IMG/VR virus record: IMGVR_UViG_3300025130_000002
Coordinates: 1-41,588 of that record
Source of the DNA: a virus
Strand: one strand, 5' to 3'
DNA length: 41,588 nucleotides
The position numbers and the translations under genes were made by a program. The notes under the pieces were generated by a model, which ran no database searches, had not been told where the DNA came from, and saw nothing but the letters and a program-made list of their open reading frames with translations. Positions 1 through 41,588 of this stretch are shown piece by piece. Position 1 is the first letter of the stretch; each line of letters starts with the position of its first letter.

Positions 1-6
1 CCGGAG

Positions 7-26
7 GCCCCCCCTTGCGGGAGGGC
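7..26 (-). terminator. Hairpin downstream of the last leftward gene
   Basis: On the minus strand an 8-base-pair GC stem (one G-T pair) closes a GCAA tetraloop about a dozen bases after the stop codon at 39-41. GNRA loops stabilise RNA hairpins. No run of T follows before the window edge, so it may be a weak terminator or a 3'-end stabilising hairpin. Confidence 0.4.
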
Positions 27-38
27 GTTTCGCCCGGG

Positions 39-700
39 CTAGACGATGCGGGCGAAGCCTTCGGCTCCAATGATCACCCCCTTGTCGTCCCGGACGAGGC
101 GGTCGACCACGACCACGTCCGGCCGGGACTGCCCGGCCAGCGCCATGGCCACGGCCAGCGGCCGGGCCACGACGTAGAAGACAGCCGGCAGGGCGACAGG
201 CAGCCCCGCCATTTGTCCGAGGGAGATCGTCGTGACCCCGTCTTCGTTGGGCTCGCGGATCTCGCTGATCTGCGCGACGACGCCCGATGGGGCATGTCTC
301 CCACGTCCACCATATTGAGGACGTGTGGGGTCAGGTTCACGAACACCGGCCCTCGGGCCGGAGTGGGCGCCTCGTGCTTGAGGTCGATCAGCATCTGGTT
401 CACAAATGCTGACGCGTCCTTGGACGCCAACTTCAGGACGACCGTGTCAGTCGCCGGTCTTGTGGTGATGGTCACCTTGGCGACCGACTCTGGGTCGCCG
501 TCCTCGTGGGTCAAGTCTACGAAGGTGTCGCCCACCCGGACGAGGACGCCTCGGACCACGTTTGGCTCATCCCTCTCGTAGAAGAGAAGGGAGCGCTCGA
601 ACGTGGAGTACAGAACTGGCATTAACGCGCCCAGGTACGCGACGAAAGACGACTCGGGCGCAGGGGTAGTAGGGGCAGGGGTGACAGGGGTGGTGAGCAT
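39..700 (-). pseudogene. Conserved phage protein of unknown function, frameshifted
   Basis: The frame opens at an ATG preceded by GAAAGG and starts MLTTPVTPAP. It reads well through a core containing VFVNLTPHVLN and then loses sense. The correct continuation (SGVVAQISEIREP through RDDKGVIIGAEGFARIV and a TAG at 39-41) lies in another frame. Adding one C to the C4 run at 289-292 joins the two halves as DMPPSGVV and gives about 220 residues. The NLTPH core with a following PPSG turn and a C-terminal RDxxGxxIG motif recalls, from memory, a widespread phage family without known function. The break could be a sequencing error, a true mutation or, less likely, recoding, because CCCCAT is not a standard slippery site. 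It is the last gene of the leftward block. Confidence 0.6.
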
Positions 701-753
701 GGCAAAACCTTTCGTCGGTGAGGAACCGTCTACGGGCGCAGACGGGGTGGAGC

Positions 754-817
754 AACCCGTGTGCCGCTGCTGTGACCACACCTGCAGGAGGTGCAGCCGC
801 AGCAGCGGCACACGGTT
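754..817. repeat. Long inverted repeat between two genes
   Basis: The arms 754-772 and 800-817 are complementary over 18 pairs with one bulged base, including 15 uninterrupted pairs (CGTGTGCCGCTGCTG and its complement). A smaller dyad (CACCT...AGGTG) sits in the 27-base loop. It lies in the 137-base gap after the lipoprotein gene and before the frameshifted gene. There is no T-run on either side, so a classic intrinsic terminator is doubtful. RNA processing or stability, or a protein-binding DNA site, are alternatives. Confidence 0.7.
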
Positions 818-837
818 GGAACCAGCGGCAAGCGGCG

Positions 838-1125
838 TCAGCCGCAGACCGCCGCGAAGGCGTTGAACGCCATCACCAGGGAGCGGTCCCACGGGACCGG
901 GACGGCCTCCGTGGGAAGGTTGGCGGCCAGCTGGTCGACGTAGGCCGCCGCGAACGCCTCGCCGTCGGCGGCGAAGGCCTCGCAGACAACCGGGTCCTCG
1001 GCCATGATCGCCGCGTCCGTCTCAATGAAGTCCTGGTAGTCGTCGGGGGTCACCGTCACCGCCGGTGACGTGCACCCCGCAGCCAGCACGCTGGCCGCAG
1101 CGACTACCAGGACCCGGGCAATCAT
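838..1125 (-). CDS. Small predicted lipoprotein
   Basis: The 95-residue product begins MIARVLVVAAASVLAAGCTS. This is a short lipoprotein signal peptide with a VLAAGC lipobox, so cysteine 18 would be lipidated and the rest exposed on the outer face of the membrane. The mature part is short, acidic and alanine-rich with one further Cys pair candidate (VVCEAF, AAVCG). The ATG overlaps the stop of the upstream gene (ATGA), indicating translational coupling. Phage lipoproteins in such positions can act in superinfection exclusion or lysis, but nothing here identifies the role. The lipoprotein call is solid; the function is unknown. Confidence 0.75.
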   Translation of the reverse strand: MIARVLVVAAASVLAAGCTSPAVTVTPDDYQDFIETDAAIMAEDPVVCEAFAADGEAFAAAYVDQLAANLPTEAVPVPWDRSLVMAFNAFAAVCG

Positions 1126-1331
1126 GGAGCCGCCTTGCCGACAGGGGGCCGCATCTGGTGCTCGAACCTCAGCACCAGCGCGAGCAGCGTCTCCCCTCTT
1201 TCGCGGGTCAAGAACGGGTTCATCCTCGCCAACCGGCGAACTTGCCGGATGGCGTCGAGCCAGCCAGCCCTGTAACCGGCTGCGTACAGATCCCGCTTCT
1301 CGGCCTTGTTGCAGACGTTGCACTCTGCCAA
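1122..1331 (-). CDS. Small protein with a CxxC pair
   Basis: A 69-residue basic protein starting (M)AECNVCNKAEKRD. The start is TTG, placed by an AAGGGAG ribosome site 6 bases upstream; there is no ATG or GTG before the conserved-looking CNVC pair. The central part is predicted helical and Arg-rich (RAGWLDAIRQVRRLARM). The single CxxC could be half of a zinc site or a redox pair. It is the first gene after a promoter plus hairpin leader at 1352-1449 and is coupled to the lipoprotein gene by a 4-base overlap. Function unknown. Confidence 0.65.
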   Translation of the reverse strand: MAECNVCNKAEKRDLYAAGYRAGWLDAIRQVRRLARMNPFLTRERGETLLALVLRFEHQMRPPVGKAAP

Positions 1332-1351
1332 AGCCGTCTCCCTTCGGGCAC

Positions 1352-1383
1352 GAAAAAGGCCCCCTGCCTGACGGTCAGAGGGC
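1352..1383 (-). terminator. Intrinsic terminator inside the leader of the downstream gene
   Basis: Read leftward, a 25-base hairpin (1383 to 1359) with an 8-base-pair lower stem (one G-T pair) is followed by CTTTTTC. That is the expected form of a factor-independent terminator. It lies between the promoter at 1420-1449 and the TTG start at 1331, so it would either cut transcripts at about 60 bases or act as a regulated leader. Confidence 0.65.
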
Positions 1384-1419
1384 TAGTCGCAGGCACAGCT
1401 GTGCTGCGGCTACGACACC

Positions 1420-1449
1420 ACTATACCATAACGATATATCGCTACGCAA
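1420..1449 (-). promoter_or_regulatory. Leftward sigma-70-type promoter with palindrome in the spacer
   Basis: Minus-strand TTGCGT (1449-1444) and TATAGT (1425-1420) are separated by 18 bases, close to consensus and in a locally AT-rich island within very GC-rich DNA. The spacer holds a perfect 10-base palindrome, CGATATATCG, at 1432-1441, a natural operator position. The predicted transcript start is near 1412. Confidence 0.6.
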
Positions 1450-1517
1450 CTGTTGGTGCGTGCCCAACACTGCGTCTTGGTTAGGCTGGGACCGCAGGTG
1501 TCTCTCCTGTGTGCGGA

Positions 1518-1551
1518 GGAGGCCCGCCCCTGCGGCGAGGGGCGGGCCTCC
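1518..1551 (-). terminator. Strong hairpin after the DUF932 gene
   Basis: A perfect 13-base-pair GC stem with an 8-base loop lies 8 bases past the stop of the DUF932 gene. Leftward reading gives no U-run after it, so it may depend on Rho or serve to stabilise the 3' end. Its place between a gene end and the next promoter (1420-1449) fits a transcription unit boundary. Confidence 0.55.
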
Positions 1552-1558
1552 ACCTGTC

Positions 1559-2608
1559 TCAGACCAGGCTGCGCGCCTTCAGCGCGGCGCTGCTGACCTT
1601 GCGCATCTGCGCCGGGTTCGGCTGCAGCGCGCTCTGGGCCCGGCGGGCCCAGAGCATGAACGCCTGGCGCTTCTCCAGGCTGCCGCGCTCCATCTGCCGG
1701 GCCATGATTGTGTCGCTGGTCGTCTTCGGGCCGAACATGTGGTGGTCGGTCATCTCCGTCGCGGCCATCAGGCCGCCGTACATGGTTGCGGAGATGCCCG
1801 CGCAGGTCGGGCTTGCCAGGATCTGCTCGTAGGTCTCCCGGCGGGCCCGGCTGTTGGCCTTGGCCCTGTTGCCCTGGGCAGTGCTCAGGGCGGTGTAGGA
1901 CCACTTGTTGAGGAACCAGTTGACGTCCCGGCGGGTCATCTCCCGGTCAGCCAGGTGCAGGTACAGCTCGCCCAGCTTCTCGATGTTCTCCGAGGCGATC
2001 CGCATGGCCGCGCGGACGTCGTGCAGCTTGTCCGCCCAGTTCGCCGTGTGCCGGATGGTGAAGCCCATCCCGGTACGGTCCCAGAACGCCTCGGCCTGGC
2101 CGGCGGTGTTGACGCAGATCGGCCGGACGCTGTTTCCGCCCAGCCGCATGCCGCCGCGGCCGTCGTGACGGGTGGCCAGCACCAGGAACGGGATGGTCGC
2201 CTCGGCGTCACCGGGCACGGTGATCGTCCAGGGGAGCCGGAAGGTCACGTAGATCTGTCGGCCCTCGTTCAGCTCGACCATCGCCGCGACCTTGGTCTGG
2301 TTGGCTGCTGCGTCCAGCACGAACTCGGCGGTGTAGCCGACCTCGGCCATCGAGATGACCGCGTAGGAGTCCTGCTGGATGCTCAGCAGGACTCCGTTGT
2401 CGTCGCGGCGCAGCGCCTGCCAGTTCTTGATCGTCTGTCCCTGGTTGTCGTAGATCGGGGACGTCTCCACGTCCCAGGTCATCCCGGCCTCGATCCGGGC
2501 CTGCTCGAACGACTGGCCTTCGACGTCGTGGAAGTGGGGGATCAGGCGGTGCCAGGCCTCCCCCTCGTGGCCGTAGGTGGCACCTGCGGTGACGTTTCCT
2601 GCGGGCAT
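1559..2608 (-). CDS. DUF932 family phage/plasmid-like protein
   Basis: The 349-residue product matches the DUF932 (phage/plasmid-like TIGR03299) pattern: an N-terminal stretch with MTWDVETSPIYD, the central NSVRPICVNTAGQA block where family members carry the conserved C-x-N-T/S segment, then a long helical C-terminal half rich in Arg and Glu. Length is normal for the family. The ATG has a GGTAG ribosome site. The family is common in phages and plasmids and its function is not established; links to DNA replication or recombination are only suggested. It lies among small early-type genes, directly downstream of the 72-residue gene, and ends at a strong hairpin. Confidence 0.85.
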   Translation of the reverse strand: MPAGNVTAGATYGHEGEAWHRLIPHFHDVEGQSFEQARIEAGMTWDVETSPIYDNQGQTIKNWQALRRDDNGVLLSIQQDSYAVISMAEVGYTAEFVLDAAANQTKVAAMVELNEGRQIYVTFRLPWTITVPGDAEATIPFLVLATRHDGRGGMRLGGNSVRPICVNTAGQAEAFWDRTGMGFTIRHTANWADKLHDVRAAMRIASENIEKLGELYLHLADREMTRRDVNWFLNKWSYTALSTAQGNRAKANSRARRETYEQILASPTCAGISATMYGGLMAATEMTDHHMFGPKTTSDTIMARQMERGSLEKRQAFMLWARRAQSALQPNPAQMRKVSSAALKARSLV

Positions 2609-2610
2609 GG

Positions 2611-2829
2611 CTACCTCGTGTTGCTCTCCAGCGCATCGGCGATGCGCTCCAGCACGGTGACGAGCGCCGGCAAGTTGCCGTCGACGAGCTCGACCAGGTG
2701 GGTGTCGATCGACTCCAGCGTGTCGATGATTCCGCCGACGTCGGCGGGCTCGATCTCCGTGAGTTCCTTCACCGCGCTCGCGATGGAGTCGAGCTTGGAC
2801 TCCAGGCCCCACGTGTCAGGAAGTGGCAT
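2611..2829 (-). CDS. Small acidic coiled-coil protein
   Basis: A 72-residue protein, MPLPDTWGLESKLDSIASAV onward, with leucine and isoleucine at heptad-like spacing and many Asp/Glu residues. It is probably one or two long helices forming a coiled coil. The ATG overlaps the previous stop (TGATG), and only two bases separate its stop from the DUF932 start, so the genes are translationally coupled. No catalytic motif is visible. Such proteins often act as adaptors; the role here is unknown. Confidence 0.7.
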   Translation of the reverse strand: MPLPDTWGLESKLDSIASAVKELTEIEPADVGGIIDTLESIDTHLVELVDGNLPALVTVLERIADALESNTR

Positions 2830-2996
2830 CAGTGCTCGTGCCCTCTCGGCTCGTCGGTGTCGTCGGCGATCAGGACGACATCGCGCCGGCGCACGACGAT
2901 CCTGTCCTGGAGGATCAGGACCTCCTCGGCGCTGGCAGGGTCAAGACCCAGGACCTCGAGGGCCTGGACCACCTGGGTGCGAGTCGGGCTGCTCAC
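2829..2996 (-). CDS. Small hypothetical protein, GTG start
   Basis: A 55-residue protein starting VSSPTRTQVVQALEVLGLDP and ending with charged DDTDEPRGHEH. The start is a GTG that overlaps the stop of the upstream membrane protein by four bases, and its own TGA shares a base with the next ATG. This chain of overlaps is the main evidence that it is real. The first half looks helical with an LGLDP turn, and the second has alternating Val and Arg residues (RIVVRRRDVVLIAD), as in beta strands. Function unknown. Confidence 0.6.
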   Translation of the reverse strand: MSSPTRTQVVQALEVLGLDPASAEEVLILQDRIVVRRRDVVLIADDTDEPRGHEH

Positions 2997-3124
2997 TTGC
3001 TGTCCCGGTAGCTCGACAGGTCGATGACCGTCCCGCCGGGCGTGGTGCGCTCGCGGTACGTGATCACTGCGGCCACCACCGCTACCGCGGCGGCGGCTAC
3101 AAGCAGGTCAATCACTATGTCCAC
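2993..3124 (-). CDS. Very small single-pass membrane protein
   Basis: A 43-residue product, VDIVIDLLVAAAAVAVVAAV then ITYRERTTPGG, has one hydrophobic span at about residues 3-22 followed at once by positive charges, so the short N terminus would face out and the tail sit in the cytoplasm. The GTG is preceded by GAAAGGAGA at ideal spacing, one of the best ribosome sites nearby. It is the first gene after the terminator-bearing leader at 3151-3199. Holin-like, antiholin or membrane-adaptor roles are all possible; nothing in the sequence decides between them. Confidence 0.65.
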   Translation of the reverse strand: MDIVIDLLVAAAAVAVVAAVITYRERTTPGGTVIDLSSYRDSK

Positions 3125-3150
3125 GGGTGTCTCCTTTCAGACGCGGACGC

Positions 3151-3199
3151 GAAAAGACCCCCAGGCGGAGCTCGGCGGTACCGAGCTCGATCTGGGGGT
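3151..3199 (-). terminator. Intrinsic terminator before the small membrane protein gene
   Basis: Leftward, two stacked stems (8 pairs around 3157-3164/3192-3199 and 8 pairs at 3168-3175/3181-3188, loop 3176-3180) are followed by CTTTTC. This is a well-formed factor-independent terminator. It ends the transcript of the large repeat-rich tail gene and lies only 27 bases before the next start codon, leaving no room for a promoter between them. Confidence 0.7.
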
Positions 3200-3288
3200 T
3201 ACTGGTGACCGAGCGTTCGTGGGGAGCGGCCGCGGCGCCTGTTCAGGCTACCGGGGCAGCACTCGTCCACAGCGGCGATCACGACGTC

Positions 3289-3320
3289 ATTCTAGTACAT
3301 GTGCAACCGATGAACCAGTA
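3289..3320 (-). promoter_or_regulatory. Possible leftward promoter after the tail gene
   Basis: Leftward TAGAAT at 3294-3289 is a fair -10 box, with TGGTTC about 17 bases upstream as a poor -35. It sits in the only AT-rich patch of the 197-base gap 3125-3321. A transcript starting near 3283 would meet the terminator at 3199-3151 after about 85-130 bases. Weak evidence; the position is suggestive because the downstream genes otherwise lack a promoter. Confidence 0.3.
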
Positions 3321-3321
3321 G

Positions 3322-5208
3322 TCAGGGAGCGGCGGAGAGCTTCTGCCACCGGCCGGTGTGGGGGTTCCACACCTCGGCGTCGACCCAGCCGGTCCCGTTG
3401 AACGTGGCCACGCCGACCCACGCGGTGCCGTTCCACATCTCGCAGTAGGTGAAGGCCGGGTCGGCGCCGGTCCCGGCAAGCTCTACGAGGGCCGTGAGCG
3501 TCCCGAAGCCGCTCCTGAGGGTGATCCCCTGCGCCAGCAGTTCCACGGCCGCCGTGAGCACTCCTGTGCCCGAGAACGCGGGCGCCTGAGCCTGACCGGA
3601 GCCGAGCAGGTCGACGGTGACCGGCAGCAGCCCGGTACCGAGCCGGATGGTGGTACCCGACCCGGTCAGGTCGGCAGCGACGGTGAGGTGGCCCGAGCCG
3701 GTGCCGGCGCCGCCGACGATGGCGCCCGAGCCGGTCAGGTCGACTGTGACGGCCAGCGCCCCGGTACCGGAAGCAAGACGCTGCCCGGAGCCGGCCAGCG
3801 CGACCGCGGCTGAGACGTCACCGGCGCCGGAAGCAAGACGCTGCCCGGAGCCGGCCAGGGCTACCGCGGCTGAGACATCGCCGGTACCGGAAGCAAGACG
3901 CTGCCCGGAGCCGGCCAGGGCTACCGCGGCCGAGACCGCCCCGGTACCGGAAGCAAGACGCTGCCCGGAGCCGGCCAGCGCGACCGCGGCCGAGACGTCA
4001 CCGGTGCCCGAGCCGTTGACGGACGGCAGGCCACCGGAGCCGGTCAGCGCCACCGTTGCGGCGAGGTCACCGGACCCTTGTCGAGTCGCAGTACCCGAGC
4101 CGGTCAGGGCGACCGCGGCTGAGACGTCGCCGGTACCTGCCGAGCTGCGGTCGCCGCCACCGGACAAGGTGACCGAGGCGCTCAGGGACCCGGTGCCGTT
4201 AGGGGCGACGACCTTCTTCTCCAGCCGGAACCCCTGGCCGGTGACGAGCATCCCCCTTACGACGGACACCTCGGTGAACTCGAGCTGGACCGAGTTGACG
4301 GTCACGACCGGGTCGACGCTCAACCCGTAGTCGCCCTGCAGGACGTCCGAGCCGTCGTAGATGTTGATGCGGTCTCCGGCTTTCCAGGTCGCCATTTCAG
4401 CGGAGAAGTCGACGCCGCCCAGATCAGGCTTGCTGAGAATCAAGGTCGTGCTGTTGAAGGCGTAGGGGCCGAACCCGCCCCAGCCGTTCTGGTACCCGCT
4501 CGCTATGATCTGGCCGTAGCCCTTTGCGAAGATGTAACGACCAGGTGGCGTCGGCGTGCCGTCGGACTCGTAGTTGATCGTCAGCCAGCTGAAGAGGTAC
4601 TCGACGGGGTGGTCGCTGTGGTCCGCGCCCATGACGCGGCTGACCTGAGCGAACAGACTCCAGCCATCTGCCTGCTGGCTGGTCCAGCCGTTGATGACGT
4701 CTCGCCACGAAGCTTGGTTGACACTGTCGACGGGGAAGGTTCTGACCAGCCAATATCCGCTCGTGCTTCCGCCGGTCGTGGGCAGTGGCTTGGACCACGG
4801 CTCACTAGGGTTGGCGCAGCTTTGAGAGAACGTGCCACCGCCCAACGTGAACACCCACGGCCCCTCGTTGGTGGTGCCGAAAGTCGTCAGGATCGAGTCG
4901 TCCACGGTCGATGACGCGTAGTAGAAGTAGATGCCGAACGAGATGTCTGCGATCGTGACGTTCGTAGGCATGTCGGGCGGCCGGTATCGGTGCGCGCCGG
5001 TGCAGAGCGGCGCTGTCACGCCTCCGGTAGCCGTTCCGTTCGGGTAGGCCATGCAGAAGCTGGTCGCCTCGTCGTACTCCGTCGTCAGACCCGGAACGCG
5101 AGACGAGTTCGGCCGCCGCATCGTGCCGGTGCCTGTGGCTGCGGTCGATGATCCGCCGCTGAGCATCCCTGTGGTGGTGAAGTCGTAGGGGATGTGCAGG
5201 GTTGGCAT
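3322..5208 (-). CDS. Repeat-rich minor tail protein
   Basis: A 628-residue protein with three parts. Residues 1 to about 325 look like a mixed beta structural domain (FSWLTINYESDGTPTPPGRYIFAKGYG). About 340-590 is a tract of roughly 20-30-residue repeats with the pattern GTGxVSAAVxLxGSG, alternating small residues and valine, suggesting repeated short beta strands as in a fibrous shaft. The last 45 residues carry two related motifs (YCEMWNGTAWVGVATFNG and GWVDAEVWNPHTGRWQKL) seen at the C terminus of many actinophage tail proteins. Four units are almost identical at the DNA level (see the repeat entry). It ends at the terminator around 3199. A virion tail-tip or fibre role is inferred from composition and neighbours. 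Confidence 0.7.
   Translation of the reverse strand: MPTLHIPYDFTTTGMLSGGSSTAATGTGTMRRPNSSRVPGLTTEYDEATSFCMAYPNGTATGGVTAPLCTGAHRYRPPDMPTNVTIADISFGIYFYYASSTVDDSILTTFGTTNEGPWVFTLGGGTFSQSCANPSEPWSKPLPTTGGSTSGYWLVRTFPVDSVNQASWRDVINGWTSQQADGWSLFAQVSRVMGADHSDHPVEYLFSWLTINYESDGTPTPPGRYIFAKGYGQIIASGYQNGWGGFGPYAFNSTTLILSKPDLGGVDFSAEMATWKAGDRINIYDGSDVLQGDYGLSVDPVVTVNSVQLEFTEVSVVRGMLVTGQGFRLEKKVVAPNGTGSLSASVTLSGGGDRSSAGTGDVSAAVALTGSGTATRQGSGDLAATVALTGSGGLPSVNGSGTGDVSAAVALAGSGQRLASGTGAVSAAVALAGSGQRLASGTGDVSAAVALAGSGQRLASGAGDVSAAVALAGSGQRLASGTGALAVTVDLTGSGAIVGGAGTGSGHLTVAADLTGSGTTIRLGTGLLPVTVDLLGSGQAQAPAFSGTGVLTAAVELLAQGITLRSGFGTLTALVELAGTGADPAFTYCEMWNGTAWVGVATFNGTGWVDAEVWNPHTGRWQKLSAAP
3766..4020. repeat. 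60-base tandem repeats within the tail gene
   Basis: Four units with an exact 60-base period start around 3768, 3831, 3891 and 3951, each containing ctgcccggagccggccag. They differ at only a few positions, many of them silent. Each encodes 20 residues ending in GSGQRLAS. More diverged copies flank the block (about 3590-4200). The near identity points to recent expansion by slippage or unequal recombination. Confidence 0.9.
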
Positions 5209-5435
5209 CAGGGGTCTCTACAGTCGGCGCAGAAGAAGTCGCCGCAGTCGTTGACGTTGTGAGCCCGCCAGACCGGTGCCGGAGTCGCAAGGTAGCGCGG
5301 GTCGGCGTGGACGGCCTCCCACGAGCCCAGCTCGCGACGCAGCGTGCAAACGTCGCCGTCCAGGTGCGGGCAGGGCTCACTCTCTACCCAGCAGCAGTCG
5401 CGCCCCTTGGTGCAGCGAGGCATGTTGCTGCTCAT
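5208..5435 (-). CDS. Small cysteine-rich protein
   Basis: A 75-residue protein with eight or so cysteines arranged as CTKGRDCC, CPHLDGDVC and, near the end, DCGDFFCADC. This looks like two small zinc-binding or disulfide-stabilised units. It overlaps the tail gene start through TGATG and lies between two tail-associated genes, so it is probably made late and at similar levels. Metal binding is an inference from spacing; the function is unknown. Confidence 0.7.
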   Translation of the reverse strand: MSSNMPRCTKGRDCCWVESEPCPHLDGDVCTLRRELGSWEAVHADPRYLATPAPVWRAHNVNDCGDFFCADCRDP

Positions 5436-5779
5436 CAGGTCACCGTGATGGACCCTGCGGTGAAGTCGTACTTGCCCTGCGCAGCGTAGGGGCCCTCGGT
5501 GGCCGACAGCGGCTGCAGCGCCCCGCGAGTACCGCCGGTGACTGCGGTGAACAGCCCGAACTTGGCCACCGTCGCTCCGGACGGGACGTCGAACTGGTAC
5601 GGCGTGCCGGTGATGGACTTGACGCCGTTGCTGGACGCGCCGAAAGTCACCAGCTTGCGGGCGTAGGCCGGGGACCCGCCGCTCAGCTCGGTGTCGGAAG
5701 AGTTGAAGAGCGCCAGGTAGGCATAGGCGCCGGCGATGGCGTCGGCAGCCGTGTTCTTTCCTGCGTTGTCCAGAGGCAT
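5435..5779 (-). CDS. Tail-associated structural protein
   Basis: The 114-residue product starts MPLDNAGKNTAADAIAGAYAYLALFNSSD and contains ELSGGSPAYARK and FDVPSGATVAKFGLFTAVTGGT. From memory this belongs to a family of about 110-150 residues recurrent in phage tail or fibre clusters, with the fixed elements GGSPAYARK and VP-G-TVA--GLW. The fold is probably an all-beta virion decoration or fibre subunit. A strong AAGGAGCG ribosome site fits high expression. Exact virion location is not known. Confidence 0.7.
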   Translation of the reverse strand: MPLDNAGKNTAADAIAGAYAYLALFNSSDTELSGGSPAYARKLVTFGASSNGVKSITGTPYQFDVPSGATVAKFGLFTAVTGGTRGALQPLSATEGPYAAQGKYDFTAGSITVT

Positions 5780-5788
5780 GAGCGCTCC

Positions 5789-6007
5789 TTACACGGATGG
5801 CACCCAGATCGTGCCAGGTGCGGGGTTGTCGGGACGAGTGGCGGAGTAGACCAGGTGCGGATGCTCGAGGTGGCTGTGCGGGACGAACGGCGCCTCGGCC
5901 ACAGAGGCCACCACGACGTCGTCGGTGACGGTGACGGCGACGACCTCGTCGGTGACGGTGACGGTGTAGACGTCATCGGCCACGGTGACAATAGCGGTGT
6001 CGCTCAC
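5789..6007 (-). CDS. Small beta-repeat protein with His-rich tail
   Basis: A 72-residue protein whose first half repeats a VTVTDDVV unit (VTVADDVYTVTVTDEVVAVTVTDDVV), likely successive beta strands. The second half contains FVPHSHLEHPHLVY and ends in PGTIWVPSV. HxH motifs like those in this protein occur throughout the neighbouring fibre genes and can bind metal in fibre shafts. The GTG start overlaps the upstream stop by four bases. Probably a small virion component; function not proven. Confidence 0.6.
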   Translation of the reverse strand: MSDTAIVTVADDVYTVTVTDEVVAVTVTDDVVVASVAEAPFVPHSHLEHPHLVYSATRPDNPAPGTIWVPSV

Positions 6008-6354
6008 AGGTCGGTCACCTCCTTGACGCCCTGGATCTCTCCGCGCAGGTAGGTGCGCTTCTTGCCGCCGAGAGCGACCTGGACGTCGTACTTGTAGGAG
6101 CTCCCGCCCATGGTCTTGGTGTCGGCCGCGGCGATCTCCATCGAGAAGACGCCGCCGGGGCCGTTGACGACCGCGCAGGTGGCCGTGGCCACCACCACCC
6201 CGCCCTCGCTGGCGTAGTTGTCGCGGATCTCGGCCGAGATGACTGCACCGGTCAGGTTGATCGCGCTGGAGTCGGCCGCGCGTTGCAGGGTGATCAGGTA
6301 GAGCTCGTCGTCACCCTCGGTGTAGGTGAAGTTCCGCTCGCCGGGACGGGCCAT
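6004..6354 (-). CDS. Small beta-sandwich tail/baseplate-like protein
   Basis: A 116-residue protein with the order GDDELYLITL, INLTGAVISAEIRDNY, VFSMEIAAADT and YKYDVQVALGGKKRTYLRGEI. This is the pattern of small Ig-like proteins common in phage tail clusters and resembles N-terminal domains of BppU-type baseplate proteins. The 128-residue protein at 18356-18742 has the same strand pattern (AEVRDSKNTIL, GRYAIDVFA), so the two may be distant paralogues bracketing the tail cluster. Assignment is by pattern only. Confidence 0.6.
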   Translation of the reverse strand: MARPGERNFTYTEGDDELYLITLQRAADSSAINLTGAVISAEIRDNYASEGGVVVATATCAVVNGPGGVFSMEIAAADTKTMGGSSYKYDVQVALGGKKRTYLRGEIQGVKEVTDL

Positions 6355-6401
6355 GACGGCAAGCCTACGACCGCAAGGCCGTCATAGCGACGAGCACCGG
6401 G

Positions 6402-7085
6402 CTACGGCTTGACGCTCGGCAAGCCCAGGTGCGTGGCCTGCCGCGGCCCGACGCTGACGGCGCCAGGACGGTCGTTGCCGAAGCCGTGCTGCTGCTGGCA
6501 GGCGATGACGACCTGATCGGTCTTGGGGCCGAAGTTGCCGGTGACCGGCAGGGTGATGTTGCCGGGCGGCCTCAGCGAGTGCGCGTTCAGCGCCTTCTGC
6601 AGGTTCTTGACGCTGTCGCTGTCCCGCTGGCCGGACTTCAGCTTCGACAGGTAGGTGGCTCCACCACCACCGCTTCCGCCGCCACTGCTGCCGCCGCTCT
6701 GCCCAGGGAACTGCGGGCGTCGGTGGTTGTTGTAGCCGCCGGGCGGGTTGCGCTCCTCGTAGTGCAGGTGCGGGCCGGTCGAGTTGCCGGTCGTCCCGAC
6801 GTTGCCGATCTGCTGACCGGCGTTGACGTTCTGACCAGCGCTCACCATGGTCCGCGACAAGTGCGCGTACAGGTGCTTGACGCCACCGGTGTCGATGACG
6901 ACGTGAGCGCCATACGCACGCCCCATCCCGCCCCACCCGACGTGGACAACCTTCCCGGCAGCGGCTGCCACGACCTGAGCGCCGGTCGGGGCGGCGTAGT
7001 CGAACGCGCCGTGGTAACCGCGAGCCCACGAACCCTTGCGGTCGTAGGACGTGGTGACGGCATATCCAGGACACGGGTTGACCAT
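6402..7085 (-). CDS. M23 endopeptidase endolysin with peptidoglycan-binding domain
   Basis: This 227-residue lysin cuts peptide bonds in host peptidoglycan at the end of infection. The M23 zinc peptidase domain covers about residues 1-125. GYHGAFDYAAPTG supplies the HxxxD pair (H25, D29) and GPHLHYE the HxH pair (H106, H108), with the family's HLYAHL at 71-76. A Gly/Ser linker (128-142) leads to a helical peptidoglycan-binding domain (about 145-227, SVKNLQKAL and NFGPKTDQVV). There is no signal peptide, so it needs the holin encoded directly upstream, with which its start overlaps by one base. All catalytic residues are present. Some tail-associated lysins look alike, but the adjacent holin favours the lysis role. 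Confidence 0.88.
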   Translation of the reverse strand: MVNPCPGYAVTTSYDRKGSWARGYHGAFDYAAPTGAQVVAAAAGKVVHVGWGGMGRAYGAHVVIDTGGVKHLYAHLSRTMVSAGQNVNAGQQIGNVGTTGNSTGPHLHYEERNPPGGYNNHRRPQFPGQSGGSSGGGSGGGGATYLSKLKSGQRDSDSVKNLQKALNAHSLRPPGNITLPVTGNFGPKTDQVVIACQQQHGFGNDRPGAVSVGPRQATHLGLPSVKP

Positions 7086-7690
7086 CAGTCGTCTCCTTCT
7101 CCGGGGGAGTAGTCGTCATCAACCTCAACCGGAGACAGGTCCTGCTCCTCGATGGAGACGGGGTCGTAGTTCGGGTCCGGCGGGTACTCCACCGACCCGT
7201 CCTCGGCCTCGACGGGCTCCGGCGGGTTGATGGTCGGGTCGTCGGGGTGGTCGTTGACGACGGGCTCGTCTGCCACTGGCTTCTCCTTCCGCGAGGTTCG
7301 CTTCTTCGCATTCTTCGTCGTGTCGCCCGGCTTGGCGTGTTTGCCAGGTGAACGAGCAGCGACACCTTCGCTCTCGCGTGCCGGGAGCGGGTAGTCACTC
7401 GGAGAGACCGGCGGTGGCATCTCCTGCGTGCCGACCTTGTTCTCCACGTAGTCGCGGGTCAGCCAGCCGACCAGGCCGCCGACCGCGGCGGAGGCGATGT
7501 TGCCGAGGATGGACAGGGCCTCGTCGGCGACGCCGCCGGTCTCCGGCTCGGTCGCCCCGAACAGGCCGTACCGCAGCGAGATGCCCCACAGCGACAGGGC
7601 GATGATCCCGAACAGGGCCGTCAAGATGATGAACCCGAGCGTCCTGATGGCTTCCCGGTTGAGATGGTGGCGAACGGGAGGCGAGGCCAC
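7085..7690 (-). CDS. Two-span holin with long acidic tail
   Basis: A 201-residue protein with two hydrophobic spans, about residues 16-37 (FIILTALFGIIALSLWGISL) and 61-77 (ILGNIASAAVGGLVGWL), followed by a 110-residue charged, proline-rich cytoplasmic tail. Two spans next to an endolysin gene is the standard class II holin arrangement, forming the membrane lesion that releases or activates the lysin. The GTG start has GAAAGGAG six bases upstream. The unusually long tail, basic in the middle and strongly acidic at the end, might regulate timing; that is inference. Confidence 0.8.
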   Translation of the reverse strand: MASPPVRHHLNREAIRTLGFIILTALFGIIALSLWGISLRYGLFGATEPETGGVADEALSILGNIASAAVGGLVGWLTRDYVENKVGTQEMPPPVSPSDYPLPARESEGVAARSPGKHAKPGDTTKNAKKRTSRKEKPVADEPVVNDHPDDPTINPPEPVEAEDGSVEYPPDPNYDPVSIEEQDLSPVEVDDDYSPGEGDD

Positions 7691-7753
7691 TGTGAGCTCC
7701 TTTCGTCGGTCGACAGCCTATGCCTTCGCGGTGACGCTGTCGGTACTCACGGG

Positions 7754-10700
7754 CTAGGCCCAGTACTGGTAGCCGATGTGCAGGTAGAAGGACTCGTTGT
7801 AGTAGCCGTAGTGAGCGTTGTTGGCCGCCGCTCCCGAGCCGAAGAGCAGGCCACCGAAGTCGGACCTGGCCACCACGCCGGCGGCCCATCCGGTGATGTC
7901 GTAGCTCTGGGTCGCGCCTTTGCCGATGTAGTGCTCGGAGTGGCGCTCGGACCGGCCGAAGTGGGTGAGATGGCCGGGCTCGCCGCCGGTGGCGTTGTGC
8001 CAGCCGACGTCCATGTCCTTGCCGCCGCCGTTGTAGGAGTGGACGCAGGTGGCCTGGAACCCGACGTAGGTGACCGCGTGCAGGTTGGCGACGTTGAGAC
8101 GGTTGAAGCCCACTGCCGAGATCAGGTTCCCCTGGTTGGAGCTGTAGTAGCCCTCGTAGGTGTACTGGGTGTTGTCAGTCCGGTAGTCGCCGTTGCCGCG
8201 GTAGCTGCACGCCCACTTCGACCACTGGCCGTACTCGGCGTACTGCAGCTGGCGGATGGTCACCGAGGTCGTACCCGAGCTCGATGCCTGGTAGCTGTAC
8301 GCCCCGGACTGGTCGCCGAGGTAGGACGCCGAGTAGGTGCCCGAGCTGGACACCGAGTAGGACGCCGAGCCGTTCGTCAGCGTCACGGTGGCCAGCACAC
8401 TCGAGCCGGACTTGAACTGCACGGAGCCGACCGGCGTGCCCTGGGCAGCGCTGACCGTCGCCGTCAGCGTCCGACTGCCGCCGTTCTGGGTGCCGCCTCC
8501 GCTGATGGAGCAGCTGGTGCTGACCTGGACGACGTTGACCGATGGGTCGAGGGTCTGGTACCCGGGAAGACGGTTGGCCGACGCCGGAGCCCAGGTGTTG
8601 GCCGAGCGCACCATCGCCAGTGGGGCGTGGCTGACCGGTGCGGCCGACCCGCCTGGGTTCTCGCTGGTCAGGGTGATCGCCCCCGGCGTCCATCGGCACT
8701 CGAACCTGTTGTGGTAGAGCGCCGGGTACCCGTTGGTGATCGCCGAGACGAAGGCCATCGCCTTGAAGATGCTGGTGCCGCCGGCGGTGTAGGCGGCCGT
8801 TGCTCGGACGGCTGTCGTCGTCGATAGCGTGCCGGAGCTGACCCAGCTTGACGACGAGTGCGTGTGGAACTCGCTGTGACCGCCGCCGGCCTCTGCTCCG
8901 ACCTGGTGCTGGAAAATGTTGGCTTGGACGTACGCAGTCACGTAGTAGTCGATCGTCAGCACTCCGGGACCGGGTGCGGTGAACTCCATCCGCTTGACGT
9001 TCGGGATGTCGGTGAAGACCGAGCCGCCGGCTTGGGGTGGGGTGTTGGTGCTGGAGGACAGCGCCACCGTCCACACCATCGGCACCGACAGCGGCGCGTT
9101 CGGGTTCATCCAGATGGCGCCGTCCTCGAACGGGTTGTCCGGGTCGTCGGCCGGCGTCGGGCTGGTGGTGGTGGGGACGTGCAGGACGCTCTGGCTGCCG
9201 GAGCCGAGGTCCAGGCTCTCCAGGTAGCTCTTGGTGACCGGGTCACTGGGGAAGTAGGGGTCGCGCAGACCAGTGATGGCTCCGGGCTGGTCGCCGATCT
9301 CGGTCAGCTGGTAGTACTTCACCACGTACGGGCCCAGCGGGACGCTGCTGCCCCAGCCGTCGCTTGGACGCTCGATCGAGAACGTCATCAAGGACGACGT
9401 GATCTCCGGCTGGGTGTGCGTGAAGGACCACGTGTAGGACTGGTCCGTCCCGTCCGGGACCGCGCTCGGTCCGTCCTTCCAGATGAAGCCGGAACCGAAC
9501 CGGTACCTGGCGCCGCCGACCGGGCCGTTGACGACGGCGTCGACCCGGTAGGTCTTCCCGACCACGAACTTCCCGTAGTACTTGCCTTGCTCGGTGAAGA
9601 ACCGGGCCTGGCCGCCGTGGTCCTGTGGGTTGCTGTTGGCGGTGACGCTGACGCCGCCGGGGATGACGACGGGCCTCGTCTGCGGCCAGGCCCACCCGTA
9701 GCCGAGGGCGTTCTGCCAGAACGTCGACCCCGGCGGGTCGCCGATGCCGTTGTTGACCTCGAGGATGTCAAGGCTGTACTGCGGCGTCTCGACGTCGTAG
9801 ACCGGCTCCAGCTCGAGCGTGTTGGTCTTCACCACGCCGGGCTTGATCGTGGTGACGTAGTCCTGGCCGGGGACGGTGACGCCGGTGGTCAGCACGCCAC
9901 CGGGGGCGGTGAGCTGGCGCATCCCGCGGAAGACCTGGACCGAGTCGATGATGACGTCGGCGTCGGCGCCCTCGAGCCGGATGACCGGGCAGAAGTAGTA
10001 CCCGTCGTGCGGTCCGTCAGGGTCTGAGTCGGTCCAGCTCTTGGCGGTCCCCTCGGGGGCGTCGAGCGGAAGGTCTCCGACCGGCACCCGGCCGTTCATG
10101 TAGCACTCGATGTTGGCCCAGGTGTCGGCGTCCCAGGTGTCGGTGATGTTGACTCGGTTGATCCCCCAGACAACGGCCTTGGTGGCAGGCTGCGGGGCGT
10201 GGACGTCGTCGCGGGCGACGTTGTTGGAGTAGAACGCCATCCCGACGCTGATGGTCCACGGCCCGGTCGAGCCGGTGTGGTCCTTCAGCGCCCTGGCCAG
10301 GACGGCGATCCGGTAGGTGTACTCGCCGGCCGACTTGCCCAGCCCGGACACGCCGTAGGGGATCGGCCGGGCGCCGGAGAACGCCTCGCGACCCCACTCG
10401 ACGGTGATCGAGCTCGTCGTCTGCAGCCGGATGTATCCGTCGACGGTCTCGCTGGGGACGCCGAACCCGTCCGGGTGCTCCCAGGAGAAGATGTTGCCCG
10501 GATGGGACGAGACCGGCTCGGTCGGCCGCCAGGTGCCGGCGGCACCGTCGGGGTTGTCGGTGTTCGGAGGGTTCCATGACGTCGGCTCGAACCAGTTGGC
10601 CAGTACCGTCTCGTTCACCGGGGCTCTGGTCGGGGCGTCCCCGGCGAACCACTTGCCGGGGTTGGCGTCGTTCGGTGGACCTCCCATCCAGTACAGCCCT

Positions 10701-10843
10701 TGACCCTCCTTGGGGTCGGTGGTCGAGCCGTCGTTGGTAGCGCCGACGTTGGCGAACTGAGTGGCGTCCAGGACGTGGGAGTGAGCGTTGACCGGCAGCG
10801 CCTTCTTCTGCCCCGTGCTGTCGGTGTAGTAGCCGGATGGCAC
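7754..10843 (-). CDS. Large minor tail / fibre protein with Ig-like domain
   Basis: A 1029-residue virion protein. The N terminus (PVNAHSHVLDATQF) is a fibre attachment-like segment with an HxH pair. The middle is beta-rich with Trp-dense carbohydrate-binding-like stretches. Residues around 780-870 form a bacterial Ig-like domain (TLTATVSAAQGTPVGSVQFKSG). The last 160 residues are a beta-sandwich (YEGYYSSNQGNLISAVGF, YLHIGYQYWA) with the same layout as the end of the 413-residue protein at 15881-17122. GTG start with TAGGAGG upstream. It probably forms an adhesin contacting cell-surface glycan. A central DHGGQARFF-type segment could be a second carbohydrate module. Confidence 0.75.
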   Translation of the reverse strand: MPSGYYTDSTGQKKALPVNAHSHVLDATQFANVGATNDGSTTDPKEGQGLYWMGGPPNDANPGKWFAGDAPTRAPVNETVLANWFEPTSWNPPNTDNPDGAAGTWRPTEPVSSHPGNIFSWEHPDGFGVPSETVDGYIRLQTTSSITVEWGREAFSGARPIPYGVSGLGKSAGEYTYRIAVLARALKDHTGSTGPWTISVGMAFYSNNVARDDVHAPQPATKAVVWGINRVNITDTWDADTWANIECYMNGRVPVGDLPLDAPEGTAKSWTDSDPDGPHDGYYFCPVIRLEGADADVIIDSVQVFRGMRQLTAPGGVLTTGVTVPGQDYVTTIKPGVVKTNTLELEPVYDVETPQYSLDILEVNNGIGDPPGSTFWQNALGYGWAWPQTRPVVIPGGVSVTANSNPQDHGGQARFFTEQGKYYGKFVVGKTYRVDAVVNGPVGGARYRFGSGFIWKDGPSAVPDGTDQSYTWSFTHTQPEITSSLMTFSIERPSDGWGSSVPLGPYVVKYYQLTEIGDQPGAITGLRDPYFPSDPVTKSYLESLDLGSGSQSVLHVPTTTSPTPADDPDNPFEDGAIWMNPNAPLSVPMVWTVALSSSTNTPPQAGGSVFTDIPNVKRMEFTAPGPGVLTIDYYVTAYVQANIFQHQVGAEAGGGHSEFHTHSSSSWVSSGTLSTTTAVRATAAYTAGGTSIFKAMAFVSAITNGYPALYHNRFECRWTPGAITLTSENPGGSAAPVSHAPLAMVRSANTWAPASANRLPGYQTLDPSVNVVQVSTSCSISGGGTQNGGSRTLTATVSAAQGTPVGSVQFKSGSSVLATVTLTNGSASYSVSSSGTYSASYLGDQSGAYSYQASSSGTTSVTIRQLQYAEYGQWSKWACSYRGNGDYRTDNTQYTYEGYYSSNQGNLISAVGFNRLNVANLHAVTYVGFQATCVHSYNGGGKDMDVGWHNATGGEPGHLTHFGRSERHSEHYIGKGATQSYDITGWAAGVVARSDFGGLLFGSGAAANNAHYGYYNESFYLHIGYQYWA

Positions 10844-10853
10844 TGACGGCCTC

Positions 10854-11354
10854 CTAGTTCTCGGCGATGAAGGCGATGTCGTCCAGGTAGATCCTCGCCG
10901 TCGTCACGGTAGACGGCGAGAAGCGCTGGTTGAGGTTCACCCCGACGACGTCGCCGGTCTCCTGGACGTCGACCCTGGTGCCGTTGTCACTGACGATCCA
11001 GGGCTTCCAGCCGAAGTCGTTGGGGTTGCGCATGCTGTAGCCGACGACGGTGAAGACGCGCCACCGGCCCGGGCGGGCGCCGGCCGGGAGGGTGGCGATG
11101 CGGTCCGAGGTCTGGCTGGTGCCGATGTCCAGCGGCGGCTTGCTCACCTCGCCGCGCAGGTAGACCACGCCGCCCACCCGTCGCCACTGCACCGGGTAGG
11201 AGCTGGAGTAGTTGCTCCACCCGTTGGTCAGCGCCAGCTGGTCCCAGCCGGTGTCGCCGCTGTGGACGTGACCGACCTCGGCATAGCCGTGGGTGTGCTC
11301 GGCGAGCGGGACGGCGGTCTTGTCCGCGGCACTGCTGACGACGTGCAGGACCAT
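10854..11354 (-). CDS. Receptor-binding-tip paralogue A
   Basis: A 166-residue protein with a short HxH-bearing N terminus (LAEHTHGYAEVGHVH) and a beta-rich domain starting DTGWDQLALTNGW, through GGVVYLRGEV and IATLPAGARPGRW to DDIAFIAEN. The following domain in the 156-residue neighbour and the C-terminal 110 residues of the 1344-residue fibre share the same order of motifs, so the three are paralogous tip domains. The ATG shares a base with the upstream TGA. Likely a host-range determinant attached to the fibre; binding target unknown. Confidence 0.7.
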   Translation of the reverse strand: MVLHVVSSAADKTAVPLAEHTHGYAEVGHVHSGDTGWDQLALTNGWSNYSSSYPVQWRRVGGVVYLRGEVSKPPLDIGTSQTSDRIATLPAGARPGRWRVFTVVGYSMRNPNDFGWKPWIVSDNGTRVDVQETGDVVGVNLNQRFSPSTVTTARIYLDDIAFIAEN

Positions 11355-11824
11355 CACGCGCTCACGAAGCGGATGTTGTCCAGCGAGACCCACTGCTCGG
11401 TGGTGATGGCGTCAGTCTGGGCCGTCCATTGGAAGATGCTGACGTAGCCAAGCCACGAGACGTTGATCCGAGTCGCGTGGATGACGTACCCGCCCTTGGC
11501 GTAGGAGTTCGCGCAGTTGAAGGCCAGCGACCGGTCCGGCCAGAACCCGGCTGGCAGCGTCGAGATGACCTCGGTGGTGCCGAGGGTGGACGGGATGGCC
11601 CGGGCCAGGCCGCGCAGGTAGACCACGCCGTTGAGCTTGCGGAAGCCAGGGACGGCGTACGGCGAGCCCTGGGCCACCCACTTCGATGTCAGCGCCAGGT
11701 CGATCCAGCCGGTGTCGGTGACGTGGCTGTGGTCGACCGGGGAGTAGGCGCCGTCGTGGTGGTGCGCGGTCGGCGGGACGGGACGGCGTACCCCGGCGGC
11801 GTCGACGTAGGTCATCACGGCCAT
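11354..11824 (-). CDS. Receptor-binding-tip paralogue B
   Basis: A 156-residue protein, MAVMTYVDAAGVRRPVPPT then HHHDGAYSPVDHSHV and the tip domain DTGWIDLALTSKW, NGVVYLRGLA, ISTLPAGFWPDRS, ending VSLDNIRFVSA. The same domain occurs in paralogue A and at the end of the long fibre. The start at 11824 is chosen for its GAGGAT ribosome site; MTYVDAAG three codons later is an alternative. Its N terminus overlaps the C-terminal codons of the fibre gene by less than it would from the longer upstream frame, supporting this choice. Confidence 0.7.
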   Translation of the reverse strand: MAVMTYVDAAGVRRPVPPTAHHHDGAYSPVDHSHVTDTGWIDLALTSKWVAQGSPYAVPGFRKLNGVVYLRGLARAIPSTLGTTEVISTLPAGFWPDRSLAFNCANSYAKGGYVIHATRINVSWLGYVSIFQWTAQTDAITTEQWVSLDNIRFVSA

Positions 11825-11834
11825 GGGTACATCC

Positions 11835-14800
11835 TCACTGGTCGGCGTAGTACTGGCAGTTGATGGCGACCCAGGTGTTGTTGTAGTAGCCGGACTCGGC
11901 TCGCAACACCCCATCGGGCTGAATGTTGAGGCGGGCGAAGGCGTTGGGGTAGCAGGTGCCGGGGAGGATGACGATATGGCTCGGTCGGTACCCCGTCGGC
12001 AGAGTAGTGATGGCGGCTGCGGTCCCGCTCTTGACCAGCCCTTGGATTTCGACGACTCCGTTGGCGTGCTTGCGGTAGCGCGGCGGGGTGAAGGTCGCGT
12101 CGTAGACGACCCATCCGTTGAGCAGCGACATCGTCTGCCAGGCCAGGTCCGGGGCGAAGGGGTACTCGATGGTGACGTGTGTGCTGTCCACGCTCGAGGT
12201 GTTCAGCCCTCGCACCGTCCAGTGGCTGTAGTGCCAGCCGTTGCTGTAGCCATTGACGGCCATGTTCGCGCCGGAGTTCTGCCATCCCTCCAGCCGCACC
12301 ACGTCGCCCTTGGTGAACGCCTTGACGACGCTCTTGCTCACAACCACGTTGAAGCCGGCAGAGGCGTAAGCGGAGGCGGCCGCCTCGGGGAGGAAATCGG
12401 CGCCGTTGAGGGTCCATCGGAACACCCGATGCCCGGTCGTCTGGCTGGGGAAGTCGATCGTGGCCTTCAACTCGTACAGGCCGGTCCGGGGGATCGTCAC
12501 CGCGCCGGGGTTGCTTGCCGACCACATCTGCGACACCCAGCCGTTCAGGCCGGCAGGGGTGATGTCGTTCCAGAACGTCATCACCGTGAAGGCGCTGGTG
12601 GCGATGGACTGCGTGCCGGTGCCTCGGAGCTCGAGGAGCGGCACCCCGAGGTCCGGCCCCTTGCCGAGCACCAGGGTGTTGCTCTGGTGCTCCTGGACCC
12701 AGACCCGGTCGTCGACCGCCAAGCTTCCGACCAGCGTCGTCGGAGCGGACGGCAACGGGCTGGCGTCCCCGTCCAGGCGCACCTGCAGCGGGTTGGTACC
12801 GGTCACCGTGCCCCAGCGGAACTTCTGGTCGTAGCCGTGGTCGTGGGTCACGGGGATGCCGGCCACGGCTCCGGTGGCGCTCTCGTCGACCCACAGCTGG
12901 CCCGGCTTGAGCACCGGCGGGTCGGTGGTGCGGACGAAGCCGGAGACCGACAGCATCCCGGTCACGTCGAGGTCACCGGTGATGGTGCCGCCGGTGGCCG
13001 AGACGTAGCCGGAGTGCGCGTGCCCGTCAGTGGCGTACTGGCTGTGGGTGTGCCCGATCTGGGCCCAGTCGCCGGCGTGGCTGTGCCCGACCGGGGAGTA
13101 GACCCCGGCGTGGATGTGGTTGAGCGCGGCGTAGTTGGCCGGGTCGAAGACGGGGTCGGCGTGCCCGGTGGCGTCGTCCTCGCGGATCCAGATCAGCCCC
13201 GGAAGGCTGGTGAAGTCGGCCGGGTCGGAGCCGACTCGCGCCGTCTGGTCCGAGGACAGCAGGCCGCTCACCCGGAGCGCGCCGGTCATCGTGTCGCCGG
13301 AGACGTTGACGTAGTCGCTGTCGTGGGCGTGGCTGGACGGCGACTTCGTGCTCAGCAGGACGTCGACCTCGGACTCGGTGTAGTACCTCCCGTCGTGCTC
13401 GCTGCTGGCCGCGTGGGTGCTGATGGCGGAGCTCACCTGCGCCGGGGAGGAGTACCAGGCGTCGACCGTGGTCCGGTTGACCGAGATCGAGTCGGCGGCG
13501 ACAGTGATGCCGGTCCCGGCGCCGATGTCGAAAGTGCGGTTGGCCGACAGGTCGCCGCCTCCGGTCAGGCCCGCTCCGGCGGTGACCGTGCGTGTGGTCG
13601 GCGGCGCGCCGACGTTGGACGCACCGAGCACGACCGTGCCGGTCAGGCCGTTGACGCTCTGCACCCCGCCGGAGGCCAGCTGGGTCCAGCTGGCGTCGGC
13701 GGCTACCGAGGTGGCGTCGGCCGGGCTGGTGGCGCCGACGTAGACCCAGGTGCCGGCCGGGCTGGCGACGATGACGTTGTCGCCCCGGTACAGCCCGGTC
13801 GGGTCATAGGTGGACAGCGTCTTGCGCGCCGTGGTGTCGGCCGCCGAGAAGTAGTTGGCCGTGCGGACAGCAGGCAGATGCGCGTTGGGGACCAGGCCGT
13901 CTGCGCCCAGCGGGGCGTACCCGGAAGCCGCCCCGCGGGCGGCGAGCAGCTGGTACTGGACGTGCGGGTCGGCGGAGGCGGTGTGCGTGCCGAGGGCCGA
14001 GGCGGCAGCCGAGGACGCCGCACCGGCCGGCTCGTACCAGGCGTCGACGGCTGCTCTGTTGATCTCCACGCTGTCGGCCAGCACGGTGATCCCGGTCCCG
14101 GCGCCGATGTCGAGGGTGCGGTCGGCTGACAGCGCGCCACCACCGGCCAGGCCGGCTCCGGCAGTGACCACCCGGGTCGTGGGCACGTAGGCGTGGGTGT
14201 GGTCACCGACGGCTACCGTGGACGAGGTCGTGCCGGTCGGCAGCCGGGCGAAGGCCAGCGTGCCCGAGGCGATCTCGGTAGCGCCGTGGGTGTGGGCGGC
14301 TGCTGCGGCGTTGAGCTCGGCCAGGGTCGGGCGCTTGTGGACGTGGTCGGCCCGGGCCACCGTGGCCGACACGCCGATGGCTGCGGACAGGCCGAGGTCG
14401 GCCGGAGGGTTGGCCGGGTACTGGACGTGCAGCAGGTCACCGGCGGCCGTGCCGCCTTCGGCCGTGGTCAGGTGCGTCTTGGGCGCCAGGGTGGCGATCA
14501 GGCCGGAGTGGTCGGACGAGCCGTGGTCGGCCAGGGCGACGTAGAGGCCGGAGTGGTCGTGGGTGCCCGACCCACCCAGCTGGGACCACGAGGAGGAGTC
14601 GCCCGGGATGTCGGTGAAGTACAACGGGCCGGAGGCGCCGGTGACGTCGACGTACAGCCCGAACCCGTCCACGATCACCGCACCGGTCGGTGGGCCTTCA
14701 CCGGCAGTGATGGACAGCTCGTTGCTGACCCCCGGCGGGACCACGTTCACCATCCCGTGGAACGTGGCACGCATCGGGCGGATGGTGGCCAGCACCGATC

Positions 14801-15869
14801 CGTCGATGGACCGGAAGTCGAACTGGTTGGCCCCCGCGGACAGCTCGCCGCGACGGTTGCCGACGTTGTCGGCGAACTCGATGGCCGAGTGCGAGGTGTC
14901 GGCCGAGCGCACGACCAGGTCGTTGGTCCGTACCCGGGCCGCCACGTCGAGGTCGCCGGTCATCGCGTCACCGGAGACGTTGACGAAGGTCTGGTCAGCC
15001 AGCGTCCGGGTGTAGCCGCGGGCGGCGTCGAGGTAGTGCGGGTGGTCGTCGGTGCCGAGGTCGGGCAGTGAGGAGTGGGTCGCGCGGGTGTTGGCGATGG
15101 TGAGGTCACCGGTGCCCGGCGTGACCGAGATGCCGACCCCGGCCTTGATGTCGGTGAAGTCGGCCTTGCCGTCCAGCGCGTTCTGCAGGCCGGTGACGGC
15201 GCCGATCGGGTGGGAGTTGATGGCCTCCCGTCCGATGAGCTCGTTGTGGCTCTCGATGACGTTGCCGCCGGTGCTCATCAGCACCCACTGCGCCCCGTCG
15301 AAGGAGTAGACGAAGCCGGTTCGCAGCAGCGTCAAGGACAGGTCGTAGATGGCGATCTCGTCCGGCACGGCGGCGTAGTCGACGTCGAGGAAGGCCTCGT
15401 TCTCGGCCAGCGCCAGCCAGTCGGCGGGCGCCGGCACGGACACCGTCGTCGAGGCGAGCTCGGTGGTGGCGCCGTCGAGCGGGATGACCAGGGTCGAGCC
15501 GGACTGGAACACCAGCTCGAGGACGGGGATGCCGTGGCCGTAGGAGCGGTCGGCCACGGCGTAGGACAGGGTGACCACCAGGTCCTGGACGTCGGCACCG
15601 CCGTCGGGCAGCACGAAGCGCATGGTGGTGATGCCACCGGGGTCCTCGAAGAGGAAGAAGTCGTCCAGCGGCTGGCCACCGAAGCTCAGGTCGGTGTAGG
15701 CGAACTCCACCGAGCCGCCGCGGGTCCACATGTCCCCGCCCCGGGGGTTGGGCGGCTGGACGTCGCCGAGGAAGTGCTGGACGTAGCCGGGGTGGATGTG
15801 ACCGGCCGCGCCCGGAGCCGAACCGATGATCCTCTCGGCGCCGCCCCGCGCGGGGTAGTACGCGGTCAT
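11835..15869 (-). CDS. Long tail fibre (1344 residues)
   Basis: The biggest protein of the window. Residues 1 to about 240 form a distinct N-terminal beta domain. The shaft then alternates classic fibre elements: two NVSGDxMTGxL motifs, two 30-residue TAGAGLxGGGxLSANRT repeats (DNA about 13500-13600 and 14070-14185), and many HxH motifs (HDHSGLY, HVHK, HTHG, HTHAY, HSHAG, HTHSQY, HAHSGY) of the kind that bind metal in T4 long-fibre tips. Near residues 1080-1200 is a C1q-like jelly roll (GLYELKATIDF). The last 110 residues are the same tip domain as the two genes downstream. ATG at 15869. Forms trimeric host-recognition fibres by family analogy. Confidence 0.82.
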   Translation of the reverse strand: MTAYYPARGGAERIIGSAPGAAGHIHPGYVQHFLGDVQPPNPRGGDMWTRGGSVEFAYTDLSFGGQPLDDFFLFEDPGGITTMRFVLPDGGADVQDLVVTLSYAVADRSYGHGIPVLELVFQSGSTLVIPLDGATTELASTTVSVPAPADWLALAENEAFLDVDYAAVPDEIAIYDLSLTLLRTGFVYSFDGAQWVLMSTGGNVIESHNELIGREAINSHPIGAVTGLQNALDGKADFTDIKAGVGISVTPGTGDLTIANTRATHSSLPDLGTDDHPHYLDAARGYTRTLADQTFVNVSGDAMTGDLDVAARVRTNDLVVRSADTSHSAIEFADNVGNRRGELSAGANQFDFRSIDGSVLATIRPMRATFHGMVNVVPPGVSNELSITAGEGPPTGAVIVDGFGLYVDVTGASGPLYFTDIPGDSSSWSQLGGSGTHDHSGLYVALADHGSSDHSGLIATLAPKTHLTTAEGGTAAGDLLHVQYPANPPADLGLSAAIGVSATVARADHVHKRPTLAELNAAAAAHTHGATEIASGTLAFARLPTGTTSSTVAVGDHTHAYVPTTRVVTAGAGLAGGGALSADRTLDIGAGTGITVLADSVEINRAAVDAWYEPAGAASSAAASALGTHTASADPHVQYQLLAARGAASGYAPLGADGLVPNAHLPAVRTANYFSAADTTARKTLSTYDPTGLYRGDNVIVASPAGTWVYVGATSPADATSVAADASWTQLASGGVQSVNGLTGTVVLGASNVGAPPTTRTVTAGAGLTGGGDLSANRTFDIGAGTGITVAADSISVNRTTVDAWYSSPAQVSSAISTHAASSEHDGRYYTESEVDVLLSTKSPSSHAHDSDYVNVSGDTMTGALRVSGLLSSDQTARVGSDPADFTSLPGLIWIREDDATGHADPVFDPANYAALNHIHAGVYSPVGHSHAGDWAQIGHTHSQYATDGHAHSGYVSATGGTITGDLDVTGMLSVSGFVRTTDPPVLKPGQLWVDESATGAVAGIPVTHDHGYDQKFRWGTVTGTNPLQVRLDGDASPLPSAPTTLVGSLAVDDRVWVQEHQSNTLVLGKGPDLGVPLLELRGTGTQSIATSAFTVMTFWNDITPAGLNGWVSQMWSASNPGAVTIPRTGLYELKATIDFPSQTTGHRVFRWTLNGADFLPEAAASAYASAGFNVVVSKSVVKAFTKGDVVRLEGWQNSGANMAVNGYSNGWHYSHWTVRGLNTSSVDSTHVTIEYPFAPDLAWQTMSLLNGWVVYDATFTPPRYRKHANGVVEIQGLVKSGTAAAITTLPTGYRPSHIVILPGTCYPNAFARLNIQPDGVLRAESGYYNNTWVAINCQYYADQ

Positions 15870-15880
15870 GCGCGCCCCTC

Positions 15881-17122
15881 CTAGGTGATGGTGATGACGA
15901 CGCGCCCGGTAGCGCCGACCCCCACCGGCTCGAACAGGTAGTAGGGCGAGTAGTAGCCGCCCAGCGCGATGCCGCGACCGCCGGCGTCGCCGCGGACGAT
16001 GTGGTAGCCGAACCAGGTCGGCAGGTCCACCCAGCGGGCTTCGCCGCGAGACCAGCCGTGCGGCGAGCCCCAGGTGCTGATGAAGCCAGGGCGCCCGCCC
16101 GGCTGGCTCTCGTAGCCGTGGGTGTGCAGCTGCAGGCCGCTGCGCGGGTCCACTCCGCCGTAGCCGTGAGAGGTGCTGCGGCGCTGCAGGTGCAGCTGGA
16201 CCCGGGTGATGGTGGCACCCCGGTTGAGCGCCTCTCGCAGCGCGTGGTGGGTGGAGTCCCAGAAGTTGTAGTAGATGAACCCGCTCTGGTTGCCGCGGTT
16301 CTCCGTGCCGGTCCATGGGGTGGAGTTACCGGCGCGCAGACCTTCCGACGGCGGGCGCCAGTAGTAGGAGTAGCTGGTGTAGCCAGGGTTGTAGCTCGTG
16401 CCGCCGCTCGGCCAGAGGACGTAGTCGCCCTTGGTGTAGGACGGCGCCTTGGTGGTGAGGTACCCGACCGGGCTCCACGCCCCGCGCACGCCTTCGACCA
16501 CGGTGAGCACCTGGATCCCGTACCTGGTGGACGGCGTGGCACCGGTCCAGGTGTGCGACGTCGGCAAGGTGTACTCGGCGTAGCCGGGGGTGACCCGGGC
16601 CCACACGTAGGCGTCGGCCTCGACCTGGGCGGGGATGGAGGCGGTGAAGGAGTTCTCCCCGATGTTGGAGAACGTCGGCGTTGGCGGCGCGGCGGGCAGC
16701 GGCGGGGTGAAGCTGATGTTCGGCAGCGTGCTGGTACGGCCGAACTCGTCGGTCACCACGACCCAGGCGTTGTAGGTCTTCTTCGGCTGGCCCGGTCCGC
16801 GCTCGGACAGCCAGCGCAGCGAGGTGTCGGTGTCGGCGGACAGCTGCGCCAGCGGTGCAGGCTGCCAGTCGCCGTAGACGACCGCCGAGCGGGCGTTGTC
16901 GGCGATGTCGAGGTCGAGCTTCCAGCGGAAGGGGTTGCCGGACACGGGCAGGACACGCCAGTGGTTGAGCGTGATCCCCGGCGAGAACGCCGTCTTGTAC
17001 GTCCCGCCGACGGCCGTGCTCGCCTCGGCGACCCGCCTGTACGTCCCGCCGACGGCGACGTATACGTCGGAGACGCCCTTGACCGCACCGCCGACGCTGA
17101 CTCGCAGCTCGGGGCCGGCCAT
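15881..17122 (-). CDS. Minor tail protein with fibronectin-type and adhesin-like domains
   Basis: A 413-residue protein. It opens with a short tandem unit (VSVGGAVKGVSDVYVAVGGTYRRVAEA, repeated once more as STAVGGTYKTAF), common at the start of actinophage tail-tip proteins. One or two fibronectin III-like segments follow (PPTPTFSNIGENSFTASI, YTLPTSHTWTGATPSTRY), and the C-terminal beta domain (GFIYYNFWDSTHHALREAL, RGIALGGYYSPYYL) shares its layout with the end of the 1029-residue protein. The ATG shares a base with the upstream stop. Likely part of the tail-tip complex recognising cell-wall sugars. Confidence 0.72.
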   Translation of the reverse strand: MAGPELRVSVGGAVKGVSDVYVAVGGTYRRVAEASTAVGGTYKTAFSPGITLNHWRVLPVSGNPFRWKLDLDIADNARSAVVYGDWQPAPLAQLSADTDTSLRWLSERGPGQPKKTYNAWVVVTDEFGRTSTLPNISFTPPLPAAPPTPTFSNIGENSFTASIPAQVEADAYVWARVTPGYAEYTLPTSHTWTGATPSTRYGIQVLTVVEGVRGAWSPVGYLTTKAPSYTKGDYVLWPSGGTSYNPGYTSYSYYWRPPSEGLRAGNSTPWTGTENRGNQSGFIYYNFWDSTHHALREALNRGATITRVQLHLQRRSTSHGYGGVDPRSGLQLHTHGYESQPGGRPGFISTWGSPHGWSRGEARWVDLPTWFGYHIVRGDAGGRGIALGGYYSPYYLFEPVGVGATGRVVITIT

Positions 17123-18348
17123 CAGGGCACGTAGACCAGGTAGACAGTGCCGTCAGGGTCGGTCGTCGAGGCGCTGGGAGCCGCGGTGCCCCACCGGACG
17201 ATCGGCACCTTGGTCGGCGCGCCGGTGTCGTGGCGCAGGTACAGCCCGCGGGCGTAGGTCTCGGCCACGCCCTCGTTGTAGACCAGCTCGCCCTCCTCGG
17301 CCGAGGCTCGCGCGCTGATGGCGGCCATGGTCGGGAACCGGGCGACCACGTACCGCTCGAGCGCGGTGGCCAGCTGGCGGACGAAGTACGGCGTGTGCGG
17401 CCGCTGTGTCTTGCCCGGCACCGGGAAGCCCTGCTCGGCCGTGGTGTCGCCGGTGCCGCCGGGGTTGGTCGAGGAGTCGCGGCCGCCACCGGTGACCGCG
17501 TCGTAGCTGGCGAAGCCGTCCTGCGGCGCGCCCTGCGGTCCCTGGATGCCCTGGTCGCCCTTGGGCCCCTGGACGCCCTGGGTGCCTTGCGGCCCCATCC
17601 CGCCGCCGAGGCGGGAGACGACCCAGACCAGCCGGACCGGGGTGTGCGGGAACGTGTCGTTGGGCAGGACGCGGATGCTCCAGCGGTCCTTGTCGGTGGT
17701 GGCTCGGACCTGGGTGGTCAGCGCCAGGAAGACGGTGGTGCCGTCGTTGCCGGACTCGTAGAGGCCGGACTGCGAGTAGAGCACGCCGTTGCGGTACAGC
17801 CCCAGCATCCGCCAGCCGGCCGTGGACCCGGCGCCGTTGGTCAGGCTCAGCTCGACGGTGACCTGGTACTGCCCGGCCGTGCCCACCACGGGATGGTTGA
17901 TCTCGAACTCGGTGTCGTTGGCCTTGGTCACGACGGTGGTCTGAGCCGTGCCGAGGTCCTGGATGTCGTTGTAGTCCGGGGCGCCCAGCGCCAGGGTGGA
18001 CCAGGAGGCCCCGGTGACGGTGCCGGTGAAGGCGGCGTTGACGAACCGGGCGCCGGGGCTCTGCAGGTCTCCACGCTCGCCGCGCCACTGGCCTGCGTCG
18101 ACCCAGCGCGGCGGGACCAGGTCGTGGTTCCAGAACCACAGGTGTCCGGTGTCGTCGGCCAGGTAGGCGTCGCCGCGCACGGCGGAGGTCGGCAGCTGCG
18201 AGGAGGTCTCGACCGAGCCGCGCAGCGTCATCGGCGGACCGATGTCGCCCTGGTCGCCCTTCGGGCCGACCGGGCCGACTCCCCGCAGGATGCCCTCGCG
18301 GATCTGGATCGTGCCGCCGTTGACCAGGCGGACGAGGCTCGTGCTCAT
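17122..18348 (-). CDS. Tail fibre protein with collagen-like repeats
   Basis: A 408-residue protein with two Gly-X-Y stretches, one at about residues 24-38 (GPVGPKGDQGDIGPP) and a longer one near 255-280. The latter separates a C1q-like beta domain (residues about 100-245, EFEINHPVVGTAGQYQV) from a C-terminal helical and beta tip. Collagen repeats in phage fibres form trimeric shafts. The start has TAGGAG upstream and the gene follows the 128-residue protein closely. Head-fibre is an alternative, but the position in the tail cluster favours a tail fibre. Confidence 0.75.
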   Translation of the reverse strand: MSTSLVRLVNGGTIQIREGILRGVGPVGPKGDQGDIGPPMTLRGSVETSSQLPTSAVRGDAYLADDTGHLWFWNHDLVPPRWVDAGQWRGERGDLQSPGARFVNAAFTGTVTGASWSTLALGAPDYNDIQDLGTAQTTVVTKANDTEFEINHPVVGTAGQYQVTVELSLTNGAGSTAGWRMLGLYRNGVLYSQSGLYESGNDGTTVFLALTTQVRATTDKDRWSIRVLPNDTFPHTPVRLVWVVSRLGGGMGPQGTQGVQGPKGDQGIQGPQGAPQDGFASYDAVTGGGRDSSTNPGGTGDTTAEQGFPVPGKTQRPHTPYFVRQLATALERYVVARFPTMAAISARASAEEGELVYNEGVAETYARGLYLRHDTGAPTKVPIVRWGTAAPSASTTDPDGTVYLVYVP

Positions 18349-18355
18349 GGCGCTC

Positions 18356-18742
18356 CTACGGGTTCCCTATGGTGGTGGCCTTCTCGACGACGAACCAGCC
18401 CGACATGACCGGACGGTACTGGCCGCTGGCGAAGGGCGCGGCCGAGTCGGCGACGGTGGCGAAGACGTCGATCGCGTAGCGCCCCGGCGTCCAGGCACGG
18501 GTCAGCGTGCGCGGTGCCGTCAGCTGCACCACGCCCGAGGTCTCGGTCGCGGTGATGACGGCGGCGACGGATGGGTCGGCGTCGTCGTCGAAGGTGACCA
18601 GGATGGTGTTCTTGGAGTCGCGCACCTCGGCCCGGGCAGGCTTGCCGACCGGGACCGGGGCACCCTGGTCGTCGCTCCAGACGATCTGGCAGGCCATGTC
18701 GGAGTACGCCTTGACGACGATCTCACCGGTGCGGTCGCTCAC
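18356..18742 (-). CDS. Small beta-sandwich tail protein
   Basis: A 128-residue protein starting with GTG (VSDRTGEIVVKAYSDMACQI) overlapping the upstream stop by four bases. The pattern AEVRDSKNTIL, VVQLTAPRTLTRAW, PGRYAIDVFATV and SGWFVVEKAT is that of small Ig-like phage tail proteins, and the 116-residue protein at 6004-6354 appears related. It is the first gene of the fibre cluster in transcription order. Structural role inferred from fold pattern and location. Confidence 0.6.
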   Translation of the reverse strand: MSDRTGEIVVKAYSDMACQIVWSDDQGAPVPVGKPARAEVRDSKNTILVTFDDDADPSVAAVITATETSGVVQLTAPRTLTRAWTPGRYAIDVFATVADSAAPFASGQYRPVMSGWFVVEKATTIGNP

Positions 18743-19236
18743 GATGCCTCGCTCTCGGAGTGGATCTTGTCACGCACGGCTCGCAGCGCGGCGATGTAGT
18801 CCTGCTCGCCGCCGGCGACGATGACCGTCTGCTTGCGGGCGTCGATGGTGACGCTCTGGTCCAGCCCGAGCAGCTTGGCCCGCTGGGCGATGACCCGCAG
18901 GACGAAGTCGGCGGCTCGGACGTCTCCCTGCATGGCGGCGTCGAAGTACGGCGTCTGCAGCCGGTCCAGCCGCATCACCTCGATCGCCAGCAGCTCGGCC
19001 TTCTGCCCCTCGTTCAGCAGCTCGGCGGCGGCCTTGGTGGCCGCGACCAGGCCGCGACGGGCCTCGGCCTCGCTGATCTCCAGCAGCTCGGCGATCTCCC
19101 ACAGCGAGTAGCCCTTGTTCCGCAGGTCCAGCGCCTGACGAGCGATGGCGTACCGCTCGTCGAGCATGCTCACGACCTGGTCAGCGGCGGCCAGGGTGCG
19201 GACGTTGCCCGGCTGCTTGCGCTTGCGCGGTGGCAT
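18739..19236 (-). CDS. Helix-turn-helix protein, candidate small terminase subunit
   Basis: A 165-residue, helix-rich protein with a basic N terminus (PPRKRKQP). A helix-turn-helix follows at about residues 30-65 (ALDLRNKGYSLWEIAELLEISEAEARRGL), then an amphipathic C-terminal half containing LQTPYFDAAMQGDVRAADFVL and AQRAKLLGLDQ. The AxxVLRVIxxRAKLLGLD element recurs in small terminase-like phage proteins, from memory. AGGAG ribosome site. If TerS, it lies about 10.7 kb from the large subunit and on the opposite strand, which is unusual. A transcription factor is the alternative. Confidence 0.55.
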   Translation of the reverse strand: MPPRKRKQPGNVRTLAAADQVVSMLDERYAIARQALDLRNKGYSLWEIAELLEISEAEARRGLVAATKAAAELLNEGQKAELLAIEVMRLDRLQTPYFDAAMQGDVRAADFVLRVIAQRAKLLGLDQSVTIDARKQTVIVAGGEQDYIAALRAVRDKIHSESEAS

Positions 19237-19248
19237 CTGCGGCTCCTC

Positions 19249-19668
19249 TCACCGGGAGGGTAGCCGTCCAGCCAGGTAGGAGGACAGGGCGCGATGCGGG
19301 TCGTTGCCGTTGTCGGAGAGCAGCCGGCCCCGGTTCTTGGACGTCATCCCACCCCAGATGCCGAAACCCTCTCTCCGATTCAGGGCCGTAAACAGACAAT
19401 CGACCCGGACAGGGCAGCGCAGGCACACGGCCTGCGCTGCCCTGACGTCAGCACGGGAGAGAGTGAGGTCGTCGCTGCCGAAGAACATCTCCTGCGGGTG
19501 GAACCTGCACTCAGCCTCGGCCTCCCACGCTTCGGTGGGCGTGTAACGCCAGGCAGAGTGCGTCCACGACGTCCTGGTCGACCTTGCCGTCCTGACTGGC
19601 TGCGTCGACGAGACCGGGGTGTCGAACCCGAAGCCAGGAGACGACGTCGCTCTTGCTGGCGTTGCCAC
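19249..19668 (-). CDS. WhiB-family iron-sulfur regulator
   Basis: A WhiB-like protein with the four cluster cysteines C54, C82, C85, C91 (spacing C-x27-C-x2-C-x5-C) and the GIWGG turn at 103-107, followed by a basic C terminus. Members bind a 4Fe-4S cluster and the principal sigma factor to change transcription. No ATG, GTG or TTG exists between the end of the upstream resolvase gene (19513) and C54. The only usual start is GTG at 19668, which has GAGGT eight bases before it. It would make the gene overlap the resolvase by 158 bases and add about 45 residues to the usual N terminus. A rarer start codon inside the overlap cannot be excluded. Domain call firm, start uncertain. Confidence 0.8.
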   Translation of the reverse strand: MATPARATSSPGFGFDTPVSSTQPVRTARSTRTSWTHSAWRYTPTEAWEAEAECRFHPQEMFFGSDDLTLSRADVRAAQAVCLRCPVRVDCLFTALNRREGFGIWGGMTSKNRGRLLSDNGNDPHRALSSYLAGRLPSR

Positions 19669-20035
19669 GGCCGACTACCTCGGCCTTCCAGGTCGAGGGT
19701 GCGACGAGGAGGATGCCACTGGTGCCCTTCCCGGCCGCGGCGCACAGAGCCCCGGCCATCATCGACAGCTTCACCGCAGTCTGGGCGTTCTTGTTGGCAC
19801 CGACGATAGGGGACTCGATCGCGATCACCAAGGGACGCATCGCGGTGTCGGCGGCGGTCATCAGGTCGTAGGCCGCCCCCAGCACGGTGTAGACGTCGTC
19901 GGAGGCCGGGTAGCGACGGACCCAGACCTGCGCGACCACCGCGTCCGGGTTCTTCTCGTCCAGGACCAGACAGGCGATGGCGACGCGGCGAGAGCCGTAG
20001 TCCACCCCCAGGAAGCTGCTCACGTCAGCACCCAC
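19511..20035 (-). CDS. RuvC-like Holliday junction resolvase
   Basis: A 174-residue protein of RNase H fold. Strand 1 FLGVDYGSRRVAIACL gives catalytic D12; AIESPIVGANKN gives E74. A basic stretch around WKAEVVGRGNASKSDVV is typical of RuvC/YqgF-type resolvases, and KVDQDVVDALCLAL carries the final acidic residues D155 and D158. It would cleave branched recombination or replication DNA before packaging. GTG at 20035 is chosen, 8 bases after the nuclease stop; GTG at 20023 is equally possible since neither has a good ribosome site. It follows a Cas4-like nuclease, forming a DNA-processing pair. Confidence 0.8.
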   Translation of the reverse strand: MGADVSSFLGVDYGSRRVAIACLVLDEKNPDAVVAQVWVRRYPASDDVYTVLGAAYDLMTAADTAMRPLVIAIESPIVGANKNAQTAVKLSMMAGALCAAAGKGTSGILLVAPSTWKAEVVGRGNASKSDVVSWLRVRHPGLVDAASQDGKVDQDVVDALCLALHAHRSVGGRG

Positions 20036-20042
20036 ACCGCGC

Positions 20043-20822
20043 TCACGAGTCGTCGCGCAGCGACTCGGGCCCTGCGTGCAGGCCCCAGGAGACACAGGAG
20101 GTGCGGAAGAGGCAGTCGGCCCAGACCGAACCGGTGCCGCGGGAGCAGTCGGGCAGCATCGACGGCATCGTCTCGGCGGCCACGTGGTGGTACAGGACCT
20201 CCTCGCGCCGCTCGAGCTCCTTGCGGGTGACCACGTACCAGGGGTCGCCCTCGGTGACGACGAACTCGAACCAGCCGCCGGTGTTGCGGTCGACGTAGAC
20301 CAGGCTGGCGTGGTCGACCTGCATGCGCAGCATCGTGGCGACGGTCTGGAGCATGTGGTTGGGCTTGGGCCGGCGCTGGTCCAGCACCACCTTCTGCCAG
20401 ACGTTGTTGCGTACCGCCTTGAGCTCGAACAGCCCGCCGGTGCGCAGCCTGCCGTCGATCTGGCCCCACTTGCTGCCGTCGTCCTGGTGGATGGGCGTCT
20501 CGATGTCGGTCAGGAAGCCCTCCGACAGCCCGGCGACCTGCCACTGGTAGTGCTTCCAGGTGCCCTCGCTGAACAGCTGCGTCAGGTCGAGCTCGGGGTC
20601 GGCCTGCTCGGCGCCGTGGTAGGACAGCAGCTGCCGGCGCGTGCAGACGTCGCCGAGCATGGACGGCCGGAACCGGCCCGAGCCGTCCTTGCGGGTCGCC
20701 AGGTCGGCGACCATCACCTCATGGACGCGGTTCAGGGCGTGGCGGGTGGGGATGCCAGCCATGCCACCGGCACTGCGCGGGGAGTAGAACCTCTTCATGC
20801 CCTCGGTGCAGATCTTCTTCAT
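20043..20822 (-). CDS. Cas4/RecB-like nuclease with predicted Fe-S cluster
   Basis: A 259-residue PD-(D/E)xK nuclease. Motifs: GTWKH (H91), GQIDGRL (D123), FELKAV (E133, K135) and HMLQTVATMLRM (Q159). One N-terminal cysteine (C60, in GDVCTRRQLL) and three near the C terminus (C226, C237, C243, the last two spaced C-x5-C) match the cluster arrangement of Cas4 and AddB-type enzymes. Such proteins are single-strand exonucleases. The ATG overlaps the polymerase stop (ATGA). In a replication operon without CRISPR genes it most likely resects ends for phage recombination. Confidence 0.82.
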   Translation of the reverse strand: MKKICTEGMKRFYSPRSAGGMAGIPTRHALNRVHEVMVADLATRKDGSGRFRPSMLGDVCTRRQLLSYHGAEQADPELDLTQLFSEGTWKHYQWQVAGLSEGFLTDIETPIHQDDGSKWGQIDGRLRTGGLFELKAVRNNVWQKVVLDQRRPKPNHMLQTVATMLRMQVDHASLVYVDRNTGGWFEFVVTEGDPWYVVTRKELERREEVLYHHVAAETMPSMLPDCSRGTGSVWADCLFRTSCVSWGLHAGPESLRDDS

Positions 20823-23425
20823 GTCTCTCCTCGAGTGATCGAGCGGAAGGCCTTCGCCTGGGCGAGGGCCTGGACGACGCCCGGGCAGGACAACGGCGAG
20901 TGGCCCAGGCCCAGGTCCTTGCAGCCGGACACGCCGGCGCGGGCCGCGAAGTCGGTCAGGTCGGCGTAGGGCTGGCCGGCCACGATCTTGCTCGCGGCCG
21001 ACTCCCCGATGCCGGGCAGCGACCGCAGGCCGCGTCGGATGGCCTGCTCGCGGGGGTCCATCGAGTACGTGACCGCAGACAGGTTCACGTCCGGTGCCAA
21101 CGTCCTGATGCCTGCGTTGCGGGCCGCAGCCAGGGACTCCTCCTCCTTGTCGTCGCCGGTGTGGGCCACCAGCTGGCCGACCCAGAACTCCAGCGGGTGG
21201 TGGGTGGCGTAGTAGCCCGAGATCGCCGCCATCACTGCGTACGAGGTGGCGTGGGCGCGGTTGAAGCCGTACTCGGCGTAGCCGTGCATGGCGTCGTGGA
21301 CCAGCTCGCGCTGCTGCGGGCTGAAGGTGCCGTTGGCGGTCATCAGGTCGTCGACCCGGGACTGGGCCGCCTCCATCGCCACCCTCGCCTTCGCCACGGC
21401 CTTGTTCGAGGCCTTGACCGCCTTGAGCACCGCCGTCAGCTCCTCGGCCGCCATCCCGAGCTCGCGCAGCAGGGTGATCATCTGCTCCTGGAACAGGAAC
21501 ACCCCGTACGTCTCCCCGACGGCCCGGCGCAGCGGCTCGTTGAGGTCGGGGTGGTCCTGGGCGGCACGACGGCGCAGGTACTGCTCGCGGACGGCGTCGA
21601 CGGCGGGACGGAACAGCGCCTGGGCGATGACCAGGTCCAGCACCGACCGCGGCTTGAGCCGGCGGCAGCCGTTCTTCATGGCCCAGCCGCCGAGCTGGAA
21701 GACGCCGTCGGTCTGGCCGTTGCCGATCCTGGTCCACATCGTCGACGTGCTGATGTCGGCCTTGAGCATCGGTATCCCGGTGAGCTCGGCGGTCAGGCTC
21801 AGACCTTGCAGCTCCTTGACGCCGAGCACGTCGAGCTTGACGTAGCCCAGGGCCTCCACCTCGTTCTTGTCGTAGGCCGAGGCCGAGGTGGCCGCCATGC
21901 CGGTGCCGACCCGCATCAGCGGCAGCGCCTGCAGGTCCAGCGCGCTGCCCAGCAGGATCCCGCCGGCGTGCCGGGACGGGCCGCGGACCAGCGAGTACTC
22001 GCTCAGCTCGGCCAGCATCGAGTACTGGGCGGCGGTGGCCTGCTTGGGCTCACCGCGCTTGCTCATCATCGAGTGCAGCATGTTGACCAGCGACCCGCGC
22101 CAGGTGCCGGAGGAGTCGACCTGGGCGCTCAGGGTGGACCTGGTGCCGATCGGGCGGGTGGCGTAGCGGGAGGCCAGGTGGTCGAGCACCTCCTGGCGTC
22201 GGTCGGTGGGCACGTCGATGTCGACGTCGGGCGGCTTGGTGCGGTCGGTGGACAGGAAGCGGGCGAAGTCGAGCTTCCAGGCCAGCGGGTCCAGCCGGTT
22301 CACCCCGAGGGCGTGCAGGACCAGGCTGGCGGTGGCCGAGCCGCGGATCCAGTAGAAGATGCCCTCGGTCCGCATCCAGTCGCACAGGTCGGCCACGATG
22401 AGCACGATCTCGGCGAAGTCACCGGCAATGATGGTGTCGAGCTCGGTGGCCAGCCGCGTGCCGTACTTGTGGTGGTGCGCGGCGGGGCGGCCGCCGCTCT
22501 CGGCCAGCTTGGCCAGCCCGGCCTGCGCCCGGCGGCGCAAGGTGTCCGCCGGGTCGGCGTAGGGCAGCGGTGGCACCCTCATCCGGAAGGTGTCGAGCTC
22601 GGGGATGACGACCTCGGCGCGCTCGGCGATGCGCGTCAGCCCGTCCGTCACCGCCGCCATCACGTCGGGCTCCAGCACGGTGGCGTAGTCGTACATCGAG
22701 CGCATGTGGTAGCCGGACTCACCCGGGAAGACGGCGTCGTCGGGGTCGTCGAAGGACACCAGCCGCTTGAGCGCGTTGTGCGCCCGGCGCTCGTAGCTGT
22801 GGCAGTAGTGGCTGTCCCCGCCCAGCACGACCGGCAGACCGTGCCGGGCCGCGACGTCCATGACCTGGCGCACCAGCACGTCGTCGTCGTGGTCGTCGGA
22901 GTAGATGCCGTGGTGCTGCACCTCGGCGTACAGCGCGTCGGGGAAGATGCCGGCGAGCACCGTCAGCACGTTGTCGACCGCGTCCGGCGCTCGGCGCAGC
23001 AAGGTCGGCAGCAGCCCGAAGAAGCAGCCGGTGGTGGCCAGCACGCCTCTGGTCGCCCCGGCCTCGGCGAACTGGCGCAGGTCCTCGACGTCGATCAGCG
23101 GCTTGTAGTAGTAGCCGCGGACCATCTGGTTGTTGAGCCGGACCAGGTTGCGGTACCCCTCGGTGGTGTAGGCCACCAGGCCGAGGTGGACGGTGGAACG
23201 GCTGCGGGCCTGACGGTGGTAGGACAGGTAGGCCTCCATCCCCGGCAGCGGGGCCAGGTCGTGGGCCCGGCAGTGCTGGTAGAGCTCCACCGACCCGGCC
23301 ATGGTGCCGTGGTCGGTCAGCGCGAGCGCCGGGTACTGCAGGGCCACGGCCCGCTCGACGACCTCCTCGACGGCGGGCAGCGCGTCGCGGGCCGAGTAGC
23401 GGCTGTGCGTGTGGATCCACGGCAT
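20819..23425 (-). CDS. dnaE: DNA polymerase III alpha subunit (DnaE-like), short form
   Basis: The 868-residue replicative polymerase. The N-terminal PHP domain keeps its metal ligands by motif: HTHSRYSARDAL (H5, H7), LALTDHGT, GMEAYL, YAEVQHHG and GGDSHY. The polymerase core has PPDVDIDVPTDRR and VKLDVLGVK for the three catalytic aspartates, GVFQLGGWAMK, and LFQEQMITLL. It ends soon after a helix-hairpin-helix (GLRSLPGIGESAASKI), so the OB and tau-binding C-terminal regions of full-length (about 1150-residue) host enzymes are absent. AGGAG ribosome site. No separate proofreading exonuclease gene is visible, so the PHP domain may proofread. Confidence 0.92.
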   Translation of the reverse strand: MPWIHTHSRYSARDALPAVEEVVERAVALQYPALALTDHGTMAGSVELYQHCRAHDLAPLPGMEAYLSYHRQARSRSTVHLGLVAYTTEGYRNLVRLNNQMVRGYYYKPLIDVEDLRQFAEAGATRGVLATTGCFFGLLPTLLRRAPDAVDNVLTVLAGIFPDALYAEVQHHGIYSDDHDDDVLVRQVMDVAARHGLPVVLGGDSHYCHSYERRAHNALKRLVSFDDPDDAVFPGESGYHMRSMYDYATVLEPDVMAAVTDGLTRIAERAEVVIPELDTFRMRVPPLPYADPADTLRRRAQAGLAKLAESGGRPAAHHHKYGTRLATELDTIIAGDFAEIVLIVADLCDWMRTEGIFYWIRGSATASLVLHALGVNRLDPLAWKLDFARFLSTDRTKPPDVDIDVPTDRRQEVLDHLASRYATRPIGTRSTLSAQVDSSGTWRGSLVNMLHSMMSKRGEPKQATAAQYSMLAELSEYSLVRGPSRHAGGILLGSALDLQALPLMRVGTGMAATSASAYDKNEVEALGYVKLDVLGVKELQGLSLTAELTGIPMLKADISTSTMWTRIGNGQTDGVFQLGGWAMKNGCRRLKPRSVLDLVIAQALFRPAVDAVREQYLRRRAAQDHPDLNEPLRRAVGETYGVFLFQEQMITLLRELGMAAEELTAVLKAVKASNKAVAKARVAMEAAQSRVDDLMTANGTFSPQQRELVHDAMHGYAEYGFNRAHATSYAVMAAISGYYATHHPLEFWVGQLVAHTGDDKEEESLAAARNAGIRTLAPDVNLSAVTYSMDPREQAIRRGLRSLPGIGESAASKIVAGQPYADLTDFAARAGVSGCKDLGLGHSPLSCPGVVQALAQAKAFRSITRGET

Positions 23426-23515
23426 CGGGTCTTCTCCTCGAGTGGCAGACGACGACGCCCCGGCCCGGGCGGGTGCTCGGGCCGGGGCGCGCCGCTCAGA
23501 GCGGGGTCAAGCCGC
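23426..23515 (-). other. Intergenic GC-rich hairpin
   Basis: The 90-base gap before the polymerase gene contains a strong GC dyad around 23455-23490 (cgccccggcccg against its complement, about 12 pairs) but no T-run in the leftward direction. It may slow or partly stop transcription coming from the upstream gene, lowering polymerase levels relative to it, or stabilise the 3' end. Confidence 0.4.
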
Positions 23516-24463
23516 TCAGAACGGAGGGTCGTCGGTGGAGACGGGCTCGATCACGCCCAGGCCGGCGTCGGTGGCCTTCTGGAGCAGGATCGCCCGCCGG
23601 GTCTTCGGCGTCACGCTGATGTTGTGCTCGGTGAGCAGCTCCATCAGCTCGGTGTTGCTCAGGGTCAGCAGCTGGACCTCGGCGGAGGTGTCGCCGGTGT
23701 CCTTGGCCTGCGGGGTGATGGTGCGGATCGGCTCGACGGCGACGCCGTCCGGCTCGACCCCCAGCGCCTCGTCCACCACCGACCTGATCTCGGCCAGGTG
23801 GTTGCGCAGGTCGTAGCCGTCCGGGAGCTGACCGGGCGGGGTGGGCTTGACGCCCTTGACCATGCGGATGATCAGCGAGGTGGCGCCGGGGGTTCCCTTG
23901 ACGCCCTCCTTCTGGATCGTGATCGGCCGGCCCACCAGCGACCAGGACGGATCCTCGAAGTCTTCCCGCCAGTTGGACAGCCGCTCGCACAGCTGCCGCC
24001 ACTGCCGAGCGGTGAGCTCGAGGATCTGGACCTGGTCCTCCTCGTCGGCGAACAGCCCCAGCACCGCGGCCTGCGTCTTGACCTGCTTGGTCTGGCTGTC
24101 GATGTTGTAGCGGCCGGGCAGGACCTTCTCCAGCAGCGGGTCGTCCTTGCCCCGCAGCGGCACCGCGGAGACGCCGTTGGGCAGCTGCGGCACACCCATC
24201 AGCAGCGACTGGCGCGACTCGCGGACGCTGACCTGGTGCGGGACGAAGACCCAGAGGCCTCGCTTGTTGGCCTCCTCGCTGTCCGGGTCGCCCAGCAGCC
24301 GGTAGCGGACGGGCTCGTTCTTGCTGCCGTCCTTGTCGTACTCGTGCCACAGGTAGGTCCGGTAGCGCAGGCCGTCGAACTCCGACGGAGCGGTGGTGCG
24401 CGACGGCGCGGCCTGCGGGTCCCACATGGCCGTGTCGAAGTTGTACGCGTCGTTCCTGGTCAT
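23516..24463 (-). CDS. Probable phage single-strand DNA-binding protein
   Basis: A 315-residue protein without enzyme motifs. The first 200 residues are beta-rich with aromatic and basic residues (FDGLRYRTYLWHEYDKDG, GRYNIDSQTKQVKTQAAVLGL). A central helical part and a flexible acidic end follow. It terminates STDDPPF, very like the conserved C-terminal tip of bacterial SSB (DDDIPF) that docks replication partners. Its place between polymerase and primase/helicase genes fits an SSB role. It is not a recognisable OB-fold SSB by eye, and is longer than host SSB, so a gp32-like phage type is the working idea. Confidence 0.5.
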   Translation of the reverse strand: MTRNDAYNFDTAMWDPQAAPSRTTAPSEFDGLRYRTYLWHEYDKDGSKNEPVRYRLLGDPDSEEANKRGLWVFVPHQVSVRESRQSLLMGVPQLPNGVSAVPLRGKDDPLLEKVLPGRYNIDSQTKQVKTQAAVLGLFADEEDQVQILELTARQWRQLCERLSNWREDFEDPSWSLVGRPITIQKEGVKGTPGATSLIIRMVKGVKPTPPGQLPDGYDLRNHLAEIRSVVDEALGVEPDGVAVEPIRTITPQAKDTGDTSAEVQLLTLSNTELMELLTEHNISVTPKTRRAILLQKATDAGLGVIEPVSTDDPPF

Positions 24464-24495
24464 CGTGACTCTCTTCCTCCTGTTGTCCAGGGCCT

Positions 24496-24768
24496 TCAGA
24501 GCTGGCCCTCGAGCTTTGCCTCCAGGTAGTCGCCCTTGATGCGGTCCATGCCGGCCAGCAGCAGATCGCTCAGCTCGGCCATGACCGCCTCGTCGGACTC
24601 GTGGTCGTCGCGGACGGTGAGGCGGTCCACCCGGACGGTGACGATCTGAGACCTGCGCTGGAAGATGAACGAGTCGCTCAGCGACCCGGCCACCAGGTCT
24701 CCCGTGCTCAGCCTGCGCGAGGGCGCGGCAGGGGCCGCGGCAGGGGCGGCCTTACGCGGCGGGGGCAC
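24496..24768 (-). CDS. Small hypothetical protein in the replication operon
   Basis: A 90-residue protein starting at GTG (VPPPRKAAPAAAPAAPSRR) with AGGAGGAG six bases upstream, which decides the start. The N-terminal 20 residues are a basic Ala/Pro-rich tail. The rest is a compact domain (LVAGSLSDSFIFQRRSQIVTVRV) with an acidic helix and a KLEGQL end. It overlaps the end of the 179-residue gene by 17 bases. It may bind nucleic acid through the basic tail; no family recognised. Confidence 0.65.
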   Translation of the reverse strand: MPPPRKAAPAAAPAAPSRRLSTGDLVAGSLSDSFIFQRRSQIVTVRVDRLTVRDDHESDEAVMAELSDLLLAGMDRIKGDYLEAKLEGQL

Positions 24769-25291
24769 CGTTCTCCTCCTGCTCGGGCGGCTGCTGCTGA
24801 GGCCTCGGCTGGGGCAGCACCACACTGGCCCGACGAGTGCGGGACGGGACGGGGTTGCCGTCGTCGTCGCGCGAGATCATCGCGTCGTGCATCTGCGGAG
24901 TGATCCGGTGGGTGACCGTCAGCGCCCGGTGGTAGGCCCGGACGTCCAGCACGGTCTTGGTCACCAGGGCGTGCAGCTGCGGGTGCTGGGCCTTCAGCCA
25001 GGCGAGGCCGGCCTGGCTGGGCTCGAAGGTCTGGCTGGGCTTGGTCACCCGGACCGGCCGGAGCCGGCCCTCCTCGTCGCGCCAGACCAGTCGGGCGTCG
25101 GGGTCGAGGACCTCCACCAGGTAGTCGGTGAGCTCGCGGCTGTCCTCCTCGACCCGCTCGACCCAGCGGCGGTTCTTCTCCAGCGCCCGCAGCGAGGCCA
25201 GGATGCCGGCGTCGGTGATCTCGGTGACCGGTCTCGCCTGGTCGCCGGAGTCGCCGAACATCTCGGCGAAGTCGGTGTCGGTCGTGGTCAT
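24752..25291 (-). CDS. Hypothetical protein between primase and SSB-like genes
   Basis: A 179-residue protein, MTTTDTDFAEMFGDSGDQA onward, acidic at the N terminus. A helical middle (ASLRALEKNRRWVERVEEDS) is followed by a part with QTFEPSQAGLAWLKAQHPQL and a proline/glutamine-rich end. ATG has AGGAGAGAC upstream and overlaps the primase stop by four bases. Operon position suggests a replication accessory factor; the charged helical centre could mediate protein contacts. No known domain seen. Confidence 0.65.
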   Translation of the reverse strand: MTTTDTDFAEMFGDSGDQARPVTEITDAGILASLRALEKNRRWVERVEEDSRELTDYLVEVLDPDARLVWRDEEGRLRPVRVTKPSQTFEPSQAGLAWLKAQHPQLHALVTKTVLDVRAYHRALTVTHRITPQMHDAMISRDDDGNPVPSRTRRASVVLPQPRPQQQPPEQEENGAPAA

Positions 25292-26088
25292 GGTCGTCTC
25301 TCCTGTCTCTTTCCGATCGCCGCGAGGACCAGCCGGCGGCGCTGGCTGATCGGTGCCTCGGCGGCGTCCTTGCACCCCACGGTGGACCAGTCCACCGACA
25401 CAAACGGCCAGCGGTGGTCCGCAGCGGTGACCGCCAGCCGGGCCGCGGCCTTGTGGCCGGCCAGGTCGGCGTCGAAGCAGGCCACGACCAGCGCCGGTCG
25501 CAGCCTGGTCAGCAGCACCACCTGGGGCAGGTGGGTGCCGGCCCCGTAGACGCCCAGGGCGTGGACGTCACCGACGTCGGCAGGCAGCGCCTGCTCGACG
25601 GCCATGACGTCCGGGGCCCCCTCGCACACCACCACCACCCCGCCCGGACGGGCGCGGTGGTAGCCGAACATCGTCCGCGAGGTGCTGACGTCGAACGGGT
25701 AGCGGTACTTCGGCCCGTCGTCGGTGACCCGGCGGGTCACCACGCCCCAGACCTCCCCCTTCGGGCCGCGGACCGGGTAGGTGGGGCTGCCGTCGTCGGG
25801 GTGGGTGCCGCACCGGTGCCGGGCAGCCACCTGCTCCCCGACCCGCTCCGCCCAGTACGGGCTGGTCCGCACGACGTCGAAGACGTCGAGCCAGCGCTCG
25901 GGGTAGACGACGGGGTCGGCCTCACCGGTGAGCACCGAGAGCATGTACGAGGGGCTCGGGGCCTTGCGCTTGTCCCGCGCCCGGCCCCGGGCTCCACAGC
26001 TGAAGCAGTACCAGACCCCCTTGTCCACGTTGACGCTGGCGCTGGCGTTCGCGTCGTCGTGGACCGGGCAGTTGAACGGTCGCTCCAC
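25288..26088 (-). CDS. DNA primase, CHC2 zinc finger and Toprim
   Basis: A DnaG-type primase laying down RNA primers. The zinc-binding motif is C7, H10, C28, C31 (CPVHDD ... YCFSC). The Toprim domain has VVVVCEGAPDVMAVEQA (glutamate) and LVVACFDADLAGHKAA (DxD). At 266 residues it is shorter than cellular DnaG and lacks a helicase-binding C terminus, as in many phages. The annotated GTG at 26088 has a weak GAGGG site. A CTG at 26142 in the same frame has a near-perfect AAGGAGG six bases upstream and would add 18 residues (LSDTTRVTLEEALAEGTG). The helicase gene ends 5-8 bases inside that extension. Confidence 0.85.
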   Translation of the reverse strand: MERPFNCPVHDDANASASVNVDKGVWYCFSCGARGRARDKRKAPSPSYMLSVLTGEADPVVYPERWLDVFDVVRTSPYWAERVGEQVAARHRCGTHPDDGSPTYPVRGPKGEVWGVVTRRVTDDGPKYRYPFDVSTSRTMFGYHRARPGGVVVVCEGAPDVMAVEQALPADVGDVHALGVYGAGTHLPQVVLLTRLRPALVVACFDADLAGHKAAARLAVTAADHRWPFVSVDWSTVGCKDAAEAPISQRRRLVLAAIGKRQERRP

Positions 26089-26134
26089 GCCGGTGCCCTC
26101 GGCCAGGGCCTCCTCCAGCGTGACGCGCGTGGTG

Positions 26135-27382
26135 TCACTCAGCGCGCACCTCCTTCGTCTCGGGGTCCCACGAGCCCTCCAGCTCCTCGTCGTCGACCAG
26201 CCGGCGGCGTGCGTCGGCGTAGGAGATCACCTCGAAGTCGCCGTGCTCGGGGTCGAACGCGGTGTACCAGCGGATGCCGGCGCGACCGTGGCGGTTCTTC
26301 GTGACGTAGGACAGCCGCACGCTCGACCCGTACGGGTTCAGCGAGACGTGCAGGTCGGCGTCCTGGCCCAGCGCGTCGGACAGGCCCAGCTTGTCGATGC
26401 CGTGGACCTGGCCGGGCCGCAGCGAGACCGACGAACGGTTGGCCTGCACCGCGCCGAGGATCGGGACGTTCTCGGCCAGCGCGAGCGCCTTGAGCTCGTT
26501 GGAGATCCCGCCCATCACGTTCCACTCACCGATGGCCTTGCGGCCCTCGACGTCGCGCATGAGCCCGACGTGGTCGATGACGACCAGGGTGTTCTCGGCG
26601 GCGGACGCGGCGACGGCGCTCGGGGTGCAGTAGCCGAGCTCCGGCCCCTTCACGTGCAGCTCGCCGGGGATCTCGCTGACCCAGAGCTTGTGGGCCTGGG
26701 TCCGCTCGTCGGCGGTCATGTTCTTCGGGTTGATGCCGAAGGCCAGGGTGTGCAGACGTTCGATCACCTCCTCGTGGGTCATCTCCAGGGAGAAGAACAC
26801 GACGTCCCAGCCGCCCTCGAGGGCGGCCAGGACGTGCTCGCACAGCCGCCAGGACTTGCCGACGGTGGTGCGGGCCGACACCAGCCACAGGTGCCCCGGC
26901 TCCTGCCCGCCGCCGGTGATGTAGGCCAGCGGGCCGGGCGGGGACGGGACGTGGTGGGCGTGGTGCCCGTTGAGCTCCCAGCTGCGCAGCGTCACCCCGC
27001 GCTCGGAGAGGTTGCGCAGCACCAGGCGCATGCTGTTGGACATCACCGACAGCGCCTGGTCGTACTCCCCGGCCTGGCTCAGCCGCAGCGCGCGGTGCAG
27101 CTGGCGGTTGGTGCGCTGGCTCTTCGCCCAGTCGCGCATCTGGGCCCGCCCGAAACGGATGTCGACGTCGGGCACGAAGTCGAACCCGGGGAAGCTGCGC
27201 AGCACCAGGTCGGTCGACGGCGGCTTGTGGCCGGTCAGCTTGGTGTAGTCGACCAGGTACTCGAACACGTCGGCGTGCTCGAGGAAGTCCGATGACTCCA
27301 GACCGTCCCGGGCAGGGGTGAAGACACCGGCGGCGAGGCAGGCGGACAGGTAGATCGTCTCTGGGTGTGCGGACTCGTTCAC
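26135..27382 (-). CDS. dnaB: DnaB-like replicative helicase
   Basis: A 415-residue hexameric helicase of the RecA/DnaB superfamily. The N-terminal helical domain covers about residues 1-130. The motor has Walker A ARTTVGKS (170-177), the DnaB-typical FFSLEM (197-201) and Walker B TLVVID (265-270), then VQANRSS and LSDALGQDADL near the arginine-finger region. It unwinds the fork ahead of the DnaE-like polymerase and works with the primase encoded next. GTG start at 27382 with GGAG upstream. Length is about normal for a phage DnaB; no intein is seen. Confidence 0.88.
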   Translation of the reverse strand: MNESAHPETIYLSACLAAGVFTPARDGLESSDFLEHADVFEYLVDYTKLTGHKPPSTDLVLRSFPGFDFVPDVDIRFGRAQMRDWAKSQRTNRQLHRALRLSQAGEYDQALSVMSNSMRLVLRNLSERGVTLRSWELNGHHAHHVPSPPGPLAYITGGGQEPGHLWLVSARTTVGKSWRLCEHVLAALEGGWDVVFFSLEMTHEEVIERLHTLAFGINPKNMTADERTQAHKLWVSEIPGELHVKGPELGYCTPSAVAASAAENTLVVIDHVGLMRDVEGRKAIGEWNVMGGISNELKALALAENVPILGAVQANRSSVSLRPGQVHGIDKLGLSDALGQDADLHVSLNPYGSSVRLSYVTKNRHGRAGIRWYTAFDPEHGDFEVISYADARRRLVDDEELEGSWDPETKEVRAE

Positions 27383-27418
27383 ATCGGCGGCTCCGGACAG
27401 GTGCGGCGGGCGCCCAGG

Positions 27419-27781
27419 CTAACCCGCGGCGTCGGTGTCGGTGGCGTCGGTGTCGGCCAGGACCCGGTGCAGCCGCCCTGCCGCCGTCTGACGCGTCTGC
27501 TCGGCCGGTGCCTCGGCCTGCTCGGAGTCCGGGGCGTCGGGGCTGTACCAGATCAGCCTGGCCTCCTCGGTGTCCCAGCCGGCGCTGAGCTCGCCGGCCC
27601 GCCACAGGTCCAGGCAGGCGGCGGTGCTCGCCGCGTCCAGCAGGGCAGCACGCAGGCGCTTGTACTCGGAGACGGTCAGGGCCCGGCCGGCGTAGGCGGC
27701 CGACTGCTCCAGGATGGCCATCTCGTCGTAGAAGGACAGGTAGGTGTCGTCGGCGAGCGACGGCTTCTCGTGCTCGGACAT
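27419..27781 (-). CDS. Small acidic hypothetical protein
   Basis: A 120-residue protein with helical central part (DEMAILEQSAAYAGRALTVSEYKRLRAALLDA) and a low-complexity acidic end rich in Asp, Thr and Ala (DTDATDTDAAG). ATG preceded by AGAGGAGTAAGAG. It lies between the upstream 164-residue gene (3-base gap) and the helicase gene. No known family; the helicase context suggests a replication accessory role but there is no motif to support it. Confidence 0.6.
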   Translation of the reverse strand: MSEHEKPSLADDTYLSFYDEMAILEQSAAYAGRALTVSEYKRLRAALLDAASTAACLDLWRAGELSAGWDTEEARLIWYSPDAPDSEQAEAPAEQTRQTAAGRLHRVLADTDATDTDAAG

Positions 27782-27784
27782 CTC

Positions 27785-28279
27785 TTACTCCTCTGGTGAG
27801 TCGGGGTAGTGGTTGATGAGGCAGTGCTGGGCGTGGACGCACGAGGTCGCCGGGGTGGTCAGCCGGCCGGAGGACATGACCAGCACGGCGCGGTGCTCGT
27901 ACCAGGCCTGGTTGAGCTGCACGCTGGTCAGGCTGCGGCTGCCCGAGGTGCGCCAGGGCAGCACGCTCTCCACGACGTAGGTGTAGGTCCACGCCCCGGG
28001 CGTGTCGCGGAAGCGGTAGAGGATGACGTCCCCGGGGTGCCAGTGCGGCGGCCCGGGCTGGAGCTGCTGGGAGCGCAGGGCCTCGACCATGCTCCGGGCG
28101 AACGGCCGGGGGTCCGTCGTCGGCTCCAGCAGGACCGTGTAGACCTGCACGTCACCCAGCCGGGGCACCCAGCCCGACACCTGCAGGCGGGTCACGGTCG
28201 AGTCGTGGGCGGGCAGGGCGAGGTCGCCAGGGCTGGGCAGGTACGGGTCGTCGGTGTCGTCGACGTCGGTCTGGCTCAT
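27785..28279 (-). CDS. Hypothetical protein, early region
   Basis: A 164-residue protein, MSQTDVDDTDDPYLPSPGDL onward, with acidic N terminus, mixed alpha/beta middle (VTRLQVSGWVPRLGDVQVYTVLL, GDVILYRFRDTPGAWTYTYVV) and a C-terminal Cys/His stretch (CVHAQHCLINHY) that might bind metal. AAGGAGGG ribosome site. Overlaps the 34-residue gene by four bases. Function unknown. Confidence 0.65.
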   Translation of the reverse strand: MSQTDVDDTDDPYLPSPGDLALPAHDSTVTRLQVSGWVPRLGDVQVYTVLLEPTTDPRPFARSMVEALRSQQLQPGPPHWHPGDVILYRFRDTPGAWTYTYVVESVLPWRTSGSRSLTSVQLNQAWYEHRAVLVMSSGRLTTPATSCVHAQHCLINHYPDSPEE

Positions 28280-28380
28280 GGGAGCCCTCCTTGTGCATCG
28301 GGGTCGGGGGACGTCGGTGGCGGGGTGGGCAGGGCTGCGACCAGCAGGCCGGCCGGCACGCCGGCTCGGTCCCGGTTCAT
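28276..28380 (-). CDS. Very small protein (34 residues)
   Basis: MNRDRAGVPAGLLVAALPTP followed by a proline-rich charged tail. It is supported mainly by four-base ATGA overlaps at both ends with genes on the same strand. A short hydrophobic stretch (VPAGLLVAALP) could anchor weakly in a membrane. Too short for family assignment; may instead be a translational coupler. Confidence 0.45.
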   Translation of the reverse strand: MNRDRAGVPAGLLVAALPTPPPTSPDPDAQGGLP

Positions 28381-28535
28381 CGCAGCCTCATCCTCACCAC
28401 GGCCAGCAGCGCGACCACCGACCAGACGCCGACAACCATGCCGGCGCCGAACACCAGGGCCGAGCGGGCCGAGACGCGCCGGTACCAGGGCAGGTGCTCG
28501 GCGTCCGGCCACGGCCGGCCCGGCCGCGGTGTCAT
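28377..28535 (-). CDS. Small single-pass membrane protein
   Basis: A 52-residue protein, MTPRPGRPWPDAEHLPWYRR then a 20-residue hydrophobic span (ALVFGAGMVVGVWSVVALLAVV) and a basic end RMRLR. It is a type I/III-style single span with both flanks positive, so topology is unclear. Weak ribosome site; overlaps the next gene by four bases. Early location suggests host takeover or superinfection functions, as with other small phage membrane proteins; not demonstrable here. Confidence 0.6.
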   Translation of the reverse strand: MTPRPGRPWPDAEHLPWYRRVSARSALVFGAGMVVGVWSVVALLAVVRMRLR

Positions 28536-28554
28536 CGAGAGCCGTCGCGGCCGG

Positions 28555-28842
28555 TCACGACGCGCTGGCCGTGACGGTGACCTCGACCACCATCGACACG
28601 CCTCGGTCGTAGTAGCGGTCGTGCAGCGCGATGCCGACCTCGGTGGTCGGCCACTGGTGCAGGTCGGAGTAGACCCCACCGGTCAGCCCGTGCACCAGGT
28701 CGCGGGCCATCTGCTGGTTCGGCGCCCAGATCTCGATGATGGCCGAGGGGTGGGCGACGTGGGGCGGCAGCGTCGGGTGGGGACTGGTGGCCTGGTCGAA
28801 CCCGAAGGTGGCGTAGCCGTGCCACCGTGGCGTCGCGCTCAC
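28555..28842 (-). CDS. Hypothetical protein, GTG start
   Basis: A 95-residue protein beginning VSATPRWHGYATFGFDQA and ending YDRGVSMVVEVTVTASAS. The GTG overlaps the upstream stop by four bases (GTGA). Predicted mixed alpha/beta, with an IIEIWAPNQQMARDLVHGL helix in the middle, reminiscent of ferredoxin-like small domains. Function unknown. Confidence 0.65.
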   Translation of the reverse strand: MSATPRWHGYATFGFDQATSPHPTLPPHVAHPSAIIEIWAPNQQMARDLVHGLTGGVYSDLHQWPTTEVGIALHDRYYDRGVSMVVEVTVTASAS

Positions 28843-29135
28843 TGCGACCCGCCCGTCACGTCGCTGCGCAGGCCCCGTGGGGACTGCGCGTCGGAGTCGG
28901 GCGCGTCGGCCAGCGACGCGGACACCACCTGGGCGGCCTGGCTCGCGCTGAGCCTGACCTGGTGCATCGCCCGCGAGCCGCGCGGGAGGTAGTGCAGCAC
29001 CGGGGGCTCGTCGGGGTCGGCGGCCACGACGTACCAGCCGTCGATGTGCTCGACGTCGGTGATCTCGGCCAGCAGCGCCATCAGCGCCGAGCGGCCGTCG
29101 GACGGCGCGCTGCCGGGCGTGGTGGTGGTGGACAT
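28839..29135 (-). CDS. Small hypothetical protein
   Basis: A 98-residue protein with Thr-rich N terminus and a compact middle (LMALLAEITDVEHIDGWYVVAADPDEPPVLHYLPRG), followed by a helix (SASQAAQVVSASLADA). AGGAG ribosome site at good spacing. Second gene of the leftward early operon. No recognised family. Confidence 0.65.
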   Translation of the reverse strand: MSTTTTPGSAPSDGRSALMALLAEITDVEHIDGWYVVAADPDEPPVLHYLPRGSRAMHQVRLSASQAAQVVSASLADAPDSDAQSPRGLRSDVTGGSQ

Positions 29136-29177
29136 GGTGGTTCTCCTCTCGGTGGACGTGCGGTGGACGGGTGCGGC

Positions 29178-29414
29178 TCAGCTCTCGCCGTGCACCAGGC
29201 ACAGGAGCGCGAGCTCCTGCTCCGGCGTGAGCACGATGTGCTGGACGACGCCCACGTGCAGGCACATCTGCCCGTGGTGGACGCCATCGGCGGACTGGTG
29301 GCGGTGCAGCGACACGCTGACGGCATTGTCGATGTCGACGCCGGCCGTGACCAGGAAGGTGTGCATCGGGCTTCCCCGGGTGGCGTCGATGTAGTCGAGC
29401 GGCTCAGCGGCCAT
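29178..29414 (-). CDS. Small hypothetical protein, first gene of leftward operon
   Basis: A 78-residue protein, MAAEPLDYIDATRGSPMHTF onward, with His-rich middle (VSLHRHQSADGVHHGQMCLHVG) and an end VLTPEQELALLCLVHGES. The ATG has GAGGGAGG upstream. It is the first gene after the leftward promoter at 29534-29564, about 110 bases downstream of the predicted transcript start. The clustered His and two Cys could bind a metal. Function unknown. Confidence 0.65.
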   Translation of the reverse strand: MAAEPLDYIDATRGSPMHTFLVTAGVDIDNAVSVSLHRHQSADGVHHGQMCLHVGVVQHIVLTPEQELALLCLVHGES

Positions 29415-29469
29415 GGTCGTACCTCCCTCGAGGTGGGCTGGGGACGCGGTGGGAGCAGAGCATGACAGA

Positions 29470-29497
29470 GGCCCCGGGCAGATGCTCCGGGGCCTGT
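29470..29497 (-). promoter_or_regulatory. Leader hairpin before the first leftward gene
   Basis: A perfect 9-base-pair stem (AGGCCCCGG with its complement, 9-10-base loop) lies in the roughly 113-base leader between the leftward promoter and the ATG at 29414. No U-run follows, so pausing, antitermination or RNA stability are more likely than termination. Confidence 0.5.
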
Positions 29498-29533
29498 GTG
29501 CGGGCAGCACGACGTCAGCGCTGCGAGGCCTTC

Positions 29534-29564
29534 ATTATACCGGGCCGCACCGGGGCCGGTGCAA
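29534..29564 (-). promoter_or_regulatory. Leftward early promoter with dyad operator
   Basis: Minus-strand TTGCAC (29564-29559) and a perfect TATAAT (29539-29534) separated by 19 bases, the best -10 box in the window. A dyad, gcaccg-N4-cggtgc, at 29547-29562 overlaps the -35 box and spacer, a typical repressor site. It drives the early and replication genes leftward. Confidence 0.7.
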
Positions 29565-29581
29565 CGATTGAGGCGGCGCAT

Positions 29582-29591
29582 GAAACGTTTC
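29582..29591. promoter_or_regulatory. Palindrome GAAACGTTTC
   Basis: A perfect 10-base palindrome 18 bases upstream of the leftward -35 box. Its GTTTC half recurs at 29637 (TGTTTCATA), 29867 (GTGTTTCCTATG) and inverted at 29898 (GAAACAC), suggesting one DNA-binding protein with several sites in the control region. Confidence 0.4.
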
Positions 29592-29599
29592 TGGATCGG

Positions 29600-29629
29600 T
29601 TCCAAGGGTGTTGACACGGCGACTAGGAT
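29600..29629 (+). promoter_or_regulatory. Weak candidate rightward promoter
   Basis: TAGGAT at 29624-29629 could be a -10 box with a poor -35 (TTCCAA, 18-base spacer). A perfect TTGACA at 29611-29616 lies too close to serve it and has no good -10 at 16-19 bases. A rightward start here would transcribe the structured region 29640-29980. Confidence 0.3.
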
Positions 29630-29694
29630 GACCTTTGTTTCATACAGAGGGATGTAGCAGGCACAGGCCGGGGATGCCAGGACAACATCTCACC

Positions 29695-29750
29695 AGCGCC
29701 CGAGCCTCTTAGGGCGAGGGCGCTAGCAGGGCTCTTCCTCCTAGCGCCCT
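29695..29750 (+). promoter_or_regulatory. Mutually exclusive hairpins, attenuator-like
   Basis: Segment B (29717-29726, AGGGCGCTAG) can pair with C (29741-29750, perfect 10 pairs plus 3 inner pairs, loop 29731-29736) or with A (29695-29701, 7 pairs). The B-C hairpin is followed by TTCTCGTTCC, a mildly U-rich run, and would be the terminator form. Confidence 0.5.
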
Positions 29751-29784
29751 TCTCGTTCCAGAGCACGAATCGTTCGATTCACAC

Positions 29785-29864
29785 GACTCCTGCTTCTACT
29801 AGTCAGCGGCCCGCTATATCGCGGGCCGCCTGCTAGGTGAAGCAGAGGGCACGTAGCAGGAGTC
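29785..29864 (+). ncRNA. Structured RNA/DNA element with 56-base hairpin
   Basis: From 29790 to 29845 the strand folds on itself: 7 pairs (CTGCTTC/GAAGCAG), 4 pairs plus a wobble (CTAG/CTAG), then 9 pairs (29806-29814 with 29821-29829) closing loop TATATC, about 20 of 25 positions. An alternative outer pairing joins 29785-29794 to 29855-29864 (10 pairs). It could be a small RNA, a packaging or replication site, or a bidirectional terminator. No start codon or open frame of merit covers it. Confidence 0.45.
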
Positions 29865-29866
29865 AT

Positions 29867-29918
29867 GTGTTTCCTATGTCTTGTACAAGTCCTATGTGAA
29901 ACACGCGTCAGACGCGTG
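29867..29918. promoter_or_regulatory. Operator-like dyads upstream of terL
   Basis: GTGTTTC (29867-29873) and GAAACAC (29898-29904) are inverted around a 10-base palindrome, CTTGTACAAG (29880-29889), which is flanked by two CCTATGT/CTATGT copies. Immediately after comes CACGCGT-CAG-ACGCGTG (29902-29918). The packing of dyads is typical of a repressor-binding region controlling the rightward operon. Confidence 0.5.
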
Positions 29919-29966
29919 CAGTCGAGCCGAAAATCGCGCCCGGGAAACCGATTCAAGCCTGGCTGC

Positions 29967-29972
29967 TAGGGT
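29967..29972 (+). promoter_or_regulatory. -10 box of a possibly leaderless terL transcript
   Basis: TAGGGT ends 8 bases before the GTG at 29981. Transcription would then start at or next to the start codon, and no ribosome site is present, as in leaderless actinobacterial mRNAs. No convincing -35 is seen. Confidence 0.4.
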
Positions 29973-29980
29973 CGTTGTTC

Positions 29981-31525
29981 GTGCCAGTTCCTCTCAGCAC
30001 GGCCCGGGTGGACTCGGTGCCCCGGTACGTGCTCAGCAGGCCGCCGTCGACCGACGACGAGCTGCATGCCCTGGTGGAGATGATGTGGGGCGTCAGCATC
30101 CCGAGGCGCCAGGTCTGCCCCGGCCACGTGGCGCCGTTCACCGCGTTCGCGCACGCCTACTTCGCCCGCCGCCCCAACTACGCGGTCTGGTACGGCAGCC
30201 GCGGCACCGGCAAGTCCTACCTGCTGGCCGTGCTGGCGCTGACGAAGGCCTTCGTGGACCACGTCGACGTGACCATCCTGGGCGGCTCCATGGCCCAGAG
30301 CGCCAACGTGCACGAGCACATCCGCAACTTGCTGGCTCGTCCCGGTGCTCCTCGGTGGGCCCTGGTCAAGAACATCGAGACGGAGATCATCACCACCTCC
30401 GGCAACTACATCCGGCCGCTGGCGGCGTCCCCGACCACGGTGCGCGGCCCGCACCCCAGCCTGGGCCTGCTGGACGAGATCGACGAGATGGACCCGGTCA
30501 TCTACTCCTCGGCGATGGGCCAGGCCCTGAAGAAGGAGAACCCGCTGGGGGTGGAGATGGACGAGTACGTGGTCGCCTCCAGCACCTGGCAGCACGCCGT
30601 CGGGACCTTCGCCACGGTCAAGCGCGAGGCGCAAGAGCGGGGCCTGCCCGTGTTCTCCTGGTGCTACCAGGAGCAGCTCAAGCCGCACGGCTGGATGGAC
30701 TCCGACTACATCGACCGCAAGAAGGCGTCGGTGCCGGCGGAGATGTGGCGGGTCGAGTACGACCTGGGCGAGCCGTCAGGGGAGAACAGCGCCTTCGACG
30801 TCGCCAAGCTGAACGCGGCCTTCGCGGTGATGGACTTCGTCAGCGAGCGCCACGCCGACGGCGACGACGAGTGGGTGGTGGCCGAGCCGGACCTGAAGGT
30901 CGCCTCCTACGCGGCCGGCGCGGACTGGGCCAAGGCGAAGGACTTCACCGTCATCGTCGTGGTCCGCACCGACGTCGTCCCGCACCGGCTGGTGTACCTG
31001 CGCAAGGTCCAGCGCCGCTCCTGGCCGACGATGATCGGCTACTTCAACGACGTCTGCCGCCGCTACGGGGTCGGCTCCCGCAGCGCCCACGACGCCACCG
31101 GCATGGGCAACGTCATCTCCGACCTGGTGGACGACCGCACCATCAAGGTGCAGATGATCGGCCAGAAGCGGATCACGCTGCTGACCGACTACATCACCGC
31201 CGTCGAGAACGGCCGGTACCTGATGCCGGCCGGCACCTGCCTGTACAACGCCCACAAGGACACCTCGGTCGATGACGTCTTCGCGACCTCCACCCGCTAC
31301 GACGCCCACATGCCCGACGAGGTGGTGGCCATGGCGATGGCGCACCGGGCCGTCACCCGGGCCGCCCCGGATGCCGCCGGGCAGACGGTCAAGCGCGCCG
31401 AGGCCGACAAGCCCGAGTGGCTGAACCAGGCCTCCCGGTCCGGGCCGGCCAGCCGGGGCTACCGGGTCGGTGACATCTACCTGGAGGAGGAGGACCCTGA
31501 CGTCGGCGTCGTCTATCTCGACTAG
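29981..31525 (+). CDS. terL: Terminase large subunit
   Basis: A 514-residue packaging motor and nuclease. Walker A GSRGTGKS (72-79) and Walker B LGLLDEIDE (161-169) with coupling residues beyond form the ATPase. The C-terminal RNase H-like nuclease has GADWAKAKDFTVIVVV (D315) and HDATGMGN (D371), with a third acidic residue likely in the AHMPDEVVAMA segment. It cuts concatemers and pumps DNA through the portal encoded two genes on. GTG at 29981 is preferred; TTG at 29975 is two codons upstream. No ribosome site is seen, in line with a leaderless start. Confidence 0.93.
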   Translation: MPVPLSTARVDSVPRYVLSRPPSTDDELHALVEMMWGVSIPRRQVCPGHVAPFTAFAHAYFARRPNYAVWYGSRGTGKSYLLAVLALTKAFVDHVDVTILGGSMAQSANVHEHIRNLLARPGAPRWALVKNIETEIITTSGNYIRPLAASPTTVRGPHPSLGLLDEIDEMDPVIYSSAMGQALKKENPLGVEMDEYVVASSTWQHAVGTFATVKREAQERGLPVFSWCYQEQLKPHGWMDSDYIDRKKASVPAEMWRVEYDLGEPSGENSAFDVAKLNAAFAVMDFVSERHADGDDEWVVAEPDLKVASYAAGADWAKAKDFTVIVVVRTDVVPHRLVYLRKVQRRSWPTMIGYFNDVCRRYGVGSRSAHDATGMGNVISDLVDDRTIKVQMIGQKRITLLTDYITAVENGRYLMPAGTCLYNAHKDTSVDDVFATSTRYDAHMPDEVVAMAMAHRAVTRAAPDAAGQTVKRAEADKPEWLNQASRSGPASRGYRVGDIYLEEEDPDVGVVYLD

Positions 31526-31575
31526 TGCTCCACAAGGCGTGTGCGCCCGGCCCTGGTGCCCTAACCTGAGGTGCC

Positions 31576-33624
31576 ATGGCACAGATGCGGTCGCAGTATT
31601 CCTCGAACGAGCGCGCTGAGCGGCGCAAGGACGTCTACCTCGGCAGTGCTACTGGCGCCGGGCTGCTCGGGCTGGCGCACCTGGACGCCAACACCGTCCC
31701 GGGGTCGCTGACCCGGATGCGTGAGGCGGCTCGCAACACCGAGCTGGTCGTCAACGGCACGCCCCGTCCGGGCACGGCCAAGATGGTCGGCGCTCTGTCG
31801 GCGATGCGTCCGATCGGGGTCAAGCACCTGCTCGCAGCCGGGCTGCTGGGCACCGGTGCCGGTGCGGCCAGACGGGTGATGCGCAACAACGAGCCTCGCC
31901 AGATCGTCCCCACCGGCGCCATCGCGCTCAGCAAGGTGGCCTCCGCTGTCCCCGGCGGTTCACCGCACCGAGACACCGACCGCCGGCGCCTGGCCTACGC
32001 CGTCGGCCAGGGCACGGCCCTGGGCGGGGCGGGTCTGGCCGGCGGTGGTCTGATCGCCATCAATCGGTCGGGGTACCAGCGCGGGCTGGCTGAGACGAGC
32101 CGGGGCTTTGCCAACCGCCTGCACACCAGGTCGACGCAGATTCCTGACGCCGCCCGGGCCGCGGCCTTGCAGCAGCGGAGCACGTCCATGGACCTGGTGG
32201 CCCAGAATGTGTACGACAGGGCGAAGAAGCTGCGCCGACGCGGGCGGATCGCCCTGGGCGCCGGGCTGGGGCTGACCGCCGGCGGCAGCCTGCTGGCGCA
32301 CGTGGCCAGACCACGCCGCACCGGCGGGCCTACCGTGACGAGCCCGTCGATGTCGGAGGTCGCCAAGTGGGCTCGAGGCGACACGCCGCGCTCGCGGCGC
32401 CGGCGCGTGGTCGCCGGTACCGCCGCCGCAGGACTGGGGGCGGCGACAGCCATCGGCGGCCAGGTCGCGATCCAACGCGCCCGGACGCAGCGCGACCTGG
32501 CCGACCTGGAGCAGCTCACGGCGGCCAAGCAGAAAGCTGCCTCCAGGAGCACCCTCGACCTGGCCACCTACCAGGCGAACCAGGCGACCAAGCTCCGGGA
32601 CCGGGCGATGCTACGGCCCACCAGCCAGGCCACGGACGCTATCGACGACATGCGCCAGGCGTACAACCTCATGAACTCGGCTCAGGCCCGCGCCACCCAG
32701 GCCAAGGGGTTCCACGATATAAGCACGGCCCGGCAGACCAAGGCCAGGATGATGTACGAGGGCGCGCGCAAGCTGCACCGACGAGGGCTGGCCGCCCTCG
32801 TGGGCGGGACGGGGGCCGCCGTCCTGGGCGGCGCCTGGGCGCACCACAACGAAGACAACGCCCGCCGCACCGGGGTCCGCAAGCTCGACGCCACCGAGCA
32901 CGTGAGCGGCCCTCGGCGCACCTGGCGCGAGGTCAAGAGCCAGACCTTCTACGGTCTGCCCAGCCACCAGGTCGCCCAGCTGAACCCGCAGCAGCGCTCC
33001 GAGGCGCTGGTCCGCTCGCTCCCTGACCCGGCCATCCCGCTCGTCGCCCCCAAGGGCGAGAAGGTCGCGGCCACGACCAGCCAGCTGGGCGCCAGCCTGA
33101 AGGGCGGTGCCATCGGCACGGCCGCCGGCGCCGCTGCGGGGCTGCTGGCCGGGGGACCGACCCGCTGGCGCGCTACCGGGCGCACGCTGAGAACGATGGG
33201 GCGGCTGGTCCAGCGGTCAGCCAAGGACCCGTCCCAGGTCGCCCGCCAGGCCCGGCTGCTGCGGGCGGTGCGGGCGTCGCGTCCTCGGGTCAACCCGCTG
33301 AAGGACCCTGAACGTCGGTCCGACCTGACCCGGGGCGCCATCGGCGGCCTGGTCACGTCCCAGGCGATCAACGTCTCCTCGGCGGCTCAGTCCAAGCGCA
33401 CCATCGCTCGCAACCCACAGGCGTGGGAGGAGCAGGACGCCAAGATCCAGCGCGTGGTGAACAAGCTCAGCAAGGCCGTCGAGCCCGACGTCGACCCGGA
33501 CGGCTTCGCCCGTCAGATGCAGGCCGAGGCGGCGCTGCGTGGGGCCTGGCCGCACCGCTCCGGCTGGGTCGTGGACACCGGCGCTGCCGTGGTGGCCGTG
33601 CCGTACCCGGACGAGCAGGGGTAA
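31576..33624 (+). CDS. Glycine-zipper multi-span protein of unknown function
   Basis: A 682-residue, strongly basic protein. At least seven Gly/Ala-rich hydrophobic segments of 15-22 residues (about 20-36, 83-97, 143-163, 224-243, 278-299, 404-421, 504-523) carry GxxxG-type spacing, such as GTALGGAGLAGGGLIAI, separated by Arg-rich linkers and one long helical stretch (300-400). This is the form of glycine-zipper proteins that insert in membranes. It sits between terL and portal, where a head protein is expected. Ejection or internal-core protein is the leading idea; an artefact of GC-rich composition is argued against by the clean alternation. ATG with GAGGTG. Confidence 0.6.
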   Translation: MAQMRSQYSSNERAERRKDVYLGSATGAGLLGLAHLDANTVPGSLTRMREAARNTELVVNGTPRPGTAKMVGALSAMRPIGVKHLLAAGLLGTGAGAARRVMRNNEPRQIVPTGAIALSKVASAVPGGSPHRDTDRRRLAYAVGQGTALGGAGLAGGGLIAINRSGYQRGLAETSRGFANRLHTRSTQIPDAARAAALQQRSTSMDLVAQNVYDRAKKLRRRGRIALGAGLGLTAGGSLLAHVARPRRTGGPTVTSPSMSEVAKWARGDTPRSRRRRVVAGTAAAGLGAATAIGGQVAIQRARTQRDLADLEQLTAAKQKAASRSTLDLATYQANQATKLRDRAMLRPTSQATDAIDDMRQAYNLMNSAQARATQAKGFHDISTARQTKARMMYEGARKLHRRGLAALVGGTGAAVLGGAWAHHNEDNARRTGVRKLDATEHVSGPRRTWREVKSQTFYGLPSHQVAQLNPQQRSEALVRSLPDPAIPLVAPKGEKVAATTSQLGASLKGGAIGTAAGAAAGLLAGGPTRWRATGRTLRTMGRLVQRSAKDPSQVARQARLLRAVRASRPRVNPLKDPERRSDLTRGAIGGLVTSQAINVSSAAQSKRTIARNPQAWEEQDAKIQRVVNKLSKAVEPDVDPDGFARQMQAEAALRGAWPHRSGWVVDTGAAVVAVPYPDEQG

Positions 33625-33633
33625 GGACCCTTC

Positions 33634-35262
33634 GTGCCCGCAGACTTCGTCACCGTCCCGTCCTCGAGCCTGCGTGAGGTCGGCGTCGACCAGAGCGGCG
33701 ACGTCGCCGAGGTCCTCTCCGTCGAGCGGCACAGCTCCTTCCTCGACGACCTGGGTGCCACCGGTCTGCGCCGTCACTCCGGCTACGTCGAGGAGCAGTT
33801 CCTCCCGCAGCTGCGCGGCCGCAAGGCGGTGGCCGTCTTCCAGGAGATGTACGACAACGAGCCCCTGGTCGGCGGCCTCATGCACGCCATCACCATGCTC
33901 GTGCGCAACGTCGGCTGGACGGTCAAGCCAGGTGGGTCGTCCAAGCGCGACGAGGAGGTCGCCCACTTCGTGGAGTCCTGCAAGGACGACATGGACAGCC
34001 CGTGGAGCGACTTCATCGCCGAGACGTTGTCGATGCTGCCCTACGGGTGGAGCTGGCACGAGATGGTGTTCAAGACCCGCGAGGGTCCGTGGAACCCCGA
34101 CCCGCGCCGTAACAGCCGCTACAACGACGGCCTGATCGGCATCCGCCGGCTGCCGATCCGGTCCCAGGACTCGATGGTGCGGTGGGTCTTCGACCAGAGC
34201 GGCGACATCCTCGGCATGGTCCAGCAGGCCGCGCCGGCGTACCGGATGGTGACCATCCCGCGCAGCAAGTCCCTGCTGTTCCGGCTCTGGGCCCCCAAGG
34301 GCAACCCGGAGGGCCGCTCGCTGCTGCGCAACGCGTACCGGCCCTGGTACATGAAGAAGCGGATCGAGGAGTTCGAGGCGGTCGGCGTCGAGCGCGACCT
34401 GGCCGGGATGCCGGTCATCAAGGTGCCCGCCGAGTACCTGTCCAAGAACGCCACCCCGGCGCAGAAGGAGACCGTCACCAAGATGCGCAAGACGGTGCGC
34501 TCGGTCCGGCGCAACGAGCAGGAGGGCATCGTCTTCCCGGTCGCCTACGACCAGGACACCCGTCAGCCGCTGTTCGACCTGTCCCTGCTCGGCTCCGGTG
34601 GCGGGCGGCAGTTCCAGACCCAGTCCATCATCGAGCGCTACGAGCAGCGCGTCCTGATGAGCGTGCTGGCCGACTTCATCATGGTGGGCCACCAGGCGAC
34701 CGGCTCCTACAGCCTGCACACCGACAAGACGGGCATCTTCCGCACCACGCTGAACGCCATCGCCTCCTCGATCGCCGACGTGCTCAACCGCCAGCTGGTG
34801 CCGACCCTGCTCCGGCTGAACCGGATGACCGACCTGGAGAAGATGCCCCAGTTCGAGCCGAACGACGTCGACAGCCCGGACATCGCCGTGCTCGGCCAGT
34901 TCATGCAGTCGATGGCCAGCATGGGTGTGCAGTGGTTCCCCGACGCCGAGCTCGAGCAGTTCGTCCGCAAGGCCGCCCGGCTGCCCAGGATGAGCGAGGA
35001 CGACACCAAGCGCGAGCAGCTGCTGGCTCGCCGGGCCGAGGCCACGCGCTTCATGCAGCAGCAGGCCGAGTACGTGCAGACCCGGGCGACGCTGCAGCAG
35101 ACGATCGGCGGGCTGGGTCCCGTCGTACCGACGCAGCCCGGGCCTGCCGGCTCGCCGCAGCCTGGGACCGGCGGCCCGGCGGTGCCCGGTGCGGCCGGTG
35201 CTCAGCCCACCGCCGTCGGCGCCGGCCAGAACGGTGCCACCCGCCAGCAAGCGGGGCGTTAG
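33634..35262 (+). CDS. Portal protein (DUF935/Mu gp29-like)
   Basis: A 542-residue dodecameric portal through which DNA enters the head. Family features: EEQFLPQLRGRKAVAVFQEMYDNEPLVGGLMHAIT near the N terminus, WSDFIAETLSMLPYGWSWHEMVFK, KSLLFRLWAPKGNPEGRSLLRNAY and a long helical stretch leading to FIMVGHQATGSYSL. The last 60 residues are a Pro/Gly/Ala-rich tail. GTG start with AAGGA seven bases upstream overlapping the previous stop. Length is usual for the family. Confidence 0.88.
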   Translation: MPADFVTVPSSSLREVGVDQSGDVAEVLSVERHSSFLDDLGATGLRRHSGYVEEQFLPQLRGRKAVAVFQEMYDNEPLVGGLMHAITMLVRNVGWTVKPGGSSKRDEEVAHFVESCKDDMDSPWSDFIAETLSMLPYGWSWHEMVFKTREGPWNPDPRRNSRYNDGLIGIRRLPIRSQDSMVRWVFDQSGDILGMVQQAAPAYRMVTIPRSKSLLFRLWAPKGNPEGRSLLRNAYRPWYMKKRIEEFEAVGVERDLAGMPVIKVPAEYLSKNATPAQKETVTKMRKTVRSVRRNEQEGIVFPVAYDQDTRQPLFDLSLLGSGGGRQFQTQSIIERYEQRVLMSVLADFIMVGHQATGSYSLHTDKTGIFRTTLNAIASSIADVLNRQLVPTLLRLNRMTDLEKMPQFEPNDVDSPDIAVLGQFMQSMASMGVQWFPDAELEQFVRKAARLPRMSEDDTKREQLLARRAEATRFMQQQAEYVQTRATLQQTIGGLGPVVPTQPGPAGSPQPGTGGPAVPGAAGAQPTAVGAGQNGATRQQAGR

Positions 35263-35538
35263 ATGCTGTCCGCGCAGCAGGTCGAGGCGTTGCGAGCCGA
35301 CATCCGGCGCACCTTCTACGCGTCCTTGCTGCACCGGCTGGACCACCGGACGAACGACCACCTGCAGGTGGTGGCCAACTACGTGGTGCGGCTGCAGCAG
35401 GTCTACGGCATCCCGCCGTCGACCGCGCTGGGCATGCTGGTCGGGGCCGGTATGGACGCGCTGGCCGATACGCTGGGCGACGAGGCGGAGCAGGTCGTCC
35501 GAGACGCCTTGTACGCGCTGGAGCTGAATGGAGCGTGA
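35263..35538 (+). CDS. Small helical protein after portal
   Basis: A 91-residue, helix-rich protein (MLSAQQVEALRADIRRTFYA; VANYVVRLQQVYGIPPSTAL). The ATG follows the portal stop with no gap, so translation is coupled. It could be a head assembly or adaptor factor; no family recognised. The GIPPSTALGMLVGAGMDAL segment is mildly hydrophobic but not a clear membrane span. Confidence 0.65.
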   Translation: MLSAQQVEALRADIRRTFYASLLHRLDHRTNDHLQVVANYVVRLQQVYGIPPSTALGMLVGAGMDALADTLGDEAEQVVRDALYALELNGA

Positions 35539-35541
35539 GAG

Positions 35542-36324
35542 ATGGCGTGGTACCGCCAGAACCGGGACGACCAGGTCGCCGACTACCGGGCCAAGCAGCG
35601 CCAGAAGGTCCTGCTCACCGGAGCCGGCGTGCTGGGTCTGGCCGGCGGTCTGGCTCGCGCTCCATGGGCTGCCAAGCACGCGGTCCGAGCGGCGCAACGG
35701 GCCGGTCCCAGGGTGGGTGTTCGGGTTCCGCAGGTCTCACCCCGGACCCGGACGAGGCTGGCCGACATCGAGCGCACAGCCACCGAGACCTCCATGCCGC
35801 TGGCGATCGCCTCGGGAGCTCTGGGCTCGCTCTCGAGCCTGACCTACGCCAACCGGCTCAAGCGGGAGACCAAGACCGAGGGAGAGAAGCTGGGCCTGGT
35901 CAAGAACCACGTCGAGCCGGACCAGCCGCCCCGCGACCGGCAGCGGCTGGTGGCGGCGCGGGAGCGGGCCAACGACGACCTCTGGCGCCAGTACGTCTCC
36001 GCCGACGCCCGCAACGCCCATGACGAGGTCCTGCCGACCTACTCCCGCCGCTACGGCCGCCAGGCGCTGGCCGGCACGGGCGTCGGCGTCGCCGGTGGTG
36101 TCACCGGTCTGGCGGCCGGTCGGGCCGCCGTCAGGGCGCGGCGCGCCGGTGCCGGCACCGGCAAGGTGGGCGCGCTGTCGGCGCTGGCCGCGCTCGGCGC
36201 CGGGTCGACGCTGGCCGGGGGCGTGGCCACCAGCCGTGCCCTGCGCCGCGGCGCCGAGATCGAGGCGTCCCGCCGCGCCATCCGCGCTCGGGGGTACCAG
36301 CGGGCCCTGGACGCCGTAGGCTGA
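35542..36324 (+). CDS. Second glycine-zipper protein
   Basis: A 260-residue basic protein with Gly/Ala-rich segments at about 23-40, 93-112, 174-196 (GTGVGVAGGVTGLAAG) and 208-231 (LAALGAGSTLAGGVA), separated by Arg-rich helical linkers (QRLVAARERANDDLWRQYV). Architecture and composition match the 682-residue protein before the portal, so the two are probably related or work together. Stops 18 bases before the 1176-residue gene. Membrane insertion or internal virion role inferred only. Confidence 0.55.
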   Translation: MAWYRQNRDDQVADYRAKQRQKVLLTGAGVLGLAGGLARAPWAAKHAVRAAQRAGPRVGVRVPQVSPRTRTRLADIERTATETSMPLAIASGALGSLSSLTYANRLKRETKTEGEKLGLVKNHVEPDQPPRDRQRLVAARERANDDLWRQYVSADARNAHDEVLPTYSRRYGRQALAGTGVGVAGGVTGLAAGRAAVRARRAGAGTGKVGALSALAALGAGSTLAGGVATSRALRRGAEIEASRRAIRARGYQRALDAVG

Positions 36325-36342
36325 TCCGCCGAAGGAGGGTCC

Positions 36343-39300
36343 ATGCAGCCGCAGACCATCGTCCTGGCGCAGGCAGCACTCGACTACGCCGCCGCCGGCG
36401 AGCACGCCGAGCGTGCCCGGTCCGTCTCGGCCGACCTCGACGTGGTGTCCGAGCGGATCCGCAAGGCCAAGCAAGGGCTGGGCCGGGGCTACGTCGCCGA
36501 GGTCTCCAAGGGGACCTACCCGCCGGACGAGTACCAGACGATGGCGACCTGGCTGGCCGACCTGTCCCTGCTGGTCGCCGTGGCCAAGGCCGACGCCGAA
36601 GGCCTGAGCACCGACAAGTACGAGCAGTGGGCCGGGCGTCGGGTCAAGCGGGTGGGCGGCCGCTTCGCCCGCAGCGTCACCCCGGCCGGCACCTCGTCCT
36701 TCCCGGCCGGGGCCGGCCGGACTCGCCGGCTTCGTGAGCGGGTCGGGACCGCCCTGCCTGCGGGGCTGGAGTGGGACGACCGCACCGGCGGGGTCCGGAC
36801 CGAGCGCACCGGCGTCCCGCTGAGCGCGCAGACCCGTCAGCGAGCCGAGCAGTGGCTGGGCGCCCAGCGCGTCGCCGACGAGCTCGAGCGCGAGATCAGG
36901 CAGGCGTTCGGCCCGCAGCAGGCCAAGTTCATCAACCTCAAGGTGAACATCGTGGACCCGCGGGACCCGAGCAAGGTCATGGTCACCGACGTGAACCAGT
37001 ACGACCCGGCCATGGGGCAGGCCGTCTCGGTCGGGTTCGACGTGGACCAGCAGGCGCTGGCGTCGGCTCCGGACGACGTCAAGCGCCAGGTGCGCGACCG
37101 GATGTACCTGATGACCGGCTTCGGCCCCGGCGGCGACACGCTGTCGGCCCTGGACGAGCCGGTGAGCCGGATGCTGGGCACCCTCGGCCCGCCCGGGCAG
37201 CTGCGCGACGACAAGCGCTCGACCTTCGCGACCATGGCGACCAACGCCGGCAACATCCTGCGCGGCTTCGGCCCGACCCAGAATGTCGGGGAGGCCTTGC
37301 GCGCGCTCGGCACGGCGGGCAACTCGGCCACCGCCGAGCAGCTGCAGCCCTACGTCGAGCGAGCCGCGGCACGCTACGTCGGCACCCGGGTCCGCCCGTC
37401 CGCCCCGACGCAGCAGCTCTTCGACGGCGAGTCGGGCGCGAAGCTGGAGGCGCTGTCCAGCGCTACCAGCCTGGCCAGGGTCAAGCAGATCGTGGCCAGC
37501 GCCCGTGCTGCGCTGGGCAAGAAGCCCGAGGACGAGACCACGCGCGGGCTCGACCCGGTCTTCGCCTCGACGGCCACCAGGCTGGGCCTGCGCCAGTCCG
37601 GCGACCAGCTCATCCTCGGCGTCCGCAGCGACCTGGGCGCGCTGGCGATGGGCCGCTCCCTGCCGGACGACCCGATGCTCAACGTCTTGAGCATGAAGGC
37701 GGGCAAGACGCTGCCGAGCCGCGGCCTGGTCATCGGCGAGGACGGCGAGGTCGCCTACGAGGCGATCGGCTCCGCCGACGACCACTACACCCCGTTCAGC
37801 GCCGCGATGCTGTCCTCGATGGAAGGCGGCCAGTTCGTCCGGACCCGCCAGCGCGGCGGCCCCAGCGTCGAGGACGTCCGCACGCTGCTGTCCACCGGCG
37901 CCCGGATGGCCACCGTCGTCAGTCCGTCCGGGGTGTTCGAGCTCGAGCTCGCCCCTGAGGCCCGAGGGATGAAGCGCTTCGGGCCGCAGCTGCAGTCGAT
38001 GACCGACGCCTACGCCCGGCTGCTGGACACGATCGCGGTCAACGCGCTGGCCGACGCCAACGGCGCGCAGTACCTCGGCGCGCTGGACCCCGACGTCGTG
38101 GCCCGGATCGAGGCCAACGCCGCCCGCAACCCGGCCCGGGCGGACGAGATCCGCTCCCGCGAGACGGCCAAGGCCTACGCCGAGGCCGCGGCCAAGAGCA
38201 TCGACGTGGACCGGGACGCGCTGCGCGAGGAGAAGCTGCGCCTGGCCATGACCGAGATGACGGCCCGCGAGCGCGGCGAGCTGAGCCCCTCGGAGTGGGC
38301 CAACCGCGAGGTCGACCGCGAGATCGCGTCCCGGGTGCGCCCGCTGATGCTCAACGGCGAGGGCTACGCGCTGGCGCTGCGCACCTTGCAGGCGCGCTTC
38401 CCGCACATGATCCGCAGGGCCGAGTACCGCGACAGCCGCGACTTCGCCCGTGACCTGGGCATGTCCGGGCACGTCGAGGCGGGCCTGCCGCGCAGCGGCG
38501 GCAGGGACGCCGGGTACCTGCAGCCGGGCCGGGTGAAGACCTTCACCGGCAACCCGCGGACGCGCCTGGCCGAGCGGGCAGCCAGCGAGGAGGCTGCCGC
38601 CGCGGCCAGCGCCGCTGCCGGGCCGGGTGCCAAGAACGTCACCCCGCAGAACGAGAAGTCCACCTCCTCGGCCCAGGCTCCGGACGGCCGCGAGGTGTCC
38701 CGCAGCACCGAGACGGTCACGGGCGAGTCCACGCCGCTGGTCGCCGCTGCCGTCAACGCCGGCCAGGAAGCCATCCAGAAGCTGCGCTCGGCTGGTCCGG
38801 CCTACGAGCGCCAGATGGCCGAGATCAACGCCCAGCCCAACGGCTGGGCCCGGCTGATGGGGTCGCCGGCCACTGTCTCCGGTGACCCTCCGGTGCTCCC
38901 GAACACCTTCGCCGAGGCGCTGATGGGCCGGGCGCCGGAGAAGGTCGCGCCGCTCTACGCCGCGATGCGGCTGCAGCAGGGTCGGCTCAACGACCTGGTC
39001 GAGGAGTTCAAGTCCGAGCCGGCGCTGCTGACCACGCTGCTGTCGATGCCCGAGGACGACGTCAGCACGCTGATGCGGTCCAACCTCATCACGATGTCCG
39101 ACGGCCAGGAGCCGACCAACTCCGACCACGACGCGGTCGCGCTGCGGGCCACCATCGCGGTCCAGTCGGTGGCGCTGCTGCACCACCTGGCCAACCCGGC
39201 CTTCGTCCGGGCGCCGTCGGACCCGCACGCGCTGGCCACCCTGGCGCTGGACCAGGTGCCGCTGCCCGACGAGCTGGACGGTGTCGCCGACGCCGCGGGC

Positions 39301-39873
39301 TACGTCGAGTGGGCCGTGAGCGACCAGCCGTCGGCGCAGCAGGCCCGGCTCGGCCGGGTGCTGATCTCCGAGTTCGCCGAGAACGATGTCGGCATCGACA
39401 TGCTCAAGGCGCTGATGGACGCCACCGCCACCATCGACAACGAGCTCGTCACCCTCGGCAAGGACCTGGAGGGCAAGGACGGCGAGAACGAAGCGGCCAA
39501 CGTGGTGTCCCACTTCGCGCGCAAGGACGACCTGCCGCCCGAGCAGGTCGCCGCCCTGTCCAGCGTCTTCTCCTCCGAGCGTGAGGCGGCGCTGGACTAC
39601 CTGCGCGGCGCGCTCCGGCTGGGCAACTCGACCCTGCTGCTGCAGGCGACGCTGGCCGGCGGTGGTGCCGACCCAAAAGCGCTCGCCGAGCTCTCGCGGA
39701 GGTTGACGCTGTCGACGATGCCGCTCGCGGGGTCTCTCGATGGGCTGAAGGCGTACGTGATGGTGGAGAAGTCCGACCCGGTGAGCAAGGCGATGACCAG
39801 ACGAGCCAGCTCGCGGGTCAGGCCGGGGGTCCCGTGGCAAGTGCTCAGACAGCGAGTGCTCTCGACCGGTTGA
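36343..39873 (+). CDS. Giant unknown virion-type protein (1176 residues)
   Basis: No family recognised by eye. The N-terminal third is mixed, with an early QYEQWAGRRV-like basic region (KYEQWAGRRVKRVGGRFA) and a beta section (KFINLKVNIVDPRDPSKVMV). The middle is mainly helical with long charged stretches (REEKLRLAMTEMTARERGEL). The C-terminal 400 residues contain a Ser/Glu linker (QNEKSTSSAQAPDGREVS) and helical bundles. No signal peptide, membrane span or catalytic motif stands out. AAGGAGGG ribosome site means strong translation. Size and place in the head operon suggest a large inner-capsid or ejected protein. It overlaps the AAA+ gene by 40 bases. Confidence 0.6.
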   Translation: MQPQTIVLAQAALDYAAAGEHAERARSVSADLDVVSERIRKAKQGLGRGYVAEVSKGTYPPDEYQTMATWLADLSLLVAVAKADAEGLSTDKYEQWAGRRVKRVGGRFARSVTPAGTSSFPAGAGRTRRLRERVGTALPAGLEWDDRTGGVRTERTGVPLSAQTRQRAEQWLGAQRVADELEREIRQAFGPQQAKFINLKVNIVDPRDPSKVMVTDVNQYDPAMGQAVSVGFDVDQQALASAPDDVKRQVRDRMYLMTGFGPGGDTLSALDEPVSRMLGTLGPPGQLRDDKRSTFATMATNAGNILRGFGPTQNVGEALRALGTAGNSATAEQLQPYVERAAARYVGTRVRPSAPTQQLFDGESGAKLEALSSATSLARVKQIVASARAALGKKPEDETTRGLDPVFASTATRLGLRQSGDQLILGVRSDLGALAMGRSLPDDPMLNVLSMKAGKTLPSRGLVIGEDGEVAYEAIGSADDHYTPFSAAMLSSMEGGQFVRTRQRGGPSVEDVRTLLSTGARMATVVSPSGVFELELAPEARGMKRFGPQLQSMTDAYARLLDTIAVNALADANGAQYLGALDPDVVARIEANAARNPARADEIRSRETAKAYAEAAAKSIDVDRDALREEKLRLAMTEMTARERGELSPSEWANREVDREIASRVRPLMLNGEGYALALRTLQARFPHMIRRAEYRDSRDFARDLGMSGHVEAGLPRSGGRDAGYLQPGRVKTFTGNPRTRLAERAASEEAAAAASAAAGPGAKNVTPQNEKSTSSAQAPDGREVSRSTETVTGESTPLVAAAVNAGQEAIQKLRSAGPAYERQMAEINAQPNGWARLMGSPATVSGDPPVLPNTFAEALMGRAPEKVAPLYAAMRLQQGRLNDLVEEFKSEPALLTTLLSMPEDDVSTLMRSNLITMSDGQEPTNSDHDAVALRATIAVQSVALLHHLANPAFVRAPSDPHALATLALDQVPLPDELDGVADAAGYVEWAVSDQPSAQQARLGRVLISEFAENDVGIDMLKALMDATATIDNELVTLGKDLEGKDGENEAANVVSHFARKDDLPPEQVAALSSVFSSEREAALDYLRGALRLGNSTLLLQATLAGGGADPKALAELSRRLTLSTMPLAGSLDGLKAYVMVEKSDPVSKAMTRRASSRVRPGVPWQVLRQRVLSTG

Positions 39874-40871
39874 GGTCGATGGTCGGCATGGCCGACGTCG
39901 CCCAGCAGGTGGTGGACGAGCTCGAGGTGCTGGCCGAGGAGCGCGAGCAGATGGGCCCGAGAGCCGCTGCCGACCGCCCGCCCGAGCACTTCGTCATCAC
40001 CGGCAACCCCGGCACCGGCAAGACCCAGCTGGCCAACATCCTGTCCGAGGCGCTGGCGGGCATAGACACCTCCCGGTCGGCCGACGTCGCCGTCTTCAAC
40101 GCTGCCCAGCTGTCCGGGTACGGCTACATGGGCGAGGCCGCCGCGGCGCTGACGTCCTTCCTGGACGCCAACCCCGGCAAGGTCATCCTGATCGACGAGG
40201 CGCACACGCTGGCCGACAAGGACTCCTACGGTCGCAGCGTCATGCGGGTGATCATCCCGCTGATGACCCAGAAGGGCCCGAACGCCCACCGGTTCATCTT
40301 CGCCGGCTACCCGGAGACCGAGCAGGCGCTGGGTGACCTGGACCCCGGCTTCGCCTCGCGCATCTCATCGACCTTCGCCATGCCCGACTACAGCACCGCC
40401 GACCTGCAGGCGATCGCCCGGACCAAGATCGTCGGGGACACCCTGGACCCGGCCGGTGCGCGGGCGCTGGACGCCGCGGTGTCCTCGCTGCCGGCGTTCG
40501 AGCGCAGCGTGCAGGAGAAGTTCGCCAACGGCCGCGGGGTCGAGCGGCTGATGGACCAGGTCCGCAAGGAGCGGCTGCTGCGCATCAGCCGGGCCCGCAA
40601 GGGCGGGGCGAGCTCGGCCGACATCGACTGGAACTACACCGCCGAGGACGTGACGGCCGGCTGGGGCCGGCTCAAGCTCGGCCCGTTGAAGATCCCGCGG
40701 GCCGCCAAGACGGCGGCCGAGCCTGCCGCCGAACCGAAGCCGACCCAGGTTCCCTCGCCTGCTGGTCGCCGCCCGGTGCCAGGTTCGGTCGCTGCTGAGC
40801 CGAACAGCTACTTCGGTTCGGCCAGCCTGGGTCCGGAGCCGAACCGCAGGCGCAAGCGGCAGACCATATGA
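39834..40871 (+). CDS. CbxX/CfqX-family AAA+ ATPase
   Basis: A 345-residue AAA+ protein. Walker A GNPGTGKT (57-64), pore-side region SGYGYMGEAAAAL, Walker B VILIDEAHTL (117-126), sensor 1 RFIFAGYPETEQAL and arginine finger FASRI (R176) match the CbbX/SpoVK/EccA subfamily that remodels protein complexes. About 85 C-terminal residues are a basic, proline-rich tail. GTG at 39834 overlaps the previous gene by 40 bases, so the pair is probably coupled. AAA+ proteins of this type are not a standard part of head operons; a chaperone or remodelling role on the giant protein is inference. Confidence 0.85.
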   Translation: MASAQTASALDRLRSMVGMADVAQQVVDELEVLAEEREQMGPRAAADRPPEHFVITGNPGTGKTQLANILSEALAGIDTSRSADVAVFNAAQLSGYGYMGEAAAALTSFLDANPGKVILIDEAHTLADKDSYGRSVMRVIIPLMTQKGPNAHRFIFAGYPETEQALGDLDPGFASRISSTFAMPDYSTADLQAIARTKIVGDTLDPAGARALDAAVSSLPAFERSVQEKFANGRGVERLMDQVRKERLLRISRARKGGASSADIDWNYTAEDVTAGWGRLKLGPLKIPRAAKTAAEPAAEPKPTQVPSPAGRRPVPGSVAAEPNSYFGSASLGPEPNRRRKRQTI

Positions 40872-41588
40872 GCGCGGCGTGGTGGGACACCGAGGAGCGA
40901 ACCTATGCGGTCCTGGACAGCGTGGACGACCGTGATACCGACGTCGGTGCGGGCGTGGTCGCCCTGGGCCTGCATGGTCTGGGAGCGGCTGCTCTTCGCC
41001 GCGCTGCACCGTCGCTTGCGCTCGACCCTGGCACCGTTGTCACCGCTCTCGACCAGGTGGATCTCGGACCTGTCGGCAAGGCATGGCGGCGCGTCGGCGG
41101 TGCGGATGACGATCTCGCGCTGATGAAGTCCGACGCCGACGTCGCGGCGTTCCGGGTCATCACCACGCTGCGGCACGCCGGGCTGGACCCGGTCGAGGCG
41201 ACCGAGCGGGCGGCCGAGGTCTACGGCCTGGACCCCAAGGACGCCCTGGGCGTGGCCACCCGGTTCGGTGACGCCGACCGGACGGTCTACGCCGCGGCCG
41301 CGCTGCAGGCGCTGATGCGGTCCTGCGCGGGCAGCGGGTCGCTGACCGGCGCGCTCGGCAAGGCCTACGAGCGCAAGGGCTTTCATGGCGACGACCCGGA
41401 CGAGCGCGACGAAGGTGGCCGGTTCGCCCCCACCGGGAAACGACCGCCGCGTCCGACCGCCGGTGCTCGCCAGCCCCGCTCGCCCGCCGCTGCGCAGGCC
41501 GCGCCAGCCCAGCCCGCACCGGCGCAGCCCGCCGCAGCACCGGCGCGTCGGCCCAAGGTGGGCGAGTACGTCGCCGGCAGCGCGGAGG
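40868..41588 (+). CDS. Partial head-operon protein, cut by window edge
   Basis: Open from ATG at 40868 (ATGA overlap with the ATPase stop) to the end without a stop; 240 residues visible. It begins MSAAWWDTEERTYAVLDSVD, has an alpha-helical part (AVLDSVDDRDTDVGAGVVAL; TTLRHAGLDPVEATERAAEVYGL), then DERDEGGRFAPTGKR followed by a Pro/Ala/Gln-rich linker. The RDxxGRFA-type motif followed by a low-complexity linker is common in phage head maturation or structural proteins, from memory. The rest lies outside the window. Confidence 0.55.
   Translation, partial: MSAAWWDTEERTYAVLDSVDDRDTDVGAGVVALGLHGLGAAALRRAAPSLALDPGTVVTALDQVDLGPVGKAWRRVGGADDDLALMKSDADVAAFRVITTLRHAGLDPVEATERAAEVYGLDPKDALGVATRFGDADRTVYAAAALQALMRSCAGSGSLTGALGKAYERKGFHGDDPDERDEGGRFAPTGKRPPRPTAGARQPRSPAAAQAAPAQPAPAQPAAAPARRPKVGEYVAGSAE

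Follow-up and report, generated by a model that had tools for sequence, protein, structure and literature searches.

The head operon and its giant protein

The stretch analysed here, referred to as the window, is a 41,588-base IMG/VR virus record (IMGVR_UViG_3300025130_000002), which is probably incomplete. It carries a head operon in which the gene of a giant protein, named BIG in the following, overlaps the reading frame of an AAA+ ATPase. The features of the region are:

29975..31525 (+), terminase large subunit (PHROG 9, E 6e-17)
33634..35262 (+), portal protein (PHROG 113, E 3.5e-84; Portal_Mu, 8e-35)
36343..39873 (+), BIG, the 0-frame product of 1176 aa (ORF), a head-operon protein of unknown fold
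39658..39667 (+), Shine-Dalgarno-like GGCGGTGGTG directly upstream of the shift site, a likely stimulator
39672..39678 (+), slippery heptamer C_CCA_AAA followed by G, a candidate -1 programmed ribosomal frameshift site
39678..40871 (+), extension in the -1 frame, with 397 aa following the shared Pro-Lys
39679..39728 (+), region of the hairpin stimulators of relatives; the fold in the window is no stronger than background
39834..40871 (+), ORF as delimited in the initial annotation, its GTG being a possible internal start
39840..40676 (+), folded AAA+ module (AF2 model, Foldseek)
40868..41588 (+), next head-operon gene, overlapping by ATGA and truncated where the window ends (full length 969 aa, L002:11035-13944)

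The ATPase had been annotated from the beginning as a resident of a head operon, and its surroundings agree with this: the terminase and portal genes lie upstream of BIG in the window, and in an overlapping contig (L002) the ATPase is followed by a 969-aa gene and then by an XkdF-type protease (PF14550, E 1e-18). In keeping with the coupling that had been proposed with the next gene, the stop of the ATPase frame and the start of that gene share the ATGA at 40868-40871. The gene after the ATPase occupies the MuF position of relatives, and MuF matches are found at the same place in L020 and L036. It contains the motif AYERKGFHGDDPDERDxGGRFA twice (L002:11035-13944; window 40868 onward), and RDxxGRF-like motifs are also seen near the N-terminus of BIG in relatives. 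Three ORFs of the operon (window 31576-33624 and 35542-36324, and L002:14713-15957) show basic helices alternating with glycine/alanine-rich hydrophobic stretches (RRRGRxALGAGxG), and none of the three matched a family.

A search with the portal gave 44 related loci, in which those bearing the ATPase share the order portal, small genes, BIG and ATPase; in each of them the ATPase lies in the -1 phase of BIG, and its frame extends back into BIG without a stop. With a BIG profile, relatives were found to be encoded in at least 162 IMG/VR stretches, 80 of which were fetched. The family counts given below refer to 63 IMG/VR loci with BIG and downstream sequence, a set that includes a few near-copies and from which L009 was left out though fitting. 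The portal gene lies upstream of BIG in 51 of the 57 BIG loci with room for it, and a protease gene lies downstream in 48 of 48.

Relatives of BIG are found in uncultured phages of IMG/VR only, as a profile search of GTDB genomes and single-sequence searches of cultured phages returned none; in Arthrobacter and Microbacterium phages whose portals are related, both BIG and the ATPase are missing from the corresponding place. The best-conserved core of BIG spans approximately residues 345-730 and is modelled with an AF2 pLDDT of about 90. By sequence, BIG has no relative in Pfam, PHROG or the PDB, where matches stay at chance level, and a fold search of the PDB gave no match. The same search in BFVD returned one uncultured homologue, followed by weak, short matches to minor capsid proteins, which were not taken as proof. 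Gene order, namely the synteny with portal and protease, suggests that BIG is a head protein.

An AAA+ module of the CbbX/SpoVK/EccA branch

The ORF at 39834-40871 had initially been described as a CbbX/EccA-type ATPase, which motifs, profiles and fold confirm. It contains a Walker A motif, GNPGTGKT (40002-40025), a Walker B motif, VILIDEAH, the sensor-1 context FAGYP and the Arg-finger context FASRI, and the AAA+ module also holds a sensor 2 and a pore-loop-like GYMGE. Walker A and B, sensor 1, the Arg finger, sensor 2 and the aromatic pore-loop position are all conserved and, with these motor motifs intact, the ATPase is active-looking. The extension as a whole consists of a disordered linker of about 55 aa, the CbbX-type AAA+ module and a basic/proline-rich tail, and its residues 57-335 are modelled with an AF2 pLDDT mostly above 90.

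The ATPase matches Pfam AAA above the cut-off, and the NCBIfam models of SpoVK, CbbX and EccA at 1e-22 to 1e-24. In a profile search of solved structures, CbbX (3syk/3zuh) is the best match (E 1e-83) and EccA1 (9lur) reaches 1e-74; Foldseek on the ATPase model also puts CbbX 3syk/3zuh at the top. Motifs and fold thus assign the module to the AAA+ ATPases of the CbbX/SpoVK/EccA branch, of which CbbX is known to remodel large assemblies. Although it shares with this branch the best solved-structure matches and the conserved motor motifs, in the window it reaches 78-84 bits where the equivalog cut-offs are 423-467, and it appears here as the C-terminal tail of a phage head-operon protein. CbbX proper, the rubisco activase, was rejected at 83 of 459 bits (TIGR02880) and by the head-operon context; EccA of type VII secretion, with its N-terminal TPR domain and ESX locus, at 78 of 467 bits (TIGR03922), the AAA part alone being aligned and BIG being the N-terminal partner; and SpoVK at 84 of 423 bits (TIGR02881).

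In a tree, the BIG-linked ATPases form a weakly supported branch of their own outside the CbbX, EccA and SpoVK-like references, with the ATPases of the window and L141 as long branches of unsure placement and that of the window among the most divergent. More distant ATPases of the CbbX/SpoVK/EccA type are carried, on different branches, by other phages that have no BIG (Emery, G and Adler). In the cultured Mycobacterium phage Adler (L144:5011-6912), the EccA-like AAA ATPase is located among hypothetical genes and groups with EccA, not with the BIG-linked ATPases. On plasmids, the closest relatives of the L039-type ATPase (L153, Streptomyces sp. SAT1 plasmid) are the C-terminal modules of Streptomyces parallel beta-helix proteins, which are another instance of a CbbX-type motor as a fused tail.

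A candidate frameshift site between BIG and the ATPase

Relative to BIG, the ATPase lies in the -1 phase, in a frame that stays open back to 39585, within BIG. The 40-base overlap with the 1176-residue gene noted in the initial annotation is correct if the GTG is used, but it does not mark the 5' limit of the frame. Inside the overlap of the two open frames lies C_CCA_AAA, the only in-frame X_XXY_YYZ heptamer of the window BIG. The same scan gave this heptamer as the sole answer in all of the first eight loci, and other X_XXY_YYZ heptamers are absent from most BIG genes. Among the 28 aligned sites, the base after the heptamer is always G, and in most of them a GGTGG-type element at -14 to -5 precedes the octamer CCCAAAAG. 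Hairpins follow most of the 28 sites (mean z -1.5 versus same-gene windows) but not that of the window, where the downstream RNA fold is not significant (z +0.2 versus same-gene windows, z +0.6 versus shuffles).

Among 75,017 codon positions of BIG, in-frame CCCAAAA occurs 31 times, always at the BIG/extension junction, and once in each of the other two phases. In the portal, terminase, protease and next gene it is found in frame twice in 88,663 codon positions, and the enrichment at the junction holds across a G+C content of 43 to 70%. Among close relatives, third positions diverge by 28% over the 900 nt preceding the site and by 12% in the overlap (Fisher p 1e-9), a drop that is expected if both frames are used. 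The in-frame heptamer inside the ORF overlap, its conservation beyond chance, the dual-frame constraint and the likely stimulators (the GGTGG element at most sites and, in most relatives, a hairpin), all of them read from the DNA, argue for -1 frameshifting, which would occur at this site at some frequency.

The ATPase is encoded with BIG in 27 of the 63 loci, and the heptamer lies between the two in every one of these. In 22 loci, the window included, the ATPase is in the -1 frame and CCCAAAA is found 96-210 nt before the BIG stop (22 of 22). The -1 frame opens just 3-12 nt 5' of the site in many loci, and ten of the 22 have no start codon (ATG, GTG or TTG) between this opening and the ATPase core. 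In the other five loci (L107, L120, L121, L124 and L141), the polarity is the opposite one: the BIG ORF itself matches the ATPase profile, the motor being fused in frame to the C-terminus of BIG, CCCAAAA is kept between the BIG body and the ATPase in all five, and the -1 frame meets a stop 14, 6, 3, 3 and 33 codons after the heptamer, respectively. L107, with its site approximately 230 codons before the ATPase, is a looser case than the other four. The default product of these loci would be BIG-AAA, and a slip would yield BIG alone. Since both polarities are kept, it appears that these phages require the two forms at a defined ratio.

Another five loci carry the heptamer, as CCCAAAA in four of them and as GGGAAAA in L022, and other -1 products of 62-300 aa with no ATPase. 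In this sister clade, extensions of 193-300 aa, mostly helical, replace the ATPase (L019:17811-18392, L022:17412-18005, L095:10235-10879 and L111:8803-9705), and in L101 the shift site is present with an extension of just 62 aa. By C-terminal module, the 63 loci divide into 27 with the ATPase, five with other extensions and 31 with none. About half of the BIG loci have no ATPase; it is not essential to BIG in general, and the motor is dispensable in some lineages. The frameshift seems to be a slot for exchangeable modules. In the BIG tree, the rows with a frameshifted ATPase (22) and those with other extensions (five) group together, the latter as one clade; when the in-frame cases are included, the presence of the ATPase needs four changes and that of the heptamer three. 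The window is a long branch in this tree, with a best identity of 28%, which makes its retention of the exact heptamer telling.

Past the shift site, the 0-frame tail of BIG (window 39679-39870 and relatives) carries a V-x-S-K-x-D-P-L-(x)-R-R-x-x-G-L-P-like motif; because it is kept in several lineages, the unshifted C-terminus also looks functional. A second motif, G-x-L-V-P-T-G/S, recurs in the ATPase extension, either within the linker or at the C-terminus (e.g., L006:11220-11360 and L079:12130-12181), as well as near the C-terminus of the upstream 745-aa ORF in L022 (4422-6659) and in the downstream 370-aa ORF of L111, and is perhaps a protease site or a docking peptide. One record of 135,953 bases, IMGVR_UViG_3300027749_000047 (L049/L068), holds two related, non-identical BIG-ATPase regions about 67 kb apart, and would be either two joined genomes or an unusual double genome.

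The ATPase is, with high confidence, the C-terminal part of a BIG-ATPase frameshift fusion and not a separate gene. As deduced from the sequence, the feature very probably extends over 36343-39678, shifting -1 into 39678-40871, and its product would have approximately 1509 residues. The initial annotation had described a separate gene overlapping BIG and starting at 39834, where the frame has a GTG. A free ATPase made from this GTG, or from a later ATG, by translational coupling with BIG would leave CCCAAAA irrelevant; it would be in keeping with the overlap of the two frames, with coupling being common in phage operons and with the GTG sitting 5 nt before the predicted fold. It is nevertheless very improbable, given the ten of 22 relatives in which no start codon is available before the core, the five that encode the ATPase in frame with BIG, the presence of CCCAAAA in 27 of 27 and almost never elsewhere, and third positions that are constrained throughout the overlap. 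From this pattern across relatives, the true N-terminus of the ATPase is very probably BIG itself, and the separate gene had to be given up, with some internal initiation at GTG 39834 being possible. An assembly or sequencing error, that is, a real in-frame fusion with an artificial one-base deletion in some contigs, could appeal to the five loci in which the in-frame fusion is real, but its probability is negligible: the same -1 arrangement at the same heptamer recurs in 22 loci from different samples and lineages, a pattern that refutes it, the 0-frame tails after the heptamer are conserved, and an error would not create CCCAAAA.

The tie between the ATPase and the giant protein that the initial annotation had suggested is supported by these data. 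Its suggested check for co-occurrence and adjacency was run and, wherever the ATPase occurs in the BIG loci tested, BIG is encoded with it (27 of 27); members of the BIG-linked lineage were found neither away from head genes nor without a BIG homologue.

Proposed role and relation to known systems

In the proposed mechanism, ribosomes translating BIG would meet CCCAAAAG about 200 nt before its stop. Most of them would presumably continue and produce BIG of 1176 aa, and a fraction would slip back one base, keep the Pro-Lys and read the flexible linker and the whole AAA+ module of the CbbX/EccA type; the result would be BIG-AAA, with approximately 1509 aa. The motor may act on BIG, or BIG may serve to anchor or target it. 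BIG may be a minor protein of the head or its interior, close to the portal vertex, and a minority of its subunits could gather their AAA+ modules as a hexameric ring on the BIG assembly, which would remodel or thread protein in head assembly, internal-protein loading or ejection. Hexamerisation on BIG, location in the virion and the substrate are putative elements of this scheme, and the remodelling role in the head is offered tentatively, as the likeliest use though somewhat short of probable. That the heptamer, whichever its polarity, fixes the proportion of subunits with and without the motor, with a CbbX-type AAA+ ring built into the head or portal vertex, is conceivable but doubtful.

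It may instead be that BIG-AAA is a packaged effector, injected from the virion in the manner of polyvalent proteins, whose motor would work on proteins or defences of the host once the phage has entered. The position between the portal and the MuF-site gene or protease is typical of such effectors (PMC5512222) and the C-terminal module is exchangeable (ATPase in 27, other in five and none in 31 loci), but the text of the polyvalent-protein survey has no mention of AAA+ modules (PMC5512222), BIG matches no Pfam or PHROG domain, and a set stoichiometry of two forms fits assembly better; this role is possible though short of probable. BIG-AAA as an assembly-phase chaperone, which would thread or remodel scaffold, portal or MuF-site protein in the procapsid and be absent from the finished virion, is rather unlikely. 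The remodelling of large assemblies by its CbbX, EccA and SpoVK relatives, the head-operon position and the analogy with the frameshifted tail-assembly chaperones G/GT (PMC5009743) speak for it; against it, BIG is in all cases also a product of its own, and its size greatly exceeds that of known assembly chaperones.

Among other frameshifted proteins, a -1 shift in dnaX, aided by an upstream Shine-Dalgarno element, gives long and short forms of an AAA+-bearing protein (tau and gamma). The in-frame BIG-AAA loci resemble it in that a slip would stop early and give a shorter form; however, the AAA+ part is present in both dnaX forms, and the BIG shift would decide on the presence of the motor. 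Conserved A_AAA_AAR shift sites are also found in the AAA+-related magnesium chelatase (PMC5009743), although the proteins of both systems differ from BIG-AAA. In lambda G/GT, a minority of copies gain a C-terminal domain by a -1 shift near the gene end (PMC5009743). There, as here, the shift lies near the end of a structural-operon gene and extends the C-terminus, but BIG belongs to the head operon and not to the tail, the parent protein is approximately 1100 residues long, what is added to it is an enzymatic AAA+ motor, and the polarity is reversed in sister phages. MuF-linked or polyvalent packaged proteins are, like BIG, large and multidomain, and their genes neighbour those of portal and MuF (PMC5512222); yet no domain common with BIG is detectable, and the survey text mentions neither AAA+ modules nor frameshifts (PMC5512222).

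Frameshift-made C-terminal extensions, as in lambda G/GT, and CbbX-type motors are already known separately; no report of an AAA+ frameshift fusion in a phage head was found in the literature, covering open-licence papers. Most frameshifts known from phages tune tail chaperones or extend capsid proteins. In BIG, the presence of an ATP-driven remodelling motor on a giant protein of the head operon appears to depend on the shift and, as the same heptamer is kept when default and shifted products swap, control of the ratio is directly testable. For annotation, the ATPase of the BIG family is to be called as part of BIG and not as a separate gene. An AAA+ ring in the head or portal vertex, if true, would be the first protein-remodelling AAA+ motor fixed in a tailed-phage particle, and the link between frameshift and ATPase offers a first way into a large family of head proteins that is otherwise without recognisable features and comes from uncultured phages.
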